From positions 868,001 to 932,000 of the forward strand of contig NZ_JACHGW010000002.1 in NCBI RefSeq assembly GCF_014202505.1: DNA of 64,000 bases. The letters are read 5' to 3'. Source of the DNA: Armatimonas rosea. GTDB taxonomy: Bacteria; Armatimonadota; Armatimonadia; Armatimonadales; Armatimonadaceae. Position numbers and translations under genes: made by a program. This document shows, piece by piece, positions 1 to 64,000 of the stretch; position 1 is the stretch's first letter; every line of letters begins with the position of its first letter. Below the pieces are notes generated by a model. The model was not told where the DNA came from. It did no database searches and was given only the letters and a program-made list of their open reading frames with translations.

Positions 1-588
1 CAGACCGCCGCCTCTCCGGGTGTGGCGGGACAGGCACTGCGCAACGGGGCCGACTTCCAGGGCTCGATCCTCGACCTGACCCAGGCCTTCGCCAAGACCC
101 TGGAGCGGATTCGGCAGACCAACCAGAAGTTTATCGCGCGCCTCCCCGGCCAGCCCCACGAGCCGGGCTCGATCGGGGAGGATAAGAGCGACCTGGGGAT
201 CTTTGACATGACCATGAATGTCCCGGAGGCCTGCCTGGGCTGGGCGAACAACTACGCGATCGCGCCCAAGCTCCTTCCTGCGGGCCAAGACCCCTTCACA
301 AGTGAGGTCTACTTCGCGGGAAACCTGCTCACCGACACGGGCTCCGCGATCGGAGGGGTCTGGGGGACGGTCGCGGGGGCGGGCCTGGACAACCCGATTA
401 TCTGGGCAGCGGTCTGGAAGACCCAGTTTGGGGGGAAAGACCACGACCAACCGACCAAGCCGGGGGCACCGGATTTTGAGCTCGCAAGCCTGGGGCCACG
501 GTTCGACGCTCAAAAGAATAAAGCCATCGGCGACTATGTTTTAGATATTGCCTCAAAGTGTAACCTTGGGTTCCGCTGCGCCCGCTAG
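1..588 (+). CDS. Secreted FGE-like domain protein, C-terminal part (first of three tandem paralogues)
   Basis: The frame is open from base 1, so this is the 3' end of a longer gene cut by the window edge; the GTG at 22 is probably internal. The visible part has the late section of a formylglycine-generating-enzyme (FGE/SUMF1-type) fold: a SDLGIFDMTMNVPEACLGW stretch in the place of the usual GLYDMAGNVWEW motif, and the terminal GFRCAR typical of the family. It matches the C-termini of the next two genes (SDFGVRNVHLNAPEICLGW and SDFGVRHVHVNAPEFC; ends FRGAR). No catalytic cysteine pair is evident in this portion, so enzymatic FGE activity is doubtful. Function unknown. Confidence 0.8.
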   Translation, partial: QTAASPGVAGQALRNGADFQGSILDLTQAFAKTLERIRQTNQKFIARLPGQPHEPGSIGEDKSDLGIFDMTMNVPEACLGWANNYAIAPKLLPAGQDPFTSEVYFAGNLLTDTGSAIGGVWGTVAGAGLDNPIIWAAVWKTQFGGKDHDQPTKPGAPDFELASLGPRFDAQKNKAIGDYVLDIASKCNLGFRCAR

Positions 589-628
589 CGCAGCACTGAC
601 TTCGGTTTTCGATCTTGGGAGGGGTGCG

Positions 629-2542
629 ATGACACGTTTCAGGGCTTTGCTTGGGGGATTAATCGCTCTCTGGGGGAGCTGTCTGCCTACTGGGGCACAG
701 GTGTATAACGCTGGAGCTAAACCGGTAAAAGGGAGCACGTACCTTGAGAGAAGACCAGTAGAGCCTGATATCGAGACGATCGCGCCCTACAGTGGCTGGA
801 AGAAACACCGGGGGACGCCCGAGGAGTGCCTCGCGGTGGTGCAGCTGGAGGAGGGGGGAGCCTACAGCGCGTTTGTGGTGCGCTGTGACGGGTTCTTAGT
901 TGTCCCCGAGGCCGCGTGGCAGGCCTTTATGGACAAGAAGAAGGGGGATACTCTGGTGACACAGGCCGAGGGGGAGACCAGCACGGGGCCCTTTGCGATC
1001 TCTGCGGCACTACGACGCAAGAGCTCGCGCTGTAGCTACCGGCTCCTCAAGGTCAACGACCACCACCTACGGAGCCTGCCGGTCCTCGCCCCCGAGGCTC
1101 TCCAGACCGGAGCGCCGCTACGGGTTCTCTGGGCAACTCCGGCTCCTAACGGAAGAGGACTACAGGTGGAGCAGTGTACGGCCCGCTACGGAGAGCTGGT
1201 GGATCCGCGCCGCGGCGAGCTGGCGACTCTCATCTACGAGGGGGGCGTGCCGCAGCGCATCCCCAGTGGGGCCGTGGTGATCGATGCGGTATCGCAGGCG
1301 GCGGTGGGAATGATCACAGAGGGCACTCAGCCCACTCGGTTTGCGACCTGGCGCTACTGGGGAGACATGATAAACCAGGTCGGGCTGGCACCGGATCGCG
1401 AGGCGGCGCTCAATAAAGTCCCCACGCAAGACTCCCGGATGGTGAAGGTCACTGGTGGTCCCGTGCGTCTAAAGGAGCAGCAGTGCGAGGACTTTATCAA
1501 GAGCTTTGGCACGGACGTAGCCTGCACGGCTGATTTTTACTGTGATATCAACCCCGTGACGAACTTGGAGTGGTTTGGTTGGAGCAAGACCCGCTCCACC
1601 CCGACCGAGCCGCTCGCAACCGAGGCAAACCTTACCCATAAACCTATTGACCACCCCCAGTTTCCCGTTGGAGGAGCTAGCCTGGTAGATATGATGGACT
1701 ACTTGTCCGATCATAGTAAACGTTTCCTGACAGAAGTTGAATTTATGCGAGCTTCACGGACAAAGGAAATGAAATGGTTGATTGATATGGATTATGAAAT
1801 AATTGATGCTTACGACTCATTATTGGAATTTGAAGATCAGTATATAAGTCTTAAAAATGATAATTTTCGTGAAGAGAATTTTATCCCTGATATACTAAGG
1901 GCTGTACTGGCACATGTCGAAACTAAGTGGAGCCAGGGTCGAAGCACGGCTGCATTTAAACAAGTACCTGTTCCAGATAGTACTCATCCTGTGAATCTTT
2001 ATGAAAAAGACAAGAGTGATTTTGGTGTAAGAAATGTCCACCTTAATGCGCCTGAGATATGTCTTGGATGGAATCGTAATATTGTCTTATGTGAAAAGAT
2101 AAGGCCCTCAATGGCTGATTCTTTCCTGTCGCGGATTAATTACGTCGGGGAATTTAATTCGAAAAGGATGGTGTATGATCCTAAATACAGTTCATTAATT
2201 ATTGAGAACGACCTTTTTGATGTTTTAAAGGCGGGGGCTCCGTATAAGAATTGTTTGGGTTCTTATTTGCAAATTATGATTGAAGGTAAAGATTATGATT
2301 TTCGAAAAAATAAGAATAGGCTTAATGATTATGGAATGACAAAATTTGGTGAGTTTGTGTATCCATTCGATTTTGGTGGTGCCGTAGCAAGTCCTTTATC
2401 TCGTGAAAAAGTTCGACTGGGAAATGGAGGCGCTAGTATTTTTGATAATGCGATTCGTGAGACGGTAGGCGTGGACTATCATTGGAAAATAGTCGTGGAC
2501 TACAAGAAAGTGACGACATTTTCATTTCGGGGAGCTCGTTAA
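629..2542 (+). CDS. Secreted pseudo-protease/FGE-like protein (second paralogue, chimeric composition)
   Basis: ATG 629 follows a GGGAGGGG Shine-Dalgarno (617-624) and begins a signal peptide (MTRFRALLGGLIALWGS, cut near GAQ). The 637-residue product has a trypsin-like domain (about residues 55-230) whose usual histidine motif is replaced by VVRCDGFLVVPEAAW and whose Ser region reads SGAVVIDAVSQAAVGMI, so it is probably catalytically dead. An FGE-like domain follows (NPVTNLEWFGW, then RFLTEVEFMRAS, then SDFGVRNVHLNAPEICLGW, end FRGAR). From about base 1690 the DNA drops sharply to roughly one-third G+C although the protein still aligns with its paralogues. It probably acts outside the cytoplasm; the partner is unknown. 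Confidence 0.85.
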   Translation: MTRFRALLGGLIALWGSCLPTGAQVYNAGAKPVKGSTYLERRPVEPDIETIAPYSGWKKHRGTPEECLAVVQLEEGGAYSAFVVRCDGFLVVPEAAWQAFMDKKKGDTLVTQAEGETSTGPFAISAALRRKSSRCSYRLLKVNDHHLRSLPVLAPEALQTGAPLRVLWATPAPNGRGLQVEQCTARYGELVDPRRGELATLIYEGGVPQRIPSGAVVIDAVSQAAVGMITEGTQPTRFATWRYWGDMINQVGLAPDREAALNKVPTQDSRMVKVTGGPVRLKEQQCEDFIKSFGTDVACTADFYCDINPVTNLEWFGWSKTRSTPTEPLATEANLTHKPIDHPQFPVGGASLVDMMDYLSDHSKRFLTEVEFMRASRTKEMKWLIDMDYEIIDAYDSLLEFEDQYISLKNDNFREENFIPDILRAVLAHVETKWSQGRSTAAFKQVPVPDSTHPVNLYEKDKSDFGVRNVHLNAPEICLGWNRNIVLCEKIRPSMADSFLSRINYVGEFNSKRMVYDPKYSSLIIENDLFDVLKAGAPYKNCLGSYLQIMIEGKDYDFRKNKNRLNDYGMTKFGEFVYPFDFGGAVASPLSREKVRLGNGGASIFDNAIRETVGVDYHWKIVVDYKKVTTFSFRGAR

Positions 2543-2569
2543 ATCGTGGTACTGGCATGAGGTGTGCTG

Positions 2570-4381
2570 ATGAGAAGTGGAGCTTTTGATCGTCTTCGTG
2601 CGGGCCTAGGCCTGTTGGTTGCCTTGAGTGGCGCTTTGTTGATCTTGGGGGATGCCAAGGCCGGTGCACAGGCGCTCCGGCCCAAGCGCCACGATCGTCT
2701 GCCGCTTGGGCCGTATGTGGACACGGCCGAGCCCTACAGCAAGTGGAAGACGCACCGGGGGAGGGCGGAGGACGCGCTGGTGGTGGTTCGCCAGGAAAAT
2801 GGTCCTCGTGTCAGTGCTTTTGTCGTGCGCTGCGATGGGTTTCTGGTCGTGCCGGAGGCGACTTGGAGTGCCCAGCTCGCCCACGAGCCGCTCAGCGTGG
2901 TCGTCACCCAGGCCGAGAACGAGACAAGCGTCGGCCCCTTTCCCATTGTTGCCGCGATGCGCCGCGAGACCCGGCGTGCGGACTACCGGCTCCTCAAGGT
3001 CAACGACCATCATCTGCGGAGTGTCCCGCTGCTCAGTAGCACCCAGCTGGAAAAAGACACACCGCTGGTGGTGATGTGGGCGACTCTGGCTGCGGATGGG
3101 AAGACTCTGGAGGTCCAGAAGTGCCGTGCCCGCTGTCGTGAGCTACCCGCAGGGGCCGACTCCTACCAGGCGCAGCTGGAGTACACCGCGGGTGCTCCCC
3201 CGGTGGGGCTGCTCTCCGGTGCGCTGGTGGTGGACGAAGCCTCGGGGGCGGCGGTGGGGATGATCACGGAGGCGAGCAAGCCAACCCAGTTCTCCACCTG
3301 GCGCTACTGGCACGACATGGTCAACGAGGTCGGGCTGGCCCCAGATCGCGAGGCGGCGCAAAACCGTCCTCCCAGCACCGGGTCCGCGATGGTCAAGGTT
3401 CCGGGTGGCCCCGTGCGCCTCTCGGGGCAGCACTTTAGTCGTTTTATGACCTCGTTTGGCACCGACATTGTCTGCACCGCGGATTTCTACTGCGACGTGA
3501 ACCCCGTTACGAATGGGGAGTGGTTTCCCTGGGCAGCCAATCAGAAATATCCGCCTGCTCTGCCCCAGACCATGCAAAACCTGAATAACCGGCCCTACCA
3601 CTACCCGGATTATCCTGTTGCAGGGGTTCGTGTCGAAGATGCAGGGCGCTACGTCGCCTCACAGAACAAGCGCATGCTGACCGAGATTGAGTTTTTGCGG
3701 GCGGCTTATACAAAAGACATGACCTGGCTGGTGGCGCAGGACCAGAGCACCATTCAGACATACGCACCGCTGGAGCTGGAGATGACACCACTAAAACGGA
3801 TTCGGCTCGCGGATCAGCTCTTTTTGGAGTCTAGCCAGCGCGCCATTCATCTTGCCTTGCCAGGCGAGAGAGTCCCTGGTGCGCCCGCTGAGGTGGGTGA
3901 GGCAGAACCGCAGCGTCCGGGCGAGGCTAAGTTCATGCCAGGACAGTCCCACTCGATCTTTGCGCTCCCGGAAGATATCAGTGATTTTGGTGTGCGCCAT
4001 GTCCATGTGAATGCCCCCGAGTTTTGTCAGGGGTTGGGGAACACGATGGGGGTTGCCTTGAAGACACGCCCTTCGATAGACCCTTTCCTTTCTGGGCTTG
4101 CCTTTGAGGAAAAAGCGATCTCAGGTCAGCAGGGAGCGCGTTTGATCTCCTTTATTGGAGCGGGAGAGCAGCCCCTCATGACGTTTCTTGCTTGGCGGCT
4201 CGCGTTTAATCAGATCCCTGGTGCAGACACACCTAACTGGACTCTAGAGCAAGTGGCTGCTCGCCATCAAGCCAGCATGCAGGAGCTGATGAAGCCGAAC
4301 CTGTCACGAACGGGGACCGCTCTTGTCGGGGCTGGCCGAGGCGTTACGGTCTCCGCCGCGGGGTTCCGTGGGGCACGCTAG
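2570..4381 (+). CDS. Secreted pseudo-protease/FGE-like protein (third paralogue)
   Basis: I chose ATG 2570 over GTG 2564 because GAGGTG at 2560-2565 is spaced as a ribosome site and the N-terminus is a signal peptide (MRSGAFDRLRAGLGLLVALS). Its 603 residues repeat the layout of the preceding gene: a degenerate trypsin-like domain (VVRCDGFLVVPEATW, LLSGALVVDEASGAAVGMIT), then an FGE-like domain with PVTNGEWFPW, KRMLTEIEFLRAA and the terminal GFRGAR. A proline-rich linker (PGERVPGAPAEVGEAEPQRP) sits before the last FGE motif. Base composition is uniformly GC-rich, unlike the second paralogue. The role may be protein binding at the cell surface, by analogy with non-catalytic FGE/C-type-lectin-like folds; this is inference. 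Confidence 0.87.
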   Translation: MRSGAFDRLRAGLGLLVALSGALLILGDAKAGAQALRPKRHDRLPLGPYVDTAEPYSKWKTHRGRAEDALVVVRQENGPRVSAFVVRCDGFLVVPEATWSAQLAHEPLSVVVTQAENETSVGPFPIVAAMRRETRRADYRLLKVNDHHLRSVPLLSSTQLEKDTPLVVMWATLAADGKTLEVQKCRARCRELPAGADSYQAQLEYTAGAPPVGLLSGALVVDEASGAAVGMITEASKPTQFSTWRYWHDMVNEVGLAPDREAAQNRPPSTGSAMVKVPGGPVRLSGQHFSRFMTSFGTDIVCTADFYCDVNPVTNGEWFPWAANQKYPPALPQTMQNLNNRPYHYPDYPVAGVRVEDAGRYVASQNKRMLTEIEFLRAAYTKDMTWLVAQDQSTIQTYAPLELEMTPLKRIRLADQLFLESSQRAIHLALPGERVPGAPAEVGEAEPQRPGEAKFMPGQSHSIFALPEDISDFGVRHVHVNAPEFCQGLGNTMGVALKTRPSIDPFLSGLAFEEKAISGQQGARLISFIGAGEQPLMTFLAWRLAFNQIPGADTPNWTLEQVAARHQASMQELMKPNLSRTGTALVGAGRGVTVSAAGFRGAR

Positions 4382-4384
4382 CGG

Positions 4385-4390
4385 TATACT
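4385..4390 (+). promoter_or_regulatory. -10 box of pyrE (leaderless type)
   Basis: TATACT lies 7 bases before the pyrE ATG, so transcription should start at or beside the start codon. No Shine-Dalgarno is visible. Confidence 0.65.
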
Positions 4391-4397
4391 TGAGGGC

Positions 4398-4976
4398 ATG
4401 ACCGATCACGATGTCCTTGAGATCTTTACCGAGAGTGGCGCGCTGCTCAAGGGGCACTTTGTCCTGACCAGTGGCCGCCACTCCGACACGTACTTTGAGA
4501 AGTTCCATGTCCTGCGCTACCCGCCGCATGTCGAGACCCTCTGCAAGGTGCTCGCTGCGCGCTGCGCGGCCACCAAGCCCGATGTGGTCCTCGGGCCGAC
4601 CACGCTGGGGATCCTGCTGGCCTACGAGGTAGCAAAACAGCTCGGGGTTCCCGCAGCCTACGGCGAGAAAGGCGAGGGTGGCAAGCGCATGCTCCGTCGC
4701 CCGGAGCACCTGGTGGCCGGCCAGCGCGTCTTGGTGGTCGATGACGTGCTCACGACCGGTGGCTCGATCCGCGAGTGCATGGAGCTGGTCGAGAGTGTTG
4801 GCGCGACTCTCTGTGGGGTCGGGGTGGTAGTAGACCGGAGCGCGGGCAAGCTCGACTTTGGTGCCCCCCTGGCCGCGACCCTCTCGATGGATGTGGTCAG
4901 CTACCCCGAGGGCGAGGTTCCGGACTGGCTCGCTGCGATTCCCATCACACGCCCCGGCTCAACCGGGAAGAAGTAG
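4398..4976 (+). CDS. pyrE: Orotate phosphoribosyltransferase
   Basis: Transfers the phosphoribosyl group of PRPP to orotate to give OMP in pyrimidine synthesis, in the cytoplasm. The 192-residue protein has the N-terminal hood LTSGRHSDTYFEKF and the PRPP loop RVLVVDDVLTTGGS around residues 112-125. Length is normal for the short bacterial PyrE. Start ATG 4398 sits 7 bases after a TATACT box; the longer reading frame from 4323 would overlap the upstream gene and is rejected. It is monocistronic; its last 18 bases overlap the 3' end of the convergent dehydrogenase gene. Confidence 0.95.
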   Translation: MTDHDVLEIFTESGALLKGHFVLTSGRHSDTYFEKFHVLRYPPHVETLCKVLAARCAATKPDVVLGPTTLGILLAYEVAKQLGVPAAYGEKGEGGKRMLRRPEHLVAGQRVLVVDDVLTTGGSIRECMELVESVGATLCGVGVVVDRSAGKLDFGAPLAATLSMDVVSYPEGEVPDWLAAIPITRPGSTGKK

Positions 4977-5951
4977 GCCAAGCTCTTCTTGCACCTGCAC
5001 GGGGCGCTGCAGTGCGACCGAGCGGCGCAGGGCGGCCTCGAACTGGAGCTCCTCCAGGCCTGCCCGACCGGGGATGGGCGGGGGAGCTCCTTGGCGAATC
5101 GACTCTAGATAGGCCGCCAGAGACTTTTCAAACGAGAGCCGATACTGGTCCCAGCGCGAGTGGTTGCCGATCAGCCCGTGGGTCTCTTTGTAGCGCGTGG
5201 CATGGTCCCAGATCTCTAGGGGACCGTCGAGGTCCGAGAAGTGCAGGCTCCCGCGCTCAAAGGCAAAGTGCAGCTCGTAGAGGGAGTGGTCGAACTTTGT
5301 GCCGCTGGTGCCCAGAACCGTGCCGGTCGCACCGTTCTCCAGGCGAAATGCTCCACTGAGATCGAGTGCGCCTTGATGCTCCGTGGTGCCTGCTAGCGCA
5401 GCGACCTCCGCGGCGCGCCCGCCGAAGAGCTGCAGCAGGTCGATACAGTGGCTCCAGCAGGCGTAGTTCACCAGCAGGCTCGCCTGGGTGAGCTTGCCAA
5501 AGTCGCGCTCCGCCAGGATTGCTTGTGCCCGCTGGGTCTGCGCAAAGAAGCGGTAGTTAAATACCATCGCGGTCTCACTCCCGATCGCTTCGGCGCGCTG
5601 GAGGAGCGAGCGTGCCTGGAGAAAGTCGTCCTCCGAGACATGCGCTTGTCCGTTTTTCGCGACAAGGGGCTTCTCAAAGAACAGGCGCTTGGGCCTGCCC
5701 GCCAGGAGCGCCTCGGTTGCGTCGGCGCGCTGGGTCTCGTGGGTGAGGACGAGCACGGCATCGGGCTGGTCGGCGAGGAGGGCCTCCACCGACGGAAACA
5801 CGGTGCCGCCAAAGTCTCGGGCGCAGTCCTCGGCGCGCTCTGGGGTTCGGGAGAAGTAGCGGAGCGTTGTATCGGGCTGCTTGGCTAGGTAGGGAAGGTA
5901 GTTGTTGCGGGCGACCTTGCCCGTGCCGACAACGGCGATCTTGAGCGTCAT
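4959..5951 (-). CDS. Gfo/Idh/MocA-family oxidoreductase
   Basis: A 330-residue NAD(P)-dependent sugar or cyclitol dehydrogenase-like protein. The N-terminal Rossmann fold opens with KIAVVGTGKVARNNYLPYL, the LFFEKPL motif supplies the conserved EKP lysine, and the C-terminal half is the alpha/beta domain that shapes the substrate site. The substrate cannot be read from the sequence. Start ATG 5951 has an upstream TAGAGT box at 6 bases and no ribosome site. It is transcribed alone, convergent with pyrE and divergent from the YceI gene. It is not closely similar to the three family members at 13688-19020. Confidence 0.9.
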   Translation of the reverse strand: MTLKIAVVGTGKVARNNYLPYLAKQPDTTLRYFSRTPERAEDCARDFGGTVFPSVEALLADQPDAVLVLTHETQRADATEALLAGRPKRLFFEKPLVAKNGQAHVSEDDFLQARSLLQRAEAIGSETAMVFNYRFFAQTQRAQAILAERDFGKLTQASLLVNYACWSHCIDLLQLFGGRAAEVAALAGTTEHQGALDLSGAFRLENGATGTVLGTSGTKFDHSLYELHFAFERGSLHFSDLDGPLEIWDHATRYKETHGLIGNHSRWDQYRLSFEKSLAAYLESIRQGAPPPIPGRAGLEELQFEAALRRSVALQRPVQVQEELGLLLPG

Positions 5952-5957
5952 GGCGAG

Positions 5958-5963
5958 ACTCTA
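5958..5963 (-). promoter_or_regulatory. -10 box of the 4959-5951 dehydrogenase (leaderless type)
   Basis: TAGAGT on the minus strand, 6 bases before ATG 5951. The short divergent gap up to 6039 also holds a direct AACTATT repeat (5971-5977 and 5990-5996) that could be an operator. Confidence 0.5.
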
Positions 5964-6038
5964 CCATAAAAACTATTGATAACAATTGGAACTATTCTGA
6001 TCTCAGGTTGTATCAGAGAGCGGAGGTAGTTTTTTCCA

Positions 6039-6581
6039 ATGCCATTTTTTCAGCTAGATCCCACGGGAACATGGACCGTGGACGTTGCCCATAGTGAGAT
6101 CGGGTTTGCCGTGCGCCACCTCGGTGCAGGCAAGACCCGCGGGAAGTTCACCGACTTCACTGGAGTCGTGACCGCTGACCCCAAGAACCTTGCGAAATCG
6201 TCGGTGAGCTTCACGGTGCAGGCCAAGAGTATCGACACCGCCAACGAGGCCCGCGACAAGCACCTGCGTAGCGGCGATTTCTTCGATGTCGAGAAGTTCC
6301 CCACGCTCAGCTTTACCAGCACCAAGATCGAGAAGGCGGGCGCGGGCTACAAGGCCACGGGCAAGCTCACGATCCACGGGGTCACCAAGGTCATCAGCTT
6401 CCCGTTTACTGTCTCGAATCCCGTCAAGGGCATGCAGAAAGAGACCCGCGCGGGAGTCGAGGCACGCTTTACCATCAACCGCAAGGACTACGGTCTGGTG
6501 TGGAACGCGCTGGTCGAGGGCACGCAGGTAGTTGGGGAGCAGGTCGAGATTAGCCTCGATCTGGAAGGCGTCAAGAAGTAG
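6039..6581 (+). CDS. YceI family protein
   Basis: A 180-residue lipocalin-like YceI protein, a family whose members bind isoprenoid-type lipids in a beta barrel. Seen: WTVDVAHSEIGFAVRHLGAGKTRGKF split over the N-terminus, ARDKHLRSGDFFDVEKFPTL and the KLTIHGVTK strand, all family hallmarks. There is no signal peptide, so this copy should be cytoplasmic, unlike E. coli YceI. ATG 6039 is preceded by GGAGGT (6022-6027) at 11 bases. It stands alone, followed by a long hairpin region. Lipid carrier or stress role is family inference. Confidence 0.92.
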   Translation: MPFFQLDPTGTWTVDVAHSEIGFAVRHLGAGKTRGKFTDFTGVVTADPKNLAKSSVSFTVQAKSIDTANEARDKHLRSGDFFDVEKFPTLSFTSTKIEKAGAGYKATGKLTIHGVTKVISFPFTVSNPVKGMQKETRAGVEARFTINRKDYGLVWNALVEGTQVVGEQVEISLDLEGVKK

Positions 6582-6585
6582 CCAC

Positions 6586-6671
6586 AAAAAATCGCCCGTG
6601 CTTACCTCCCCCCGCGCCTGAGAGCGCGACCCCCTCCGGCAAGCGAAGGGGGAGAGAGCACGGGCTTTTTG
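6586..6671. terminator. Bidirectional-looking terminator hairpin
   Basis: GCCCGTGCT (6594-6602) pairs with AGCACGGGC (6657-6665) and is flanked by an A-run and by TTTTTG. The loop holds smaller G/C hairpins (CCCCCT with AGGGGG). It ends YceI transcription and runs directly into the TATAAT box of the next gene. Confidence 0.7.
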
Positions 6672-6674
6672 TCT

Positions 6675-6680
6675 TATAAT
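6675..6680 (+). promoter_or_regulatory. -10 box of the response regulator (leaderless type)
   Basis: Consensus TATAAT 6 bases before the GTG at 6687. Confidence 0.65.
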
Positions 6681-6686
6681 TTTCTT

Positions 6687-7073
6687 GTGAAAACCATCCT
6701 CATTGCCGAAGACGAACCGCATGTCCGTGGTTTAATTCGCGTCCACCTAGATCGGGCAGGCTATCGAGTCGAGATGGCAGAGAATGGGCAACAAGCCTGG
6801 GAGCGGCTTCAGCGAGGCGGGATTGATCTCCTCATCACCGATGGTGTCATGCCTCAACTCAATGGCTTGGAGCTGATCGAAAAAGTTCAGACCGACCCTG
6901 TTCTGTATTCACTTCCCATTTGTTTAATCTCACTCCCTCTTTACAATCATCTTCCCCATGCTGAGCAAATCACGGAAGCCTTAGTGCGGTTTCGCGTTGC
7001 TGCAATAGTTCCCAAACCGTTCAATCCTATGGAACTGTTACACGCAGTGAATCGCATCTTTGAAACATCGTAG
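6687..7073 (+). CDS. Single-domain response regulator (CheY-like)
   Basis: A 128-residue receiver domain with no output domain. The acidic pocket is AEDEP near the N-terminus, the phospho-acceptor Asp lies in LLITDGVMPQLNG, and the conserved Lys is in VPKPFNP. I start it at GTG 6687, 6 bases after TATAAT, instead of the upstream ATG 6669 that overlaps the terminator. No kinase is adjacent; the orphan GAF kinase at 32624 is one candidate partner but nothing links them. The TAG stop (7071-7073) is the first three bases of a dispersed repeat. Confidence 0.9.
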   Translation: MKTILIAEDEPHVRGLIRVHLDRAGYRVEMAENGQQAWERLQRGGIDLLITDGVMPQLNGLELIEKVQTDPVLYSLPICLISLPLYNHLPHAEQITEALVRFRVAAIVPKPFNPMELLHAVNRIFETS

Positions 7074-7096
7074 CCCGGCACGGGCTTTGCGGCGGA
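7071..7096 (+). repeat. Dispersed repeat, copy 1 (also at 38001-38026)
   Basis: 26 bases identical to 38001-38026, containing the small palindrome AGCCCGGCACGGGCT. Its first three bases are the stop codon of the response regulator. Confidence 0.8.
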
Positions 7097-7138
7097 ACGC
7101 CACTGCAGACGCCTCATTCCATGGGGCGGCACACGCGG

Positions 7139-7144
7139 TACAAT
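7139..7144 (+). promoter_or_regulatory. -10 box of lepA (leaderless type)
   Basis: TACAAT 8 bases before ATG 7153; no clear Shine-Dalgarno. Confidence 0.6.
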
Positions 7145-7152
7145 AGAGGGCT

Positions 7153-8964
7153 ATGGCAGTTCCTCAGGATCGCATTCGTAACTTTTGTATTATCGCCCAC
7201 GTGGACCACGGAAAGTCCACGCTCGCTGACCGTCTGCTGGAGTTCACCGGCACGGTGGATAAACGCGACATGCAGGCGCAGCTCCTCGACCAGATGGATA
7301 TCGAGCGGGAGCGGGGCATCACGATTAAGATGGCCGCGGTCCGCATGGCCTACACCGCCAAAGATGGGCTTGAGTACGAGCTGAACCTGATCGACACGCC
7401 CGGTCACGTGGACTTCACCTACGAGGTCTCGCGCTCGCTCAATGCCTGTGAAGGAGCGCTCTTAGTTGTGGATGCCGCGCAGGGAGTGGAGGCGCAGACC
7501 CTCGCCAACGCCAACCTCGCGATGAACGCCAACCTAGAGATCATCCCGGTCATCAACAAGATCGACCTGCCCGCCGCCGACCCGGACCGGGTTGCGGAGG
7601 AGATCGAGAGTGTCCTCGCGATCGATGCCACCGAGGCGATTCCCTGTAGCGCCAAAGAGGGGATTGGGATCGAGGAGATCCTGGAGGCCGTGGTGCAGAA
7701 GGTCCCGCCGCCCGCAGGTGATCCGACCAAGCCCCTGCGCGCACTGGTCTTCGATAGCCACTACGATGGCTACCTTGGGGTGGTGGCCTATGTTCGCATT
7801 GTGGATGGGACTCTGAAGGCCGGCGACAAGGTGCACTTTATCGCCACGGGCAAGGAGTTCCCGGTGAGCGAGGTGGGGACCTTTGCGCCGCGCATGCGCC
7901 CCGCCGAGCTGCTCCGCGCGGGGGGCACGGGCTACTTCCACGCCGCGATCAAGTCCGTCACCGATGCCCGTGTCGGCGATACCATCACGGTCGCCGGGCG
8001 CGAGGGCAAGGCGGTCGAGGCGCTTCCGGGCTACCGGCCTGCCAAGCCGATGGTCTTCTGTGGCCTCTACCCGCACGACTCCAGCGACTTCCCCAACCTG
8101 CGCGAGGCGCTCTCCAAGATGCAGCTCAACGATGCCGCGCTCAGCTTCGAGGCGGAGAGCAGCGCCGCGATGGGCTTTGGCTTCCGCTGCGGCTTCTTGG
8201 GGCTGCTGCACATGGAGATTGTCCAGGAGCGCCTAGAGCGAGAGTTCAACCTCGCGCTGCTGGCCACCGCTCCGAGCGTCATCTACCATGTCTACAAGAC
8301 CGATGGCACGATGGAGGTGATCGACAATCCCGCCAACTGGCCCACCACCACGACCATCGAGCGCACCGAGGAGCCCTATGTCGATGCGACTATTATCGTC
8401 CCCACGGACTATGTCGGTGCGGTGATGGAGATGGGCCGGGAGCGCCGGGGGATCCAAGACCGCATGGAGTACCCCGCGCCGGGTCGTGTGATGCTCTACT
8501 ACAAGCTCCCGCTCGCCGAGATCATCATGGACTTCTTCGACCAGCTCAAGAGCCGTACCAAGGGCTACGCCAGCTTCGACTACGAGCTCTCGGACTACAG
8601 CCCCAGCCCGCTGGTGAAAGTGGATGTCCAGGTAAACGCCGATCCGGTCGATGCGCTGAGCTTCATTGTCCACCGCGACAAGGCCTTCCCGCGTGGCAAG
8701 ATGCTGGTGGAGAAGCTCAAGGAGATCCTGCCGCGCCAGATGTTTGAGATCAAGCTCCAGGCCGCGATCGGGGGCAAGATCATCGCCGCCGAGCGTGTCT
8801 CGGCGCTACGCAAAAACGTCATTGCCAAGTGCTACGGTGGTGATATCTCCCGAAAGCGCAAGCTGCTGGAGAAGCAAAAAGAGGGCAAGAAGCGCATGAA
8901 GCAGTTCGGCAATGTCGAGATTCCGCAAGAGGCGTTTATGTCCGTGCTCAAGCTGGGGAACTGA
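7153..8964 (+). CDS. lepA: Elongation factor 4 (LepA), ribosome back-translocating GTPase
   Basis: A 603-residue translational GTPase that acts on the ribosome. GTPase motifs are AHVDHGKST (G1), the RERGITIK switch region, DTPGHVDF (G3) and NKIDLP (G4). The LepA-specific C-terminal domain ends in a basic stretch, [20 protein letters not shown]. Length and domain order are normal. It starts at ATG 7153 with a -10 box 8 bases upstream, so it is probably translated from a leaderless or near-leaderless message. It is followed by a G/C hairpin. Confidence 0.97.
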
Positions 8965-8976
8965 TCCCTCTGATTG

Positions 8977-9000
8977 TCCCCCCGGTTGGAGCGGGGGGAC
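8977..9000. terminator. G/C hairpin after lepA sharing a core with the 27049-27177 palindrome
   Basis: GTCCCCCC pairs with GGGGGGAC around the loop GGTTGGAGC. The 17-base core at 8980-8996 is identical to 27051-27067. No T-run follows, so termination is not certain. Confidence 0.55.
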
Positions 9001-9050
9001 TGTAGAGCCTGCGGCTACGAAGGGCGTGCCGCCCATGAGGAGGAGTTGCT

Positions 9051-9383
9051 GTGCTCAAGAAGGTGGTTTTGTTTATTGCTGCTGTGAGCGTGATCCTTAT
9101 CGTGGTTGCGGTCGTGGCGTTTCCTCCCATGCACTGGAAAAAAGTCGAAGGCGATAGCCAGAAGCAAACGACGAGGACATATGATCGTCAGTGGGAACTT
9201 CTGCCCCTTTCGGAGTGGGGTGTGGTCCCGATGTTCGTCAAAGGGTGCGGTCCCAATGGGGGGGAGACTGTTCAATACTGGCGTTTTGGATTCTTTGCAC
9301 TCTCCGAAGCCCAGGGGACTTGGATTGTGACGGCGCAAGAGCGCGAGTGGATGAAACAGCGCATGGAGGGAAAGAAACGATGA
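9051..9383 (+). CDS. Small membrane-anchored protein, paralogue A1
   Basis: 110 residues starting at GTG 9051 after GAGGAGGAG. One N-terminal hydrophobic segment (KKVVLFIAAVSVILIVVAVV) acts as signal anchor or uncleaved signal; the rest is soluble with WELLPLSEWGVVP and YWRFGFFALSE. It shares these with the next gene, so they are a tandem duplicate pair. The family is unknown to me. Its stop overlaps the next start by ATGA, so the two are translationally coupled. Confidence 0.75.
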   Translation: MLKKVVLFIAAVSVILIVVAVVAFPPMHWKKVEGDSQKQTTRTYDRQWELLPLSEWGVVPMFVKGCGPNGGETVQYWRFGFFALSEAQGTWIVTAQEREWMKQRMEGKKR

Positions 9384-9697
9384 TGTTCAAAAAAATAGCG
9401 TTGTCCCTTGCAGCTGTGAGCGTGATTCTGAGCGTGGTTGCGGCTGTGGCGTTTCCTCCCACACGCTGGGAAAGAACTGAGGGCACTATCGTCCGTAGCT
9501 ACGAGCGCCACTGGAAGTGGTTGCCCCTTGCAGAATGGGGCTTTCGTCCCGAAGGCATGGTCGCGTGTGGCCCCACGGGGAGCACTTCTCGTCAGCAGTG
9601 GCGGTTTGGCTTCTTTGCGCTCTCGGAAGAAAATACTTACTGGAAGCGGCAAGGGGAAGCGGAAAATCTAAAGCAGCGAGCTGTGGCGGGCCAATAA
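9380..9697 (+). CDS. Small membrane-anchored protein, paralogue A2
   Basis: 105 residues, starting at ATG 9380, which overlaps the previous stop (ATGA). It has the same layout as its neighbour: a hydrophobic N-terminus (LSLAAVSVILSVVAAVAFPP), then WKWLPLAEWGFRP and WRFGFFALSE. The shared motifs are clear evidence of a tandem duplication. No known domain is recognised. A strong intrinsic terminator begins inside its last codons. Confidence 0.75.
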   Translation: MMFKKIALSLAAVSVILSVVAAVAFPPTRWERTEGTIVRSYERHWKWLPLAEWGFRPEGMVACGPTGSTSRQQWRFGFFALSEENTYWKRQGEAENLKQRAVAGQ

Positions 9698-9720
9698 CAT
9701 GGCCCGCCTTTTTGTTTTTT
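9685..9720 (+). terminator. Intrinsic terminator overlapping the next start codon
   Basis: GGCGGGCC (9685-9692) and GGCCCGCC (9701-9708) form a perfect 8-bp stem, followed by TTTTTGTTTTTT. The start codon of the 9699 gene lies at the loop-stem boundary. Confidence 0.8.
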
Positions 9721-9911
9721 GCTTGATTGTCGGTGGGTTTCTGGTGTGGCTGGGCATGCGTCGCCTCAAGACGGCGCGACAGCAGGGGGTCTTGTTGATC
9801 CTATTGGGGGTGTGCTTTAATGCGTGGTGGCTAGCGTTTCTGGTGCTCGATGGCCTGCACACCGGCGCGGAGCTACGGGCACGGGCGGGGACGAAAGGAC
9901 AGGTGAGATGA
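9699..9911 (+). CDS. Small two-helix membrane protein, paralogue B1
   Basis: 70 residues with two hydrophobic helices (LFVFCLIVGGFLVWLGM and VLLILLGVCFNAWWLAFLVL) and a basic loop RRLKTARQ between them. It aligns with the next gene over its whole length, which supports both the frame and the start. Its ATG lies within a terminator hairpin and its first codons are the T-run, so its expression may depend on readthrough. Function unknown. Confidence 0.65.
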   Translation: MARLFVFCLIVGGFLVWLGMRRLKTARQQGVLLILLGVCFNAWWLAFLVLDGLHTGAELRARAGTKGQVR

Positions 9912-10096
9912 GTCTGATTGCATTGCTGACCCTTCTGGTGGGGCTCTGGCTGGTCGTGCTGGCGTTCCGCCGGCTTCGGCACGCTCCGGCGCAGGCGATG
10001 GGGCTGTTTCTGGGGGCGCTCCTGCTCAATTCCTGGTGGCTGCTGCTGCTTGGCATGTCGATCTACAAGTCCTACGTGCTCAAGCAAGACACCTAG
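9908..10096 (+). CDS. Small two-helix membrane protein, paralogue B2
   Basis: 62 residues starting at ATG 9908 (ATGA overlap with the previous gene). Two hydrophobic helices (LIALLTLLVGLWLVVLAF and GLFLGALLLNSWWLLLLG) flank the basic loop RRLRHAPAQ. The LNSWWL motif parallels FNAWWL of paralogue B1, showing duplication. Longer readings from 9824 would overlap the neighbour and are not used. Function unknown. Confidence 0.68.
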   Translation: MSLIALLTLLVGLWLVVLAFRRLRHAPAQAMGLFLGALLLNSWWLLLLGMSIYKSYVLKQDT

Positions 10097-10114
10097 GGCG
10101 GTTTCTGATTCGGC

Positions 10115-10120
10115 TACAAT
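10115..10120 (+). promoter_or_regulatory. -10 box of the GH30 gene (leaderless type)
   Basis: TACAAT 5 bases before ATG 10126. Confidence 0.6.
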
Positions 10121-10125
10121 AGGGC

Positions 10126-11439
10126 ATGGATGCTTTTCTGACGACGCCGGATAAGAAGAACTTGCTGACCAAGCTGCCGTCGCTGCGCTGGGACGGTGGC
10201 GTTACGGGGCTCCCCGAGCTTGTGGTGGAGAGCGAGCGCAGGCTCCAGCCGTTTCTGGGAGTCGGGGCCGCGCTCACGGACTCGTCGGCGTGGCTGCTGA
10301 TGCAGGCGATGGATGCCAAGATACGGCAAGCCACTCTCAAGGCGCTCTTCGACAGTAAGACCGGCAATGGCTTTGCGGTGCTGCGCGTCTGCGTGGGGGC
10401 GTCGGACTTCAACCACGACGGCAGCTATACCTACTGCGACACGCCCGACCCGACCTTGGCGGCGTTCACGATCGAGCGGGAGAAGCGCTTTCTGGTTCCC
10501 TTGCTCAAAGAGATCAAGAAAATCCAGCCCAAGCTCACCCTGATCGCCTCGCCCTGGACCGCCCCGGCGTGGATGAAGACCGGCAAGAGCCTCAACGGCG
10601 GCTGGCTGGAGTGGGCGCACTACGGCACCTACGCACAGTACCTGGTCAAGTACCTCAAGGCCATGGCTGCTGAGGGGATCGCCTTCGACTACCTCACGCC
10701 CCAGAACGAGCCGCGCCACGAGAGCACCAGCTACCCGTCGCTACGCATGGAACCCGCCGACCAGGCCCGCTTTATCGGGGAGCACCTCGGGCCAGCGCTG
10801 AAGCAAGCCAGCCTCCCCACGAAGATTCTCTGCTGGGACCATAACTGGGATGGGATCGACTTTCCCTTGGCCGTCCTCGCCGACGACAAAGCACGTGCCT
10901 TCACCACGGGAGTCGCGTTCCACGGCTACGGCGGCGAGGTCAGCGCGCAGGCTAAAATCCAGGCTGCCTACCCCGAGAAAGAGATTCACTTCACCGAGAG
11001 CTCCGGCGGCGACTGGGCCAAGGACTTCGGGGGCAATATCCGCTGGGACCTGACCAACCTGCTCCTCGGCTCGGTGCGCTACGGGGCGCGCTCGGTGCTG
11101 AAATGGAACCTAGTGCTCGATGAACACCACGGCCCGCAAAACGGCGGCTGCAAAGACTGCCGGGGGATCGTCACCCTGGACCGCAAGACCGGCCAGATCA
11201 CGAAAAATGAGGAGTTCTATGCCTTCGGGCACCTCGGACGCTTCGTCCCGCCGGGCTCGCACCATCTCGCCTCCACGCCCCTCCCCGAGCTCCCCGCCGC
11301 CGCCTTCATCCGCCCCGACGGCCAGCATGTCCTCGCCTGCTGCGCCGAGAAAGAGACCCGCTTCACCCTACGCCACCAGAGCCGCGCCACCACGGTGAAG
11401 GTTCCTGCGGGCGCAGCACTCACACTTATTTGGAAGTAG
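10126..11439 (+). CDS. Glycoside hydrolase family 30 (glucosylceramidase-like)
   Basis: A 437-residue retaining beta-glycosidase. The GH30 signature is clear: LGVGAALTDSSAW near residue 45, the ASPWTAPAWMK strand, TPQNEP carrying the acid/base Glu, and HFTESSGG carrying the nucleophile Glu. A C-terminal beta-sandwich follows the (beta/alpha)8 barrel. There is no signal peptide, so it should act in the cytoplasm on imported oligosaccharides; the exact linkage (beta-glucosyl, xylosyl or fucosyl) cannot be told. Probably leaderless. Confidence 0.93.
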   Translation: MDAFLTTPDKKNLLTKLPSLRWDGGVTGLPELVVESERRLQPFLGVGAALTDSSAWLLMQAMDAKIRQATLKALFDSKTGNGFAVLRVCVGASDFNHDGSYTYCDTPDPTLAAFTIEREKRFLVPLLKEIKKIQPKLTLIASPWTAPAWMKTGKSLNGGWLEWAHYGTYAQYLVKYLKAMAAEGIAFDYLTPQNEPRHESTSYPSLRMEPADQARFIGEHLGPALKQASLPTKILCWDHNWDGIDFPLAVLADDKARAFTTGVAFHGYGGEVSAQAKIQAAYPEKEIHFTESSGGDWAKDFGGNIRWDLTNLLLGSVRYGARSVLKWNLVLDEHHGPQNGGCKDCRGIVTLDRKTGQITKNEEFYAFGHLGRFVPPGSHHLASTPLPELPAAAFIRPDGQHVLACCAEKETRFTLRHQSRATTVKVPAGAALTLIWK

Positions 11440-11451
11440 CTTTCCGGTTGG

Positions 11452-11457
11452 TAGAAT
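11452..11457 (+). promoter_or_regulatory. -10 box upstream of the Uma2 gene (leadered)
   Basis: TAGAAT followed by a short leader with AGGAG (11463-11467) ahead of ATG 11478. This contrasts with the leaderless genes around it. Confidence 0.5.
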
Positions 11458-11477
11458 ATTGCAGGAGTGAGCAAGTT

Positions 11478-12074
11478 ATGGCAGTCGCGCTTCAACTACC
11501 GAGTACCGATACCCCTGACCTCCGGCAGACCTATACCGCAGAGGAGCTTTTTGCGTTTCCCAGCGACTGGCACTACGAGCTGATCCGGGGGAAGCTCAGG
11601 AGCTTGAACATGCCCGCTGGTGCCCTACACGGCAATCTCACTGCAATCTTCTCCGCACGCGTCCAGGTCTTTGTCGAGGACAATCAGCTTGGGAGGTGCT
11701 TCGCTGCCGAGACGGGGTTTCTGATCGCGCAGAACCCGGATACCGTGCTCGCCCCGGATTTTGCTTTTGTCTCCCACGCCCGGCTCCCCGACGAGCTTCC
11801 TGGTGGCTATGTCCGCGCCGTTCCTAATCTGGTGCTGGAGACCCGCTCGCCCAACGACCGGGCGCGGGAGGTTTCCGTCAAGGTGCGCGAGTGGCTAGAG
11901 GCAGGCGTGGAGGTCGTGCTGGAGCTGAATCCTGCCAAGCAAGTCCTCACCGTCTATCGCCCCAACACCGACCCCGAAATTCTCACCCGCGAGAGCATTT
12001 TTGACGGCGGCGAAATGCTACCCGGCTTCACGTTTCCTATCGCTCGGCTTTTTAAGAATATGACTGATGCCTGA
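11478..12074 (+). CDS. Uma2 family endonuclease-like protein
   Basis: A 198-residue PD-(D/E)XK-fold protein of the Uma2 (DUF820) family. Visible marks are HYELIRGKL near residue 33, LAPDFAFVS with the acidic residue, and LVLETRSPNDRAREVSVKV, which fits the E..SP....K pattern of the family. These genes are abundant in cyanobacteria and related soil phyla; their biological role is not established. AGGAG is 10 bases before the ATG. It overlaps the start of the next gene by 8 bases. Confidence 0.85.
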   Translation: MAVALQLPSTDTPDLRQTYTAEELFAFPSDWHYELIRGKLRSLNMPAGALHGNLTAIFSARVQVFVEDNQLGRCFAAETGFLIAQNPDTVLAPDFAFVSHARLPDELPGGYVRAVPNLVLETRSPNDRAREVSVKVREWLEAGVEVVLELNPAKQVLTVYRPNTDPEILTRESIFDGGEMLPGFTFPIARLFKNMTDA

Positions 12075-12615
12075 AAACGATGCACAGGAAATCGAATGGG
12101 GTAACCCAGACGACGAGTGGGAAATTGGCGAACTTCCCGATCACTGGACACTGGATGATGCCTTCTATGATAAGACACCAGAGAATCGCATTCGCAAAAA
12201 CTGTCTAGTTAGCCTCTTCTGTCTATCCACTTCATCAGTCCTTGGGATAGGAAATCTTCAGACCCAGTTGGATGTGAGCCGTATTTGGCTAGAGAGCCTG
12301 AAGACATTTACGGTACTCCTCAATCGCCTCCCGGAAGATATTGCCTTGATGCCTTTTGAGGGAGATTTTTGGCATACCGCCCATTGCTTACAAGGGCTAC
12401 AGCCCAACAGATCTCTGCCTTCTGTGTACGTCTTTTATATGCCTCACCAGTATAAATATGGTTGGCTAATAGATGGAGCAGGCAATGACTTTCGGCGATG
12501 TTGGTTCAATCCACGCACCCGAGAGTGGCACGATACTGAGCCAGAGTGGGGACCCGTTTCTAACGATTGGATCGAAGTTCTGGAACGCATAGAACCAACC
12601 ATGGAGAACTCCTAG
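12067..12615 (+). CDS. Hypothetical protein coupled to the Uma2 gene
   Basis: 182 residues, acidic N-terminus (PENDAQEIEWGNPDDEWEIG), no signal peptide and no domain that I recognise. A later segment, YVFYMPHQYKYGWLIDGAGN, looks like a folded beta-rich region. The DNA is less GC-rich than its neighbours (28 of 60 G+C in the row starting 12301), which may mean recent acquisition with the Uma2 gene. It overlaps the Uma2 gene by 8 bases, and its stop overlaps the stop of the convergent araC-type gene. Confidence 0.7.
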   Translation: MPENDAQEIEWGNPDDEWEIGELPDHWTLDDAFYDKTPENRIRKNCLVSLFCLSTSSVLGIGNLQTQLDVSRIWLESLKTFTVLLNRLPEDIALMPFEGDFWHTAHCLQGLQPNRSLPSVYVFYMPHQYKYGWLIDGAGNDFRRCWFNPRTREWHDTEPEWGPVSNDWIEVLERIEPTMENS

Positions 12616-13529
12616 CGGGTGTAGGCCAGACCGGCGCTGGTGGCGTTGGCTTGCCCGAGACGAATGCGGTAGGCGCTGGGGCTACAGCCGAAGTGGGCGC
12701 GGAAGCGGCGGGCGAAGTAGCTCAGGTCGCTCCAGCCGACACGCTCGCCGATCTCTTGGATGGAGAGGTTGGTCTGGAGGAGCAGTGTGGCGGCGCGCTC
12801 GGCGCGCAGCTTGGCGAGCCAGGCCATGGGCGGCAGGCCCGTGTCGGTGCGGAAGCGGCGGACGAAGTAAGTGGGCTCCAGGCAGGCGAGCGCGGCGAGC
12901 TCAGTGAGGGTCCAGGGGCGCGCAAGGGTGTCTTCAAGGTGCGATTTGATTAGCGCGGTGCTGGGATGCGGGAGGTGAGCGACGGTCTCGGGGGGGACTT
13001 GCTCGGCGAGGCGGGCGAGGAAGACCAGCAGGTAGCCGAGGCGCTCCAGGCCGCTCTGGGAGCGCTCGATACTCTCCAAGGTGCGTACGCAGAAGTCAAG
13101 ATCGTCTGGCTGGAGCACCGTGCTGGCCGCGCGTGTGAGTAGCGGCTCGTCGAGGACACCGCGCAGGAGCTCGGCACCGAAGCAGCAGTTGATGTAGTCG
13201 AGGTCCTCACAATCCAGATAGGCGTGCCAGGTGCCGGGACGTAGGAAGAGGACATGGCCTGGCAGAAGTGCGGTATCTCCCTGAGCTGTGTGGTGGGTCC
13301 CCGTGCCGCCCAGGATCAGCACCGCTTCGAGGAAGTCGTGGTCGTGCGGCGCGAGTGTCCCCGTGAAGAGATGCCGGTGGACATAGATCGTCAGCGGCCC
13401 GGTGCCGAAAATCTGGCGACCAAAGATGCGTCGTGGAGCAGAAGTCAAGATTGTCCTATATTTTCGACAGCAACGGCCTAACGTCCTCCCGTGGATTTCG
13501 GGTACAACTCTGGAAACAAGTTCCCGCAT
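12612..13529 (-). CDS. AraC-family transcriptional regulator
   Basis: Up to 305 residues. An N-terminal cupin-like sensor (HDHDFLEAVLILGGTGTH, then PGHVLFLRPGTWHAY) precedes a C-terminal double helix-turn-helix: LTELAALACLEPTYFVRRF and LSIQEIGERVGWSDLSYFARRF, ending FGCSPSAYR. Such proteins sense a sugar and activate catabolic operons. It is divergent from the dehydrogenase/sulfatase-like cluster and is the natural candidate regulator. The start is uncertain: TTG 13448 lies 6 bases from a TATAGG box and gives a protein beginning LTSAPRR, which may be the true start. Confidence 0.88.
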   Translation of the reverse strand: MRELVSRVVPEIHGRTLGRCCRKYRTILTSAPRRIFGRQIFGTGPLTIYVHRHLFTGTLAPHDHDFLEAVLILGGTGTHHTAQGDTALLPGHVLFLRPGTWHAYLDCEDLDYINCCFGAELLRGVLDEPLLTRAASTVLQPDDLDFCVRTLESIERSQSGLERLGYLLVFLARLAEQVPPETVAHLPHPSTALIKSHLEDTLARPWTLTELAALACLEPTYFVRRFRTDTGLPPMAWLAKLRAERAATLLLQTNLSIQEIGERVGWSDLSYFARRFRAHFGCSPSAYRIRLGQANATSAGLAYTR

Positions 13530-13687
13530 GGAAGAGCGTGGACGGAGATCGTCCCGCTATGGAGCCTTCGGCCGCCTCCTCATGCCTCGTCGGTAAATTT
13601 CCGAGCGAAGCGAGGCGGCACGCACGTGCCCCATAGCCCGACGTTTACCGTCGAGGACTGCCGGATGCAATGGCGCGTAGGACAACG
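13530..13687. other. Divergent regulatory gap between araC-type gene and cluster
   Basis: 158 bases with a GCCTCG...CGAGGC inverted repeat (about 13579-13614) and a GACGTTTACCGTCG segment near 13638. No gene is seen. It is a likely site for the AraC-type regulator; no consensus could be defined from one copy. Confidence 0.35.
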
Positions 13688-14728
13688 ATGGAAAAAATAA
13701 GACTCGGTGTATTGAGTTTTGCGCATGGGCACATCCATGCCTACTGCAACAAGATCAAGACCTTCGACGATGCCGTCTTGGTGGCGTGCTGGGACGACAA
13801 CGAGGCGCGGGGGCGTGAGGCCGCAGAGCGCTACGGGATGGAGTTTGTCGAGAGCTACGAGGCGCTGGTCAATCGCACCGATATCGACGCCGTGATCATC
13901 ACCAGCGAGACCAACAAGCACGCGGACTTGACGGTTGCGGCGGCGGCGGCGGGCAAGCACATTCTCTGCCAGAAGCCTATGGCGACCACGCTGGCGGACT
14001 GCGACCGGATGATCGAGGCGGTCGAGAGGTCGGGCGTGCACTTTCAGATGGCCTTCCAGATGCGCTGCGACCCGCTGAACCAGCAGATCAAGAAGTGGCT
14101 CGATGAGGGCGCGGTGGGGCGTATCGGCTCCCTGCGGCGGCGGCACTGCATCAATTTTTTGTTCAATCCGACCATCGCCACCGGCCCGAGCGCCTGGCAC
14201 ATCGACCCGGTCGCCAATGTCGGGATGTTCTTCGACGATGCCGTCCACGCCGCCGACTTCCTCTACTGGCTGCTCGGAAAGCCTGTGAGTGTCATGGCCG
14301 AGATCGACAATATCCTCACCTCCGTCGCCCCCGACGACACCGGGATCGCGCTCTACCGCTGGGAGTCCGGGACGATGGGCGTGCTCTTCAATAGCTCCGT
14401 GACCCTGGCGAGCGAGAACACCTGCGAGATCTACGGCGATGAGGGCGTGATTATCCAGAACTACGACGATGGCGTCTCTGTGGGCCACGCGCCGGAGAAC
14501 GCGGTCGCGCTGAAGCTCTTCCGCAAGAGCACGGGCAAGTGGGAGACATTCGACTGCCCCCTGCCCCCCAACCACGGCGAGCGCCTCGCCGCGATCCCGC
14601 GCCCCTTTCTCGACAACCTCAAGGCAGGCAATCCCCCCAGCATCACAGTCCGCGATGGCAAAATCAGCGCCGAGATGTGCCTCGCCGCCTACGAAAGCGC
14701 CCGTGAGGGGCGGCGGGTGGCGCTATGA
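13688..14728 (+). CDS. Gfo/Idh/MocA-family oxidoreductase (cluster gene 1)
   Basis: A 346-residue NAD(P)-dependent dehydrogenase-like protein. MEKIRLGVLSFAHGHIHAY replaces the usual GxGxxG glycine-rich loop, QKPMATTLADCDRMI is the EKP-type motif (here QKP), and a C-terminal sandwich follows. I prefer ATG 13688 to ATG 13670 because the family N-terminus begins here and TAGGA is close upstream. The substrate is unknown; context suggests an oxidised sugar or inositol derivative. It is the first gene after the divergent AraC regulator. The unusual FAHGHIHAY loop could alter cofactor binding. Confidence 0.88.
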   Translation: MEKIRLGVLSFAHGHIHAYCNKIKTFDDAVLVACWDDNEARGREAAERYGMEFVESYEALVNRTDIDAVIITSETNKHADLTVAAAAAGKHILCQKPMATTLADCDRMIEAVERSGVHFQMAFQMRCDPLNQQIKKWLDEGAVGRIGSLRRRHCINFLFNPTIATGPSAWHIDPVANVGMFFDDAVHAADFLYWLLGKPVSVMAEIDNILTSVAPDDTGIALYRWESGTMGVLFNSSVTLASENTCEIYGDEGVIIQNYDDGVSVGHAPENAVALKLFRKSTGKWETFDCPLPPNHGERLAAIPRPFLDNLKAGNPPSITVRDGKISAEMCLAAYESAREGRRVAL

Positions 14729-14758
14729 TGCGGCCGTTTTTGCCGGGGCCGATTTGTC

Positions 14759-14813
14759 CGGGGCCGGAAAGGCCCCGTCTAGGCCGCCTTCGGCGAAGCG
14801 GGCCGAGCCCGCG
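14759..14813 (+). repeat. Left 55-bp inverted repeat of the DUF4303 cassette
   Basis: Reverse complement of 15315-15369 at 51 of 55 positions. It also contains internal hairpins (CGGGGCC...GGCCCCG). Confidence 0.9.
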
Positions 14814-14843
14814 CAGAGAATGTCTGTTCGTAGGAGCCAAATA

Positions 14844-15302
14844 ATGTTGAATTGTGAAGTTCTGGTGGCTTTTATCGAGGAAAAAATCAACGCGTTTGCG
14901 GCTGCACACCCAGAGGAAACTTTTTGTGCATTTGCAATAGATGGCCAGCTTCTCTGCCTCAATACGGAATTTTTCTTTGAGGAAAAACTGCACTACTACA
15001 CTGAGACGGCATCTGATGAGTTTCGTCCTTTTTATGAAGCAGACGGCTTTCGTGAGCAACTTTGGAAAAATCCGGGTGACTGGAAGTACCAAGGCTTTGC
15101 TCATCTCACGGAAGAAGCAGGTCTCGATAAAGTTGCTTACTATGAGTACCTAGATATGTCACCTGAAGAACAACGAGCCAGTGAATACACTTTTGCGATG
15201 CAACAAGTTCTAGACGAATTGAATCAGCGAGGTGCCTTTAAGAATCTGAACTGCGCCCCCTCTTTTACGGCATTCCTCGTGAATCGAGCTGAGAATGAGT
15301 AA
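14844..15302 (+). CDS. DUF4303-like protein within an IR-bounded cassette
   Basis: 152 residues starting at ATG 14844, 7 bases after AGGAG. The layout resembles DUF4303 proteins: an early FCAFAIDGQLLCLNTE strand, YTETASDEFRPFYE, and FAHLTEEAGLDKVAYYEYL. DUF4303/SMI1-like families often occur near polymorphic toxins as immunity proteins; no toxin is seen here. G+C is near 45% in sampled rows, well below its neighbours. Together with the 55-bp inverted repeats on both sides this points to insertion into an existing operon. The family call is moderate confidence. Confidence 0.7.
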   Translation: MLNCEVLVAFIEEKINAFAAAHPEETFCAFAIDGQLLCLNTEFFFEEKLHYYTETASDEFRPFYEADGFREQLWKNPGDWKYQGFAHLTEEAGLDKVAYYEYLDMSPEEQRASEYTFAMQQVLDELNQRGAFKNLNCAPSFTAFLVNRAENE

Positions 15303-15314
15303 ACAATACCAATT

Positions 15315-15369
15315 CGCGGGCTCGGCCCGCTTCGCCGAAGGCGGCATAGGCGGGGACTTTCAGGCCCCG
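15315..15369 (-). repeat. Right 55-bp inverted repeat of the DUF4303 cassette
   Basis: Partner of 14759-14813 with four mismatches. No clear target-site duplication is seen outside the pair. Confidence 0.9.
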
Positions 15370-15386
15370 ACGAAAGGACGTAACGC

Positions 15387-16766
15387 ATGAAAAAACATCC
15401 CAATATTGTCTTGCTTGCGGTGGACTCGCTGCGGGCCGACCACATGAGCTGCTACGGCTACCACCGAAACACGACCCCGCACCTGGATCGCTTCGCTTCC
15501 CAGGGAACACTGTTTGAGCACAATATCAGCGCCCATATCCCGACCACCAGCGCCTACGGCTCGATGCTGACGGGGCAGGATGTCTTCACGACGCAAGTGG
15601 TCGCGCTACGCCACAAAGGTCCGCTGCGTGAGGAAGTCCCGACCCTGGCCGAGCTGCTTAAAGAGGCGGGCTACACCACGACCTGTGTCGGGTTTAGCGG
15701 CAACCCGAGCGCCCGTGGCTTCGACAAGTACCTCAACTTCGCCGGTTGGGGAAGTTGGAACGAGGGCCGTAGCCCCAAGGCCGAGAACCTCAACCAGGTC
15801 GCTATCCCGGAGCTGGACGAGCTGGTAAAAGGCGACGCGCCGTTCTTTCTCTTCCTGCGCCACATGGACCCGCACGCGCCGTACCTGCCGCCCGCGCCCT
15901 ACGAGCGGATGTTCTACCACGGCAACGAGTCCGACCCGAACAACCGCTCGATGGACCCGGTGATGAGCTTCAAGCCCTTCTGCGACTTCTTCGCCAGCTG
16001 GATGCCGCCGGGAATCTCCGACAAGGACTACGTCATCGCGCAGTACGACGGCGCAATCGCCTACATGGACGCTTGCATCCAGACGATCTTCACGGCGCTG
16101 GAAGCCCACGGTATCTACGACGAGACCCTAATCATTCTCAACGGCGACCACGGCGAGACGCTCTACGACCACGAGTGCTGGTTCGATCACCACGGAATCT
16201 ACGACACGACCCTCCATGTGCCGCTGATCATCCGCTATCCGGGCAAGGTTCCGGCGGGCAAGCGGGTTGCGGGCTACACGCAGCACAAGGACCTGGTGCC
16301 CACCGTTCTGGAGCTGGCGGGGATCGAGACCGAGCGCAGCTTCGATGGCAACAGTGTCCTCCCGCTGATCTCCGGTGACGAAGTTTCCCACGAGAGCGAG
16401 ATCTACATCACAGAGTGCACCTGGATGCGCAAGCACGGCTGGCGCACCCCGGAGTGGAAGCTGATTGTCGCGCTGGAGCCGGACTTCCACTTCAAGCCGG
16501 AGATCGAGCTCTACAACCTGATCCAGGACCCCGACGAGAACAACAACCTGGCGGAGAGCGAGCCCGAGGTGGTGGCGCATCTCAAGGCGCGCATGGATGC
16601 CTGGATCGTCAAGCGCGAGGCGGAGACGGGCCTGACCAACCCGATCCACACCCAGGGCGACTGGCATGGGCATACGGGAGTCGGCCCGTTCACATCGAGC
16701 CAGCAAGCCTACGACACGATGCATATCGGCGATCCAGGGCAGGCGGCGAAGCTGCAGGGGAAATAA
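15387..16766 (+). CDS. Sulfatase-like hydrolase 1 (alkaline phosphatase superfamily, Thr nucleophile position)
   Basis: 459 residues. NIVLLAVDSLRADHMSCYGY supplies the first metal aspartates, and NGDHGETLYDHECWFDHHG the second metal set. The position normally holding the formylglycine Cys/Ser (C/S-x-P-S-R) reads T53-T-S-A-Y before GSMLTG, so it cannot be a classical formylglycine sulfatase. Thr-type members of this superfamily include phosphodiesterases and transferases. No signal peptide, so cytoplasmic. AAAGGA precedes the ATG. The substrate is unknown; it probably acts on the same compound as the neighbouring dehydrogenases. Confidence 0.88.
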   Translation: MKKHPNIVLLAVDSLRADHMSCYGYHRNTTPHLDRFASQGTLFEHNISAHIPTTSAYGSMLTGQDVFTTQVVALRHKGPLREEVPTLAELLKEAGYTTTCVGFSGNPSARGFDKYLNFAGWGSWNEGRSPKAENLNQVAIPELDELVKGDAPFFLFLRHMDPHAPYLPPAPYERMFYHGNESDPNNRSMDPVMSFKPFCDFFASWMPPGISDKDYVIAQYDGAIAYMDACIQTIFTALEAHGIYDETLIILNGDHGETLYDHECWFDHHGIYDTTLHVPLIIRYPGKVPAGKRVAGYTQHKDLVPTVLELAGIETERSFDGNSVLPLISGDEVSHESEIYITECTWMRKHGWRTPEWKLIVALEPDFHFKPEIELYNLIQDPDENNNLAESEPEVVAHLKARMDAWIVKREAETGLTNPIHTQGDWHGHTGVGPFTSSQQAYDTMHIGDPGQAAKLQGK

Positions 16767-16770
16767 GTCG

Positions 16771-16850
16771 GCCCCCTAACCCCCGCCCGGCGGGGGGACA
16801 ATAAGGAAAAATCCTCTTATCCCCCCCGCCGGGCGGGGGATGGGGGGTAG
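16771..16850. repeat. Intergenic palindromic repeat, family A copy 1
   Basis: CCCCCTAACCCCCGCC...GGCGGGGG followed by an ACAATAAGGA/TCCTCTTAT centre and the mirror-image G-rich arm. The arms are near-perfect reverse complements. Related copies lie at 19021, 21558, 32590 and 60171. Confidence 0.85.
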
Positions 16851-16860
16851 GAAATAAATC

Positions 16861-17871
16861 ATGAGCTTAAGAGTGGCCGTAGTTGGCCTTGGTGGAATTG
16901 GCAATACCCACGCGGGTGTCTATATGAAGCGGGAAGACTGCGAGCTAGTCGCGGTCTGTGACATTATTCAGGAGCGCACCGATAAGGCGGCTGAGAAGTA
17001 CGGCTGCCCGGGGTTCTACTCCATCGCGGACATGCTGGCGAGTGGGATTCAGATCGATGCGGTGAGTGTCTGCTCGGCGGGGAAAGAGAACGGTGGCGAT
17101 CACTACACCCCGACCATGGAGATCCTGGCGGCGGGGATTCCCGTGCTGGGCGAGAAGCCGATCTCCAACGAGATCGACAAGGCCGAGGAGATGGTCGCGC
17201 TGGCCAAGGAGAAGAACCTGCGCTATGGCATCAACCTCAACCACCGGTTCACGCCTGCGGCGCTCCGCGCCAAGGAGTGGATCAACGAAGGGAGGCTGGG
17301 TGAGGTCAATATCATCAACATGACGATGTGGATCAACAACCCCAATGAGACATCGCCCTGGTTCCATATCCGCGCCTTGCACCCGCACTCCCTCGATGTG
17401 ATGCGCTTCTTTGGCGGCGATGTGGAAAAAGTGCAGGCGTTCTTCAAGCGTGGCCCCAAGGCCGACGGCCCCGATGGCCGCCGTGTCTGCTGGTCCAATG
17501 TGCAGGCGAACCTGCTCTTTAAGAACGGGACGATCGGGCACCTGACGGGCAGCTACGATGCGGGCGGAAGCTATGGCCTCGAAACCCTAGAAGTGGTCGG
17601 CTCTGAGGGACGCTTTGTGCTGGTCGATGCCTGCGAGCATCTCACTTTCTACCCACGCCGCTCCCGCCAGACCGAGACCTACGACTACCTGGGCGGGATG
17701 ATGGGCTTCAACGAGACCTTCCCCAGCCGAATCGGGAAGTGGGTGGAGCAGAATATCGCCGGGGATGCGCCAGAGGAGATCGACGCCTCAGGAGCCGACG
17801 CGCTCCACGTGCAGAAGATCATCGAGGCCATTATCGAGTCCTGGGAGACCGGGACGGTGGTGACGATTTAA
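16861..17871 (+). CDS. Gfo/Idh/MocA-family oxidoreductase (cluster gene 2)
   Basis: 336 residues: SLRVAVVGLGGIGNTHAGVY (Rossmann loop), VLGEKPISNEIDKAEEMV (EKP catalytic lysine), NLNHRFTPAALRAKEW and the LHPHSLDVMRFFGGDVEKV segment that carries the usual catalytic His/Asp region. Strong similarity to the next gene through these motifs shows a tandem duplication. It likely oxidises or reduces a sugar-type hydroxyl with NAD(P). The ribosome site (TAGGAAAT) lies at the end of the preceding palindromic repeat. Confidence 0.92.
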   Translation: MSLRVAVVGLGGIGNTHAGVYMKREDCELVAVCDIIQERTDKAAEKYGCPGFYSIADMLASGIQIDAVSVCSAGKENGGDHYTPTMEILAAGIPVLGEKPISNEIDKAEEMVALAKEKNLRYGINLNHRFTPAALRAKEWINEGRLGEVNIINMTMWINNPNETSPWFHIRALHPHSLDVMRFFGGDVEKVQAFFKRGPKADGPDGRRVCWSNVQANLLFKNGTIGHLTGSYDAGGSYGLETLEVVGSEGRFVLVDACEHLTFYPRRSRQTETYDYLGGMMGFNETFPSRIGKWVEQNIAGDAPEEIDASGADALHVQKIIEAIIESWETGTVVTI

Positions 17872-17875
17872 CCTC

Positions 17876-18030
17876 TCCTCCCCAACCCTCCCGGGTACCC
17901 TCTGGGTGCGGGCGCTCCTTCCGGGTGCCCTCTGGGCGTGGGAAAGGAGGGAGTTTCTGGGTGGATTTTCCCCTTTCCCAGTGAGGTACGAACGCCCGGG
18001 AGAGGGGGTAGGGGAGAGGTTGGAGACTGT
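17876..18030. repeat. Intergenic repeat, family C, between the duplicated dehydrogenases
   Basis: C-rich left arm and G-rich right arm (CTCTCC...GGAGAGG). Bases 17886-17909 are the exact reverse complement of 23066-23089 inside the 5' part of cysC. The right end supplies GGAG for the next gene. Confidence 0.75.
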
Positions 18031-19020
18031 ATGCAACGAGTCTGTGTGGTCGGCATGGGGGTGATTGGAAACCGCCATGCTGATATGTACAAGCTGAGCC
18101 CGCTCGCGGAGCTGGTTGGGGTCTGTGACAAAGATCGGGCGCGGGCGGATGCCGGCGCGGCGCGCCTCGGTGTGCCTGCGTTCTATGATGTAGACGCGAT
18201 GCTGGCCGCGCTCCAGCCCGATATCGTGAGTGTCGCAACGGGCGGCTACGAGTACGGTAGCGACCACTACGCGCCGACCATGCAGGCGCTGGCGGCAGGC
18301 TGTCATGTGCTGGGCGAGAAACCCATCTCCAACACGATCTCCGAGGCGGAGGAGATGGTGGCCCTCGCCAAAGAGAAGAAGCTCTGCTACGGCATCAACC
18401 TGAACCATCGCTTCACCCCGGCGGCGCGGATCGCGAAGAAGTGGCAGAACGAGGGGCGGCTGGGGCACCTGCTCTTTATCAACATGAGCATGTGGATCCT
18501 AAACCCGACCGAGAGCTCGCCCTACTTTCAGATCAAGGCACTACACCCCCACACGGTCGACGTCATGCGGCACTTCTGCGGCGATGTGGAGAAAGTACAG
18601 TGCTTTGCGACCGTCGCGCCGGGCCGAAAGATCTGGACTACGGCGCACTTCTCGATGCAGTTCAAGAACGGCGTCGTGGGGGGGCTCACCGGCTCCTACG
18701 ATATCGAACGCGGCCACCCGATGGAGCGCTGCGAGGTCGCAGGAACCGGTGGGCGGCTGGTGATCGACGACATGTACCGCGAGGCCACACTCTTTCCGGC
18801 GGGCAACCCGGAGAAGCTGGTCTACACCAACCCGCTCTTTGGGGGCTTTGAGAGCTTCACGGACACGTTCAAGGACCGCATCCACACGTTTGTCCGCGAG
18901 GTCGAGGAGGGGGTCGCTCCCGAGGCGATCGACGGCTCCGGGGCGGATGGCCTCGCGGCGCAGAGAGTCTTACAGGCGGCGATTGAGTCGCTCAACACAG
19001 GGACAGTGGTGACGGTGTAA
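18031..19020 (+). CDS. Gfo/Idh/MocA-family oxidoreductase (cluster gene 3)
   Basis: 329 residues from ATG 18031 (GGAG 5 bases upstream); the longer frame from 17938 is repeat DNA. Motifs parallel cluster gene 2: VCVVGMGVIGNRHADMY, VLGEKPISNTISEAEEMV, NLNHRFTPAARIAKKW and LHPHTVDVMRHFCGDVEKV. The pair probably carries out successive or reverse redox steps (for example oxidation at one carbon, reduction after isomerisation), a pattern known for Gfo/Idh/MocA pairs; here it is inference. Confidence 0.92.
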   Translation: MQRVCVVGMGVIGNRHADMYKLSPLAELVGVCDKDRARADAGAARLGVPAFYDVDAMLAALQPDIVSVATGGYEYGSDHYAPTMQALAAGCHVLGEKPISNTISEAEEMVALAKEKKLCYGINLNHRFTPAARIAKKWQNEGRLGHLLFINMSMWILNPTESSPYFQIKALHPHTVDVMRHFCGDVEKVQCFATVAPGRKIWTTAHFSMQFKNGVVGGLTGSYDIERGHPMERCEVAGTGGRLVIDDMYREATLFPAGNPEKLVYTNPLFGGFESFTDTFKDRIHTFVREVEEGVAPEAIDGSGADGLAAQRVLQAAIESLNTGTVVTV

Positions 19021-19110
19021 CCTCACCCCCTAACCCCCGCCCGGCGGGGGGACAATTTGGAAAGAGATTCCTCTTATTCCCCCCGCTGGGCGGGGGCTAG
19101 GGGGGAGGAG
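19021..19110. repeat. Intergenic palindromic repeat, family A copy 2
   Basis: CCCCCTAACCCCCGCCCGGC arm, ACAATTTGGAAAGAGATTCCTCTTATT centre split across positions, then the G-rich arm. The right end (GGGGGGAGGAG, 19100-19110) is the ribosome site of the 19116 gene. Confidence 0.85.
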
Positions 19111-19115
19111 TGATT

Positions 19116-19913
19116 ATGAAACTTGGCGCGAATTCGGTTTTATTTGGCGGCTTCTCGATGCGCGAGGCGTTCGAGCAGATCGCGCGGGCGGGCTACGATG
19201 GGATCGAGCTCTCCGCAATCGATGGCATGAGCGAGCACTTGGTGCTGGATCGCTGGCAGGAAGTGGCAGGCGAGATCAAGGCGCTCTCGACGGAGTTTGG
19301 GCTGGAGCTGCTGGCGATGGAGCAGCCGTCGCAAGACGCCGTGAAGATGGAGAAGGCGTTTCAGGCCGCCGTGGAGATCGGGATTCCGATTGTCAACTGT
19401 GGCCCCGGCGGCAAGACCAGCGACGATGAGAGCCTGCAAAAATCTATCGACTCGCTGGGAGCGCTGGCGACGATGGCCGAAAAATACGGCGTGACGCTCT
19501 GCGTAAAAGCCCACGTCGGGGCGGCGATCTGGAACACGCCCACGACCCTCCAGCTCATGGAGGCGATCACGTCGCCCGCGTTTGGTATTGATATGGACCC
19601 GTCGCATATCCACCGTGGGCAAGAGAACCCGGTTGAGGCGATCGGTGCGGTGATTTCCCGCGTCAAGCACGTCCATATCCGCGACTGCAAGGGCCGCCAG
19701 CAGAACCCTGGCAAGCCCGAGCAGCAGGCCAATGGCCGCGGCGATATCGACCTGCTGGGCTACATCCGAGTCCTCCACGAGAGCGGCTATACGGGGCCGG
19801 TCGATCTAGAGGTGATCGGGGCGAAGGAGTACTCGCTCGTGCAGTGCGCCATTATCGCTGCGGAGGCACGGGGGCATATGCAGGCCTGTCTGCAAGCGTG
19901 TGGGGCGCGGTAG
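19116..19913 (+). CDS. Sugar phosphate isomerase/epimerase-like TIM barrel (cluster gene 4)
   Basis: 265 residues of the xylose-isomerase-like (AP endonuclease family 2) superfamily. Metal-ligand strands are recognisable: AGYDGIELSAIDG, VNCGPGGKT, FGIDMDPSHIHRG and VKHVHIRDCKG, with PVDLEVIGAKEY near the end. Such proteins convert keto-sugars or inosose intermediates and commonly sit with Gfo/Idh/MocA genes. ATG 19116 is preferred over GTG 19110; its ribosome site is donated by the palindromic repeat just upstream. Confidence 0.9.
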   Translation: MKLGANSVLFGGFSMREAFEQIARAGYDGIELSAIDGMSEHLVLDRWQEVAGEIKALSTEFGLELLAMEQPSQDAVKMEKAFQAAVEIGIPIVNCGPGGKTSDDESLQKSIDSLGALATMAEKYGVTLCVKAHVGAAIWNTPTTLQLMEAITSPAFGIDMDPSHIHRGQENPVEAIGAVISRVKHVHIRDCKGRQQNPGKPEQQANGRGDIDLLGYIRVLHESGYTGPVDLEVIGAKEYSLVQCAIIAAEARGHMQACLQACGAR

Positions 19914-19955
19914 CGGGGCACTCCCCCCGCATACCCCACAAGTGGGGCCCCTGCG

Positions 19956-20000
19956 ACCCCCTCTCCCTCTTTTCCTCCTTCGTCGGGAGGAGAGGGGGTG
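19956..20000. repeat. Hairpin CCCCCTCTCC...GGAGAGGGGG upstream of family B copy 1
   Basis: About 45 bases folding into a C-rich/G-rich stem around CTTCGTCG. It makes up the left half of the 205-base gap before sulfatase-like gene 2. Confidence 0.6.
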
Positions 20001-20023
20001 CCGAGGGAGAACCCACCCCCTCT

Positions 20024-20103
20024 AACTCCCCCTCCCTTCGTCCCCGCGAAGCGGGAAACAGAGCGAAGGGAGGGGGCCGGGGGGAGGGATGCTGGGAGGG
20101 ATG
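20024..20103 (+). repeat. Palindromic repeat, family B copy 1 (intergenic)
   Basis: 80 bases, 72 identical to 30947-31026 inside polA. It forms a stem (CTCCCTTCG with CGAAGGGAG) around an inner CCCGC-GAA-GCGGG hairpin, then a G-rich tail with GGGATG repeats. Confidence 0.9.
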
Positions 20104-20118
20104 TCTGGATACAAACTC

Positions 20119-21564
20119 ATGAACATTGTCTTTATCGCACTCGACACTCAGCGCGCCGACCACCTCGGCTGCTACGGCTACGAAAAAAACACATCGCCGA
20201 TTATCGATGCCCTTGCTGCCCAGGGCGTGGTCTTTGAGCGCTGCTACGCGCCCAATATCCCGACCCACCCGTCGTTTACGACCATGCTCACGGGCAAGGA
20301 GGCCATCACCCACAATATTGTCAATATTGGAGGGCGCGTCCCGATTGAGGAAGGCGTGCGCCTCCTGCCCGAGATTCTCAAAGAGCACGGCTGGAACACC
20401 GCAGCGATCGACACGATGGGGCGGCACTTTAATCGCGGCTTCGATACCTACATCTCGCCCCAGTGGGATCGCTCCGACCCGCTCACCCTGCGTCGCGCTG
20501 AGCATATCACCGATGCGGCGCTACCGGTTCTCGCCGAGCTGAAGGCCGATAAAGAGAAGCCCTTCTTTCTCTTTCTGCACTACTGGGACCCGCACACACC
20601 CTATCTTCCACCTGCGGACTTTCGGACGATGTTCTACCCCGAGGGCGCCGATCCGTATGATGTGAACAACCACTCCATGGACAAGGCCTGGAACGACGAG
20701 ATGTTCCAGTGGTACTTCCATGACTGGATGCCGGGGGTCACGGATAGCAGCTATGTCAACGCGCTCTACGATGCGGAGACGGCCTACATGGACTGGCAGC
20801 TACGGCGGCTCTTTGCGGCCATCGAGCCCATCAAGGACGACACCCTGATCGTGATTACCGCCGACCATGGGGAGATTCTCGACGAGCAGCTGGGCTTCTA
20901 CGACCACCACGGGCTCTACGAGGGCAATGTCCATATCCCGCTGATCCTGATCTGGCCCGGCAAGCTCCCTGCCGGCAAGCGTGTCCCGGGCTTTGTGCAG
21001 AACCTGGACTACCTGCCGACCTTCTTCGAGCTGGCTGGAATCCCGGATACCGAGAAGCTCGAAGGCAAGAGCCTGCTGCCCTGCATCTTCGGGGAGCGCG
21101 ACGGCAACTACGACGAGCTATTCCTCTCGGAGGCGACTTGGGAGGTGAAGCGTGCGTACCGCAACAACAAGTGGAAGTTTATCCACTCGTTCGAGCCCGA
21201 CCCGCACGGCCGCCCCCTGCAAGAGCTCTTCGACCTAGAGGCCGACCCCACCGAGCAAGTCAACCTCGCCGAGACGCACCCGGAGATTGTGGCGGAGCTG
21301 AAGGGACGCCTGGATGCCTGGGTCGCCAAGCGCCTTGCGGAGACCGGCCGCACGGAGGACCCCGTTCCGGTGCAAGGGCGCTGTGGGAGCAAGATCGGCA
21401 CCCCCATCGAGGGCGAGACCCCCGGCGCGGGGGCGACACCGCTGCACCTGCGTAAGGCAAAAGAGGCCGCCAATATCCCCAAACCGGAGGAGCTCAACTC
21501 CGCCACCGACCAGAAGTCGGGTAAGCCGCTCCACGGGTATGTGGAGAAGCCCGCTGCCCCCTAA
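20119..21564 (+). CDS. Sulfatase-like hydrolase 2 (Thr nucleophile position)
   Basis: 481 residues from ATG 20119, where the family N-terminus starts (MNIVFIALDTQRADHLGCYG); ATG 20089 and 20101 lie in repeat DNA but cannot be excluded. T49-H-P-S-F replaces C-x-P-S-R before TTMLTG, and the metal site VITADHGEILDEQ is intact. It is closer to sulfatase-like 3 than to 1. No signal peptide. A C-terminal tail of about 50 residues follows the core. The TAA stop (21562-21564) is part of the next palindromic repeat, giving the ending A-A-P. Confidence 0.88.
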   Translation: MNIVFIALDTQRADHLGCYGYEKNTSPIIDALAAQGVVFERCYAPNIPTHPSFTTMLTGKEAITHNIVNIGGRVPIEEGVRLLPEILKEHGWNTAAIDTMGRHFNRGFDTYISPQWDRSDPLTLRRAEHITDAALPVLAELKADKEKPFFLFLHYWDPHTPYLPPADFRTMFYPEGADPYDVNNHSMDKAWNDEMFQWYFHDWMPGVTDSSYVNALYDAETAYMDWQLRRLFAAIEPIKDDTLIVITADHGEILDEQLGFYDHHGLYEGNVHIPLILIWPGKLPAGKRVPGFVQNLDYLPTFFELAGIPDTEKLEGKSLLPCIFGERDGNYDELFLSEATWEVKRAYRNNKWKFIHSFEPDPHGRPLQELFDLEADPTEQVNLAETHPEIVAELKGRLDAWVAKRLAETGRTEDPVPVQGRCGSKIGTPIEGETPGAGATPLHLRKAKEAANIPKPEELNSATDQKSGKPLHGYVEKPAAP

Positions 21565-21636
21565 CCCCCGCAAGCGGGGGGACAATAAGGAAGGAATCCT
21601 CTTATTCCCCCCGCCGGGCGGGGGCTAGGGGGGAAG
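21558..21636. repeat. Intergenic palindromic repeat, family A copy 3
   Basis: CCCCCTAACCCCCGCAAGCG arm, ACAATAAGGAAGGAATCCTC centre and CTAGGGGGGAAGCT right end. It contributes the stop codon of the upstream gene and a GGGGGGAA ribosome site for the downstream gene. Confidence 0.88.
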
Positions 21637-21638
21637 CT

Positions 21639-22991
21639 ATGAACATCGTTCTCTTAGCCATAGACACCCTGCGGCCCGACCACCTCGGGTGCTACGGCTA
21701 TGGTAAAAACACGTCGCCGCAGATCGATGCGCTGGCGGCCGAGTCGGTCGTCTTTGAGCAGGCGATTGCGGCGGGCATCCCGACCATGCCGTCGTTTACC
21801 ACCATGCTCACCGGGCTCCATCCCCTGCGGCACGGGATTGTCGCGCATATCGGGGAGAAGCAGCGGGTGGCGGCACGTGTCCAGACCCTGCCGCAGCTCG
21901 CGCAAAAGGCGGGCTGGACCACTATCGGGATCGACAACTTGGTGATTCAAGGCGGCGGCAAGGGGACGTGGTTCGCGCGGGGCTTTGACCACTACTCCGG
22001 CTTTCTCTACGCCCCCTTCACCAACCAGAGCGAGCAGCTGATCGACCGGGCGATCCAGTTTATTGATGAGCAAGACAAGCAAGTGCCGTTCTTTCTCTAC
22101 TGCCACCTCTGGGACCCACACACGCCCTACGGCCCGCCCGCGCCCTACAACACGATGCACTACACCCCTGGCAGTGCGGAGTACACGATGGACGAGGTCT
22201 ACGCCCACGCGCCGGAGTACTACAAGGCTTTCTTAGGCGAGATGCCCTGCGCGCAACCCGACGACTACGCGGGCTACGTGGCGCTCTACGACGGCGAGAT
22301 CTCCTATGTCGATGTGCAAGTCGGGCGGCTTATCGCGCATCTCAAGAACTCTGGAATCTGGGAAGACACCGTCTTTATCTTCATGAGCGACCATGGCGAG
22401 GCCTTCGGCGAGGGCGAGATTCACTTCGACCACCACGGCCTCTACGATGCCGTCACGCATGTCGCGCTGATGGCCAAGGTTCCCGGCATCGCGCCCGGTC
22501 GCACCGATGCCCTGGTCTCCACCGAGGACATCTTGCCCAGCCTCGCGGCGCTCTGTGGCTGGGAGCTGCCGACGGGCTACGAGCTCACGGGGCAGAGCTT
22601 CGCGCCCACCCTGCGTGGCGAGGAGTTTGCCGGCCGCGAGCGCGTTTTCTGCATAGAGTCGTCGCGGCAGGCTTCGATTGCCATTCGCACGCTCAAGTGG
22701 AAGCTCATCCAGCCGATTGTCGACGACGCGCACGGAAAGCCCCTGCCGCACCTCCACGGCACGCCCCGCGACCCTGCGCCTCTGCTCTTCGACCTGGAGC
22801 ACGACCCCGGCGAGAGACACAATCTCGCCGAGACGCACCCCGAGGTGCGTGAGGCACTTCTCGCAGAGCTGCTGGACTGGCACGCCCAAGAAATCGCCCA
22901 ACGCAACGGGCACGATCCCATCAAGGAGAATGGTCTGAGCTTGAGCTACGAGGTCTTTATGAAGCGATTGCTGGCGAGGCATAAGAAATGA
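21639..22991 (+). CDS. Sulfatase-like hydrolase 3 (Thr nucleophile position)
   Basis: 450 residues: [20 protein letters not shown], then T49-M-P-S-F at the nucleophile motif before TTMLTG, then [20 protein letters not shown] for the second metal site. The three sulfatase-like genes therefore share the loss of the formylglycine Cys/Ser but keep the metal ligands, which suggests working Thr-type enzymes and not dead copies. Cytoplasmic. The stop overlaps the ATG annotated for cysC (ATGA at 22988-22991). Confidence 0.88.
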
Positions 22992-23656
22992 AACTACCTC
23001 TCCCCAACCCCTCACCTAAAGGCAAGGGGCTAAGACCCACCCCTGAATCCCCTCCCTTGCCTTTAGCACCCAGAGGGTACCCGGGAGGGGGGGCTGAGCT
23101 GTGCGAAGCCGGGGTGGGAGAGGTGGTCGGGCGGAGCTTCGTGGTCTGGCTAACCGGTCTTAGTGGTGCGGGGAAGACCACAGTTGCGCGGGGGCTGGCC
23201 GAGGCGCTACGGGTGCGCGGCATCAGCAAGCTCGAGGTGCTCGATGGTGATGCGGTGCGCGAGAACCTCTCCAAGGGGCTGGGGTTTTCCAAAGAGGACC
23301 GCGACACTAATGTCGCGCGAATCGCGTTTGTGGCGCAGCTGCTGGCACGCAACGATGTCAACGTGATCGTGGCGGCGATCTCGCCCTACGCCGAGGCGCG
23401 GGCGGCGGCGCGGGAGCGGATTGGCGAGGGCTTTGTCGAGGTGCACGTGGACTGTGGCCTGCCCGAGCTGGTACGCCGCGATGTGAAGGGGCTCTACGCC
23501 AAGGCGCTCGCTGGAGAGCTGGCGCACTTCACCGGGGTCTCCGATCCCTACGAGGCACCAGAGAACCCCGATGTTCGGGTGAGTAGCGAGGGGCAGAGTG
23601 TGGAGGAGAGTGTGGGGGCGATAGTCGCGTTTCTGGAGGCGAGGGGGAGGCTGTGA
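22988..23656 (+). CDS. cysC: Adenylylsulfate kinase
   Basis: Phosphorylates adenylylsulfate (APS) to PAPS. Core motifs: [20 protein letters not shown] (P-loop), [17 protein letters not shown] and [18 protein letters not shown]. From ATG 22988 the product is 222 residues, but the first 45 or so (proline/glycine-rich) are encoded by repeat family C DNA; the family core starts near GTG 23123-23141. Either the repeat adds an N-terminal tail or it is an untranslated spacer and the start is an internal GTG; I cannot decide. The GTGA overlap with cysD supports one operon. Confidence 0.92.
22993..23125. repeat. Family C repeat overlapping the 5' part of cysC
   Basis: Palindromic C-rich/G-rich element (ACCTCTCCCC at the left, GGGAGAGGT at the right) with AAAGGCAAGGGG/CCCTTGCCTTT inner arms. 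24 bases (23066-23089) are the exact reverse complement of 17886-17909. Confidence 0.78.
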
Positions 23657-24543
23657 CGCACTTAGATGAGCTAGAGTCTGAGAGTGTCTATGTGCTACGG
23701 GAGGTGGCGGCGCAGTTCGAGAATGTCGCGCTGCTCTTCTCCGGCGGCAAGGACTCGATCGTGCTGAGCTACCTGGCCCGCAAGGCCTTCTGGCCCGCGC
23801 GGATTCCGTTTGTGCTTCTGCATATCGACACGGGCCATAACTTCGAGGAGACCCTCACCTACCGCGATGCCTGGGCGGAGAAGTTGGGGGCACGCTTGCT
23901 GGTGCGCTCTGTCCAAGACTCCATCGACCAGGGGCGCGTGACCGAGGAGTCCGGGGTGCATGCGAGCCGCAATGTCCTGCAGACTGTCACGCTGGTCGAT
24001 GCAATCATGGAGCTGGGCCTCGATGCCTGCCTGGGTGGGGCACGGCGCGATGAAGAAAAGGCGCGGGCCAAGGAGCGCTTCTTCTCCCACCGGGATGCCT
24101 TCTCGCAGTGGGACCCGAAGAACCAGCGCCCGGAGCTCTGGCAGCTCTTCAACGGCCACAAAGCGCCTGGCGAGCACTTCCGGGTCTTTCCGCTCTCGAA
24201 CTGGACTGAGCTGGACATCTGGCGCTACATCCAGCGCGAGAAGATCCCCATGCCGTCGCTCTACTTTACGCACACCCGGCCGGTCTTTGAGCGCAATGGG
24301 ATGGTGCTGGCTGCTAGTGAGATCCTGCCACGCCTGCCCGAGGAGACCGTCACCGAGCGCCGTGTCCGCTTCCGCACGATTGGGGACATGACCTGCACTG
24401 GGGCCGTGGACTCGCCCGCCGCCACCATTGAGGAGATTGTCGCCGAGGTCGCCGCCGCCCGCACCACCGAGCGTGGCACCCGCGCCGATGACAAGCGCTC
24501 CGAGGCGGCGATGGAAGACCGCAAGCGCACGGGGTACTTCTAG
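23653..24543 (+). CDS. cysD: Sulfate adenylyltransferase subunit 2 (ATP sulfurylase small subunit)
   Basis: 296 residues. With CysN it makes APS from ATP and sulfate. The PP-loop motif [13 protein letters not shown] is near residue 26, followed by [26 protein letters not shown] and [17 protein letters not shown], all CysD signatures. It starts at GTG 23653, overlapping the cysC stop (GTGA). Length is normal. Placed between cysC and cysN, it completes a PAPS-forming set inside the cluster. Confidence 0.96.
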
Positions 24544-24546
24544 CCC

Positions 24547-25791
24547 ATGAACCTACTACGATTCACCACCGCGGGGAGTGTCGATGATGGGAAGTCCACC
24601 CTGATCGGCCGCCTGCTCTACGACTCCAAGGCGATCTTCGACGACCAGCTCGATGCCCTGCACCGGGCGTCTTTGCGGCGCGGCGAGGAGCAGGTGAACC
24701 TGGCGCTCCTCACCGATGGCCTGCGCGCCGAGCGGGAGCAGGGGATCACGATCGATGTGGCCTACCGCTACTTCGCCACCCCGCACCGTAGCTTCATTAT
24801 CGCCGACACGCCGGGCCACGTCCAGTACACGCGCAACATGGTCACGGGGGCGTCTACGGCCCAAGTTGCGGTAATCTTGGTGGATGCGCGTCAAGGCGTG
24901 GTCGAGCAGACACGGCGGCATGCCTACCTCGCAGCGCTTCTGGGGCTCTCGCACCTGGTCTTTGCGATCAATAAGATGGACCTAGTCGGCTACGAGCAAG
25001 CGGCGTTTGAGCGAGTGAAATCGGCGCTGGAAGAAGTGACAACGCACCTAGCCCCAACCGCAAAAGTGCACTACTTGCCCCTGGCCGCGCTCCACGGCGA
25101 CAACGTGGTCGAGCGCTCCGAGAGACTCCCCTGGTACGAGGGGCCCTCACTCTTAGAGCTTCTGGAGACCCTGGACGCTCCCGAGCAAGCTGGCCCCGCG
25201 CGCTTCCCGGTGCAGTATGTGATCCGCCCCCAGAGCCCGGACTTCCCCGACTACCGGGGCTACGCCGGCCGCGTGGTCGGGGCGCCTTTGCACGTGGGGG
25301 AGCGTGTCGTGGCGCTTCCCAGCGGCCTAGAGACCGAGATTACGGGAATCGAGACCATGGACGGCCCCCTCGAAGTCGCGGAGCCGGGGCGCAGTGTCAC
25401 GGTGCTGGTCAAGGACGACCTCGATCTGAGCCGGGGGGACCTGCTCGCGCCGGTCGCCGCGCCACCGACGACAGCGCAGGAGCTGACCGTTACTCTGTGC
25501 TGGCTCTCGACCACGCCGCTCCGGCTCAACGCCCGCTACCGGGTGCGCCACACGAGCCGGGAAGTGCTGGGGATGGTGACCGGGATCGACTTTGTGGTGG
25601 ATATCGAGACCCTGGAGCAGGCTCCCGCCGACGGACCGCTGACCGCCAATGCCATCGCCCAGGTCCGCCTGCGGCTGGCAGCACCGCTCTTTGTGGATGC
25701 CTACACCGCCAACCGGACCATGGGGAGCCTGATCTTGATCGATGAATCGAGCCATGTCTCCGTGGGAGCCGGTATGATAGAGGCATCATGA
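24547..25791 (+). CDS. cysN: Sulfate adenylyltransferase subunit 1 (GTPase)
   Basis: 414 residues. EF-Tu-like GTPase that drives APS synthesis with CysD. G motifs: TAGSVDDGKSTLIGRLLYD, AEREQGITIDVAYRYF, DTPGHVQYTRNMVTGAS and NKMDLVGY; domains II and III follow. It is at the short end of the family and carries no fused CysC domain, which fits the separate cysC gene. Three bases separate it from cysD. Its stop overlaps the larA start (ATGA). Confidence 0.96.
   Translation: MNLLRFTTAGSVDDGKSTLIGRLLYDSKAIFDDQLDALHRASLRRGEEQVNLALLTDGLRAEREQGITIDVAYRYFATPHRSFIIADTPGHVQYTRNMVTGASTAQVAVILVDARQGVVEQTRRHAYLAALLGLSHLVFAINKMDLVGYEQAAFERVKSALEEVTTHLAPTAKVHYLPLAALHGDNVVERSERLPWYEGPSLLELLETLDAPEQAGPARFPVQYVIRPQSPDFPDYRGYAGRVVGAPLHVGERVVALPSGLETEITGIETMDGPLEVAEPGRSVTVLVKDDLDLSRGDLLAPVAAPPTTAQELTVTLCWLSTTPLRLNARYRVRHTSREVLGMVTGIDFVVDIETLEQAPADGPLTANAIAQVRLRLAAPLFVDAYTANRTMGSLILIDESSHVSVGAGMIEAS
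25773..25778 (+). promoter_or_regulatory. Possible internal -10 box before larA
   Basis: TATGAT inside the end of cysN, 9 bases before ATG 25788. larA may be expressed both by coupling to cysN and from this box. Confidence 0.4.
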
Positions 25792-27047
25792 CCGAGACCG
25801 CCTTTGGCCAAGGCTTCACCGACCGCGCCCTCACCGAGCCCGAGGTCGCGCAGATTGTCGCGCAGACCCTGGCCCCCCTGGAGCTCGCCGGCAAGCGCCT
25901 GCTCCTCATTGTCCCCGATGCCACCCGCACCGCCCCGGTCGGCTGGCTCTTCCGTGAGATCTACGCCCAGACCCACGCCGCTGGAGCGCACCTGGATATC
26001 ATGATCGCCCTGGGCACCCACCGCCCGATGACCGAGGACGAGATCTGCCAGCGCTTGGAGATCACGCGGGAGCAGCGCACGGCGCAGTACGGCTCGGTGG
26101 CGTTCTTGAACCACGCCTGGGACGATCCCAATGCGCTGGCGTCGTTGGGAACCATCCCCAGCGCCGAGATCGCCGCGCTCTCCGATGGCCTCTTTGCGAT
26201 GGACGTCCCGGTGCGCATCAACAAGATTATCTACGACTACGACCGCCTGCTGATCCTCGGTCCGGTCTTTCCGCATGAGGTGGTGGGGTTCTCGGGCGGC
26301 AATAAGTACCTCTTTCCCGGTATCTCCGGCCCTGAGGTGCTCAACTTCTTCCACTGGCTCGGGGCGGTGATTAGCAACCCGCTGATTATCGGCCATAAGT
26401 GGACCCCGGTGCGCAAGGTGGTGGACCGTGCCGCCGCCATGGTGCCCACTCCGCGCACGGCGTTCTGTATGGTGGTCGAGAAGACTGCGCTGGCCGGGCT
26501 CTACGCCGGCTCCCCCGAAGCCGCCTGGGACGCCGCCTCTGATCTGAGCGACAAGCTCCATATCACCTACATGCCCCGCGCCTTTCACACGGTTCTCTCT
26601 TGCGCCCCGCCTATGTACGATGAGCTCTGGGTGGGCGGCAAGTGCATGTACAAGCTGGAGCCCGTGGTCGCCGATGGGGGAGAGCTGATTATCTACGCCC
26701 CCCATATCCACGAGATCTCCGTCACGCATGGCGAGCATATCGAGCGCCTCGGCTACCATGTCCGCGACTACTTCCTGGCGCACTGGGACAAATTTAAGGA
26801 CGAGCCCTGGGGGACGATGGCCCACTGTGTCCACGTGAAGGGAGTCGGTACCTACGAGAACGGCGTCGAGACCCCCCGTGTCCGTGTCACCCTCGCCACG
26901 GGAATCCCCGAGGAGGTCTGCAAAAAAATTAACCTCGGCTACCGCGACTGGCGCACGATCAACATCGACGACTACAAAGACCGCGAGGATGAGGGGATTC
27001 TCTATGTCCCCAAGGCCGGCGAGATGCTCTACCGGGTCAGAGCGTAG
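25788..27047 (+). CDS. larA: LarA-family nickel-pincer racemase/epimerase
   Basis: 419 residues. LarA enzymes racemise or epimerise 2-hydroxy acids by hydride transfer to a nickel pincer cofactor bound to a Lys. Matching residues are visible: LGTHRPM (H78, equivalent to H108 in Lactobacillus LarA), FPHEVVGFSGGNKYLFPG with H163 and K173, whose spacing of ten equals H174/K184. No larB, larC or larE is in this window, so cofactor synthesis must be encoded elsewhere. Homologues act on lactate, malate, or sugar acids such as gluconate; in this cluster a sugar acid is the more likely substrate. It ends the cluster. Confidence 0.9.
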   Translation: MTETAFGQGFTDRALTEPEVAQIVAQTLAPLELAGKRLLLIVPDATRTAPVGWLFREIYAQTHAAGAHLDIMIALGTHRPMTEDEICQRLEITREQRTAQYGSVAFLNHAWDDPNALASLGTIPSAEIAALSDGLFAMDVPVRINKIIYDYDRLLILGPVFPHEVVGFSGGNKYLFPGISGPEVLNFFHWLGAVISNPLIIGHKWTPVRKVVDRAAAMVPTPRTAFCMVVEKTALAGLYAGSPEAAWDAASDLSDKLHITYMPRAFHTVLSCAPPMYDELWVGGKCMYKLEPVVADGGELIIYAPHIHEISVTHGEHIERLGYHVRDYFLAHWDKFKDEPWGTMAHCVHVKGVGTYENGVETPRVRVTLATGIPEEVCKKINLGYRDWRTINIDDYKDREDEGILYVPKAGEMLYRVRA

Positions 27048-27048
27048 C

Positions 27049-27177
27049 CGCCCCGGTTGGAGCGGGGCGTCAACGAGCGTCGCAGACTCCGCTGGGAAGG
27101 CCTTCGGCCATAAAATGGCCCATGGGCGAAGCCCTTTCCAGCCGAAGGCTCGTTGACGCCTCGCTCCAACCGAGGCG
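27049..27177. repeat. Long intergenic palindrome between convergent genes (family E)
   Basis: 129 bases. The outer arms (27049-27078 and 27148-27177) pair almost perfectly, including CGTCAACGAGC with GCTCGTTGACG. The centre holds GGCC-TTC-GGCC and GGGCGAAGCCC. It likely serves as a two-way terminator or is a REP-like element. Confidence 0.85.
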
Positions 27178-27179
27178 AT

Positions 27180-28016
27180 CTAAACCGTCGTGAGGTAGTC
27201 CCGGCCGTAGGGGCCGTTCTCCAGCCCTTGAATCAGAACACGCGGCAGGTCTTGCTTGTACTCGGGGAAGCACGCGGAGCAGCCCAGGGCAATCGCGGCG
27301 ACGGAGTCCGTATCGCCGGTGAAGGCGACCGCGGTGCGGAGCAGCTCGGACTGGGTGCGGCAGGCGAGGAGCGCGGTGAGTGCCGCGCGGGCGGTGGAGA
27401 GGCCATGGAGGGGAACCTCGCCGTGCCAGGGCTCTGACCAGGGGGTGCCGGGGACGTGTTTTTCGAGGAACGCCGCAAGCTCGCTGAGCTTGCCGAGTCG
27501 CTTGAGCCCAAAGTGCGCCATGAGCCCAACAGCCTGCGACGAGGCAATTCCCCCTGGCGTGTTGTGGGTGATCGCCGCCTGAGTCTTGGCGTAGGCCTTC
27601 ACCTTGGTGATGCTTGGCAAGAGCCCCAGCGGCACCGAGCGCATCGCCGCCCCATTGCGGTCGCTGGTGGGGTTGAGCTTCTCCAGCAGCTCACTGCCGT
27701 TCTTGCAGGACTTCAAGATGCCTTCAAAGCCACGCGCATAGCCGGGGCGTGGGTCGCGGTGGTAGACAAAAACAAACCGGTCAGCGAGGTAGCGCGGCGT
27801 GAACGGCTCCCCTAGCCGCACCGCCTCCCAGATCGCCAGCGTCATCTGGGTATCGTCGGTGTAGTGCCCCGGCGTGAACCCGGCCCGCTTGCGGTAGTGC
27901 CTGCCATCGTTCTCGCGCGCCACGACCTCGGGGGACTCAAACTCAAAGCCCGCACCGTAGGCATCTCCGACAGCAATCGAGAGAAGGAGGCGCGGGCTGG
28001 TCTTGGTAGTGCTCAT
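27180..28016 (-). CDS. ADP-ribosylglycohydrolase family protein
   Basis: 278 residues. Removes ADP-ribose from proteins or small molecules. The metal-binding motifs are SIAVGDAYGAGFEFE at the start, GHYTDDTQMTLAIWEAV near residue 50 and AFTGDTDSVAAIALGCS near residue 235. It lacks a signal peptide. Substrate unknown (dinitrogenase reductase, ADP-ribosyl-Arg or other). ATG 28016 lies 9 bases after CATAAT. It is convergent with larA and close to the divergent side of the aldo/keto reductase gene, both on the minus strand. Confidence 0.9.
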   Translation of the reverse strand: MSTTKTSPRLLLSIAVGDAYGAGFEFESPEVVARENDGRHYRKRAGFTPGHYTDDTQMTLAIWEAVRLGEPFTPRYLADRFVFVYHRDPRPGYARGFEGILKSCKNGSELLEKLNPTSDRNGAAMRSVPLGLLPSITKVKAYAKTQAAITHNTPGGIASSQAVGLMAHFGLKRLGKLSELAAFLEKHVPGTPWSEPWHGEVPLHGLSTARAALTALLACRTQSELLRTAVAFTGDTDSVAAIALGCSACFPEYKQDLPRVLIQGLENGPYGRDYLTTV

Positions 28017-28046
28017 AATATTGTTATTATGACACGTATGAGGCGT

Positions 28047-28970
28047 TTAGGGAAGGGTATTTCCTGCCGCCCGGTAGATCTCGTACCACTGCGGCCGGGT
28101 CAGCGCGACCTCAGAGGCCAGCGCGACTTGCTTCACCCGCTCCGGGCTGGTTGTCCCCACGATCGGCTGGATCTTCGCCGGGTGGCGCAGGATCCATGCG
28201 ATCGCCAGGGTCGTGGGAGTGACCCCGAACTCGCCTGCCATCGCCTCCAACACCTCATTGAGCTTGGGAAACTTGGGATTGCCCAAGAAGGTCCCCTCAA
28301 AGAACCCGTGCTGGAACGGCGACCAGGCCTGCACCGTGATCTTCTTGAGGCGGCAGTAGTTGAGAATCCCGCCGTCGCGGTCGTTGGAGCGCTCGATCTC
28401 CATATTGACATTGAGCCCATGATCGACCATGCCCGTGTTGGTGATCGAGAACTGGAGCTGGTTGGCTTCGAGCTTCATCGGCAGGCTCGCCTGGAGGAGC
28501 TCGATCTGGCTGGGGTTGTGGTTGCTCACCCCGAAGTGGAGGACCTTACCGCTCTGCTTGAGGGTCTCAAATGCCTCCGCCACTTCCTCGGGCTCGACCA
28601 GCGCATCGGGGCGGTGGAGGAGCAGGATATCCAGGTAGTCCGTGTCGAGGCGGGTGAGAATCTTATCGACCGAGGTGAGGATATGCTCCTTAGAGAAGTC
28701 AAAAAAGCCGCTACGGATGCCGCACTTGCTCTGGAGGAGCAGCTCGCTGCGCTGGAGCCCAAGGCGCTTCACCGACGCCGTAAAGACCTCCTCGCTCTTG
28801 CCGCCGCCGTAGATGTCCGCGTGGTCGTAGAAGTTGATCCCCGCCTCCCAGGAGGTTTTTAGGAGCGTGTCCACCGCATCGGGGGCCATCCCCGCGATTC
28901 GCATACAGCCCAAAGAGATCTCGGAAGCACTGAGGCCACTGGTTCCGATCTGAAGTCGTTTCATCGTCAT
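28047..28970 (-). CDS. Aldo/keto reductase
   Basis: 307 residues of the AKR TIM-barrel superfamily, near the YdhF group: LGCMRIAG, INFYDHADIYGGG with the catalytic Asp/Tyr, ELLLQSKCGIR with the catalytic Lys, and LLLHRPDALV with His. SPFQHGFFEGTFLGN and QPIVGTTSPERV form the NADPH site. It reduces carbonyls; the natural substrate is unknown. ATG 28970 is 6 bases from a TATACT box; a second ATG lies two codons in. Confidence 0.92.
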   Translation of the reverse strand: MTMKRLQIGTSGLSASEISLGCMRIAGMAPDAVDTLLKTSWEAGINFYDHADIYGGGKSEEVFTASVKRLGLQRSELLLQSKCGIRSGFFDFSKEHILTSVDKILTRLDTDYLDILLLHRPDALVEPEEVAEAFETLKQSGKVLHFGVSNHNPSQIELLQASLPMKLEANQLQFSITNTGMVDHGLNVNMEIERSNDRDGGILNYCRLKKITVQAWSPFQHGFFEGTFLGNPKFPKLNEVLEAMAGEFGVTPTTLAIAWILRHPAKIQPIVGTTSPERVKQVALASEVALTRPQWYEIYRAAGNTLP

Positions 28971-28976
28971 GGAGCC

Positions 28977-28982
28977 AGTATA
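28977..28982 (-). promoter_or_regulatory. -10 box of the aldo/keto reductase (leaderless type)
   Basis: TATACT on the minus strand, 6 bases before ATG 28970. Confidence 0.6.
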
Positions 28983-28996
28983 CCGGAGGACGATGG

Positions 28997-29416
28997 TTAC
29001 CCCGTTTCTTGTGGGGAACTATCGTCAGTCTCTTGAGCGAGCTCCTGTGCCTGAAGTGTCTTTGCCCCCACATAGCGCAGGACGCGCACCTGGCCCATGT
29101 CAGGGGCTTGTTGCGTGGGATCGTAGACGGAAAACACGATCGTACAAGCAACCCACTCTGGGTTCTTACGATCTGGTCCACGGTAGAGCCGCATACGCAC
29201 CTCGACCCGTCGGCGCTCTGACTCGGCAATGTTCATCATGAAAGAGCGGGGGCCAGGGAACTCAGTGATGCCATCCGTTGCTCTGAGGAGCCCCTCCCAC
29301 CAGCGCCGGGCGTAGTCTGCTCCTCGAAGCCGTCCTATCGTGAGAAACAGTGCATCACGCTCTTCATGGGCAAGATCGGTGAGAAACAAGTCCCAAGGTA
29401 CAGGTTCAGGCATCAC
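28997..29416 (-). CDS. RelE/ParE-like toxin candidate
   Basis: 139 residues. The C-terminal half reads like a ParE/RelE core: PRSFMMNIAESERRRVEVRM, then CTIVFSVYD and GQVRVLRYVGAK. An N-terminal EERDALFLTIGRLRG helix region fits the same fold. Such toxins cleave mRNA or block gyrase. It overlaps the upstream small gene by four bases (ATGA), the classic antitoxin-toxin arrangement. No catalytic residues can be assigned with confidence; this could be a non-toxic relative. Confidence 0.6.
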   Translation of the reverse strand: MMPEPVPWDLFLTDLAHEERDALFLTIGRLRGADYARRWWEGLLRATDGITEFPGPRSFMMNIAESERRRVEVRMRLYRGPDRKNPEWVACTIVFSVYDPTQQAPDMGQVRVLRYVGAKTLQAQELAQETDDSSPQETG

Positions 29417-29661
29417 ACCAGCCCTGCGGCTTTGAGGAGCTCTTCGGCGTGTGCCAGTGATTCGGCCCGATTGTGGGGCCGCACCTTCCCGGCTGCTACC
29501 TGAGCCAGCGCCTCGTCTACTTTATCCCAATCATCCTGGGTGAGCTCAATGTCATCCTCAGCAAAAGCTGCGTCGATAAGCTCACCTGCGCGACGGAGCG
29601 CTTGTGGATCTCCTACAAGCCGTCGGGCGGTCTCTGGGGAAACATTTATCATCAGTGTCAT
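29413..29661 (-). CDS. Antitoxin-like small protein
   Basis: 82 residues from ATG 29661 (MTLMINVSPETARRLVG), acidic overall, with EDDIELTQDDWDKVDEALAQ. The same frame continues to ATG 29697, which adds 12 basic residues and is possible. Size, acidity and the overlap with the downstream RelE/ParE-like gene suggest an antitoxin. The N-terminus lacks a clear DNA-binding motif. It is divergent from polA with promoters overlapping near 29700-29720. Confidence 0.55.
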   Translation of the reverse strand: MTLMINVSPETARRLVGDPQALRRAGELIDAAFAEDDIELTQDDWDKVDEALAQVAAGKVRPHNRAESLAHAEELLKAAGLV

Positions 29662-29712
29662 GATCGTTTTGCTCTTTCTCTTGGCTCTCGCTGACATTTT
29701 ATCAGTAGCAGG

Positions 29713-29718
29713 TAAAAT
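29713..29718 (+). promoter_or_regulatory. -10 box of polA (leaderless type)
   Basis: TAAAAT 8 bases before ATG 29727. Confidence 0.6.
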
Positions 29719-29726
29719 ACCCGCAA

Positions 29727-32597
29727 ATGGCTAAAACACTCGTTCTCCTCGACGGTAACTCGCTGCTCTTTCGGGGCTTTTTTGCGGTGCGCTCCCTGAC
29801 CAACTCCAAGGGCCTGCCCACCAACGCGCTCTTTGGCTTCACGCAGATGCTCCTCGGGGTTGTGGAGAAGCACCACCCGGACCTGATGTTCTGCGCCTGG
29901 GACACGCACGATCCCACGTTTCGCCATGAGCTGTTCACGGAGTACAAGGGGACGCGCCAAGACACACCGGATGATCTGATCCAGCAAGGCCCGTATGCAC
30001 GCCGCCTCGCTGATGTCTTCCGGGCGATCTCGCTGGAGGCACCGGGCTACGAGGCCGACGATATCATCGGAACGCTGACCATCCAAGGCGTGGCGGCAGG
30101 CTATGAGGTGCTGATTGTCACCGGAGACTCGGACATGCTGCAGCTGGTGCAGCCGGGCGTCACGGTGCTGACCATGATCAAGGGCATCACGGACACGGTG
30201 ATCTACGACGAGGCCGCGGTGGAGGCGCGCTACGGGCTCAAGCCGGTCCAGCTCACCGACTACCGCGCGCTGAAGGGCGACTCCAGCGACAACATCCCCG
30301 GCGTCCCCGGTATCGGTGAGAAAACGGCCACGACGCTGCTGCAAGCGTTCCCGACCGTGGAGGAGCTGGAGGCACGCCTGAGTGAGGTGACTCCGGTGCG
30401 CATCCAGGAGAAGATTCGCGAGAACTTAGAGAAGATGCGCCTCTCCAAAGACCTCGCGGTGATCCGCAAGGACATCCCGCTGCCGGAAGCCGCCGCACTG
30501 CCTAGCCCCACCGAGTGCCCGGACTACTCCCCAGACTACGCCGCCATAAAACTCTTCTTCGATGAGCTGGAGTTCCGCACCCTCGCGCGCCGGGTGGAGG
30601 CGATGAGTGCAGGTTCCCCGACCAGCCCCCCCCGCCCCCACCCAGCGGGGGAGCCTGAAGTGGAGGTTGTGGCGGAGGCGAAGGCGGTCTTGCTGACCAT
30701 CACCGAGGTCGAGACAGCTACCGATGTGGCCGAGCTTCTTGCCGCCGCAAAGGCGGCCGGCAGAGTCGCGCTTCGCCTCCACACCGATGAAGCCTCCGCG
30801 CTGGATGCACGGCTCTATGGGGTCGCCATCGCTACCGGAGCCGGGCGCGTTTTCTACTGCCCCCTTGCCCCCCCCCCCCTCGCCCCCCCCGTCCCCGCAA
30901 GCGGCGGAGCCGAGCTAGGCGGCCTCTTCGACACCCCCCCAGCCCCAACTCCCCCTTCCTTCGTCCCGACGAAGTCGGAAACAGAGCGAAGGAAGGGGGC
31001 CGGGGGGATGGATGCTGGGATGGATGCCCTCCTCACCGACCCCACGATTGGCAAGCTCACCTACGACGGCCGCACCGATATCACGATCTTGCAGCGGCAT
31101 GGCTTCACGCTAAGTGCCCTTGCCTTTGATGCAGAGCTCGCGGCGTATCTGCTCTTTGCTGGTCAGCGGGCGACCTACCCGCTGCGGGACATCGCGCAGA
31201 ACCTTGCAGGGCGTGAGCTGCCGCCTGCGCTGGAGAAAAAAGAGCGTGCGACCCTCGACGCAGCGACGGTGTTTGAGCGCGATAAGCAACTGGCGATTGC
31301 CGCGGCGGAGACGATCTTCGCTTTGCACGAGACGCTGGAGCCGCGCCTGGAAAAGGATAAGCTCGACGGCCTCTTGCGAGAGCTGGAGCTGCCCTTGGTG
31401 CCGATTTTGGCGGAGATCGAGCGCACGGGGCTGCTCTTGGACAAGTCACTCTTAGAGAAGATCGCGGCAGGGATGGGCGAGCAGATCACGGCGCTGGAGA
31501 AGTCAATCCACGCGCTGGCGGGGGAGCCGTTCACGGTGAACTCACCCAAGCAGCTGGCCGAGGTGCTCTTTGAGAAGCTGAAGCTGCCGTCGGGGAAGAA
31601 GACCAAGACGGGCTACTCGACCGATGCGGATGTCCTGGAGCCCCTTGCGCTGGAGCACGAGATTGTCGCGCAGGTGCTGCAGTACCGGGAGCTGGCGAAG
31701 CTCAAGAGCACCTACGCCGACGCGCTCCCGGCGCTGGTGCGAAGCGATGGGCGGGTGCACACGTCGCTGAATCAGACGGTGGCGGCGACTGGTAGGCTTT
31801 CGTCGTCGAACCCAAACCTCCAGAACATTCCCATCCGAACCCCCGTGGGACGGGAGATTCGTAAGGCGTTTGTGGCGCCGCCGGGGCGGATTCTGCTCTC
31901 GGCGGACTACTCGCAGATCGAGCTGCGGATCTTTGCCCACGTGGCGGAGGACAAAGATTTAAGAGACGCGTTCTCGTCGGGCGAGGACATCCACAAGTAC
32001 ACGGCGGGGAAGGTGTATGGGATCGAGCCGAGCGCGGTGACGGGTGATATGCGGCGCGCGGCTAAGACGGTGAACTACGCGGTGCTCTATGGCATCTCGG
32101 ACTTTGCGCTGGCGCGGCAATTGAAGATTCCGCAGAGCGAGGCGAAGGCACTGAAAGAGTCCTACTTTGCACGCTTCCCCGGCGTGAAGGCCTATCTCGA
32201 TGGCACGATTGAGTTTGCCCAGAAGAACGGCTATGTCCAGACCCTGATCGGCCGTCGGCGCTGGATTCCCGATATCAACAACCGGGTCTTTAACTTCCGC
32301 CAGGCAGCGGAGCGTGCGGCGGCGAACATGCCGATCCAAGGGACGAGCGCGGACATCATGAAGCAGGCGATGCTCTCGGTCTGGGCGATGCTCCACGAGA
32401 CGCAGCTCCCCGCACTCCTGCTCTTGCAGGTGCACGATGAGCTTCTGTTTGAGGTAGACCAGGACGCGGCAGGGGAGCTGGGAGCGAAGGTCAAGGCCTG
32501 TATGGAGAGTGCCTACCCGCTGACGGTCAGCCTGGATGTGGATGTGAAAACGGGACCGTCGTGGGGGGACACGACCGTGGTGGAGCTGGCCCCCTGA
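29727..32597 (+). CDS. polA: DNA polymerase I with repeat-encoded insertion
   Basis: 956 residues. The 5'-nuclease domain (1-290) has LLDGNSLLFRGFFA and GDSDMLQL. The middle 3'-5' exonuclease-like domain lacks the D-x-E motif (VALRLHTDEASALDARLYGV), so proofreading is probably absent. The polymerase domain (from about 560) has DYSQIELRIFAHVAEDKDL, RRAAKTVNYAVLYGIS and LLLQVHDELLFEV intact. Residues about 378-434 are a proline-rich, low-complexity insertion encoded by palindromic repeat DNA (family B copy 2). The stop codon lies in a short family A repeat. It acts in repair and Okazaki fragment processing. Confidence 0.96.
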   Translation: MAKTLVLLDGNSLLFRGFFAVRSLTNSKGLPTNALFGFTQMLLGVVEKHHPDLMFCAWDTHDPTFRHELFTEYKGTRQDTPDDLIQQGPYARRLADVFRAISLEAPGYEADDIIGTLTIQGVAAGYEVLIVTGDSDMLQLVQPGVTVLTMIKGITDTVIYDEAAVEARYGLKPVQLTDYRALKGDSSDNIPGVPGIGEKTATTLLQAFPTVEELEARLSEVTPVRIQEKIRENLEKMRLSKDLAVIRKDIPLPEAAALPSPTECPDYSPDYAAIKLFFDELEFRTLARRVEAMSAGSPTSPPRPHPAGEPEVEVVAEAKAVLLTITEVETATDVAELLAAAKAAGRVALRLHTDEASALDARLYGVAIATGAGRVFYCPLAPPPLAPPVPASGGAELGGLFDTPPAPTPPSFVPTKSETERRKGAGGMDAGMDALLTDPTIGKLTYDGRTDITILQRHGFTLSALAFDAELAAYLLFAGQRATYPLRDIAQNLAGRELPPALEKKERATLDAATVFERDKQLAIAAAETIFALHETLEPRLEKDKLDGLLRELELPLVPILAEIERTGLLLDKSLLEKIAAGMGEQITALEKSIHALAGEPFTVNSPKQLAEVLFEKLKLPSGKKTKTGYSTDADVLEPLALEHEIVAQVLQYRELAKLKSTYADALPALVRSDGRVHTSLNQTVAATGRLSSSNPNLQNIPIRTPVGREIRKAFVAPPGRILLSADYSQIELRIFAHVAEDKDLRDAFSSGEDIHKYTAGKVYGIEPSAVTGDMRRAAKTVNYAVLYGISDFALARQLKIPQSEAKALKESYFARFPGVKAYLDGTIEFAQKNGYVQTLIGRRRWIPDINNRVFNFRQAAERAAANMPIQGTSADIMKQAMLSVWAMLHETQLPALLLLQVHDELLFEVDQDAAGELGAKVKACMESAYPLTVSLDVDVKTGPSWGDTTVVELAP
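30947..31026 (+). repeat. Palindromic repeat, family B copy 2, in frame within polA
   Basis: 72 of 80 bases match 20024-20103. Stem changes are compensated on both sides (C to T with G to A in the outer stem; CCCGC/GCGGG to CCGA/TCGG in the inner stem). It encodes roughly residues 407-434 of PolA. Confidence 0.92.
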
Positions 32598-32622
32598 CCC
32601 CCATGCATGGGGGCTGGGGGGC
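32590..32622. repeat. Short family A repeat containing the polA stop
   Basis: GCCCCCTGACCCCCATGCAT and GGGGGCTGGGGGGC form a short hairpin with a CATGCATG centre. TGA 32595-32597 ends polA. Confidence 0.75.
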
Positions 32623-32623
32623 A

Positions 32624-33967
32624 CTACCCCGGCGACTCAGGGACGGGGGGAACCGGCGGGACAGAGATAATAAAGGTCGAGCCCACGCCGACCGTGCTCT
32701 CTACGGAGATGCTCCCACCGTGCTCACGCGCCACCCGCGCGGAGACACTGGTGCCTAGGCCCGTGCCGCCCACCTTGGTAGAGACCGCTTGGTTGGTAAA
32801 GAGCTTCTTGCGAATCTCCTCGGGGATGCCGCGTCCGGTGTCCTGCACCTCGATAAGGAGGTTGCCGCCCGGCGACTTGGGGCTGCGTGTGCGGACGGTC
32901 ACCGTGCCACCGGCGGGCGTCTCCGGGAGCGCGTTGTTGACCAGGTTGTACAGGCAGTCATAGAAGCGGTCGTAGTCGAAGGGGGTGTGGGGCAGGGCGC
33001 GGTCTAGGTCGGTCTTGAGGCTGATGCCCTTGTCCGTGGCGGTGCGCTTGAGGGTCTTGACGACGTCGTTGACCACATCGTTGAGACAGCCCTCTTCAAA
33101 GACCGGCGGAGGCAGCGTCCCTTTTACCATCCCCGCGATGTACTGGGTGCGGCGGCGCACACGCTTGGCCGCGGTCAGGAGATCGTCGAGGAGCCAGGAG
33201 TACAGGCCCTCCACGCCGCCCACCGCATCGGCCACCTCCGCGCCCCAGGTCTCGCCCTCGGGGCACTTGCTGGTGATACTGGCGACCTGCTGGAAGAGAT
33301 CATCGAGCATCGGCTGGAGGGTCATGACACCGGTCTCGATGGGGGTCATCATGTTCTTAATGTCATGGGAGATCTCCCCGACACGGTTGCCAATCTCCGC
33401 GTTGCGCTGCGCCTCCAAAAGCTGGGCGTGCTCAATGCCCGTGGCGGCCTGGGCACAGAGAACTTCAAGGACTTCAAGATCGTGCTGGGTGAAGGGGACC
33501 GTCGGGTTCATCACCTGCATCACCCCAATCGGGGAGCCCCCCGTGCGCTTCACCGGAACCGTCATCATCGACTGGGTCTGGTAGCCGGTCTGCTTATCGA
33601 CATTAGCGTTGAAGTCCTCGCGCTTGCTCACATCGCCGATCAGCACGGGGGTTCCGGTACGAAACACCGTCCCCGCCACCCCCTGCGATGCCGGGATCGA
33701 CTTGCCCATGAGCTGGTCCGCGATAGGGCCGATCACGTAGCGAAAGACCAGCGTGTCGTTCTGGGAGTCGTAGAGGTAGACCGTCCCCGAGTCCGCGCGG
33801 AGCACCTCCAGCGCGATCTTCAGGGTGGCCTGCACCATCGTGTCCACACTGGGGTGTGAGAAGAGCGCATCGCTCGTGCGCCGAATCGCCTCGATCTGCC
33901 GCTCCCGGTGCTCCAGCTGCGCCTGCATCTCCTGCGGCGTCAAGACTCCCTGTGTGACACTTTCCAT
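32624..33967 (-). CDS. GAF-domain sensor histidine kinase
   Basis: 447 residues. An N-terminal GAF domain (about 30-185: VYLYDSQNDTLVFRYV, SQGVAGTVFRTGTPVLI) senses a small ligand or redox state. The phospho-acceptor region is VGEISHDIKNMMTPIE, and the ATPase domain has NLVNNALPET (N box), VQDTGRGIPEE (G1) and GGTGLGTSVSARVAREHGG (G2). No membrane segment, so it is a cytoplasmic kinase. There is no adjacent response regulator. The minus-strand TATAAT lies 9 bases before the ATG. Confidence 0.93.
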   Translation of the reverse strand: MESVTQGVLTPQEMQAQLEHRERQIEAIRRTSDALFSHPSVDTMVQATLKIALEVLRADSGTVYLYDSQNDTLVFRYVIGPIADQLMGKSIPASQGVAGTVFRTGTPVLIGDVSKREDFNANVDKQTGYQTQSMMTVPVKRTGGSPIGVMQVMNPTVPFTQHDLEVLEVLCAQAATGIEHAQLLEAQRNAEIGNRVGEISHDIKNMMTPIETGVMTLQPMLDDLFQQVASITSKCPEGETWGAEVADAVGGVEGLYSWLLDDLLTAAKRVRRRTQYIAGMVKGTLPPPVFEEGCLNDVVNDVVKTLKRTATDKGISLKTDLDRALPHTPFDYDRFYDCLYNLVNNALPETPAGGTVTVRTRSPKSPGGNLLIEVQDTGRGIPEEIRKKLFTNQAVSTKVGGTGLGTSVSARVAREHGGSISVESTVGVGSTFIISVPPVPPVPESPG

Positions 33968-33976
33968 CTGTGGGCC

Positions 33977-33982
33977 ATTATA
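33977..33982 (-). promoter_or_regulatory. -10 box of the GAF kinase gene
   Basis: TATAAT on the minus strand, 9 bases before ATG 33967. Confidence 0.6.
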
Positions 33983-33988
33983 CCCGAG

Positions 33989-35680
33989 CTAGAACCTCCA
34001 AAAAGGGGCATTTTTCACAGGGCGGCTGCCGGTCACCGCGGCGCGGAGCAGCTCGATGGGGATCGGGCCCTCGTGGAGGAGGGAGTCGTGGAGCTGCTTG
34101 AGAGTCTGCCTTTGGCTGTCCCCTTGCTCCTTGGCGAGTGCCCGAAGCTGGAGCCCACCGATCATGTAGGCACACTGGTAGAGCGGGGAGTAGGCCCCGC
34201 CGATAAAGCGCCGTACCTCGCTCGTGGCGGAGAAGCGCTCGTGCCCGACCCGCTCGACCAGGAAGTCGATCATCTTCTCGGGAGTCATGGTCTTGAGGTG
34301 AAAGCCCAGCGAGACCAGGATGCGGGCGCAGCGGTGCATGCGCCAGAAGAGCATCCCCACCCGGTCCTCGGGGCTCCGTGCCCAGCTCTTATCCCAGAGC
34401 TGCATCTCCCAGTAGAGCGCCCAGCCCTCGACCAGAAACGGGGTGGCGAAGCGCTGGCGGTAGGGGCGGTAGCGCTCGGACATGTAGGACTGCAGGTGGT
34501 GGCCGGGGATGAGCTCGTGCGGGGTGACAATGCGGGTGAAGTGCTCGTTGTTGGCGCGCAGGCTCATCTCCTTATCGGCGTGGTCCATCTCCGCCAGGGG
34601 GTAGGCTACCAGCATCTTCTGGCCTCCGTAGGCGGCAAAGGGCAGGTTGCGCTGCACCTGCTTGCTGCTCATCTCCAGCCGCCAGGTCTCGATACAGAGC
34701 GGCTCCAGGGTGACCAGATCGTTCTTCTGCAGGAAGGCAATCGACTCGCGCACCTGCCCGGCGACCAGGGTGTCCTGCTCCCCCGGCGCGGCATGGAGCG
34801 TCTTCACTCTCTCCAGCGCCGCCTTGGTATTCTCACCGAGGCCCATTTCTTTCGTGGCCTTCTTGAGCTCCGTCTCACACCAGGCAAACTCCCGCTCCGC
34901 GAGCTTCATCAGCTCCTCGGGGGTGTAGGGAATGCGCTCGTAGGCCAGGTCTGCCAGGAGGGCATCGCGCCCGATCGGGTCCCCGATCAGCGGGTCGTCG
35001 TCGCGGCCCTTTACCTTGGCGGTCTCCTCTCGCAGCGCCCGGCTGTAGTCGGCGAGCTCACGGCGGAGAGCTTCGTAGGGAGTCTTGCACCACCAGGTCA
35101 CCAAGGGATGGAAGCCATCGTAGTGGGCGTACCAGGTCGCCAGGGTGCGTGCGAGGCCATCGAGGGCGCGCGCCGTGCGCAGGGCAAGGGTGGGGGAGAT
35201 ATTGCGTTTCTGCGCTCGCGCTGCCTTGAGCTCTTTTGAGAGCGCATCGAGCGTGGCGGCAAAGCGCTCGCCATTGGGTGCCTCCACACGGCCCCGCGCC
35301 TCCTCCAGCGCGACCAGCTTGGGTGCAAAGGGAATCAGGGGGAGCATCTCCGCCTCGCGCTGGGCCGCCAGGGCCGCCTGCGCGTCTTCGTGCTTCAGGT
35401 AGCCATCCAGGAGCAGCCAGTCGATCCTTGCCCCGGTGCCCAGCTTGTCGTAGTCCAGCGCATCGAGTGTCTTGCGCCACTCCGCACGAAACGCGGCCAT
35501 GCGCTTCTGGAGGGTGGGGGAGAACTCCGTGTCGTAGAAGCGGTTGAGACCCGCCTCGTCGGTCTGAAAGCGCCGGAGCAGCGGCTCCAGGCTGTCGTCG
35601 GTGGCACGGGAGGGCTGTGCGTAGGCGGGCGAGAGCACGACAAGGGCAGCGATGGCGGCAAAGAGGGCTTTGGAGAGCAT
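33989..35680 (-). CDS. DUF885 family secreted metallopeptidase-like protein
   Basis: 563 residues with a signal peptide (MLSKALFAAIAALVVLSPAYAQ). The DUF885 fold is alpha-helical and thermolysin-like; the zinc motif HELIPGHHLQSY is present about residue 395, with the FLVEGWALYWE helix giving the third ligand. It probably hydrolyses peptides in the periplasm; substrate unknown. A consensus TATAAT lies only 5 bases before ATG 35680, so even this exported protein seems to use a leaderless message. Confidence 0.9.
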   Translation of the reverse strand: MLSKALFAAIAALVVLSPAYAQPSRATDDSLEPLLRRFQTDEAGLNRFYDTEFSPTLQKRMAAFRAEWRKTLDALDYDKLGTGARIDWLLLDGYLKHEDAQAALAAQREAEMLPLIPFAPKLVALEEARGRVEAPNGERFAATLDALSKELKAARAQKRNISPTLALRTARALDGLARTLATWYAHYDGFHPLVTWWCKTPYEALRRELADYSRALREETAKVKGRDDDPLIGDPIGRDALLADLAYERIPYTPEELMKLAEREFAWCETELKKATKEMGLGENTKAALERVKTLHAAPGEQDTLVAGQVRESIAFLQKNDLVTLEPLCIETWRLEMSSKQVQRNLPFAAYGGQKMLVAYPLAEMDHADKEMSLRANNEHFTRIVTPHELIPGHHLQSYMSERYRPYRQRFATPFLVEGWALYWEMQLWDKSWARSPEDRVGMLFWRMHRCARILVSLGFHLKTMTPEKMIDFLVERVGHERFSATSEVRRFIGGAYSPLYQCAYMIGGLQLRALAKEQGDSQRQTLKQLHDSLLHEGPIPIELLRAAVTGSRPVKNAPFWRF

Positions 35681-35685
35681 GCCCC

Positions 35686-35691
35686 ATTATA
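35686..35691 (-). promoter_or_regulatory. -10 box of the DUF885 gene (leaderless type)
   Basis: TATAAT on the minus strand, 5 bases before ATG 35680. Confidence 0.65.
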
Positions 35692-35782
35692 CTTTCCTGG
35701 TAGTTTTACTGCCTAGTGCTATTTTGAGCCGCTCCGAATAATCCAATTGTTCGTGCAATGGAATGAAAGAAATTGATATTTA

Positions 35783-36595
35783 ATGATTAATAATGCTCGT
35801 TTAATGGTCGCTCTCTCTGCTCTCTTCTCTGTTCTCCTGGGAGGCAGTGCGGCCCATGCCCAGATTGGGATCTACCTGAATGCTCCCCGGACCTCCAACT
35901 CGATCTTCTCCAACACCAAGGTGGAGACCTTCAACGCGCTGGCGACCGGGAATATCACCAGCGACTACACGTCGGTGATCGGCACCTACCACGCGACCGC
36001 CTCTGCGCCGCTCAATATCGAGCGGGGAAATGTGGCATGGGCGTTCGATGGCACCAAGCACATGGCGGTGGGGGCGCAGTCGGGCTCCACGGGGGCGGTG
36101 AGCCTTCTCTTTGCCAACCGGCAGAGCTACTTTGGCTTTGGCTGGGCCGCCGGCGATAGCCAGAACCGCATGGATTTTTATCGGGGCAACACGCTGCTGG
36201 GCTCGTTCTCCACGGCGACCATCCAGAGCATCCTGGGGGGCTCCACCGTGACCGCTATCAATGGCTCGACCTACAATACCTCGACCTACCGAGGTCAGCC
36301 TGCCAGCCCTAGCACCAATAGCGGGGAGAACTATGCCTTTGTGAACTTCTTTGCCAAGAACGGCTTCCAGTTCGACCGCATCGACTTCTGGAACAACAAC
36401 CGTAGCAGTGGCTTTGAGTCGGACAACCACACGATCCTGACCTCGGGGAGTGCCAGTCCTTCGGGGAGCCTGGTCTATGTCACCTCCACCGTGAACCCGG
36501 TCGGCCTCTCCGCCCCCGAGCCCTCCCTGAGCCTGGGGCTGCTGCTGGTCCTGCCCATCGCTCTGGGATTTACCAAGCGCCGCGCGGTAGCCTAG
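35783..36595 (+). CDS. PEP-CTERM sorting domain protein
   Basis: 270 residues. A signal peptide (LSALFSVLLGGSAAHAQ) is followed by a beta-rich, Ser/Thr/Asn-rich body and the C-terminal sorting tag APEPSLSLGLLLVLPIALGF then KRRAVA. PEP-CTERM proteins are cut and exported by exosortase and often end up in the outer matrix. The body (FAKNGFQFDRIDFWN) resembles other cell-surface PEP-CTERM proteins but I cannot name its ligand. An internal ATG at 35804 could be the true start. The 100-base upstream gap is AT-rich. Confidence 0.87.
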   Translation: MINNARLMVALSALFSVLLGGSAAHAQIGIYLNAPRTSNSIFSNTKVETFNALATGNITSDYTSVIGTYHATASAPLNIERGNVAWAFDGTKHMAVGAQSGSTGAVSLLFANRQSYFGFGWAAGDSQNRMDFYRGNTLLGSFSTATIQSILGGSTVTAINGSTYNTSTYRGQPASPSTNSGENYAFVNFFAKNGFQFDRIDFWNNNRSSGFESDNHTILTSGSASPSGSLVYVTSTVNPVGLSAPEPSLSLGLLLVLPIALGFTKRRAVA

Positions 36596-36975
36596 CGCTG
36601 TGTGAACGCATCGCAGACATCGACCTCTTGCCGCCACTCCGGCGGCGGCCAGAGGTGCATGCGTGCACGGCGGGATGGGGCCGCGAGGAGTGCGGCTTGC
36701 TGGGTGCGGAAGCAGCCAAAGTTCCCATTGAGGCCATAGGTTGGCTCCACCGCTCCCCAGCGGCAGCTAAAGCAAAAGCGGAGAGTCGCCCCCACAGGAA
36801 GCTGCGCGACCAAGCGCTCTAAGACGGTATCAAAGTAGATATCGCCGTCTTGCGCGACAAGCTCCCCGTGTGCCGTTTTCAAGGTCACGGTCAGCGACGA
36901 CGAAGCCGCGTGCTGGAGCGCGACCGTCAGCGTCACTTCCTCAGACTGCCCGTCTTGGATCAGGGTGAGGGGCAC
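36592..36975 (-). pseudogene. DUF6304-like gene, 3' part (possible frameshift fragment)
   Basis: 127 residues from GTG 36975. The segment TLRFCFSCRWGAVEPTYGLNGNFGCFR resembles, from memory, the C-terminal end of DUF6304 proteins, split over two neighbouring reading frames here. Upstream in this frame the DNA still encodes RHCEYGFSVPLTL, which continues the protein sense before the annotated GTG. Together with the 36960-37190 gene it looks like one gene of about 200 codons broken by a one-base shift near 36990-37010. Two separate coupled genes remain possible. Confidence 0.5.
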
Positions 36976-37190
36976 GGAAAACCCATACTCGCAGTGGCGG
37001 GCGTGTTGTGAACGAGCGAGAAGCCCGCCAGCCGCTCGGGAAGCGTGTCTTCGTCGGGCTCCAAGTCCTCCAGCGTGATGTAGGAAAACCGCACGCCCCG
37101 GATTGTCACCGCGTAGGTCGTTCCCTCCAGCTCAAAGAACACCGCCTCCTCGCCGTGGGCATCGCGGTAGTATCCAGGAAAGCGCTTCAC
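36960..37190 (-). pseudogene. DUF6304-like gene, 5' part (possible frameshift fragment)
   Basis: 76 residues starting MKRFPGYYRDAHGEEAVFFE, then IRGVRFSYITLEDLEPDED, which resembles the N-terminus of DUF6304-type proteins. The sense ends around FSLVHNT; the last residues (TPATASMGFPCPSP) look like out-of-frame reading. It overlaps the 3' fragment by 16 bases in another frame. No slippery heptamer is evident, so a mutation or sequencing error is more likely than programmed shifting. Confidence 0.5.
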
Positions 37191-37215
37191 AGAGTCAGTC
37201 TACCCAACGAAGCTT

Positions 37216-37908
37216 TCACCGAATGTGCTGAAGATACTCTTCCCGGCTGGTATAGCGTCGGTGCGTCAGGGTGAGTCCAAGCGCTCGTGCTTCTTCTGTG
37301 AGCTCCGGGACCTCTGCGGCGTGGAATTCGTGCTGGAGCAGTAAGGGCTCCCCGGACCGAAGCGTCTCTCGTAGAGCAAGCGTGCTGAAGAACGAAAAGT
37401 CCGCGAAGCGGCGGACGAACTTGAGCTGTGCGGCGGTGACGGGCTGCGTCACTGCGGTGAGCGAGAGTGCTCCTACGCTGTCGTAGTAGGAGCGAAATGG
37501 GACAAGCTCAACCTGCGAGCCATCATGCCAGCCTCTCTGGGATTTCCACCAGCTCACGTCGTAGGCAATCTCTGCGAGGTCATCCGGGAGGGTGCGTGCG
37601 ATTGGCTCGGAGCAGACATGATTCACGAACGCATCGGGGAGGCGGACGTGATGCACTTCCAAATAATGAGCGAGTCCGCTCGGCCACTCATAATAGCCAT
37701 CCGTTTGATTGTAGCTTCCGTTAGGAGTGCCACAGAGACGGCAAAAACTAAACCCTGCACACGCGACCCAGCACTCCCCCTTCTTGAGATACTCCACCAC
37801 CTTGGCTTGGAGTGTGGGGTCTTGACTTAGGTCCACAAAACAGATGGGATGGGGCCATGTGAGATTGTCGTCGCTCTTCCAGTAGCCGAGGGCACGAAGC
37901 TCTTGCAT
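37216..37908 (-). CDS. Hypothetical protein with C-x2-C motif
   Basis: 230 residues, no signal peptide or membrane segment. CRLCGTPNGSYNQTDGYYEW followed by LAHYLEVHHVRLPDAFVNHV resembles a conserved uncharacterised bacterial family, with one CxxC pair and several His that could bind zinc. A TAAAAT box lies 5 bases before ATG 37908, supporting this start. It is separated from the DUF6304-like fragments by about 25 bases and may share a transcript with them. Function unknown. Confidence 0.75.
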   Translation of the reverse strand: MQELRALGYWKSDDNLTWPHPICFVDLSQDPTLQAKVVEYLKKGECWVACAGFSFCRLCGTPNGSYNQTDGYYEWPSGLAHYLEVHHVRLPDAFVNHVCSEPIARTLPDDLAEIAYDVSWWKSQRGWHDGSQVELVPFRSYYDSVGALSLTAVTQPVTAAQLKFVRRFADFSFFSTLALRETLRSGEPLLLQHEFHAAEVPELTEEARALGLTLTHRRYTSREEYLQHIR

Positions 37909-37913
37909 GGCCT

Positions 37914-37919
37914 ATTTTA
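37914..37919 (-). promoter_or_regulatory. -10 box of the 37216-37908 gene (leaderless type)
   Basis: TAAAAT on the minus strand, 5 bases before ATG 37908; it abuts repeat D copy 1. Confidence 0.6.
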
Positions 37920-37952
37920 CCCGGCGCGTTTTCCGCCGGTTGGAAACCGGCG
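37919..37952 (+). repeat. Repeat family D copy 1
   Basis: 34 bases matching 60985-61017 except for one inserted G. The core is the hairpin CCGCCGGTT-GG-AAACCGGCG. Confidence 0.85.
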
Positions 37953-37968
37953 TCTGCAATGGCCTTCG

Positions 37969-38026
37969 GCCGCAAAGCCCGTGCCGGGCTGGAGATTTTG
38001 TAGCCCGGCACGGGCTTTGCGGCGGA
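37969..38026. repeat. Palindrome containing dispersed repeat copy 2
   Basis: GCCGCAAAGCCCGTGCCGGG and its reverse complement flank GGAGATTTTG. The right half (38001-38026) is identical to 7071-7096. It lies between a divergently read gene and the ppc 3' end and could terminate ppc. Confidence 0.85.
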
Positions 38027-38065
38027 GGAACGACGCCACTGTTGACGCCTAATTCTATTGGGCGC

Positions 38066-40831
38066 CTACCCCGTGCTCTGCATGGCGGCGGCGATTCCGG
38101 TGATGGAGAGGAGAATGGCCTCGCGCAACAGATCGCTCTCGCCTTCTTTTTCCTGCCGCTCCATCAGCGCGACTTGCAGCAGGGAGAGCGGCAGGACGGC
38201 GGGGTTTCGTAGGTGAACGGTGGCGCGGACAACCGGGGCGTGGCTCATGAGCTCGCCGTCTTGGCCGGTGATGCGCTTGACCCAGCTAACGGTGCGCTCG
38301 TGCTCCTCGGCGATTAGGTTGTGGAACTTATCGCGCAGTGCTGGATCGTCGCAGCGGTCCGCGTAGAGCTTGGCGGTGGGCAGGTGCGTGCGGGTGAGCT
38401 CGAGCTGCGCGTTGTCCACGACTGCCTTGAAGAACGCCCAGTCCTTCCAGAGCGACTGCATAAACGCCAGCTTGGTAGGATCGTCGCCGCTGTACCACTC
38501 CAGCGCCGTGCCCAGGCCAAACCAGCCGGGGACAATGTAGCGGCTCTGAATCCAGGCAAAGACCCAGGGAATGGCGCGCAGGTCATCGACACTGGCGAGG
38601 GCCTTCCCCGAGCGCGAGACCGGGCGCGATGCGATAGGGAGCTTGCTGATATGGGCGATGGGAGTCGCTTGCGCAAAGAACGTCCAGAAGCTCGGGTCCT
38701 CGTGGACCATGGCGCGGTAGAACTCCCGACTCTTCTGTGCCATCTGTACCAGCGCGGCCTTGCCCTCCTCGCTCTCCTGTGCCTGGCGGCGCGGGTTGGC
38801 GGCTTGGAGCGCGGCATTGACAATCTGCTCCAGGTGCCGGTGCGCGATCGGGGCGAGGCCGTAGCGGAAGGAGATCACCTCCCCCTGCTCGGTGAAGCGG
38901 ATGCGGCCATCGAAGCTACCGGGCGGCTGTGCGAGGATCGCCTTGTTGGCGCGGCCCCCGCCCCGCCCGACTGTCCCGCCGCGCCCGTGGAAGAGCCGCA
39001 GAGTGATCCCCGCCTCGTGGCAGACCTGCGCGATCTTCTCCTGGGTCGCTTGCAGTGCCCAGTTCGCGGCGAGAAAGCCACCGTCCTTGCTGGAGTCCGA
39101 GTAGCCTAGCATGATCTCTTGAAAGTTCTTGCGGGTGGCCAGGTGCGCCTTGTACTCCGGGATCTTGAAGACCTCGGCCATGAGCTCCCCGCAGTGGTGC
39201 AGGTCGTCGATTGTCTCAAAGAGCGGGACGATATCCAGCTCCCCAGCAAGCCCCACTTCTTTGGCGAGGAGCAGGGGCTCCAAGAGATCGCTGGCACCGT
39301 GGGTCATGCTGATGATGTAGCAGACCACGCTCTGGGGGGAGAGCTCGCGGCGGGCGCGGCGGATCACCTCGAAGACATCGAGCACCTCGCGGGTCTGGGC
39401 CGAGAGGGGGGCATCGCGGCTGACTAGGGGCCGCGGCGAGCGCAGCTCCCAGCGCAGGATGGCGACTTTTTCCTCCTCGGAGAGGGCGGCGTAGTTGGCG
39501 GTCACCCCGGCGAGCGAGAGGATCTCGGTGACCGCTTTTACATGGACATCGCTGTGCTGGCGGACATCGAGCGGGGCGAGGTGGAAGCCAAAGGTGCGCG
39601 CCTGCACTAGCAAGTCCGCCACATCGCCCGCATCGGCGACCGAGCCCGCGTGGTTGCGGCGGAGCGCGTCTTGCAGGAGAGTCAGATCGGCCAGAAACGC
39701 ATCGGCGCTCTTGTAGGCATGGGGCGCCTCGCTGAGGGTGGCCAGCAGGCGCTCGCGGATACAGAGGAGCTTGAGCACGTACGGCTCTCCGATATGGCGC
39801 AGGCGGCGGCTCTCGGGGAGGGGGACCTCGGCCAGATCGCGCTCGACCGACCCCAGCAGCGGGTCTCCGGCGGCGATACGCTTGACCGAGAGGGTGAGGG
39901 CACGGCGGACACTCTCCACCCGCTCCACAAAGAACTCCAGCGCGATCCGGCGGTGCTCTTTCAGGGTCTCCCAGGTGATCTTGGCGGTGACATTCGGGTT
40001 GCCGTCGCGGTCGCCCCCCACCCAGGAGCGGTAGCTGACAAAGACCGGGATCGTAAACTCGACACCCGGGTAGCTCTCGTCGAGGGCGCGCCGCAGGTCC
40101 GCATGGAGCCAGGCCACCACCTTAAAGATCGTCTTCTCAAAGAAGTAGAGCGCGTTGCGTGCCTCCTCCGGGACCGTGATGGGGGTGATGCGAATCTCAT
40201 CGGTCTGCCAGAGCTCGGTGAGGGCGCGGCGGAGGTTCTCATCGGCGCGGACACTGGGATCGCCCTCTAGCGGCTGGTCCAGGTGCGAGCCATCGGCGGT
40301 CTGGGCGCGCAGGGCCAGTCCCTCGGCCACCCGGAGCAGCTTATCGAGCACCGCGCGGCGGCGTGCCTCGGTGGGGTGGGCGGTGAGGGTGGGGCAGATC
40401 TCGATTTGGTTGAGAAGCTTCTGCATCTCCGGGGCGGTGAGGCCCTGCTCTTTTAGCTTGCGAATCCCCTCACGGATCGACTCCGAGCGCGGCTCGGTGC
40501 GTCCCCGATTGACCCGGACGATCTCTTTCTGCTCGGCGGTATTGAGGAGCTGAAAGAGCACGGTCACCGCGCGCAAGAGCCGCGCGCAGGTCGCGGCATC
40601 GGCGAGCTCGGGGAGGGCTTCGAGGAGCTTGGCGGGGGTCATGGCCTCCTCGTGTGCGGTCTCCATCAGCTTGCGGGAGAGGGCAACAAACGCGCCGCCT
40701 TCCTGCTCGGTCAGCACCTCCGAGAACAGCGCCTCAAGACGCTCGATATCCGCGGAGAGGGGGGCGGGAAGCCCGCAGGCACGTGGCTGAAGCCCGGCGA
40801 TGGTGGGGGAGGGCACGGAGGGGGACGACAT
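38066..40831 (-). CDS. ppc: Phosphoenolpyruvate carboxylase
   Basis: 921 residues. Carboxylates PEP with bicarbonate to oxaloacetate, refilling the TCA cycle. Catalytic signatures: LTAHPTEARRRAVLDKLLR (active-site His), LGYSDSSKDGGFLAANWAL, and FHGRGGTVGRGGG (glycine-rich loop). The C-terminus ends SITGIAAAMQSTG, matching the family's buried tail. Length is normal. Start ATG 40831 lies 6 bases from a TACAAT box. It is transcribed alone. Confidence 0.96.
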   Translation of the reverse strand: MSSPSVPSPTIAGLQPRACGLPAPLSADIERLEALFSEVLTEQEGGAFVALSRKLMETAHEEAMTPAKLLEALPELADAATCARLLRAVTVLFQLLNTAEQKEIVRVNRGRTEPRSESIREGIRKLKEQGLTAPEMQKLLNQIEICPTLTAHPTEARRRAVLDKLLRVAEGLALRAQTADGSHLDQPLEGDPSVRADENLRRALTELWQTDEIRITPITVPEEARNALYFFEKTIFKVVAWLHADLRRALDESYPGVEFTIPVFVSYRSWVGGDRDGNPNVTAKITWETLKEHRRIALEFFVERVESVRRALTLSVKRIAAGDPLLGSVERDLAEVPLPESRRLRHIGEPYVLKLLCIRERLLATLSEAPHAYKSADAFLADLTLLQDALRRNHAGSVADAGDVADLLVQARTFGFHLAPLDVRQHSDVHVKAVTEILSLAGVTANYAALSEEEKVAILRWELRSPRPLVSRDAPLSAQTREVLDVFEVIRRARRELSPQSVVCYIISMTHGASDLLEPLLLAKEVGLAGELDIVPLFETIDDLHHCGELMAEVFKIPEYKAHLATRKNFQEIMLGYSDSSKDGGFLAANWALQATQEKIAQVCHEAGITLRLFHGRGGTVGRGGGRANKAILAQPPGSFDGRIRFTEQGEVISFRYGLAPIAHRHLEQIVNAALQAANPRRQAQESEEGKAALVQMAQKSREFYRAMVHEDPSFWTFFAQATPIAHISKLPIASRPVSRSGKALASVDDLRAIPWVFAWIQSRYIVPGWFGLGTALEWYSGDDPTKLAFMQSLWKDWAFFKAVVDNAQLELTRTHLPTAKLYADRCDDPALRDKFHNLIAEEHERTVSWVKRITGQDGELMSHAPVVRATVHLRNPAVLPLSLLQVALMERQEKEGESDLLREAILLSITGIAAAMQSTG

Positions 40832-40837
40832 GCCGCT

Positions 40838-40843
40838 ATTGTA
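40838..40843 (-). promoter_or_regulatory. -10 box of ppc (leaderless type)
   Basis: TACAAT on the minus strand, 6 bases before ATG 40831. Confidence 0.62.
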
Positions 40844-40903
40844 TCGCGGCTTGGTTTCGTCCCGGTTTCGGTCGTAGGAAAGAGGCTTGGGAGTGGGGTG
40901 AAA

Positions 40904-40987
40904 CGGAGAGGGTGGGATTCGAACCCACGGAGCTTGCGCTCATCCGCTTTCGAGGCGGACGCACTAGACCAACTATGCGACCTCTCC
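40904..40987 (-). tRNA. tRNA-Ser (anticodon CGA)
   Basis: Acceptor GGAGAGG pairs with CCTCTCC. The anticodon loop CTCGAAA sits on a CCGC/GCGG stem, a long variable arm (GAGCGCAAGCTC) is present, and the T arm is GGGTTCGAATCCC. CCA is not encoded. Confidence 0.95.
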
Positions 40988-41002
40988 AGGTCTAAAGTTA
41001 AA

Positions 41003-41077
41003 TCCCGTCGGAGGGATTCGAACCCCCGGCCGTTCCCTTAGGACGGGACTGCTCTATCCGGGCTGAGCTACGACGGG
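41003..41077 (-). tRNA. tRNA-Arg (anticodon CCT)
   Basis: Acceptor CCCGTCG pairs with CGACGGG. The D arm is GCTCAGCCCGGATAGAGC, the anticodon loop GTCCTAA, and the T arm GGGGGTTCGAATCCCTC. CCA is not encoded. Confidence 0.94.
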
Positions 41078-41183
41078 AAAACACCGACGAACACTACAAA
41101 CACCAACGAACCGACAGGCTTGCAATTCTATCGCGAAATGCTCAGAGCGTCAAGAGTGTTCCCCAGGAAAGCCCAAGGTGCGG

Positions 41184-41189
41184 TAGAAT
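41184..41189 (+). promoter_or_regulatory. -10 box of the hfq operon (leadered)
   Basis: TAGAAT about 43 bases before ATG 41232; the leader carries a strong GAGGAGG ribosome site. Confidence 0.5.
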
Positions 41190-41231
41190 ACACTGCATTT
41201 CAGTAGCCTATAAGGTGAGGAGGAAATTACA

Positions 41232-41375
41232 ATGCGAATTCGAGCAAAAGAGTTGCGTCAGCTATGGAAGCGTAAGGAAGAAGTCTACAAGGCCCGTACG
41301 AAGACGACCCCGGGAACGACCGTGGAAGCGAAGGCTGCCAAGCCTGCCCGCTCTGCCAAGAAGGGCGAGGAGTAA
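41232..41375 (+). CDS. Small basic protein upstream of hfq
   Basis: 47 residues: MRIRAKELRQLWKRKEEVYK followed by a Thr/Ala/Lys-rich tail (KAAKPARSAKKGEE). It has a strong Shine-Dalgarno (GAGGAGG, about 41217-41223) 8 bases upstream and ends three bases before the hfq ATG, so the two are co-translated. The charge suggests RNA, ribosome or nucleoid binding. I do not recognise the family; the N-terminus superficially resembles small ribosomal proteins such as L29 but is not that. Confidence 0.75.
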   Translation: MRIRAKELRQLWKRKEEVYKARTKTTPGTTVEAKAAKPARSAKKGEE

Positions 41376-41378
41376 ACC

Positions 41379-41606
41379 ATGGATTTTGGCCCCAGCCGGG
41401 ATCGGATGCCCACCATTCAGCTAAGCTCCGCCGCGATGATTCGCCTTCGGGACGAGCATGCTACTCTGGCCTTTCTGCTGGTTAATGGGCAGACGCTGAC
41501 CGGTCAGGTGAAGTGGTTTGATGACTTTACGATCAACGTGCTGACCACGGAAGGGCGCGAGATTACCCTCCAGAAGCACGCCGTCATCTACTACCACGTC
41601 GCCTAA
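41379..41606 (+). CDS. hfq: Hfq family RNA-binding protein
   Basis: 75 residues with an Sm-like fold: LAFLLVNGQTLTGQVKWFDD (Sm1, including the G-x-V-x-x-F/Y-D pattern of Hfq) and LQKHAVIYYHV (Sm2; the canonical KHA is kept). Hfq rings pair small RNAs with mRNAs. The N-terminal extension before MPTIQLSSAAMIRLRD is about nine residues longer than usual; ATG 41406 is an alternative start. The C-terminal tail is very short. Confidence 0.87.
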   Translation: MDFGPSRDRMPTIQLSSAAMIRLRDEHATLAFLLVNGQTLTGQVKWFDDFTINVLTTEGREITLQKHAVIYYHVA

Positions 41607-41660
41607 TCTCTCCCTGTCCTACCCCCACCGCTTCGTTGGGGGTAGGGCGCTGGAAAAAGA

Positions 41661-42344
41661 ATGATCCTTCCCCCTCAGGCTCTCTCCAATCTAAAGCTCC
41701 CCGTGGTGCTGACCAAGGCCCAGGTCGTTGAGCGGCTCAATGCGGTCCCCGGGTTTATCCTCGTCAATCCCATGGGCAATGCCCTGACCGCCAAGGGCAA
41801 CGAGGAAAAGGCCCGCCCCAGCGTGGGGGTGTTTCTGCGGCAAAAAGGGGCCACAGACTTCCTGGCGAACCTGAAAAAACGTGATGCAAGCCTGACCGAG
41901 GGGCTCAAGCTCAAGGTCGTGGGGCTGGGGGAGCTCTACCAGCGTGCCTCGAACCCGCAGGAAGGGATCGCGCTGGCCTTTGTCCCCGATCCCGCGGAGA
42001 TGGAGCAGGCACGCCAGCTTCTCAAACAGCAAGGCAAGCCCGAGACGATCGCGGGGGTGCCGCTGTTTATGGGAGAGCTCACCGGCAAGGGGCTCCTCAA
42101 TATCACCCAGAATGGCAAGACCATTGTCCCCGCCTTCTTCTCCCTCGCCGACCTGACCAGCCTGCTGGAGCGCTACAACAAGTCCCGGCCCGAGGGAAGC
42201 CCCGAGGCGCGGCCCGTGCTGACGACCCTGGAGTTTCTGGTCGACTCGTGGCAGAAGACCCCTGACCCTGGCCTGATGCAGATCTACCCGGTCGCCCCGA
42301 AGCTTGCCTTTGACGAAGCCAAGGCCGTCACGGGCGGCTCGTGA
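41661..42344 (+). CDS. Tic22-like protein
   Basis: 227 residues resembling the Tic22 family of cyanobacteria and plastids: VGVFLRQKGATDFLANLKK, ASNPQEGIALAFVPDPAE, ARQLLKQQG, GVPLFMGELTGKGLLNITQ and VPAFFSLADLTSLLERY follow the order of two repeated halves. Cyanobacterial Tic22 is periplasmic and helps outer-membrane protein biogenesis, but no signal peptide is visible here, so the location is unclear. It overlaps the next gene (GTGA at 42341). Confidence 0.78.
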   Translation: MILPPQALSNLKLPVVLTKAQVVERLNAVPGFILVNPMGNALTAKGNEEKARPSVGVFLRQKGATDFLANLKKRDASLTEGLKLKVVGLGELYQRASNPQEGIALAFVPDPAEMEQARQLLKQQGKPETIAGVPLFMGELTGKGLLNITQNGKTIVPAFFSLADLTSLLERYNKSRPEGSPEARPVLTTLEFLVDSWQKTPDPGLMQIYPVAPKLAFDEAKAVTGGS

Positions 42345-43477
42345 CCGAGGAAACAGCCGCCTTTTTAGTCTCGGAGGCGGGCGCGGCGCTCCTTGCGCGG
42401 GGAGCCCGGGCGCTCACCAACGACCGCGCCCTCGACCCGGTCTTACGTGCGGGTGCACTGGCGACTCTGGAGGGGCGCGAGCGCGCCGCGCGGCGCGGCT
42501 GGAAGCACGCAGACCAGCTCTTTCTCACCGCAGACTCGCTGGCCCAGGCAAGCTCCGAGGGAATCGCCGCCTTCCATGCCCAGTGTTTCGCGTCCTGTGA
42601 GACCGTCTTAGATGCCTGCTGCGGGGTGGGGCGCGATGCCTTAGCGCTGGCTGCGGCGGGCAAGCAGGTCACGGCCGTGGACACCGACCCCGCACGGCTT
42701 GTCTTTGCGCGGGCCAACGCCGCGGTCTACGGGCTCTCCGAGCGCATCACCTTTCTCTGTGCCGATGTGACCACCCTGAGCGGGCGCTTCGATGGAGCCT
42801 TCTTCGATCCGGCGCGGCGCGACGGCACCACCCGCTTCTCCGCCGATGCCGAGCGCTACCAGCCCGCCCTCAGCTTTATCCAGGAGCTGCAGGCACGGTG
42901 CCCCGTGACAGTCGCCAAGCTCTCCCCCGCCCTGCCAGATGAGACCCTCGCAAGCCTGGGGGGAGAGCTGCTCTTTCTCTCGGAGGAGCGCACCTGCAAA
43001 GAGGCGTGTGTGGTGCTGGGGAGGGAGCCAGGGCCGCCTCAGGCACTCTTGCTTCCCCAGGGCGAGCGCTACGCCGCCACCGACGAGCCCCTCGCCGTCG
43101 CGGGGGAGCCGGGCGCGTTTCTGCTCGATCCCGACCCGGCGATCCTGCGGGCGGGGGCACTGACCACCCTGGCGCAGCGCACAGGGGCGGCGCTGCTCTC
43201 GCCCGACGATGCCTACCTCACGGCGACGGAGGCTCTCCCCGATCCGGGCGCGCGGCTCTACGCCATCCGCACGGTCTTGCCCTACCGCGAGCGGACTCTG
43301 GGGCGCTGGCTCCGGGAGCAGGGGGTGGGGCGGCTGGTGGTGAAGAAGCGGCGCTATCCCAAGGAGCCCGATGCGGTGCATAAAGAGCTCGGCCTCAAGG
43401 GCAAGGGCAGCGAGGCGACCCTGGTGATTGTCGCCGACGGCAAGAGCTGGCTGGGGGTGGTCTGCGACCCGCTCTAG
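42341..43477 (+). CDS. Class I SAM methyltransferase with THUMP-like domain
   Basis: 378 residues from GTG 42341. The SAM site is TVLDACCGVGRDALALAAAG followed by AVDTDPARL, and a methyltransferase motif FFDPARRDGTTRF lies near residue 150. The C-terminal region (from about 300, YAIRTVLPYRERTLGRWL, VVKKRRYPKEPDAV) matches the THUMP-like domain of this family, suggesting an RNA or tRNA substrate; the exact target is unknown. Coupled to the Tic22-like gene, and convergent with the GGDEF gene. Confidence 0.87.
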   Translation: MTEETAAFLVSEAGAALLARGARALTNDRALDPVLRAGALATLEGRERAARRGWKHADQLFLTADSLAQASSEGIAAFHAQCFASCETVLDACCGVGRDALALAAAGKQVTAVDTDPARLVFARANAAVYGLSERITFLCADVTTLSGRFDGAFFDPARRDGTTRFSADAERYQPALSFIQELQARCPVTVAKLSPALPDETLASLGGELLFLSEERTCKEACVVLGREPGPPQALLLPQGERYAATDEPLAVAGEPGAFLLDPDPAILRAGALTTLAQRTGAALLSPDDAYLTATEALPDPGARLYAIRTVLPYRERTLGRWLREQGVGRLVVKKRRYPKEPDAVHKELGLKGKGSEATLVIVADGKSWLGVVCDPL

Positions 43478-45153
43478 AGCGCTTGGGCACTCACACAGCG
43501 GTTGCGCCCCTGGCGCTTGGCGGCGTAGAGCGCCTGGTCCGCCTCGCAGAGAAGCGCCGCGGGGCTCGCGGTCTCGGACGTGCGTCCCGCCGCGCCGATA
43601 CTCACGGTCACGCCACGCGGCTCCCAGGGCTGGCCGGCAATCGTGCTTCGAATCCGCTCGGCGAGGGTGAGGGCGTGGGCGAGCGTCGTCTGGGGCAGGG
43701 CGAGGGCGAACTCCTCCCCGCCGTAGCGCGCCAGGAGATCGCTCTCCCGCACGAGGCCCTGTAGCTGCTGGGCGACCTGCTTGAGGATCGTATCACCGAC
43801 CGGGTGCCCGAAGTCGTCGTTGAAGCGCTTGAAGTGGTCCACGTCGATCAGGAGAAGCGTGAGCTCCCCATCGGCCTGAAAGAGCTCCTGAAAGCGCCGC
43901 TGGAAGGTGGTGTGGTTGAAGAGCCCCGTCATGCCATCCCGTGCCACTTGCTCCTGAAGGAGGGCATTGGTCTGCTCCAGCTCCAGCTTTGCACTTGTCA
44001 GGGCGGCGTTGTGCTGGCGAACCTTCTCCAGCTCGATCTCCTGCAAGAGGTGGTGGCGCTGGCGCTCGCTGGCCTCGGTGACCAAGAGGCGGTCGAGCTG
44101 GTGGAAGCGGCGGTGGTGGCTGAGGGCACGGCCAAGGTCTTGCCGTCGCTCCCAGCCATCGGTGAGCTTCTCGTGGCAGTTTCGCTCTAAGCTCCGGAGC
44201 CCATAGCGCTCGGCGTGGCGTGCACAGCGCGCCAGGCTCCGGCATGCTGCGGTCAGCTCGCCTTGCTCAAGACAGAGCGTCCCTAGCGTGTAGAGAGCCC
44301 GGGCGAGCTCGGGGCGGTTGCCCAGTGTGCGTAGGATACGGAGCGTGCGTGCGAGTGCCTGGCGCACGACGGCCCACTCTCCTTGGAGCGCCGCGAGGCA
44401 GGCTCGCTCGTAGAGCACCTCCGCTTCGTAGGTGGGGCTGGCAAACTGTGGGAGGAGGGCCTGCGCTCGCTCGACAAAGGAAGCCGCCCGCTCGGGCTGG
44501 TGCACCAGGCGGTAGTACTGGCTCAGCGCAAGCAGGTTCTCACAGAGGAGAGCCGGGTGCCCCAGGCGCTCCGCGAGGGTCAGCGAGTCGCTCAGGTAGG
44601 GGAGGGCACAGCTGTACTGTCCAAAGAAGATATAGATCCCCCCCAGGTTCTTCAGGCTGATCGCCTCGCCATAGGTATTCTCCGTGAGCCGCCAGAGCTC
44701 CAGAGCGCGCTGGTGTGCACGGAGCCCCGCATCGTAGTCGCCCAGGTCGTTGTAGATCAGGCCGAGGTTGTTTTGGGTGCCCGCCTCAAGCGCGTGCTCC
44801 CCGAGGCTCTGGCGAAGGAGGGCCGCCTCGCGGTAGGTCGTGAGGGCACGCTGGAGCTCGCCCTGCTTCTGAAGAAAGAAGGCCTTGGTATGGAGGCAGA
44901 GGGCGAGGCTGCTGGGATCGGCGGCGTCTTTTGCCTGCTCCAGCGCATTGTCTAGGATGGTCTCAGCCTGCTCTAGGGCACCGCTGGCGTGGTAGGCATA
45001 GGCGCGATTGCGGAGTGCACGAACACGGCCAACCGGGTCGCCTAGCCTATCGCAGAGGGCGAGCGCTTGCTCCGCGAGCAGTGTTGCCTGCGCGGGATTG
45101 GTTCGCTCACACTTCAGTCCTTCTAGCAAGAGGGTTGCAAGATCCATCGACAT
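43474..45153 (-). CDS. TPR-containing diguanylate cyclase
   Basis: 559 residues, cytoplasmic. About 370 N-terminal residues form tetratricopeptide repeats (for example LGLIYNDLGDYDAGLRAHQR and LYTLGTLCLEQGELTAACRS). A coiled-coil linker (RQHNAALTSAKLELEQTNAL) leads to a GGDEF domain with YGGEEFALALPQ, so it should make cyclic di-GMP. An inhibitory I-site RESD lies five residues before GGEEF. TPR arrays before GGDEF probably bind a partner or signal. Convergent with the methyltransferase gene, overlapping it by 4 bases. Confidence 0.93.
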   Translation of the reverse strand: MSMDLATLLLEGLKCERTNPAQATLLAEQALALCDRLGDPVGRVRALRNRAYAYHASGALEQAETILDNALEQAKDAADPSSLALCLHTKAFFLQKQGELQRALTTYREAALLRQSLGEHALEAGTQNNLGLIYNDLGDYDAGLRAHQRALELWRLTENTYGEAISLKNLGGIYIFFGQYSCALPYLSDSLTLAERLGHPALLCENLLALSQYYRLVHQPERAASFVERAQALLPQFASPTYEAEVLYERACLAALQGEWAVVRQALARTLRILRTLGNRPELARALYTLGTLCLEQGELTAACRSLARCARHAERYGLRSLERNCHEKLTDGWERRQDLGRALSHHRRFHQLDRLLVTEASERQRHHLLQEIELEKVRQHNAALTSAKLELEQTNALLQEQVARDGMTGLFNHTTFQRRFQELFQADGELTLLLIDVDHFKRFNDDFGHPVGDTILKQVAQQLQGLVRESDLLARYGGEEFALALPQTTLAHALTLAERIRSTIAGQPWEPRGVTVSIGAAGRTSETASPAALLCEADQALYAAKRQGRNRCVSAQAL

Positions 45154-45186
45154 ATCGGTTACTTCTATGTTCGGTCTGTCCTGCGA

Positions 45187-45192
45187 TACACT
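45187..45192 (+). promoter_or_regulatory. -10 box of the DUF998 gene (leaderless type)
   Basis: TACACT 6 bases before ATG 45199. Confidence 0.55.
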
Positions 45193-45198
45193 GGAGTC

Positions 45199-45882
45199 AT
45201 GGCACGGCGAGCGCTCCGGCTGGGGGCAGTGAGTATGGCGCTGGCGAGCGCGGACCTAACCCTGTTGCACCTCCTTCCTGCGCCACGGCTCTACGCCACC
45301 ACGGGAGCGGTCTTTGCCTACCATCCCTGGAACTTCCTCAGTGAGCTGGTGCGGAGCGACTACGGGCCACTCATGACGGCCTGCTTTTTCCTACTGGCGC
45401 TGAGCGCACTGGCAGTAGGGCGAGCCCTCCACAAGCACGCGTGGAGGTGGGAGAGTGCTCTGCTCACGCTGGCAGGGGCAGCGCTGCTCCTCCTGGGGTT
45501 CTTCCCGACCGACCTGGCCGATCTCTCCACCGATGCGCTCACTTGTGGCCTGCCCACACGCCCCGAGCCCTGCACGCTGGTGGGGCGTATCCACAACCCG
45601 CTCTCGACCCTGGTCTTCGCCCCGATCTTTGTGGCGATTGCGCTCTGTAGCGTGCGGAAAGAGCGCTTTCTCACGGTGCTGGCGGTGCTCTGCGGGGCGC
45701 TGATGCTGGGGGGAGTGGGGGGAGCGACTCTCTACCTGCACGCGATCGGCTGGCACGGGCGCTGGTGGACCGGGCTGATGCAGCGAAGCCTTGTCTTGCC
45801 GGCGCTCCTCTGGCTGGCGGGGCTCCTCTGGCACTTGCATAAAAAATCCCTGCACGAGACACCTCGTGCAGGGACTTGCTGA
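45199..45882 (+). CDS. DUF998 family membrane protein
   Basis: 227 residues with about six hydrophobic helices (for example MTACFFLLALSALAVGRAL, LLTLAGAALLLLGFFPTDL and LSTLVFAPIFVAIAL). NFLSELVRSDYGPLM and LGFFPTD are typical of DUF998 proteins, which are of unknown function. It is divergent from the GGDEF gene by 45 bases. A terminator hairpin for the opposite-strand CHRD gene is embedded in its last codons. Confidence 0.8.
   Translation: MARRALRLGAVSMALASADLTLLHLLPAPRLYATTGAVFAYHPWNFLSELVRSDYGPLMTACFFLLALSALAVGRALHKHAWRWESALLTLAGAALLLLGFFPTDLADLSTDALTCGLPTRPEPCTLVGRIHNPLSTLVFAPIFVAIALCSVRKERFLTVLAVLCGALMLGGVGGATLYLHAIGWHGRWWTGLMQRSLVLPALLWLAGLLWHLHKKSLHETPRAGTC
45840..45874 (-). terminator. 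Intrinsic terminator of the CHRD gene inside the DUF998 3' end
   Basis: On the minus strand TCCCTGCACGAG (45874-45863) and CTCGTGCAGGGA (45858-45847) pair around four bases, followed by a run of six T. The same DNA encodes the end of the opposite-strand protein. Confidence 0.8.
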
Positions 45883-45893
45883 GACTAATCTAA

Positions 45894-46475
45894 TTAGGCG
45901 CGCTTGCGGCGAAGCGCCAGAGCCCCTAGGCCCAGGAGCGCGAGCGCGGCGGTTCCTGGCTCGGGAGCGGTGGTCAGGAAGCCACGGATCTCACCGCCGG
46001 GGAAGGCCGACGTGTGGATATTAAGGTAGGCCTTGCCCGCAGCGGCGGCGGCGGCTAGTGCGGTCTCGGCGGACGCGGCGGTGCCCCCATTGGCGGTGAT
46101 ATAGGCCGCATTGAACGATGCCGTCTGGGTCATGTCAAAGGTCTGGGTGTAGGTGCCCGAGGTCACTCCCAGAGGAAAGCCAACAAAGCTCGGGGTCTGG
46201 GTGGCAACACCTGCCGTGCCCGTGAAGGCGGTCGCGGTGGCGGCGTGGATGTGCGAGGCGGTGGTATTGCCCGTCAGGCCACTGAAGGTGACCGTGAGAA
46301 ACATCGTGTGGGCGGTCGTGTCGAAGATGACGGTTCCTGTGCCCAGGCCGGGGGAGGCATTGGCCGGCGACTCACTGGGGCCGTTGAGGTAGACATTGTA
46401 CTTGACCTGGGCGTGGCTGGTGGAGGCGACAAGGACAAGGGGGATAAGAGAGAGGGCGAGCTTGAGAGATTTCAT
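45894..46475 (-). CDS. CHRD domain protein with PEP-CTERM tag
   Basis: 193 residues from ATG 46475 (MKSLKLALSLIPLVLVASTS signal peptide); ATGs at 46490 and 46505 are alternatives. The CHRD domain has YNVYLNGPSESPANASPGLG, TVTFSGLTGNTTASHIHA and YLNIHTSAFPGGEIRG. The C-terminus TAPEPGTAALALLGLGALAL then RRKRA is a clear exosortase tag. It should be an exported surface or matrix protein; CHRD domains bind unknown ligands. It ends at the terminator embedded in the DUF998 gene. Confidence 0.92.
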   Translation of the reverse strand: MKSLKLALSLIPLVLVASTSHAQVKYNVYLNGPSESPANASPGLGTGTVIFDTTAHTMFLTVTFSGLTGNTTASHIHAATATAFTGTAGVATQTPSFVGFPLGVTSGTYTQTFDMTQTASFNAAYITANGGTAASAETALAAAAAAGKAYLNIHTSAFPGGEIRGFLTTAPEPGTAALALLGLGALALRRKRA

Positions 46476-46576
46476 CGTTTCTGCTTTCATTTGAGAGAAT
46501 GGCACACAGCAATTGTGTGGGGATCCTATGTCTCTAATCGTCGCAGAGCAGGTAGAAAGTTGGGCGGCGTTCGTTA

Positions 46577-47065
46577 TTAATTTTCCCGCCCGACGGTGGC
46601 AGGGGTCTTGATGGGGACAAGATCGTTGCGGTGGGCCAGGGTGGTCCCGAGCCAGATTCCCAGCAGGAGCATCACGATACCCCCAACCCCCACGAGGATC
46701 GCGATCAGCCAGCGGGGGCGAGGCGGCTTTTTCTCTGCGACGGGGGCGGCAGGGGGCGGTTTTGGGGCCTGCACCTGGGCCTGCTGGGCGGCTAGCAGGC
46801 GGCTATGGCGTGTCTGCACGGCCTTGTCACGCTTCTCCCGAAACGACGCATTTCCCGGCTTGAGCTCGGTGGCGAGGCTGTAGCAGTGCAGGGCTTCATC
46901 GTGCTTCTCTTGCGCGAGAAAGAGGTCCCCCAGCAGGCTCTGGGCATCGGCGGAGGTAGGATCTAGCTCGATTGCCGTGTGGCAGATGGTCTCTGCCTCG
47001 GCGAGGTTGCCCCGGACGCGCGCCAGGTTTGCCCGTGAGAGCAGTGCATTGATCTCGTCTTCCAT
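46577..47065 (-). CDS. TPR protein with C-terminal membrane anchor
   Basis: 162 residues. Two to three tetratricopeptide helices (ANLARVRGNLAEAETICHTA, SLLGDLFLAQEKHDEALHCY) are followed by a proline/alanine linker and one transmembrane helix (WLIAILVGVGGIVMLLLGIW). The TPR part is predicted to be cytoplasmic and to bind proteins. Only four bases separate it from dut upstream, so the two are probably one transcript. Confidence 0.8.
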   Translation of the reverse strand: MEDEINALLSRANLARVRGNLAEAETICHTAIELDPTSADAQSLLGDLFLAQEKHDEALHCYSLATELKPGNASFREKRDKAVQTRHSRLLAAQQAQVQAPKPPPAAPVAEKKPPRPRWLIAILVGVGGIVMLLLGIWLGTTLAHRNDLVPIKTPATVGREN

Positions 47066-47069
47066 AGGG

Positions 47070-47522
47070 CTACTTCACGCCCGTGTGGCCAAAGCCGCCC
47101 GCCCCACGCTCGGTCTCGTCGAGGCTCTCCACCACCTGCCACTGGGCCTGCACGACCGGGGCGACCACGAGCTGCGCGATCCGATCCCCTCGATTGACCG
47201 TAAAGGCCTCCTGGCCCAGGTTGATCAGAAGTACCATGATCTCCCCACGGTAGTCGGCATCGATCGTACCCGGGGAGTTGACCATGGAGATTCCCGCCTT
47301 GCGTGCCAGCCCGGAGCGGGGCCGCACCTGCGCCTCGTAGCCGTCGGGGAGGGCGATCGCAATGCCCGTGGGAACCGCGTGGCGCGCGCCCGGAACAAGA
47401 ACAACAGGCTCGGTGACCGCGGCGCGCAGGTCCATCCCTGCCGCCTGCAAGGTCTCGTAGGCCGGGAGCGGGAGATCGTCGCTACCAGGCAGCCGACAAA
47501 GTGAGACGGAGACGGTTTGCAT
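47070..47522 (-). CDS. dut: dUTP diphosphatase
   Basis: 150 residues. Splits dUTP to dUMP and pyrophosphate, preventing uracil incorporation. Trimeric dUTPase motifs are in order: AGMDLRAAV (1), [12 protein letters not shown] (2), [14 protein letters not shown] (3, catalytic Asp), [10 protein letters not shown] (4) and [11 protein letters not shown] (5). It is divergent from the TerC gene; a TAAGAT box lies 9 bases before ATG 47522. Confidence 0.96.
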
Positions 47523-47551
47523 GAGGTATCTATCTTACCCTTCCCAGCGGG

Positions 47552-47557
47552 TAGAAT
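47552..47557 (+). promoter_or_regulatory. -10 box of the TerC gene (leaderless type)
   Basis: TAGAAT 7 bases before ATG 47565. Confidence 0.58.
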
Positions 47558-47564
47558 AACAGCG

Positions 47565-48362
47565 ATGCCTTTTGATCCCCAAACTTTTGCCAATTCGGAT
47601 CTGCTGATTGTTGGAACGCTGGTGCTTCTCGAAGGCTTGCTCTCCGCCGACAATGCCCTTGTGCTCGCCTTGCTCGTGCGCCATCTCTCTGAGAAAGAGC
47701 AGCAGCGCGCGCTCTCGCTTGGATTGATCATGGCGTTTGGCCTGCGCGGAGTCGGGATTCTGCTGGCGGGCTTCCTCATCAAGCTCTGGTGGCTCTGCGG
47801 GCTGGGCGCGGCCTATCTGATCTTTCTGGCGGTCAAGCACTTTGCCAGCAAGTCCCACGACGAAGACGACGAAGATGCACTCGCGGCGGGGAAGAAGCAG
47901 CTCTCGTTTGGCCGGACGGTCGCGCTGGTGGGCTTTACCGATGTGGTCTTTGCCGTGGACTCGATCCTGGTGGCGGTCTCGCTGGTCAATCGGCCTGAGA
48001 AGCTCTGGATTGTCTACTTAGGGGGGCTGCTGGGGATGATTCTCCTGCGGCTGGGGGCGGCAGCGTTCTTGCGCCTGCTCCGAAAGTACCCCGCGCTCGA
48101 TAGCACCGCCTACGGCCTAGTCGCCTGGGCCGGTGTCAAGCTCGGGTTTTCGTCGCGGCACCTCTACGGCAAGAACAACGGTGCCGACTACGCGGAGATG
48201 CACGATCTGGTGTTCTGGGGGGGCTTTGCGCTGATTATTGTCCTAGGCGCGACCTGGGCCGTGCGCAGTGCGCGCTCCCACACGCTCACCCCTGGCGAGG
48301 AGCTCACCGACGACTGTATCGAGCGGATGGAAAAAGTGATTGAGGAGCGTAAGGTAATCTGA
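47565..48362 (+). CDS. TerC/YkoY family integral membrane protein
   Basis: 265 residues with about seven helices. The TerC signature ELLSADNALVLA-type motif appears as GLLSADNALVLALLVRHL, and FTDVVFAVDSILVAV is the second acidic helix. TerC relatives export manganese or other metals during protein secretion; this is family knowledge. I use ATG 47565, 7 bases after TAGAAT, instead of the longer frame from 47517 that overlaps dut. The stop overlaps the next start (ATGA-type overlap at 48362). Confidence 0.92.
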   Translation: MPFDPQTFANSDLLIVGTLVLLEGLLSADNALVLALLVRHLSEKEQQRALSLGLIMAFGLRGVGILLAGFLIKLWWLCGLGAAYLIFLAVKHFASKSHDEDDEDALAAGKKQLSFGRTVALVGFTDVVFAVDSILVAVSLVNRPEKLWIVYLGGLLGMILLRLGAAAFLRLLRKYPALDSTAYGLVAWAGVKLGFSSRHLYGKNNGADYAEMHDLVFWGGFALIIVLGATWAVRSARSHTLTPGEELTDDCIERMEKVIEERKVI

Positions 48363-49150
48363 TGCGATTTGGGGTCTGTGCGGGGCTGAGCAAGGCACCC
48401 GCAGTGGCGGCGGCGGGCTGGGACTATATCGAGCTGGGGGCATCGGGCGAGCTAATCCCCGAGTCCGACGAGGCGCTCTGGGTGGAGAAGCGGGCGGCAC
48501 TCCTGGCACTGCCTCTCCCGTGCGAGACCTTCAATCTCTTTGTGCCGGGTAAGCTCAAGATCACCGGCCCCGATACGGACCGTCCGGCGCTGACACGCTA
48601 TGTCCACACGGCACTGGCGCGCTGCGCCGAGGTTGGGGGCAAGGTGATTGTCTTTGGGAGCGGTGGGGCACGGCAGCTCCCCGATGGCTGGAGTGCGGAG
48701 CAGGCCCAGGAGCAGCTTCTTTGGTTTCTCAATCAATGCGCCGATGCCCACGAGACCACGGGCGTGACCGTGGCTATCGAGCCGCTCAACCGCCACGAGT
48801 GCAACCTCCTCCACACGGTCGCGGAGGGCGCGGCGCTGGCGCGTGCGGTGGGGCGAGCGGGTGTCGCCAACCTCGCCGATACCTACCACATGGAGCGCAA
48901 CGGCGACGAGACCCTGGGGGATATTCTTGCCAGCGCGGACTGCCTCGCCCATGTCCACACCGCCGATACGGGGCGCAGGTCACCGGGGACAGGCAGCTAC
49001 GATCACGAGGCGCTCTTTCGCACCCTGAGCGCCGCGCAGTACACGGCGCGCCTCTCCATTGAGTGCACCTTCACCGACTTTGAGGCGGAGCTTGGCCCCG
49101 CCCTTGCCCATCTAAAGCAGGCGTACCGGCGTGCTCAGAGCGCCGGGTGA
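48362..49150 (+). CDS. Sugar phosphate isomerase/epimerase-like TIM barrel
   Basis: 262 residues of the xylose-isomerase-like superfamily: GWDYIELGASGELI, VIVFGSGGARQLPDGW, VTVAIEPLNRHECNLLHTVA and ADTYHMERNGD follow the metal-binding strands, with HVHTADTGRRSPGTG near residue 198. It differs from the cluster enzyme at 19116. The kinase gene on the opposite strand overlaps its 3' end by 39 bases. Substrate unknown. Confidence 0.88.
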   Translation: MRFGVCAGLSKAPAVAAAGWDYIELGASGELIPESDEALWVEKRAALLALPLPCETFNLFVPGKLKITGPDTDRPALTRYVHTALARCAEVGGKVIVFGSGGARQLPDGWSAEQAQEQLLWFLNQCADAHETTGVTVAIEPLNRHECNLLHTVAEGAALARAVGRAGVANLADTYHMERNGDETLGDILASADCLAHVHTADTGRRSPGTGSYDHEALFRTLSAAQYTARLSIECTFTDFEAELGPALAHLKQAYRRAQSAG

Positions 49151-50347
49151 CGTCCCCTGGATAATGCGCGGGACCGTGCCGGTGTGCTTCTCGTAGGAGT
49201 CCGCCACACTCTCGGCGATAGCGGCCTCGCGCTCGGTGGGGCAGAGCAGACAGACCGTCCCCCCCGAGCCACCACCCGTGATCTTGGCACCGACCACGCC
49301 ACTCTGGGCCATGGCGAGCTCGACCAGTAAGTCGGTCTCTTTGGTGCCGAGGCCACAGCGGCTGTAGCTGGCGTGCGCGGCGAGCATCTGCTCTCCCGCC
49401 AAGCGAAAGTCACCGGCGTCGAGAGCACTTAAGAAAGTCGCCACGCGCTGGTTCTCGAAGATCGGGTGCTCCGTGGCCGCCAGAACGGGGTAGCTCTGGT
49501 CGGGGAGGACCTGGGTGACACTGTCCCAGGTCGGGCCGTGCTGGCGCAGAAACTCCGCGCCGGAAAGAGTCTCGGGTAGGGCTATCCCGAGCGCCTTGTA
49601 GCTCTCCGGGGTGAGGTTGCAGAGGTAGTCGGTGGGGGTAAGGCCCAGGAGCTTGGCCCCCATGAAGGCCGCGCAGCGCACGCCGGTGTAGCCCGTTCCC
49701 CCGACACTATGCTTGACACACGAGTCGATCCCAAAGACCGTCCAGCCGTCGGGGATGGTCGTGTAGCCGTCGATGGTGTGCGGCTGGCAGCGGAGCAGGA
49801 GGAGCTTGCCCTCCTCGCCGCAGGCACTGGTCACCTGGTCCATGATCCCACACGGTGCGCCCACCCACTCGTTCTCGACCCGCTGGCAGAGCCGCGCCAG
49901 AGTTAGGCCGTCGAGCGTGAGGTCGAACGCCGCCGCGAGCGCCCGCATGGTCGCCACCTCGATCGCCGCCGACGACGACACGCCCGCGCCGAGGGGGACA
50001 TCGGAGGAGAGCAGGAGCCGGACGCCCGCCGTGGGAGCCAGCAGGCCCTCGGCCTTGAGCAGCGCCACGCAGCCCGCCAGGTAGATCGCCCAGCGCTCGG
50101 TCTCGCGCTCGCCGCCGGTTGGGACCGTCACCGTGCGCCCGATATTAACCGAGCGGATGGTCAGGTTGCCTGAGGGATCGACCTGGGCACCACAGAGCGC
50201 GGCCTGCCCGATGGGCATCTCCGCCACGAGAGAGCCCGAGTAGTCCGCGATCCCGCCCATGACATCCAGGCGTCCCGGGGCCCGAGCAACGAAGATTGGG
50301 GCTCCTTCGGCAAAGAAGCCCCCATGGTCAGGAAAGTCAAACCTCAC
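49112..50347 (-). CDS. GHMP kinase, galactokinase/L-arabinokinase-like
   Basis: 411 residues from GTG 50347. VARAPGRLDVMGGIADYSGS matches the plant L-arabinokinase (ARA1) pattern, where galactokinase has GRVNLIGEHTDY. The ATP loop is LGAGVSSSAAIEVA and the third GHMP motif is ITGGGSGGTVCLL. It should phosphorylate C1 of L-arabinose, galactose or a similar sugar. The longer frame from 50428 overlaps gpmA by 92 bases, so an internal GTG start is preferred. It follows gpmA on the same strand and converges with the isomerase gene. Confidence 0.85.
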   Translation of the reverse strand: MRFDFPDHGGFFAEGAPIFVARAPGRLDVMGGIADYSGSLVAEMPIGQAALCGAQVDPSGNLTIRSVNIGRTVTVPTGGERETERWAIYLAGCVALLKAEGLLAPTAGVRLLLSSDVPLGAGVSSSAAIEVATMRALAAAFDLTLDGLTLARLCQRVENEWVGAPCGIMDQVTSACGEEGKLLLLRCQPHTIDGYTTIPDGWTVFGIDSCVKHSVGGTGYTGVRCAAFMGAKLLGLTPTDYLCNLTPESYKALGIALPETLSGAEFLRQHGPTWDSVTQVLPDQSYPVLAATEHPIFENQRVATFLSALDAGDFRLAGEQMLAAHASYSRCGLGTKETDLLVELAMAQSGVVGAKITGGGSGGTVCLLCPTEREAAIAESVADSYEKHTGTVPRIIQGTSPGALSTPVRLL

Positions 50348-50957
50348 GGACGTAGCTGTCGGTTTCTTTTTCGTAGCGGTAGACACGGAGCTCGCCATTG
50401 CCGATCTCGACGCCAGGGACGACATCATCGGCGAGGTTCTCCAGCTTCTTGACCAGTGCGCGCAGGGAGTTGCCGTGCGCGGCGATCAGGATGGTCTTCC
50501 CCGCGGCCAGCTCGGGCTCGATGGTCGTGTCGAAGTAGGGCAGGACACGCTCGGTGGTATCGGCGAGGCTCTCGCCACCGGGCGGGCGGTCGCCAAAGCC
50601 ACGGCGCACGGCCTGAATCGCGGCCTCGCCGTACTTTGCCTTCATCTGGTCCTTGTTGCGCCCCTGCCAGAGCCCGTAGAAGCGCTCGTTGAGCTGCCAG
50701 TCCTGCACCACGGGGATGCCGGAGATCTCTGCACCCTCCATCACGAGCTGGAGGGTCTGCTGGGCACGCACGAGGCTCGATGTGTAGCCTTTGTCGACCG
50801 CGTACTTGCCCTTCATCTCCTGGCCCACCTGGAGTGCGTGCGCCTTGCCCGTCTCCGAGAGCTCAACATCGACCCAGCCCGTGAACAGGTTCAGGCTGTT
50901 CCAGACCGACTGTGTATGACGAATTAAGAGAAGTCGTCCTTTACCATCGCTATGCAT
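50337..50957 (-). CDS. gpmA: 2,3-bisphosphoglycerate-dependent phosphoglycerate mutase
   Basis: 206 residues. Interconverts 3- and 2-phosphoglycerate. LLLIRHTQSVWNSLNLFTGW carries the phospho-His, SSLVRAQQTL and LNERFYGLWQGRNKDQ bind phosphate, and ILIAAHGNSLRALVK carries the second His. The leader is unusual for this genome: a -35/-10 promoter 80-100 bases upstream and an attenuator-like hairpin between. The kinase gene downstream overlaps its end by about 11 bases. Confidence 0.94.
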   Translation of the reverse strand: MHSDGKGRLLLIRHTQSVWNSLNLFTGWVDVELSETGKAHALQVGQEMKGKYAVDKGYTSSLVRAQQTLQLVMEGAEISGIPVVQDWQLNERFYGLWQGRNKDQMKAKYGEAAIQAVRRGFGDRPPGGESLADTTERVLPYFDTTIEPELAAGKTILIAAHGNSLRALVKKLENLADDVVPGVEIGNGELRVYRYEKETDSYVREV

Positions 50958-50973
50958 TAGAGGGATCCTTCAC

Positions 50974-51011
50974 AAACAAAAACAGCGACCTGCCGGACGG
51001 GCATAGTCGCT
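50974..51011 (-). terminator. Attenuator-like hairpin in the gpmA leader
   Basis: On the minus strand AGCGAC (51011-51006) and GTCGCT (50989-50984) enclose a TGCC...GGCA inner stem, followed by GTTTTTGTTTG. It lies after the promoter and before the gpmA ATG. Confidence 0.6.
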
Positions 51012-51043
51012 ATCTAAAGGGTTTTCGTTTCGATTACGGATAG

Positions 51044-51073
51044 ATTCTATCACAAGCGGCGAGCCTCTTGCAA
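51044..51073 (-). promoter_or_regulatory. Promoter of gpmA
   Basis: TTGCAA, 18-base spacer, TAGAAT on the minus strand. It predicts an untranslated leader of about 80 bases. The rest of the 50958-51264 gap is AT-rich and holds no gene that I can see. Confidence 0.6.
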
Positions 51074-51223
51074 TCTAAAAACAGGCGATTTCTTGTACCA
51101 AAGAGAAGTTGATTCCTCGGTAGGTATTTAATAAATTCTCTTAAATAATTGAAGGGTAGCGCAAGAGTGCTGTTTTTAAGAGGTTTCACTGTCTCGTATT
51201 TGTCTCTTTGGTTTTCGGTGGGT

Positions 51224-51252
51224 TTGACGTCTTTGTACGGGGGTGGTATACT
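51224..51252 (+). promoter_or_regulatory. Promoter of tRNA-Val
   Basis: TTGACG, 17-base spacer, TATACT, placing the start a few bases before the mature tRNA 5' end at 51265. Confidence 0.75.
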
Positions 51253-51264
51253 CTCTCTCGCTTC

Positions 51265-51336
51265 GGTCGGTTGGCTCAGTGGTAGAGCACCGCCTTCACA
51301 CGGCGGGGGTCACTGGTTCGAATCCAGTACCGACCA
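51265..51336 (+). tRNA. tRNA-Val (anticodon CAC)
   Basis: Acceptor GGTCGGT pairs with ACCGACC. The D arm is GCTCAGTGGTAGAGC, the anticodon loop TTCACAC on CCGCC/GGCGG, and the T arm CTGGTTCGAATCCAG. CCA is not encoded. Confidence 0.95.
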
Positions 51337-51582
51337 TTCTTCTTCTTCCCCCTCTATCACCTGAGAGAGCTCCCACTCCTCGGGACACTCCCAAGACACC
51401 GGGTCACTCTCCCGCAGCTCGTCGTCCTCGGGCTCGGGCACCCGGAACAGGCACGCGGGAATCATCTCCCCCTCGACCCGTGCCCGACGGTACAGCCAGA
51501 CAAGCGGCACCCGCTCTCCGGAGGGCAAGTGTGTCGCCTCACGTCGCTGCCGATCTACAATCCAGTCTTCCAGAACCAACAT
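51310..51582 (-). CDS. Hypothetical protein overlapping tRNA-Val
   Basis: 90 residues: MLVLEDWIVDRQRREATHLP and RVPLVWLYRRARVEGEMIPA, then an acidic tail. There is no recognised domain. The last nine codons are the antisense of the tRNA-Val T arm and acceptor, including the stop, so the 3' end is borrowed from the tRNA gene. It could be a real small gene or a decayed one; the protein-like N-terminal half favours real. It is divergent from the SDR gene. Confidence 0.5.
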   Translation of the reverse strand: MLVLEDWIVDRQRREATHLPSGERVPLVWLYRRARVEGEMIPACLFRVPEPEDDELRESDPVSWECPEEWELSQVIEGEEEEWSVLDSNQ

Positions 51583-51636
51583 GGTCGTCTTTTGATAGTT
51601 TGCTTTTTGTTTGCTATTGTATCACAGCTTGCCAGG

Positions 51637-51642
51637 TACACT
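51637..51642 (+). promoter_or_regulatory. -10 box of the SDR gene (leaderless type)
   Basis: TACACT 7 bases before ATG 51650; the GGGAGG between could also serve as a ribosome site. Confidence 0.5.
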
Positions 51643-51649
51643 GGGAGGC

Positions 51650-52381
51650 ATGCTAAAAGGGAAAAAAGCGCTGGTCACGGGGGCGGGGCGTGGGGTGGGG
51701 GTGGCGATCGCACGGCTCCTCGCCGCGGAGGGCGCGACGGTCGCGGTGGCCTACCGGGCCTCGAAAGAGAGCGCGGAGCTGCTCGCTCAGGAGCTTGGGG
51801 GAGTCGCGCTTCAGGCTGACCTGACAGACACCGCGCAGGCAGAGCGGCTGGTAGCACAGAGCCTCGGGGAGCTGGGGGGGCTCGATATCCTGGTCAATAA
51901 CGCCGCAGGCTTTGGGCCGCTCAAGCCGCTGGCGGAGTACACCTGGGACGAGATTGACGCTGAGTGGCACGCGGTGGTCAAGCCGGTGGTGACCGTGACT
52001 CGTGCCGCGCTGCCTCACTTTCAGGCACAAAAGTCCGGCAAGATCGTCTGCCTCTCCGCGACTCTCCTGCAGCGACCCGCACCCGGCCAAGGTGCCCACG
52101 CCATGGCCAAGGCCGCAGTGCTGGCCTACACCCGCTCGCTGGCCCGCGAGGTCGGCCCCGACGGGATTACGGTGAACGCGGTCTCCCCAGGGATGGCCCT
52201 CACCGAGTTCTCCCAGAACCTCCCCGAGAGCCTCAAGGCCGCGGTCGCCGAGCGCACCCCGCTCCGGCGCCTCGCCACCCCCGAGGATGTCGCTCGCGCC
52301 GTCTTGTTCTTCTGCTCGCCGCTCTCGGACTTTATCACGGGGGCAAACCTCGCCCCCGATGGCGGTTTGGCGGTTTTATAA
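51650..52381 (+). CDS. Short-chain dehydrogenase/reductase (FabG-like)
   Basis: 243 residues. NAD(P)-binding ALVTGAGRGVGVAIAR, the structural NNAAGFGPL, and GITVNAVSPGM are typical. The catalytic site is unusual: where S...YxxxK is expected, the sequence reads LSATLLQRPAPGQGAHAMAKAA, so Tyr appears to be replaced by His (HAMAK). The Lys is kept. It may be an altered or inactive reductase. The longer frame from 51611 is rejected in favour of ATG 51650. Confidence 0.9.
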   Translation: MLKGKKALVTGAGRGVGVAIARLLAAEGATVAVAYRASKESAELLAQELGGVALQADLTDTAQAERLVAQSLGELGGLDILVNNAAGFGPLKPLAEYTWDEIDAEWHAVVKPVVTVTRAALPHFQAQKSGKIVCLSATLLQRPAPGQGAHAMAKAAVLAYTRSLAREVGPDGITVNAVSPGMALTEFSQNLPESLKAAVAERTPLRRLATPEDVARAVLFFCSPLSDFITGANLAPDGGLAVL

Positions 52382-52415
52382 GTCGGGCATTGGAAATACC
52401 CGCCTCCGAAAAAGA

Positions 52416-52468
52416 GAGCGTCCCGGGGACGCGCAGAGCTTTGAGGCTTCTGCGTCCCCGGGACGCTC
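52416..52468. terminator. Bidirectional terminator hairpin
   Basis: Perfect 17-bp arms (52416-52432 and 52452-52468, GAGCGTCCCGGGGACGC and its complement) between convergent genes; GAAAAAGA precedes and CTTCC follows. A second hairpin, GCCGGGG...CCCCCGG, lies at 52480-52502. Confidence 0.75.
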
Positions 52469-52506
52469 CTTCCCTATATGCCGGGGACTTTTAGCCCCCG
52501 GACAGG

Positions 52507-53379
52507 TTAGTAGACCACTTTGTTGAGCGGATACTCGACCAGGCCGCTGGCACCGGCACGCTTGAGGCGGGGGATGAGGTCGCGGGCCTGGTGCTCCTCA
52601 ATAATGATCTCGATCGCAAAGCCTTCATTGCCCCAGAGCGGGCTGACGGTCGGCTTCTTGAGTGCGGGAAGCTGGGCGATCACGGACTCAAAGTCCTCTT
52701 TGGCGACATTGAGCTTGAGCCCCACGAGCGCTCCGGCGTTGAGTGCGCCGGTCAGGAGCATTCCCATCGCCTCGATCTTGGCACGCTTCTCAGGGTCGGC
52801 CCAGGCGGTCTTATTGGCGACAAAGCGGGTGGTGGAGATAATGATCGGGTCCCCGACAATGCGGAGCTTGTGGGCCTTGAGGCTAGAGCCCGTCTCCGTA
52901 TTGACCACGATGGCATCGACTAGCTGCGGGACCTTCATCTCGTCTGCGCCCCAGCTAAACTCGACATGGGCCGTGACCCCGTTTTCCTCCAGCCATTTAG
53001 TGGTGAGGCGGACGTACTCGGTGGCGAGCCGCTTGCCCTCCAGGTCCTTGACCGACTGAATCTCGGAGTCACCGGCGACCGCGAGCACGATACGCATCGG
53101 GTTGCGGGTCGCCTTGGAGTAGGTAAGCTCACAGACCTCGACAACATCGGCACCGTTGTCCTTGATCCAGTCCCAGCCCGTCAGGCCGGCGTCGATCACC
53201 CCGTCTTCGAGGTAGCGGGGGATCTCCTGCGGGCGCATGAGAATCGGTTCGAGCTCGGGGTCATCGATCACGGGATGGTACGAGCGAGAGTCCACGCGCA
53301 CGGTCCAACCGGCCTGCGCGAAGAGCTTAAAAGTGGCGTCCTGAAGGCTGCCCTTAGGCAAGCCGAGCTTGAGTTTCAT
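52507..53379 (-). CDS. hisG: ATP phosphoribosyltransferase, long form
   Basis: 290 residues. First step of histidine synthesis: ATP plus PRPP. The N-terminal KLKLGLPKGSLQDATFKLF, LTGWDWIKDNG and the ATEYVRLTTKWLEENG phosphate-binding region are intact, and a C-terminal domain (from about 215, FESVIAQLPALKKPTVSPLW) is the histidine-binding regulatory part, so it needs no HisZ. It stands alone, apart from other his genes. Confidence 0.95.
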   Translation of the reverse strand: MKLKLGLPKGSLQDATFKLFAQAGWTVRVDSRSYHPVIDDPELEPILMRPQEIPRYLEDGVIDAGLTGWDWIKDNGADVVEVCELTYSKATRNPMRIVLAVAGDSEIQSVKDLEGKRLATEYVRLTTKWLEENGVTAHVEFSWGADEMKVPQLVDAIVVNTETGSSLKAHKLRIVGDPIIISTTRFVANKTAWADPEKRAKIEAMGMLLTGALNAGALVGLKLNVAKEDFESVIAQLPALKKPTVSPLWGNEGFAIEIIIEEHQARDLIPRLKRAGASGLVEYPLNKVVY

Positions 53380-53509
53380 GGGCTTTTGGGGGAGAGGGAG
53401 TGCGATGCACCCCAGATTTTGAACGTCGCCAGCATATCAGCTTAGCAGGGGCTTTGCCAGTCGGCTTACCCTAGAGCCATAGATACATCCTCTGGCATGC
53501 GAAATGCGA

Positions 53510-53515
53510 TAAGCT
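53510..53515 (+). promoter_or_regulatory. Weak -10 box of the 53522 gene (leaderless type)
   Basis: TAAGCT 6 bases before ATG 53522. Confidence 0.35.
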
Positions 53516-53521
53516 CTAAAC

Positions 53522-53743
53522 ATGTTTACGATTGAGATTCACTTTGCCAATACCAGTGGGCTTGGCATCTCCTCGCTCCTATGCGAGATGGAGGGCAAGA
53601 GCGCCACGGATGCGATTCTAAAGACCCTGGCCAGTATCAAAGAGGGGCGTCCTCTTGCTCGGCTCGATGGCACCGGGTTCTGGCTACCGGTCGAGCAAGT
53701 CGGGCTGATCTCCGCGACTCCCTTTCAGGCCCCGCTCGCCTAG
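53522..53743 (+). CDS. Small hypothetical protein
   Basis: 73 residues: MFTIEIHFANTSGLGISSLL, then AILKTLASIKEGRPLARLDG and WLPVEQVGLIS. No signal peptide or helix is seen; it looks like a small alpha/beta domain with an N-terminal strand. A possible -10 box lies 6 bases upstream, following the local pattern for expressed genes. Function unknown. Confidence 0.6.
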   Translation: MFTIEIHFANTSGLGISSLLCEMEGKSATDAILKTLASIKEGRPLARLDGTGFWLPVEQVGLISATPFQAPLA

Positions 53744-53749
53744 CGTTAC

Positions 53750-54964
53750 TTAGAGGCGCTTGTCTGTCAGCGAGCGAGGGACGAGCGGAAGAACCAAGAG
53801 CATGCACAGTGTCGTGCCTGCATTCAAAAGCACGAGCTGGGGAAAGTGAAAGTGCTTGTGCTGGTAGAGCCAGGAGCCGAGCACATCGGAGAACTTCCAG
53901 GCGACATTGGAGGCACTCACCATCAATGAGAAGCCGAGGGCCTCGTTGCCACGAGGAGTCGCCCGCGCCGTCAGGTCCGCTACCGGGAGGGTGGCGAGTG
54001 CGCCTGTAAAGCCCGTTGCGAGGGTCACCAGAACGGCATGAGGCAGAGTATCGTAGCGCAGGAAGCAGAGAATCGCCCCCACCGACGCCAGCGTGCCGCC
54101 TACGAGCAGGGGGCGCAGGGCAACACGGTGGCAGAGGTATCCGTAGACGAGAGCCCCCACAAGCCCTGCAGCGCCATTGAGCAGGGCGAGGTTGCCGATG
54201 AGCTGCGGGGAGAAGCGTAGGGTGTCCTGCTGAAGAAACAGCAATGGGGTGCCAAAGCCCGGCGCGAGCATGAACAAGAAGCTCATCAGCAGGCCCCACC
54301 AGAGCGAGCGGGAGCGCAGGAGCTCCCGAAGCGGGTTCGGCGACCCTCCCGTGCGCTTTTCGGGGCGCGGTGTGGGTGCCTCGGGGAGGAAGCGGTAGCA
54401 GGCGGCCCCCAGAAGAAAGGCGCAGAGCGCACTGGCAAGAGCGGCCCAGCCAAATGCCTTTCCTGCAAGAAACCCCGCCACAGGCCCCGAGATGAGAGTC
54501 ACGGCGCTGGTTACCGCACTGCGCTGCGAGCTCAGGCGCCCGGTCGTGCCAAAGCGGTGCCCGGTGTCGACCAAGATCCCGCCTAAGACCGCATTGGAGA
54601 GGGTCTTGCCCGCGTTGATCAGGATCAGCGCGCCCAGCAGGATGCCGTAGGTGAGCGGGAGCACCGCCAGAGCACACCACACAATCCCCGAGAGAGTCGA
54701 GCTCAGGAGCAAGTAGTGCCGTCGCCGCGTCCCAAAGAACCGCACGGAGTCCGAGAGCCAGCCACAGAGAGGCTTCGTGTACCAGGCGATTCCCGTCACG
54801 AGTCCAAAGATCGCGATATCTGCCGCCCCCAGCTGGAAGTGGTTTTTTAGGAGGAGCTTAACGGGGAGGTCGCTGACCTGTAGGCTGAGCCAGAGCAAGA
54901 GCCAGCCCGCGAAGAGAAACTGAGAGAGGCGGCCTTCAGAGGGAGAGTCGGCGGAGACATTCAT
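53750..54964 (-). CDS. MFS transporter, folate-biopterin (BT1-like) group
   Basis: 404 residues with about twelve membrane helices. LVTGIAWYTKPLCGWLSDSV followed by FFGTRRRHYLLLSSTLSG resembles the KP-x-x-G-x-x-SDS and RRRPYL motifs of the FBT family, which carry folates or pterins. The frame extends to 55051 through the neighbouring tRNA gene; I start at ATG 54964 (MNVSADSPSEGRLSQFLF). The substrate call is tentative. Confidence 0.82.
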   Translation of the reverse strand: MNVSADSPSEGRLSQFLFAGWLLLWLSLQVSDLPVKLLLKNHFQLGAADIAIFGLVTGIAWYTKPLCGWLSDSVRFFGTRRRHYLLLSSTLSGIVWCALAVLPLTYGILLGALILINAGKTLSNAVLGGILVDTGHRFGTTGRLSSQRSAVTSAVTLISGPVAGFLAGKAFGWAALASALCAFLLGAACYRFLPEAPTPRPEKRTGGSPNPLRELLRSRSLWWGLLMSFLFMLAPGFGTPLLFLQQDTLRFSPQLIGNLALLNGAAGLVGALVYGYLCHRVALRPLLVGGTLASVGAILCFLRYDTLPHAVLVTLATGFTGALATLPVADLTARATPRGNEALGFSLMVSASNVAWKFSDVLGSWLYQHKHFHFPQLVLLNAGTTLCMLLVLPLVPRSLTDKRL

Positions 54965-55009
54965 GAAGCCCGGTCTATGTTTAGAGGGGGAAACTAAGTA
55001 AAGAGGAAG

Positions 55010-55083
55010 TGCACTCGGCAGGACTCGAACCTGCGACCTTCTGGACCGCAACCAGATGCTCTAATCCGCTGAGCTACGAGTGC
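55010..55083 (-). tRNA. tRNA-Arg (anticodon GCG)
   Basis: Acceptor GCACTCG pairs with CGAGTGC. The D arm is GCTCAGCGGATTAGAGC, the anticodon loop TTGCGGT on TCTGG/CCAGA, and the T arm CAGGTTCGAGTCCTG. GCG in place of the common ACG means CGU/CGC codons are read without an A34 deaminated to inosine. Confidence 0.93.
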
Positions 55084-55156
55084 AACGGGAGGTATTGTAT
55101 CATGAGTTCGGGGACTGTCAAGGGAAATGGGAGATTCTTGTCGAACTAGTAGGGTT

Positions 55157-56311
55157 ATGTCTGAACTGCGCTTGTTGACTGCTGCCGACTACCTGGCCCA
55201 CCGCCAGCTGATGAGTCATGCCTTTGGCCGTGGAGGAGTCGTGGAGGCTTCGGCTGAGCCTAAAGACCCTCCAGTCGAGACCCTAGGAATCTTTGTGGAC
55301 GGCGAGCTGGCCTCGTCGCTGACGACGTGTCCTTTTACGGTCTACTGGCCGGGGAGCCAGGTCGGAACCTTGGCGATGGGGGGGATCGCGGGGGTGGCGA
55401 GCCATGCGGAGGCGCGCGGTCAGGGGCATGTGGATCGGCTCTTGGTGGAGTCGCTGGGGCGGATGCGGGCGGCGGGACAGGTGATCTCGGCGCTCTACCC
55501 CTTCTCCTTTTCGTTCTATGGTCGCTATGGCTGGGGCTGGGTGGGGGAGAAGTACGGGGCCACCCTGCCGCTACGGGAGCTCCCCGCCAGCAAGCGCCTG
55601 GCACGGCGGCTCACCGGTGAGGCGGCCCAGACGCACGTGACGGAGGTCTATGCCGCCAGTGGAGCACGCTACCGGGGGGCATTTGTGCCGGGCTCACGCA
55701 ATCTCGCCGGCCTGCTCTCGGAGAGTGACCGGCGGCTGACCTATGCCTACACCACCGAGGGGGGCTACCTGCTCTGGCGCTACCCGAGCGGCGAGGGGGC
55801 GGGCGAGGTTCGGGAGTGGATGACCGATAGCCCTGAGGCGGAGCGGGCACTGCTGGCGCTTCTGCGGGATTTGGGGGTGCAGACACGGCAAGGGCGGCTG
55901 ACCCTGCCCGCGGACACAACCCTCTTCTGCCAGACGGTTCTCAACGAGATGGACGTCCGTGTCGAGCCGGTCTTTATGGGGCGCGTGGTCGATGTCGCTG
56001 CGGCGCTAGGGGCGCTTAAGACGTCGCTGCCGGATGGGGCACTCACCCTGGCCATCGACGATCCCCATGCGGACTGGAACACGGGAACTTGGCGGGTGAC
56101 TCTGGAGGGGGGAGCGGTGCACGTCGCACCAACAACCGACGCGGCGCAGCTCTCGCTGGGGATTCAGGCTTTCTCGCAGGCCTTCTGGGGCACGCCGGGG
56201 CTAGAGCGGCTGCGGCGTGCCGGGAAGGTGGGAGTGCAGAGCGAGGCGGCGTTTACGCAGCTACTGGCACTTCTCCCCACAGCGCCGGTGATGTGCTGGG
56301 ACCATTTCTAG
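55157..56311 (+). CDS. GNAT acetyltransferase, Eis-like
   Basis: 384 residues from ATG 55157. The N-terminal GNAT domain has TLAMGGIAGVASHAEARGQG (acetyl-CoA loop) and LYPFSFSFYGRYGWGWVGEK, typical of Eis-family enzymes; a second GNAT-like part and a C-terminal SCP2-like domain follow (ALTLAIDDPHADWNTGTWRV). Eis proteins acetylate amines such as aminoglycosides or peptides; the natural target here is unknown. Next to a tRNA-Arg gene on the opposite strand. Confidence 0.88.
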   Translation: MSELRLLTAADYLAHRQLMSHAFGRGGVVEASAEPKDPPVETLGIFVDGELASSLTTCPFTVYWPGSQVGTLAMGGIAGVASHAEARGQGHVDRLLVESLGRMRAAGQVISALYPFSFSFYGRYGWGWVGEKYGATLPLRELPASKRLARRLTGEAAQTHVTEVYAASGARYRGAFVPGSRNLAGLLSESDRRLTYAYTTEGGYLLWRYPSGEGAGEVREWMTDSPEAERALLALLRDLGVQTRQGRLTLPADTTLFCQTVLNEMDVRVEPVFMGRVVDVAAALGALKTSLPDGALTLAIDDPHADWNTGTWRVTLEGGAVHVAPTTDAAQLSLGIQAFSQAFWGTPGLERLRRAGKVGVQSEAAFTQLLALLPTAPVMCWDHF

Positions 56312-56313
56312 GC

Positions 56314-56628
56314 CTACCCACGGAGCGGAAGGTCTAGGGGCTCTCCTACGGCGGGCTTGAAGCGGGCGGTACGGAAGTGCAGCCCGCGCAGGTTCACCCG
56401 GATGATCTGGGGGAAGACACCCAGAGCCTCACGCGCCATCAAGGCATAGTCATGGGCATCGTCGAGGGCCTCGAACAGAAAGACAAAGTCCTCTGCGGCT
56501 ACCTCGTCACGGTGGACAACCAGCTCGTCCTGACCCCGGCGGCGCAGGCGCAGGCAGAGCGCGGTGCTCGGGATGAGGAGGTCCCTCTCTTCGGTTGACT
56601 CGTGACGGGGGTCGTTAAAACGCGGCAT
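56314..56628 (-). CDS. Hypothetical protein
   Basis: 104 residues from ATG 56628 (MPRFNDPRHESTEERDLLIP). A run of basic residues (LRLRRRGQDELVVHRDE) precedes FVFLFEALDDAHDYALMARE and QIIRVNLRGLHFRTARFKPA. There is no signal or membrane segment and no family that I recognise. It is convergent with the acetyltransferase gene, two bases after its stop. Confidence 0.65.
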   Translation of the reverse strand: MPRFNDPRHESTEERDLLIPSTALCLRLRRRGQDELVVHRDEVAAEDFVFLFEALDDAHDYALMAREALGVFPQIIRVNLRGLHFRTARFKPAVGEPLDLPLRG

Positions 56629-56659
56629 AGCTTCTTTCAAAAATTCGCAGATTCAAAGT

Positions 56660-57214
56660 TTAGAGCGACTGGCTCGGGCTGAGGCTCAGCGCGCCGGGCT
56701 GCCCCTTGGCGGGGCTCCCCGCGGGCACGAAGGTGGGCTCGTAGCGGGTCAGGGCCTCGTTGCGGGAGCGCATCTGGATGCTGGCAAGGCGGACCTGGTA
56801 GCGGAGCTGCTCAAACTCGGCCTGCTGCTGGGCATCGGGGGGCGGTGGAGGCGCAAAGAAGCTCGCAGGGAGCTGTGGCATGGCGGCCAGCGGTGGAGGT
56901 GCCTGCGCCATGCGCGGGGCGGAGAGTGGACCCACCGGAGGCACAAAGCCCGAAGAGAGAGCGGGCGAGCTAAACACTGTCGGCGTGCTGGAGCTACCGC
57001 CATGGTGCGATGAGCCCAGCGCGGGATCGGGCTTGGGGGGAGTGAGCGCCGCGACAATGCCCACGAGGAAGACGCAGCAGATCGCCAGCGCGGGGCCTCC
57101 CACCTGAATCAGCGGCGATGTCCACCACGGGTCGCAGTTGATACAGCGCCCATCGGCTCCTCGTCGGCGCCCGCAGGTGGTGCACCAGCCAGACATATAG
57201 GGATTCGCATTCAC
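56660..57214 (-). CDS. Zinc-ribbon membrane protein with Pro-rich region
   Basis: 184 residues from GTG 57214, 8 bases after a TAAGAT box; the longer frame from 57289 is unlikely. It opens with a zinc ribbon (SGWCTTCGRRRGADGRCINC), one transmembrane helix (IQVGGPALAICCVFLVGIVA), then a long Pro/Ser/Ala-rich stretch and a short coiled region (DAQQQAEFEQLRYQVRLASI). Function unknown; the layout suggests a membrane-tethered sensor or scaffold. Confidence 0.7.
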   Translation of the reverse strand: MNANPYMSGWCTTCGRRRGADGRCINCDPWWTSPLIQVGGPALAICCVFLVGIVAALTPPKPDPALGSSHHGGSSSTPTVFSSPALSSGFVPPVGPLSAPRMAQAPPPLAAMPQLPASFFAPPPPPDAQQQAEFEQLRYQVRLASIQMRSRNEALTRYEPTFVPAGSPAKGQPGALSLSPSQSL

Positions 57215-57222
57215 TCTGCCCC

Positions 57223-57228
57223 ATCTTA
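57223..57228 (-). promoter_or_regulatory. -10 box of the zinc-ribbon gene (leaderless type)
   Basis: TAAGAT on the minus strand, 8 bases before GTG 57214. Confidence 0.5.
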
Positions 57229-57272
57229 CTACTAGGGAGACGCGCTTGTCAACGCGACAAAAAACGCTAAAT

Positions 57273-57286
57273 GCTAAAAATTTAGC
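57273..57286. promoter_or_regulatory. BlaI-type operator, upstream site
   Basis: Perfect palindrome GCTAAAAATTTAGC in the divergent gap between the zinc-ribbon gene and the blaI-like gene; 43 bases (start to start) from the second site. Confidence 0.6.
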
Positions 57287-57295
57287 CAATCGTTC

Positions 57296-57324
57296 TTGAC
57301 AGGCTCTCTGGGATGTGCTAAATT
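57296..57324 (+). promoter_or_regulatory. Promoter of the blaI/blaR-like pair
   Basis: TTGACA, 17-base spacer, TAAATT. The -10 box ends 6 bases before ATG 57331 and lies inside the second operator. Confidence 0.75.
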
Positions 57325-57331
57325 TCTAGCA
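57316..57331. promoter_or_regulatory. BlaI-type operator over the -10 box and start codon
   Basis: TGCTAAATTTCTAGCA has perfect TGCTA/TAGCA arms, as in penicillinase repressor operators. Its last A is the first base of the blaI-like ATG. Confidence 0.7.
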
Positions 57332-57711
57332 TGAAGGATGCACTAAGCCGACGCGAGCGGCAGCTGATGGATATTCTCTTCGCACGGGGCTCGGCCAGCG
57401 TTGCGGAGGTCTGCACCGCGCTCCCCGACCCCCCAAGCTACAGTGCGGTGCGGGCACTGCTGCGAATCCTTGAAGAGAAAGGGCATCTCGCCCACCGTGA
57501 GGAGGGGAAGCAGTACATCTACTTCCCGACCCAAGAGCGCCCGGTCGCCGCGCAGAGTGCGCTGAAGCGGGTGGTGCAGACCTTCTTTGGTGGCTCGGTG
57601 GAGAGAGCGGTCACGGCGCTCCTCACGGAAGAAGAGACACAGCTCTCCGACGATGAGCTTGCCCGGCTCTCCGAGCTAATCGCACGGACAAAGGAGAAAG
57701 ACGATGCTTGA
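57331..57711 (+). CDS. BlaI/MecI-family transcriptional repressor
   Basis: 126 residues. Winged-helix domain: LSRRERQLMDILFARGSASV, PPSYSAVRALLRILEEKGHL and AHREEGKQYIYFP; the C-terminal part dimerises. In this family repression ends when a partner BlaR1-type membrane peptidase triggers cleavage. Two TGCTA-type palindromes upstream, one covering the promoter, indicate autorepression. It overlaps the downstream peptidase gene by 8 bases. Confidence 0.92.
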   Translation: MKDALSRRERQLMDILFARGSASVAEVCTALPDPPSYSAVRALLRILEEKGHLAHREEGKQYIYFPTQERPVAAQSALKRVVQTFFGGSVERAVTALLTEEETQLSDDELARLSELIARTKEKDDA

Positions 57712-59449
57712 GCTTCTTGTCAAGATGACCTTGCTTCTTGGGCTGGCGCTGATGCTGGTGGCGTGCCTGCCACGCACTCAGGCAAGCCTGCGTCATGGAG
57801 TGCTACTCACGAGTCTCTTACTCCTGCCCTTGCTTCCTGTCTTGCAGCGTCTGCCTACTCTCATTGCCGTGCCGCTTATCGTAAAAGCGCCCGCACCCAC
57901 TGAGTATGCACCCTCAGATATCCTTCGTGCAGGCACTGACATTGAAAAATCACCCGTGCACATTGAAAGAGCACCCGTGGAATCTCAACAAGCACCGGTG
58001 CATAGAGAAAAATCAAGGCTGCAAATCGAAAGTGCAGAGGTCTGCATTGGAGTTTATAGTGTCGTTGTTTTTGTCTTACTCGTGCGCTTGTTTTGTGATC
58101 GGATGGCACTGCATATCTTGCTCAAGCAAACAACATCTGCCGAGCTGGTTGCCCTTTTTCCTGTCTTGCTAACCACACGCTCTATTGTCCCTCTTGCCTG
58201 TGGCACACTTCGTCGGCGCATCTTGCTCCCCCATACCGCGCTGGGCTGGGAGCCAGAGCGCCTACGGGCTGTGCTGCTACATGAGTCTGCCCATCTCTCC
58301 CGCCACGATCCTCTCTGTCAGCTTCTCGCAGAGCTGGTTCGTGCTCTCTTCTGGTTTCATCCTCTTGTCTGGCTGGCGGTTGCCCAGCTACGACGAGAGG
58401 CAGAGACTGCTTGTGACCGTCATGTTCTTGCGAATGGGATCGCCCCTGATCGCTACGCCCACTACCTTTTGGAGATTGTCAAGATGCTTAAGAAACAACC
58501 GTCGGCCCCTGCCATGGCCCGCACGCCTCGTCTAGAATCGCGCGTGCACTCCATTCTTTCCTACCTGCCCACTCGACCCACACGCAGCGCCACGCTCACG
58601 CTGGCCCTGATCGGTGTGGCGACCGTCCCACTTCTCGCCGCTCGCCCTGCCACACTTCCTCAGAGTGAAGCACCGGTAAAACAAGCGCTACCCGCAATCG
58701 AACAAGTGAAGCGCCGCGAGGAGCTCCTGGCACAGGATCAGGAAAAAATGCGTCTGGATCAGGCAAAGGCCGCCGCAGAAAAGAAAGCCACGAAGCTCGC
58801 CACGACAAATAACAAGGCAAAGCTTGCCGATGAGAAAGCGCTCCAGGAAAAATGCCAGCGTGAGCTCGTGGCACTAAAACAGCGAGCGAGAGACCTAGAC
58901 CTGCAACAAGCCGAAGCAGATCGCCAACTCAATAAGCGACGTGTGGAAGAGGACATGGCTCAGGCACGAGAGCGCCAAACACGGAACTTTGCAACAGAGC
59001 CCCTCGACGAAGAGCTAGAGGAGCTTAAGCTCAAATTACGCAACCTTGATAACCGGCTTACGGATAAGCAGCTAGAGCTTGCAGATTTCTTGGTAAATTT
59101 TGGAGAGGATCATCTACGTGTCAAAGCGGTTCGGAACCAGATGGAAGTCCTCACCAAGATGATAAATGAGGTGCGCCGGAACCGTGACCAGATTCGGGCC
59201 AAGCTTCAAGAGGTCACGCATGTCCAAAGAGCACAACAGCAAAAGCTCCAAATTGACGAGCAAGAGCAAGTTCTGGTTGCGCTAAGAGCGGAGCTCGAAT
59301 CTCTGGAGCGTGCTGTTGAGGAAAAAGCCAAGCAAGTACAGAATGGACTCACGAGCGTCGACGAGCTCAATAAGGAGCAGGCTAAGCTCAAGGAGATGAA
59401 GGCTCGCTATCAAGTTGCAGAGAGCCGCCTCAAGCAGCTCAAAGGGTAG
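57704..59449 (+). CDS. M56 (BlaR1-like) membrane metallopeptidase with coiled-coil C-terminus
   Basis: 581 residues. N-terminal membrane helices surround a zinc site LLHESAHLSRHDPL (H193, E194, H197), followed by FWFHPLVWLAVAQLRREAE, the M56 signature. In place of the penicillin-binding sensor of BlaR1, the outer part (from about 320) is a long charged coiled coil (LAQDQEKMRLDQAKAAAEKK, RDQIRAKLQEVTHVQRAQQQ). A Pro/Ala repeat-like loop lies near residues 66-110. It probably senses an envelope signal other than beta-lactam and cuts the BlaI-like repressor; inference from family and coupling. Confidence 0.88.
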   Translation: MLELLVKMTLLLGLALMLVACLPRTQASLRHGVLLTSLLLLPLLPVLQRLPTLIAVPLIVKAPAPTEYAPSDILRAGTDIEKSPVHIERAPVESQQAPVHREKSRLQIESAEVCIGVYSVVVFVLLVRLFCDRMALHILLKQTTSAELVALFPVLLTTRSIVPLACGTLRRRILLPHTALGWEPERLRAVLLHESAHLSRHDPLCQLLAELVRALFWFHPLVWLAVAQLRREAETACDRHVLANGIAPDRYAHYLLEIVKMLKKQPSAPAMARTPRLESRVHSILSYLPTRPTRSATLTLALIGVATVPLLAARPATLPQSEAPVKQALPAIEQVKRREELLAQDQEKMRLDQAKAAAEKKATKLATTNNKAKLADEKALQEKCQRELVALKQRARDLDLQQAEADRQLNKRRVEEDMAQARERQTRNFATEPLDEELEELKLKLRNLDNRLTDKQLELADFLVNFGEDHLRVKAVRNQMEVLTKMINEVRRNRDQIRAKLQEVTHVQRAQQQKLQIDEQEQVLVALRAELESLERAVEEKAKQVQNGLTSVDELNKEQAKLKEMKARYQVAESRLKQLKG

Positions 59450-59479
59450 TCAATTGCCCGAGGAGCCCGAGGAACAGAT

Positions 59480-59504
59480 AGCCCGGACACTCGTTGTCCG
59501 GGCT
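59480..59504 (+). terminator. Terminator after the blaR-like gene
   Basis: AGCCCGGACA (59480-59489) pairs with TGTCCGGGCT (59495-59504), followed by TCTTCGG; the T-run is weak. Confidence 0.6.
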
Positions 59505-59530
59505 TCTTCGGTGTCTAGGCTCCCAGGAGC

Positions 59531-59536
59531 TATAAT
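59531..59536 (+). promoter_or_regulatory. -10 box of the metallophosphoesterase gene (leaderless type)
   Basis: TATAAT 6 bases before ATG 59543. Confidence 0.65.
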
Positions 59537-59542
59537 AGAGGC

Positions 59543-60178
59543 ATGCGCCTCTTGCTTCTCTCGGACATTCACTGTCAGTGGCGAGACTTCGACCCCACAC
59601 GCTACCCCACGGTCGATGCGATCCTCTGCGCAGGGGATATCACCGATGCAGGGAAGCCGGGGCAGGAGCGGTTTATCGAGAGCCGTGCGTGGGTCTATGG
59701 GCAGGCGGCTCACGCACCGTTCTACTGGGTTCCCGGCAACCACGATATCGGCTTCGATGGCACGGAGTACGCCGATATCCCCAACACGCACTGTCTCCTC
59801 AACAAAACCCTCACCCTCGGCCCGTTCTCGATCCATGGGGTCAGCTGCTCGCCCTGCTACAACGCGCCGCAGCTCGCCCGCTACTGGGACTTCATGACCG
59901 CCGACCCCCAGACCGAGCAAGCCGCCTACGATTTTGAGCGCGTGGATATTGTCGTCTCCCATAGCCCACCCCACGGTCTCTGCGATGCAAGCTGGGACCG
60001 CTGGAACGGGGACACCAAGCTCGGCTCCGAGGCGCTGACGAACTATTTGGTTGCCAATGGGCCCAAGCTCGTGGTCTGTGGCCACATCCACGAAGCCGCC
60101 GGGGAGCGCACGCTCGGGACAACGCGGGTGATCAATACCGCGCAGTGCTGGACTTTGGTTGAGCTGTCTGCCCCCTGA
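59543..60178 (+). CDS. Calcineurin-like metallophosphoesterase
   Basis: 211 residues. Metal motifs in order: LLLSDIHCQW, AILCAGDITDAG, WVPGNHDIGF, VDIVVSHSPPHG and KLVVCGHIHEAAG. Size fits the short YfcE/MPPED-like phosphodiesterases; the substrate is unknown. It is cytoplasmic. The TGA stop (60176-60178) lies within a family A repeat, so the last residues S-A-P derive from repeat DNA. Confidence 0.92.
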   Translation: MRLLLLSDIHCQWRDFDPTRYPTVDAILCAGDITDAGKPGQERFIESRAWVYGQAAHAPFYWVPGNHDIGFDGTEYADIPNTHCLLNKTLTLGPFSIHGVSCSPCYNAPQLARYWDFMTADPQTEQAAYDFERVDIVVSHSPPHGLCDASWDRWNGDTKLGSEALTNYLVANGPKLVVCGHIHEAAGERTLGTTRVINTAQCWTLVELSAP

Positions 60179-60247
60179 CCCCCACAAGTGGGGGAAAAAT
60201 AGGGTATTTTCTTGTTCTCTCCCCCATTCATGGGGGCTGGGGGGCTT
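60171..60247. repeat. Family A-related palindromic repeat
   Basis: CCCCCTGACCCCCACAAGTG with a G-run, an AT-rich centre, then CCCCCATTCATGGGGGCTGG. The left arm supplies the stop of the upstream gene and the right arm (GGGGGG) precedes ATG 60248 by a few bases. Confidence 0.82.
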
Positions 60248-61009
60248 ATGAGCATTGCAATTATCGGAGGGACGGGAGTCGGGCAGTTTCCGCTGGAGGG
60301 CGAGCCGGAGCGGGTTCTGGTGAGCACGCGCTGGGGGGACGCCGAGGTGGTGCGTGGGGTGCTCTCGGGCAAGACGGTGTACTTTCTGGCGCGGCACGGC
60401 GGCGGGCACAAGATTCCGCCGCATAAGATCAACTTCCGCGCCAATATCGCCGCGCTTGCCACACTGCGGGTGAAGGCGGTCTTTGCGACCACAGCCGTGG
60501 GGAGCCTGCGCGCCGACTGGGGGCCAGGAACCCTGGTGGTCCTCGACGATCTCATCGACTTCTGCCTCACGCGCACCGGCAAGACCTTCTTCGACGAGAC
60601 ACCCGTCCACACCGATGTGACGCGCCCTTACTCCGAGCCGCTACGGCAAGCGCTGCTTACCGTGGGCGAGGATGTGCGCGATGGGGGAACGTACCTCTGC
60701 GCCGACGGGCCGCGCTACGAAACATCGGCGGAGGTGCGCCTCTTTGCATCGTGGGGGGCGCATGTGGTGGGAATGACCGGCATCCCGGAGGCAACCCTGG
60801 CGCGTGAGGCGGGGTTGCACTACGCGGGCATCTCGCTGGTCACCAACTTGGGCGCGGGGATTGGCGAGGGAGAGATTAGCCACGAAGGAGTCGAGGCCGT
60901 GATGGCCGAGACCGGTGTACGCCTCCGTCGCCTGCTCACCGGAGCCGTGGAGCGCCTCAACACCGAAGCGCTCCCCAAGATCGGACCCGGCGCGTTTTCC
61001 GCCGGTTGA
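60248..61009 (+). CDS. MTAP/PNP-family nucleoside phosphorylase
   Basis: 253 residues from ATG 60248. Phosphorolysis of 5'-methylthioadenosine or methylthioinosine is likely: IAIIGGTGVGQF, ARHGGGHKIPPHKINFRANI (phosphate-binding), TTAVGSLRADWGPGTLVVLD and GMTGIPEATLAREAGLHYAG follow the family order. Specificity between MTA, MTI and guanosine cannot be decided. The last residues (GAFSAG) and the TGA stop come from repeat family D. Confidence 0.92.
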   Translation: MSIAIIGGTGVGQFPLEGEPERVLVSTRWGDAEVVRGVLSGKTVYFLARHGGGHKIPPHKINFRANIAALATLRVKAVFATTAVGSLRADWGPGTLVVLDDLIDFCLTRTGKTFFDETPVHTDVTRPYSEPLRQALLTVGEDVRDGGTYLCADGPRYETSAEVRLFASWGAHVVGMTGIPEATLAREAGLHYAGISLVTNLGAGIGEGEISHEGVEAVMAETGVRLRRLLTGAVERLNTEALPKIGPGAFSAG

Positions 61010-61017
61010 AACCGGCG
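60985..61017 (+). repeat. Repeat family D copy 2
   Basis: 33 bases matching 37919-37952 except for one missing G. That loss creates TGA (61007-61009), the stop of the phosphorylase gene. Confidence 0.88.
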
Positions 61018-61021
61018 GCGG

Positions 61022-61741
61022 TTATTTCGGGTCGTAGCTCTTGGAGCCCTCGGTGGGCAGGGGGACGACCCAGACCTGGCGGAACTCGGTGGGGTTGTGG
61101 TGGTCTTGCAGGAAGATCGGGCCGGGCTTGTCGATGGGGCGGTCGGCGCGAATCCCTGTGGGGCCTTGAATCTCCGTGTTGTTCTGCACCAGAATCCCGT
61201 TCTGGAAGACCGTCACGCGCGCCTTCTCGGTGAGCTTGCCGTCTACGAAGCGGGGGGCGCGGAAGATAATATCGTAGGTCTGCCAGGAGAGCGGGGGCTT
61301 GCAGGCATTGACCAGCGGGGCGGACTGGCTGTAGACCGCGCCGCAGTCGCCGGTGCCGGGGATCTTCAGCCCCGACGAGTCCAGCACCTGAATCTCGTAG
61401 CGCCCTTGCAGCCCGACCCCGGAGTTGCCGCGACCCTGGCCCTTCTCATTGGGGACGTAGGGAACCTTGAACTCGACATGGAGCATAAAGTCGGTGAACT
61501 CCTGCTTGCTGACGATATCCCCGGCCTGCGAGACCAGCGCGCCCTTGACCACCTTCCAGTGACCGTCTGCATCCGAGCCGTTCTTGCGCCAGTTCTGGGC
61601 CACTTCTTCCTCTTTGCCGGAGAAGAGCACGATCGCGCCGGGGGGCGGCGGGACGGGCTTGGGCTGCTTGGCCTTTGGGTCGGGGGGCAGGTAGGGCGAC
61701 TGTGCGAGCGCCGCCAGGGCGAGAAGAGAGAGTACGTTCAT
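61022..61741 (-). CDS. DUF1080 (3-keto-disaccharide hydrolase-like) exported protein
   Basis: 239 residues with a short signal sequence (MNVLSLLALAALAQS). The jelly-roll DUF1080 domain shows IVLFSGKEEEVAQNWRKNG, DGHWKVVKGALVSQAGD, FMLHVEFKVPYVPNEKGQ and GNSGVGLQGRYEIQVLDSSG. Members are found on polysaccharide-using bacteria and some cleave 3-keto-glycosides; the exact activity is inference. A TAAAAT box lies 9 bases before ATG 61741. Confidence 0.92.
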   Translation of the reverse strand: MNVLSLLALAALAQSPYLPPDPKAKQPKPVPPPPGAIVLFSGKEEEVAQNWRKNGSDADGHWKVVKGALVSQAGDIVSKQEFTDFMLHVEFKVPYVPNEKGQGRGNSGVGLQGRYEIQVLDSSGLKIPGTGDCGAVYSQSAPLVNACKPPLSWQTYDIIFRAPRFVDGKLTEKARVTVFQNGILVQNNTEIQGPTGIRADRPIDKPGPIFLQDHHNPTEFRQVWVVPLPTEGSKSYDPK

Positions 61742-61750
61742 CGTGGTCGT

Positions 61751-61756
61751 ATTTTA
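61751..61756 (-). promoter_or_regulatory. -10 box of the DUF1080 gene
   Basis: TAAAAT on the minus strand, 9 bases before ATG 61741. Confidence 0.5.
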
Positions 61757-62779
61757 CCTGGAATTCTCTGGTGCCGGGGGACGGCCCTCGCCGCGGAGAC
61801 AGCAGTTGACGGGGCAGACATCGTGGTTGGGGCCACGACCGCCGAGCGCGAGGGGAATGGGGGAGTCGCTGGTGCGCTCCTCGACCAGGGTGTGGATCAG
61901 GCGCACCATGCGGGGGTGCGTGCCCGCAGTCCCCGCGCGCACGAAGGCGAGCCCCAGCTCCTCCGCGAGGTTCTTAGCCTCGTAGTCGAGGTCGTAGAGG
62001 ACCTCCATGTGGTCGGAGACAAAGCCCAGAGGGACCACGGCGACGCCGGGAACGGCCCCCCCGGCCCCCGCGGAGCGGGGGAGACTCTTGAGGTAGTCGA
62101 GGATATCGGGCTCTAGCCAGGGGACCTGGGGCGGGCCGCTGCGGCTCTGGAAGGCCAGGTCCCAGCGGTAGAGGTTGCAGGCGCTGGCGATCAGGCTGGC
62201 GGAGTCGCGGAGCTGCACCTCGTAGTCGCAGTTGCGTGCCATGCCCTGGGGGATACTGTGCGCCGTAAAGACCACCCGGGAGCCGTCGGGGAGCTGCGCC
62301 AGAGCCTCTTTGACCCGCTCGGCCATCACGGCGACAAACTCGGGGTGGTTGTAGAAGACCCGAAGCTTATCAAAAGTAGGGGCGCCGGGGCCGACCGCCT
62401 CACAGGCCTTGGCGATATCCTCGCGGTACTGGCGGCAGCCGGAGTAGGAGCTAAACGCCGAGGTCACAAACACCAGCGCGCGCTCGACCCCATCGGCCTT
62501 CATCAGCGAGATCGTGTCGGTAAGAAACGGGTGCCAGTTGCGGTTGCCAAAGTAGATCGGCAGAGGAAAGCCGCTCTCTCTGAGGGCCTCGATCAGGGCG
62601 CGGTTCTGGCCGTTGATGGGGCTGACCCCGCCGAAGTGGTGGTAGTGCTCCGCCACTTCCAGCAGGCGCTCGGCGGGGATATTGCGCCCCGCGGTCACGT
62701 TTTGCAGAAACGGCAGGACATCGTCGGGGCCTTCTGGGCCGCCAAAGGAGAGCAGGAGCAGGGCATCGTAGTGGTTCAT
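61754..62779 (-). CDS. hemH: Ferrochelatase (coproporphyrin ferrochelatase type likely)
   Basis: 341 residues. Inserts Fe2+ into the porphyrin. LLLSFGGPEGPDDVLPFLQN, VVFTAHSIPQGMARNCDYE (active-site His) and GFVSDHMEVLYDLDYEAKNL (catalytic Glu) are intact. Between the SLPRSAGAGGAVPGVAVV strands there is a small Gly/Ala-rich insertion encoded by a CCCCGCGGAGCGGGG hairpin. Because a HemQ gene is directly upstream (ATGA overlap), the substrate is probably coproporphyrin III. Confidence 0.94.
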   Translation of the reverse strand: MNHYDALLLLSFGGPEGPDDVLPFLQNVTAGRNIPAERLLEVAEHYHHFGGVSPINGQNRALIEALRESGFPLPIYFGNRNWHPFLTDTISLMKADGVERALVFVTSAFSSYSGCRQYREDIAKACEAVGPGAPTFDKLRVFYNHPEFVAVMAERVKEALAQLPDGSRVVFTAHSIPQGMARNCDYEVQLRDSASLIASACNLYRWDLAFQSRSGPPQVPWLEPDILDYLKSLPRSAGAGGAVPGVAVVPLGFVSDHMEVLYDLDYEAKNLAEELGLAFVRAGTAGTHPRMVRLIHTLVEERTSDSPIPLALGGRGPNHDVCPVNCCLRGEGRPPAPENSR

Positions 62780-63882
62780 AATAGCTTCGTTCCGACCCAG
62801 ATCATCTCATTCTCGATCTTGGTCTGGAAGGTCTCCACCGGCTTCTTGACCACGCCGTCGATTGCGGCGCCGGTCCTCAGGTCGAACTTACCGTAGTGCC
62901 AGGGACAGACAACAGAACACTCGTCGCTGTTGATAGTTCCCTCACAGAGCGGGCCGCGGGCGTGGCTGCAGCGGTTGTTGATGGCGAGGATCTCGCCCTT
63001 GATGTTGAAGACCCCGACCATCTTGCCCTCCAGAAACACCGTCCGCGCCTGGCCCGGAGCAAGGTCCGCGAGGGGGCAGACCTCCACCCAGCTCTCTCGC
63101 GCCTCGCCGGCAGCCAAGGCCTCGGCGATGGGAGGGCCACCAAGCGTGTCGAGGGCTTCGTCGAGGCGAAGATTGACACAGGTAAAGAGCGGCGTATCTT
63201 GGAGCGTGTAGCGGCTGGACTCGGTCTCGCGCAGCTCTTGCACCAGGTCCAAGAAGTCCGCGGGCTCGTCGGTCTCGAAGGCCAGGATAAACTCGTAGTC
63301 GTCGATCCCGAAGCTGTAGGTGGTGTTGAGGCGAATCGACGGGTACTTTTTCCCCACCTCGATGTGCTCGTCCATCACCCCCTGCCGCGTGTGCTTGGAG
63401 AGCTGGTACCAGTCGCGGGTCTTGATAAACGGGTAGACAAAGACATACTTGGCCTCCGACGGATCGATGACCAGCCGCTCCTCTTCCTCGCTGCTATCGG
63501 CACCGCCCACCCGAATCTCGTAGACCGAGCGCTTGGTCTGGGAGAAGTAGGAGTAGGCGATCTGGAGGTAGCTGCCCATGCGGGTGCGTAGCAGGGCGGT
63601 GGCTAGCTCCTGGAAGACCAGCGGACTCTCGGTGATCTGCCAGAGAAGCAGCTCGCAGTCCGCGCGGGTGCCGACCGTGCTGTAGGGGCGCAGGAGCATG
63701 CGCCGGTTGAAGTTCTGGATGACACTCGAAAGCTCGCGCTTCTGCGCTGCTTGCTCGTCCTCGGGCAGGCGACGCCAGGCCGGGTCGAGCTTGTAGAAGG
63801 CGAAGCGGACATACTGGCGGCGGCTGAGCTGCCGTCCTGCCGGCGGCGCGGCGGGGGTATCGGTGGTGGATCGTGGTCTCAT
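62776..63882 (-). CDS. hemQ: HemQ (coproheme decarboxylase)-Rieske fusion protein
   Basis: 368 residues. The chlorite-dismutase-like domain (about 20-240) keeps the catalytic Tyr in [14 protein letters not shown] (Y150) and the proximal heme His in [11 protein letters not shown] (H173). A Rieske domain follows (265-368) with [11 protein letters not shown] (C305, H307) and CPWHYGKF (C326, H329), the two Fe-S ligand pairs. Fusing an Fe-S domain to the last heme enzyme is unusual and may supply electrons or act as a redox sensor. The start overlaps the hemL stop (ATGA). Confidence 0.93.
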
Positions 63883-64000
63883 AGCTCTCTCATACTTTCT
63901 TGGATCGCGTCTAGCGTGCTCTGGATGATCTCGGGCGTGTGCGCGGCGCTGACAAAGCCGGCCTCGAAGGCGCTGGGAGCCAGGTAGACACCGCGCTCCA
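63879..64000 (-). CDS. hemL: Glutamate-1-semialdehyde 2,1-aminomutase, C-terminal end
   Basis: Only the last 39 residues or so are in the window ([20 protein letters not shown] then [19 protein letters not shown]). This tail is characteristic of HemL, which makes 5-aminolevulinate in the C5 heme pathway. The TGA (63881-63879) overlaps the hemQ ATG. The rest lies beyond the right edge. Confidence 0.88.

Follow-up and report, generated by a model that had tools for sequence, protein, structure and literature searches.

A foreign-looking gene within a dispersed palindromic doublet in Armatimonas rosea, a probable one-gene cassette

The window analysed here is a 64-kb stretch of the 6.33-Mb genome of Armatimonas rosea (G000, contig C2:868001-932000), and positions given without a contig refer to it. 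Among the genomes compared, the sister G001 was the only one from the same genus. An inverted-repeat search of the window found two 55-nt arms, at 14759-14813 and 15315-15369, that match in reverse complement at 51 of their 55 positions (93%) and lie 501 nt apart. Two scans, with spacings from 200 or 250 bp up to 2500 bp, revealed no other inverted pair in the 64 kb. The unit delimited by the arms (14759-15369, 611 bp) is intergenic, encloses a single open reading frame and separates a GFO/IDH/MocA oxidoreductase gene from a sulfatase gene. Three points proposed in a first-pass annotation are thereby borne out: the inverted 55-bp arms, a lone gene of about 45% G+C in a richer region, and an insert that splits a dehydrogenase from a sulfatase. 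The locus is composed as follows.

13670-14728, plus strand: upstream neighbour, GFO/IDH/MocA oxidoreductase; a 95% identical orthologue lies beside the sister's empty doublet
14759-14813, plus strand: left arm, a half-doublet of a palindrome family, inner hairpin of type A (74.6 bits with the arm model)
14814-14831, plus strand: left loop remnant, GCAGAGAA.., similar by eye to the loops of other doublets
14832-14836, plus strand: AGGAG, the likely ribosome-binding site of the cargo gene, judged from its sequence
14844-15302, plus strand: cargo gene, 152 aa, DUF4303-like, 44% G+C, GC3 0.42
15303-15314, plus strand: right loop remnant, ACAATACCAATT
15315-15369, minus strand: right arm (81.8 bits with the arm model); its first 50 nt or so match the corresponding arm of the gene-free doublet found here in the sister
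15387-16766, plus strand: downstream neighbour, sulfatase; 97% identical orthologue in the sister
16772-16847, no strand: empty copy of another palindrome family, CCCCCTAACCCCCGCC.., which encloses a DUF559 gene elsewhere in the genome

The cargo gene has a G+C content of 44.4% and a GC3 of 0.42, against 60-63% and 0.80-0.86 in three neighbouring genes. One of 40 relatives (G017, from the same order) encodes a homologue that is 42% identical, and the cargo thus represents a real protein family. Judged by its sequence, then, this is a genuine but foreign-looking gene. No comparable arms surround the homologue in G017, so the arms are not a trait of the gene family. A search of genome contigs with the cargo protein returned one distant relative only, and a plasmid search only 30%-identical Vibrio proteins.

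The earlier DUF4303-like label holds in part. The match to DUF4303 (PF14136) spans nearly the whole profile (positions 2-136 of 155, E = 6.5e-4), but its 19.9 bits fall below the Pfam gathering cut-off of 23 bits. The further suggestion that the cargo serves in defence or immunity found no support: the protein has no PADLOC match at E <= 0.1 and no PHROGs or NCBIfam match, and no paper on DUF4303 was found in the literature searched. Such a role is neither supported nor excluded. Nothing significant was found among PDB sequences, and an AlphaFold model built without an alignment was unusable (pLDDT 46). The gene has no evident promoter of its own, and with its ATG only about 30 nt from the arm it is most likely expressed by read-through from the operon.

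A DNA search found the window's arm at dozens of other places in the genome, many of them close inverted pairs, and the pairing in the window is therefore not due to chance. A covariance model of the arm (E<=0.01) gave 86 matches in G000, 7 in G001 and 17 in G006, with few or none in other genomes of the family. The model also matches the minus strand weakly at 52451-52500 in the window (27.7 bits). In an alignment of 34 arms, the architecture is conserved: the outer of three hairpins has a TGAAAG-type loop, the middle one varies, and the inner one is of GCGGGCCGAGCCCGC type. Pairing was analysed for 48 of the G000 matches, chosen by hand and including nearly all the strong ones. These comprise 20 inward-facing pairs and 8 single arms. 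Eighteen of the 20 pairs have loops of 10-22 nt and one pair overlaps; the window's pair, at 501 nt, is the only one with a long loop. Each of the three doublets that were folded as single strands gave a single extended hairpin (z -6.6 to -9.2). We interpret the arm family, from these sequence patterns, as dispersed palindromic doublets, REPIN-like or TIR dimers, of the kind linked to RAYT/TIRYT (Y1, HUH) transposases. The GT[AG]G tetranucleotide is absent from the arm consensus, CGGGGCCTGAAAGTCCCCG.., in which the GGGGWSAS motif was also not seen by eye. For this reason we call the unit REPIN-like and TIRtron-like and do not assign it to the GTAG REP superfamily.

The dehydrogenase/sulfatase junction is present in the sister on contig C60 (about 92% identity), where it holds a complete doublet and no gene. 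A comparison with a site lacking the insert, as the first-pass annotation had advised, is thus available. The insertion points coincide with those in the window, and a TATGCC segment in the right arm is common to both loci but absent from every other arm aligned. The sister's right arm is apparently orthologous to that of the window, and the doublet was probably already resident before the gene. In the sister, the loop, ACCGAATCTGTCTCTGT, resembles those of other doublets (L013, L025), so it does not have the look of a scar left by gene loss. The inner left arm differs, the window being of type A/A and the sister's doublet B/A. A second G001 contig with the same junction, C83, carries a different palindrome of the CCCCCTAACCCCCGCC.. 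type (C60 and C83 correspond to L062 and L048), which may reflect either strain variation in the assembly or a second copy. Given this third state, the ancestral condition of the junction is not certain. Taken together, the empty doublet, its loop and the contrast of arm types (A/A versus B/A) favour a scenario in which a doublet already in place acquired the gene. With the right arms apparently orthologous, the alternative of a 611-bp unit transposing into an empty site fits less well.

The same comparison bears on the idea that the two arms are unrelated intergenic repeats that flank a lone gene by chance. Such repeats are common, eight single arms occur in this very family, and native genes between complete doublets exist, so that neighbouring repeats alone prove nothing. 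Yet both arms of the window unit are half-doublets with their inner ends toward the gene and with loop-like remnants, and a single complete doublet occupies precisely this position in the sister. Chance flanking, already disfavoured, is hardly credible here: the arm repeat is indeed a common intergenic one, but at this locus the two arms are halves of a single doublet. The weight lies on the geometry of the half-doublets and on the empty site in the sister.

A form of the element that bears a transposase occurs in the sister. At C68:74833-74889 and 75412-75467, arms of the same family enclose 522 nt with a Y1 (IS200-like, HUH) transposase gene; this gene is broken by a frameshift, and both parts match Y1_Tnp (8.7e-10 and 1.4e-6). 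In G000 the unit is missing from the orthologous site, where about 40 bp of other intergenic sequence are found. Among the sequences examined, no intact transposase gene with exactly the window's arms was found in G000, and the sister's is the broken one. G000 itself has seven Y1_Tnp genes (L050-L056), all seven within an inverted pair, with arms of 26-105 nt and gaps of 488 to 583 nt. Only the gene at C1:1548188 has arms that the window's arm model clearly, if weakly, detects. The arms of the seven genes look mutually different, and several palindrome families with their own transposases may coexist in G000. The transposases carry a Y-x-x-x-Q signature, as read by eye. A Y..Q signature characterizes IS200 transposases and also class 3, which is intermediate between IS and REPtrons, and some Y1 classes lack GT[AG]G (PMC6006769). 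TIRtrons consist of RAYT-like genes between long inverted repeats, some copies of which occur elsewhere as dimers (PMC3733652).

The inner-hairpin types are mixed in 16 of the 18 short-loop doublets of G000, and both gene-bearing units, that of the window and the sister's transposase unit, are A/A. We consider it likely that the window unit is a palindromic doublet of RAYT/TIRYT type, a REPIN-like TIR dimer, that holds a single foreign gene in its loop and thus constitutes a one-gene cassette. The cargo gene would occupy the place where the Y1 (HUH) transposase sits in the parent element, between the same arms. It would have been gained on the G000 lineage, most likely when the resident doublet recombined, with the arms as homology, with an arm-gene-arm unit that came in, perhaps of type A/A, or else by insertion into the loop. 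A Y1 transposase that acts on the hairpin ends may mobilize arm-gene-arm units in single-stranded form, and the gene, once in place, would be read from the operon promoter. The first-pass annotation had suggested that the unit is a MITE or non-autonomous cassette that carries a passenger gene. That largely holds, in that the arms are the ends of a dispersed, transposase-linked palindrome whose transposase-bearing form exists in the sister; insertion of the whole 611-bp unit into an empty site is the part that fits less well.

As the doublet was probably resident, however, the gene may simply have landed there. A foreign gene could have been inserted by illegitimate recombination into the loop, the palindrome being a fragile or permissive site that never moved the gene. 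The doublet is apparently resident in the sister, the gene-bearing unit of the window exists in one copy only and no duplication of a target site could be established, both of which count against a cassette, and other low-GC genes in the genome, such as that at 12067-12615, have no arms. Against an accident of this sort, the left inner arm of the window is unlike that of the sister's doublet and agrees with the A/A type of the transposase unit, which a simple landing would not predict, and two further palindrome families have a gene in the loop. We therefore regard it as unlikely.

These further families came from a scan for inverted pairs that covered 2.37 Mb of G000. A DUF559 gene (E = 1.3e-30; nuclease) lies in the loop of another dispersed palindrome at C2:614516-615006 (L106:14516-15006), and a 260-aa lower-GC gene of no known family lies in a palindrome loop at C2:1134509-1135407 (L131:4509-5407). 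The palindrome of the latter recurs at dozens of sites, and the empty forms of both, for which few examples were matched, have loops of 12-28 nt. Since two other families thus hold lone lower-GC genes, the gene-in-loop pattern recurs. At the site of the 260-aa gene, the sister has a different gene beside arms of another palindrome type (L186:5316-5914), with an N-terminal stretch that appears by eye to be related. The sister has the DUF559 unit at the matching site too, but there its orientation with respect to the flanks is reversed (L186:1835-2245).

This last observation raises the alternative that the inverted arms act as a switch that flips the gene relative to the operon promoter, and that the unit is phase-variable rather than, or besides, mobile. 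The window's arms, 93% alike and 501 nt apart, would be compatible with inversion. The DUF559 flip, however, is a difference between species, in another element, and not one within a population, and recombination between arms would flip a gene passively in any case. A switch is accordingly very improbable, and we retain the one-gene cassette as the preferred reading.

A possible fourth case is ambiguous. A gene for a 125-aa membrane protein (C3:369450-369827) is associated with a complete doublet, partial arms and direct repeats, and its two flanks match different contigs in the sister. Half-doublets of the palindrome family of the C1:1548188 transposase adjoin this gene (C3:369202-369854; L174:9202-9854), and the right inner arm (TGCATTGAG) is directly repeated on either side of it. 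The pair at C2:42445-43152 was not accepted as a case of cargo, since a native tandem paralogue lies there between two doublets that are both complete, and those at C2:126435 and C2:1122010 were set aside as long inverted stretches that putatively resemble coding paralogues. Looking across the non-transposase pairs with arms of dispersed families, 4 of 11 enclose DNA of at most 53% G+C, compared with 5.3% of 500-bp windows. The corresponding binomial P of about 0.002 is only indicative, as the low-GC threshold and the classification of pairs were chosen after the data had been seen.

Transposable-element ends that surround a passenger gene in place of the transposase are known as mobile insertion cassettes (MICs), and have been described for DDE-type IS ends. 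The term itself is found in PMC3129680. The window unit likewise has transposable-element ends around a gene that is not a transposase. Unlike MICs, its ends are Y1-linked hairpins, and its mobility is putative. To judge by this architecture, the unit is a candidate MIC-like cassette with a REPIN/TIRtron as its framework. A second point of comparison is offered by the minimal mobile elements of Neisseria: there, one intergenic slot has contents that differ among strains and species and are exchanged without dedicated mobility genes. The window site resembles them as one intergenic slot with different contents in different species, but the Neisseria elements exchange through flanking genes, whereas the window's cargo is bounded by palindromic arms. 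These elements are named in PMC1538595.

The parallels with Y1-linked elements are closer. As in TIRtrons and TIRYTs (PMC3733652), there are long inverted arms, arm copies dispersed as dimers and, in the sister, a Y1 transposase between the same arms; the unit at C68:74833-75467 has the defining arrangement of such a transposase between long inverted repeats of one family, its gene being frameshifted. The window unit differs in that a DUF4303-like gene takes the place of the transposase and in that GGGGWSAS was not seen, a motif present in the repeats of many, not all, TIRtrons (PMC3733652). With REPINs (PMC3116915, PMC8049555) the family shares two inverted palindromic repeats, a short diverse spacer, dispersal, a single hairpin and a link to Y1 transposases. 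The arm family has the REPIN doublet form, the spacer of the window copy being 501 nt; unlike REPINs, the arms are 55 nt long, there is no GT[AG]G guide and the window's long spacer contains a gene. Class 3 TnpA-Y1 elements (PMC6006769) are alike in the atypical secondary structures that flank many copies. The transposases here also resemble them in the Y-x-x-x-Q signature, any membership of class 3 being putative. A passenger gene is not mentioned in the class 3 paper (PMC6006769), and the word 'passenger' is absent from those REP, REPIN and Y1 papers that were searched for it. No paper combining REP-associated tyrosine transposases with passengers was found, although the literature searched was incomplete and this is weak evidence of novelty.

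To our knowledge, REPIN/RAYT elements have been described as cargo-free, with domesticated transposases that spread no genes. The gene in the loop, the empty doublet in the sister and the two similar cases suggest that common intergenic palindromes can carry or accept genes, and that supposedly cargo-free palindromic elements can act as one-gene cassettes. If true, single foreign genes would have a simple way into operons, between hairpins. More tentatively, we should consider the possibility, which we hold to be rather doubtful, that in Armatimonadaceae the Y1-transposase palindromes of several families are general one-gene cassettes, with loop-borne foreign genes that are swapped by way of the arms at fixed intergenic positions and at times inverted. 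This would amount to integrase-free gene capture with hairpin ends.

Several smaller observations concern other palindromes and low-GC DNA. At C1:62053-62378 (L192:2053-2378), perfect 37-nt inverted arms surround 252 bp of 41% G+C with no evident gene, perhaps a decayed cargo. In the window, a single arm of CCCTCTCCC type, the type that encloses the 260-aa gene elsewhere in the genome, lies at 17967-18022. The lower-GC gene at 12067-12615 (48%, GC3 0.49, 182 aa) is located between a Uma2-type gene and an AraC regulator; no arms were found around it, and its product has no family match. In the sister, a palindromic sequence beside the AraC gene stands in place of this gene.

Follow-up and report, generated by a model that had tools for sequence, protein, structure and literature searches.

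How did a sequence that folds as a hairpin, and that recurs between genes, come to encode part of DNA polymerase I in Armatimonas rosea? In the window, by which we mean the whole 64,000-nucleotide stretch of DNA that was analysed, polA (29727..32597, + strand) encodes a 956 aa protein with a 5'-3' exonuclease, a vestigial 3'-5' exonuclease-like domain and a polymerase domain; the gene is intact and is the sole PolA found in the genome. When aligned within the window, bases 30947-31026 in polA are identical to the intergenic bases 20024-20103 at 72 of 80 positions, exactly the positions and count given in a preliminary description of this DNA. That description was also right that the frame remains open across the element, which corresponds to PolA residues 408-434 and encodes TPPSFVPTKSETERRKGAGGMDA. 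The polA copy of the element (family A; 30945..31029, + strand; covariance model 87.9 bits, E 2.3e-13) consists of an outer stem (30951-30964 paired with 30986-30999), an inner stem with a GAA triloop (~30966-30979), and a G-rich tail with iterated GGATGGATG. The intergenic copy (20007..20104, + strand; 92.6 bits, E 2.9e-14) has an iterated tail of its own, GGGAGGGATGCTGGGAGGGATG. The DNA fold z-score of the element is -3.8.

The preliminary description held that the changes in both stems are paired, so that the sequence drifts while the fold is kept. Pairing accounts for six of the eight differences between the two copies, which form three compensatory pairs: a C-G to T-A change in the outer stem (30957/30993) and two in the inner stem (30968/30976 and 30969/30975). 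The remaining two differences (31009 and 31021) fall in the unpaired tail. The proposed drift did not hold up. The polA core (30949-31014, 66 nt) is identical to the copies at C3:422244 and C2:260059, which indicates that the polA copy is recent, given that polA as a whole is about 15% diverged from that of the congener. The core belongs to a subfamily in which three loci (L009, L011 and L023) are identical over 66 nt and a fourth (L027) differs by one change. Because the paired changes are common to this subfamily, they arose before the polA insertion and not through drift inside polA; they would be subfamily marks that the insertion brought with it. At C2:260059 the copy is in frame directly after a signal-peptide-like N-terminus, where it gives an unrelated protein the same peptide, PPSFVPTKSETERRKGAGGMDA.

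AlphaFold2 gave PolA a mean pLDDT of 86, with values below 50 in only two segments, 296-317 and 389-425, both of which bear palindromes. The insert is predicted to form a disordered loop of the exonuclease-like domain, which is probably inactive since, in a by-eye alignment, the positions that we take to correspond to the E. coli carboxylates D355 and E357 appear to hold other residues. The wider low-complexity segment 378-434, pointed out in the preliminary description, is composite: only ~30945-31029 is newly inserted, and bases 30859..30911 (+ strand) are an older C-rich palindrome remnant that resembles another palindrome family and is common to the congener (CCCCCTCGCCCCCGCAAGCGGGGGAGCCGAGC there). 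At this site the element is absent from the PolA of the congener, which is about 82-85% identical. In the second low-confidence loop (residues ~299-310) lies another C-rich palindrome remnant (30622..30655, + strand); in this disordered loop the congener carries a palindrome of family P whose ends are tandemly iterated (AATCCCTCCTCCGTG; L039, G001:C95:34136-34211). In G007, a member of the family, the matched frame of polA (L138 2001-4799, G007:C34) runs through a single internal TGA, which could be due to a sequencing error, a frameshift or a pseudogene.

Dozens of further copies emerged when the genome (6.3 Mb, 19 contigs) was searched and a catalogue was built from covariance-model and BLAST searches. 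BLAST with the element returned 56 matches at E<=1e-3, far beyond chance. A covariance model built from 38 copies found 108 matches at E<0.01; distinct hairpins numbered 66 at E<1e-5, and 55 hairpins passed E<1e-8. A wider set comprises 78 hairpins, grouped into 58 clusters. Fourteen base pairs form the outer stem of the hairpin and 5-6 the inner stem, whose closing GAA triloop is invariant in the 38 copies. Covariation (0.262 vs 0.098 when shuffled, 0/500) was well above that of shuffles, six pairs were changed on both sides, and the signal was absent in slid controls. GCGAAGC, the motif of the loop, is known to form a DNA mini-hairpin of unusual stability, and such a loop would suit folding as single-stranded DNA. 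A 27-nt stretch from the element's 3' half had no exact copy in viral contigs.

Covariation and fold conservation would also be seen if the hairpins were kept in genes for a function in RNA, such as pausing, attenuation or mRNA stability, with the fold selected in place. We consider this improbable: the paired changes are subfamily-wide and so reflect mobile master copies, the hairpins lie in unrelated genes in both orientations, and an Rfam search with them gave only sub-threshold chance matches, none above the gathering score.

We called a copy in-gene when it had a continuous coding frame and coding flanks on both sides, judged by codon-usage scores trained on long ORFs. Fifteen of the 58 clusters fit this definition, 13 of them convincingly, so that at least 13 genes including polA carry the element, mostly between domains; the genes are unrelated, both orientations occur, and the copies are read in more than one frame. 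Two flagged ORFs (C4:424150 and C1:1236131) were dropped from the in-gene count for poor frame or ortholog support. With genes named from Pfam, or read from sequence for C4:678041, C3:596920 and the permease part, the carriers include recQ, where the element separates the Zn-binding from the HRDC domain; a gene for an AlkZ-like DNA glycosylase; four genes with PSCyt-type N-termini, of which three are backed by ortholog alignments and C3:596920 by similarity alone; a PSCyt-like/WD40 protein; GH106, GH2 and GT2 genes; a fusion of an ABC permease with M1; and a protein resembling tryptophan halogenases. Each of the 56 strong cores has at least five of its six frames open, whereas random 66-mers have a mean of 4.0. 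Insertions of suitable length would survive because the sequence, being T-poor and G/C-rich, keeps 5-6 of 6 frames open. Together with the covariation, in-frame copies in many genes fit the earlier suggestion of a mobile or selected structure that tolerates translation. Neither of the two outcomes that the preliminary description named as refuting it was seen: further copies number in the dozens, and the congener's PolA has no such element at the insertion site.

The element family is restricted to one lineage among the genomes searched. In a comparison by covariance model, 91 matches were found in its own genome and six in the congener G001, one of them above 46 bits; another genus of the same family (G004) gave 49 weak matches and the remaining genomes 0-4. 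Orthologs of 11 of the 13 genes could be compared with the congener at the DNA level, in windows placed by eye, and the main element was present at none of the 11 sites. Eight of these sites nevertheless hold a palindrome, with an arm matched or exceeded by <=6.3% of same-gene control windows. The GH106 site is cleanly empty, and two sites with short hairpins only (C1:281754 and C4:678041) were left out of the occupied count. At five of the eight occupied sites, BLAST identified the occupant as a different dispersed family: D3 at the polA (a half copy), WD40 and ABC permease sites (C95:33843, C54:6412 and C135:28534), and Q at the GT2 and halogenase sites (C47:160 and C146:11457). A palindrome of unproven family membership is present at the recQ, AlkZ and C4:468590 sites.

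Similar occupancy was seen in reverse. For four in-gene copies of P or Q in G001, the corresponding A. rosea sites were compared, and 3-4 of the four hold a palindrome; a queG-like gene has a full D3 copy at the site of the congener's in-gene copy. Matches to family P number 60 in G001 and one in A. rosea; for D3 the figures are 56 in the congener and 64 in A. rosea. The same linker of PolA is occupied in a different genus (G006), by a palindrome that has 55 matches across its own genome. No hairpin of the gene is stronger than this linker palindrome in G006, and likewise in G008; across most of the phylum the PolA linker is short and has no palindrome. Because orthologous congener sites often hold palindromes of other families, we infer that the permissive sites are old and that their occupants are swapped as new families expand. 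Given the small sample, the by-eye windows and the single congener compared, the same-site pattern is a strong lead and not a law.

It is tempting to speculate that genes of the Armatimonadaceae carry inherited palindrome slots, in which the resident is overwritten by the lineage's active family through palindrome-targeted insertion or gene conversion. This is a tentative reading, to which we lean less than even. If it is true, the linkers of proteins change along with the turnover of mobile elements, and PolA is one slot in at least three genomes and two genera, each with its own family. Shared sites could instead reflect independent insertion, with palindromes landing anywhere, only those in surface linkers surviving, and few positions in a gene being tolerant. 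The sites are indeed interdomain linkers or disordered loops, the GH106 site is the one of 11 that is cleanly empty in the congener, and the PolA linker is empty across most of the phylum. Chance reuse of tolerant linkers is nevertheless somewhat doubtful, given that 8/11 congener sites and 3-4/4 reverse sites are occupied though each gene has many loops, and that the occupied position is usually among the gene's strongest palindromes.

The sites might also be shared by descent, with an ancestral superfamily element at each site, A, P and Q as its descendants homogenised per genome, and little new transposition into genes. Families A and P have terminal motifs (ATCCCTCC...CCCGGCCCC) and iterated ends in common, and the older polA remnant at 30859-30911 is present in both species. 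We regard such vertical inheritance as unlikely: D3, the occupant of the congener polA, WD40 and ABC-permease sites, has no evident similarity to A, and the identity of the polA copy to two other genomic copies needs recent movement or conversion.

What kind of mobile element would this be? Twenty clusters are head-to-head inverted doublets, 141-182 nt long and bounded by CATCCC...GGGATG; their terminal motifs are often iterated, and some are chimeric with a second hairpin family, B. The ends are flanked by CC/TC. We think the element is probably REPIN-like: a mobile palindrome, non-autonomous and belonging to a single Armatimonadota lineage, whose full-length unit would be the inverted doublet of two hairpins; single hairpins, that of polA included, would be partial or decayed units. 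Movement may occur as single-stranded DNA copied in trans by a Y1/HUH (RAYT-type) transposase, as suggested by the doublets, the mostly absent target duplication, the lineage-specific families and a REPtron-like locus. Disruptive insertions would be purged, which would leave survivors in frame and in Pro/Gly/Ser-rich loops.

Several observations count against this REPIN-like reading. The unpaired GTAG-type and CGTC tags of the two REP super-families are both absent from the element ends, and the stems are longer than in published REPs. Matching flanks of 4-5 nt occur in 3/20 doublets (shuffle P 0.027 over all), which leaves some room for a transposase that duplicates its target. None of the seven Y1_Tnp genes in the genome is flanked by the main element. 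A miniature inverted-repeat transposon (MITE) moved by a conventional DDE-type IS transposase would likewise be non-autonomous, with terminal inverted repeats such as CATCCC...GGGATG and a length such as 141-182 nt. We give this alternative little weight: 15/20 doublets lack an adjacent matching flank and a constant target duplication was not seen among the 20, the unit is two self-standing hairpins and not simple terminal repeats, singlets are common, and no element with these ends plus a transposase was found.

RAYT-like genes are present in the genome. That at C1:1548188 (locus L031, G000:C1:1546688-1550029) has inverted copies of another palindrome on both sides, with 48 matches genome-wide and none in the congener, and CCGGGGGGAGGG lies directly after its stop. 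Within 418 kb, CCGGGGGGAGGG otherwise occurs only in element copies, a link too weak to name this locus as the mobiliser. The pair C3:20159/20832 was considered as a transposase carrier and set aside, as the enclosed gene reads as ordinary by eye. Several Y1 transposase genes (L031-L037) are preceded by short stretches that resemble one another (TTTTGTCAGATTTGG...CACCCGTTATAGGGG) and may be a conserved left end or leader.

The element was also compared with known systems. The element resembles REPIN/RAYT systems (PMC3116915) in being a high-copy dispersed palindrome (78 hairpins in 58 clusters, 20 doublets) with inverted doublets and decayed singlets, in a genome with RAYT-like genes, one of which has its own flanking family; it differs in that its arms are two-stem hairpins of 65-85 nt and not a short REP core. 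The preliminary description had likened it to the Rickettsia palindromic elements (RPE; summary in PMC10969869), which are also ~150 bp, dispersed, palindromic and in frame in many unrelated genes with translation tolerated. In-frame insertion (13 genes with both flanks coding and orthologs without the element) and tolerance of translation support that likeness, for which no relation in sequence is expected. The phylum differs, however, about one quarter of clusters here are in genes, and more than one element frame is used; the architecture is closer to REP/REPIN, given the inverted doublets, the mostly absent target duplication and the REPtron-type transposase genes. MITEs and intragenic enterobacterial RU/ERIC (PMC2759123, PMC10969869) are similarly non-autonomous, with terminal inverted repeats, and can fuse to ORFs, but the element here mostly lacks target duplication and has internal double hairpins.

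The nearest precedent is intragenic REPs. In the work of Di Nocera et al. 2013 (PMC3733652), REPs were found within ORFs, many of these belonging to replication and repair genes, including that for DNA polymerase I; two Xanthomonas species carried different REPs at roughly one and the same position of recB. Like the element here, those REPs (GTAG and CGTC super-families) are short inverted-pair palindromes that are lineage-specific, lie partly in ORFs and encode 20-30 residues. Our element lacks their tags, has a longer hairpin (20 pairs, two stems) and an Armatimonadota host, and the same-site, different-family pattern involves many genes here and one gene there. Because intragenic REPs, including one in polA, are published, the kind is already known. 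A literature search on palindromic elements in Armatimonas found nothing relevant, and the family, phylum and scale appear new; what is added to the known is the family and the phylum in which it occurs, along with the finding that different families repeatedly use the same sites. In a little-studied phylum, palindromes encode protein on a scale that recalls Rickettsia, and do so in core repair genes such as polA, recQ and that for the AlkZ-like glycosylase. Should the same-site, different-family pattern be borne out in further species, it would offer a direct route to asking whether mobile palindromes target existing palindromes, and how they supply new linker peptides.

Other palindromes lie nearby in the window. 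Family B (CCCCCTCTCC...GGAGAGGGGG, CGAAGG-type loop), recognised from sequence, has a copy at 19955..19999 (+ strand) and adjoins the main element at many loci (L002, L003, L005, L010, L019 and L024). D3, the family of the congener's polA-site half copy, has three palindromes (GCCCCCTAACCCCCGC...) on the + strand at 16768..16858, 19022..19112 and 21555..21643, which lie between or near tandem sulfatase-like paralogs. A hairpin-forming stretch of ~130 nt at 27048-27178, beside an ORF on the minus strand (27180-28016), scored below the Rfam threshold on both strands and is probably another palindromic repeat.
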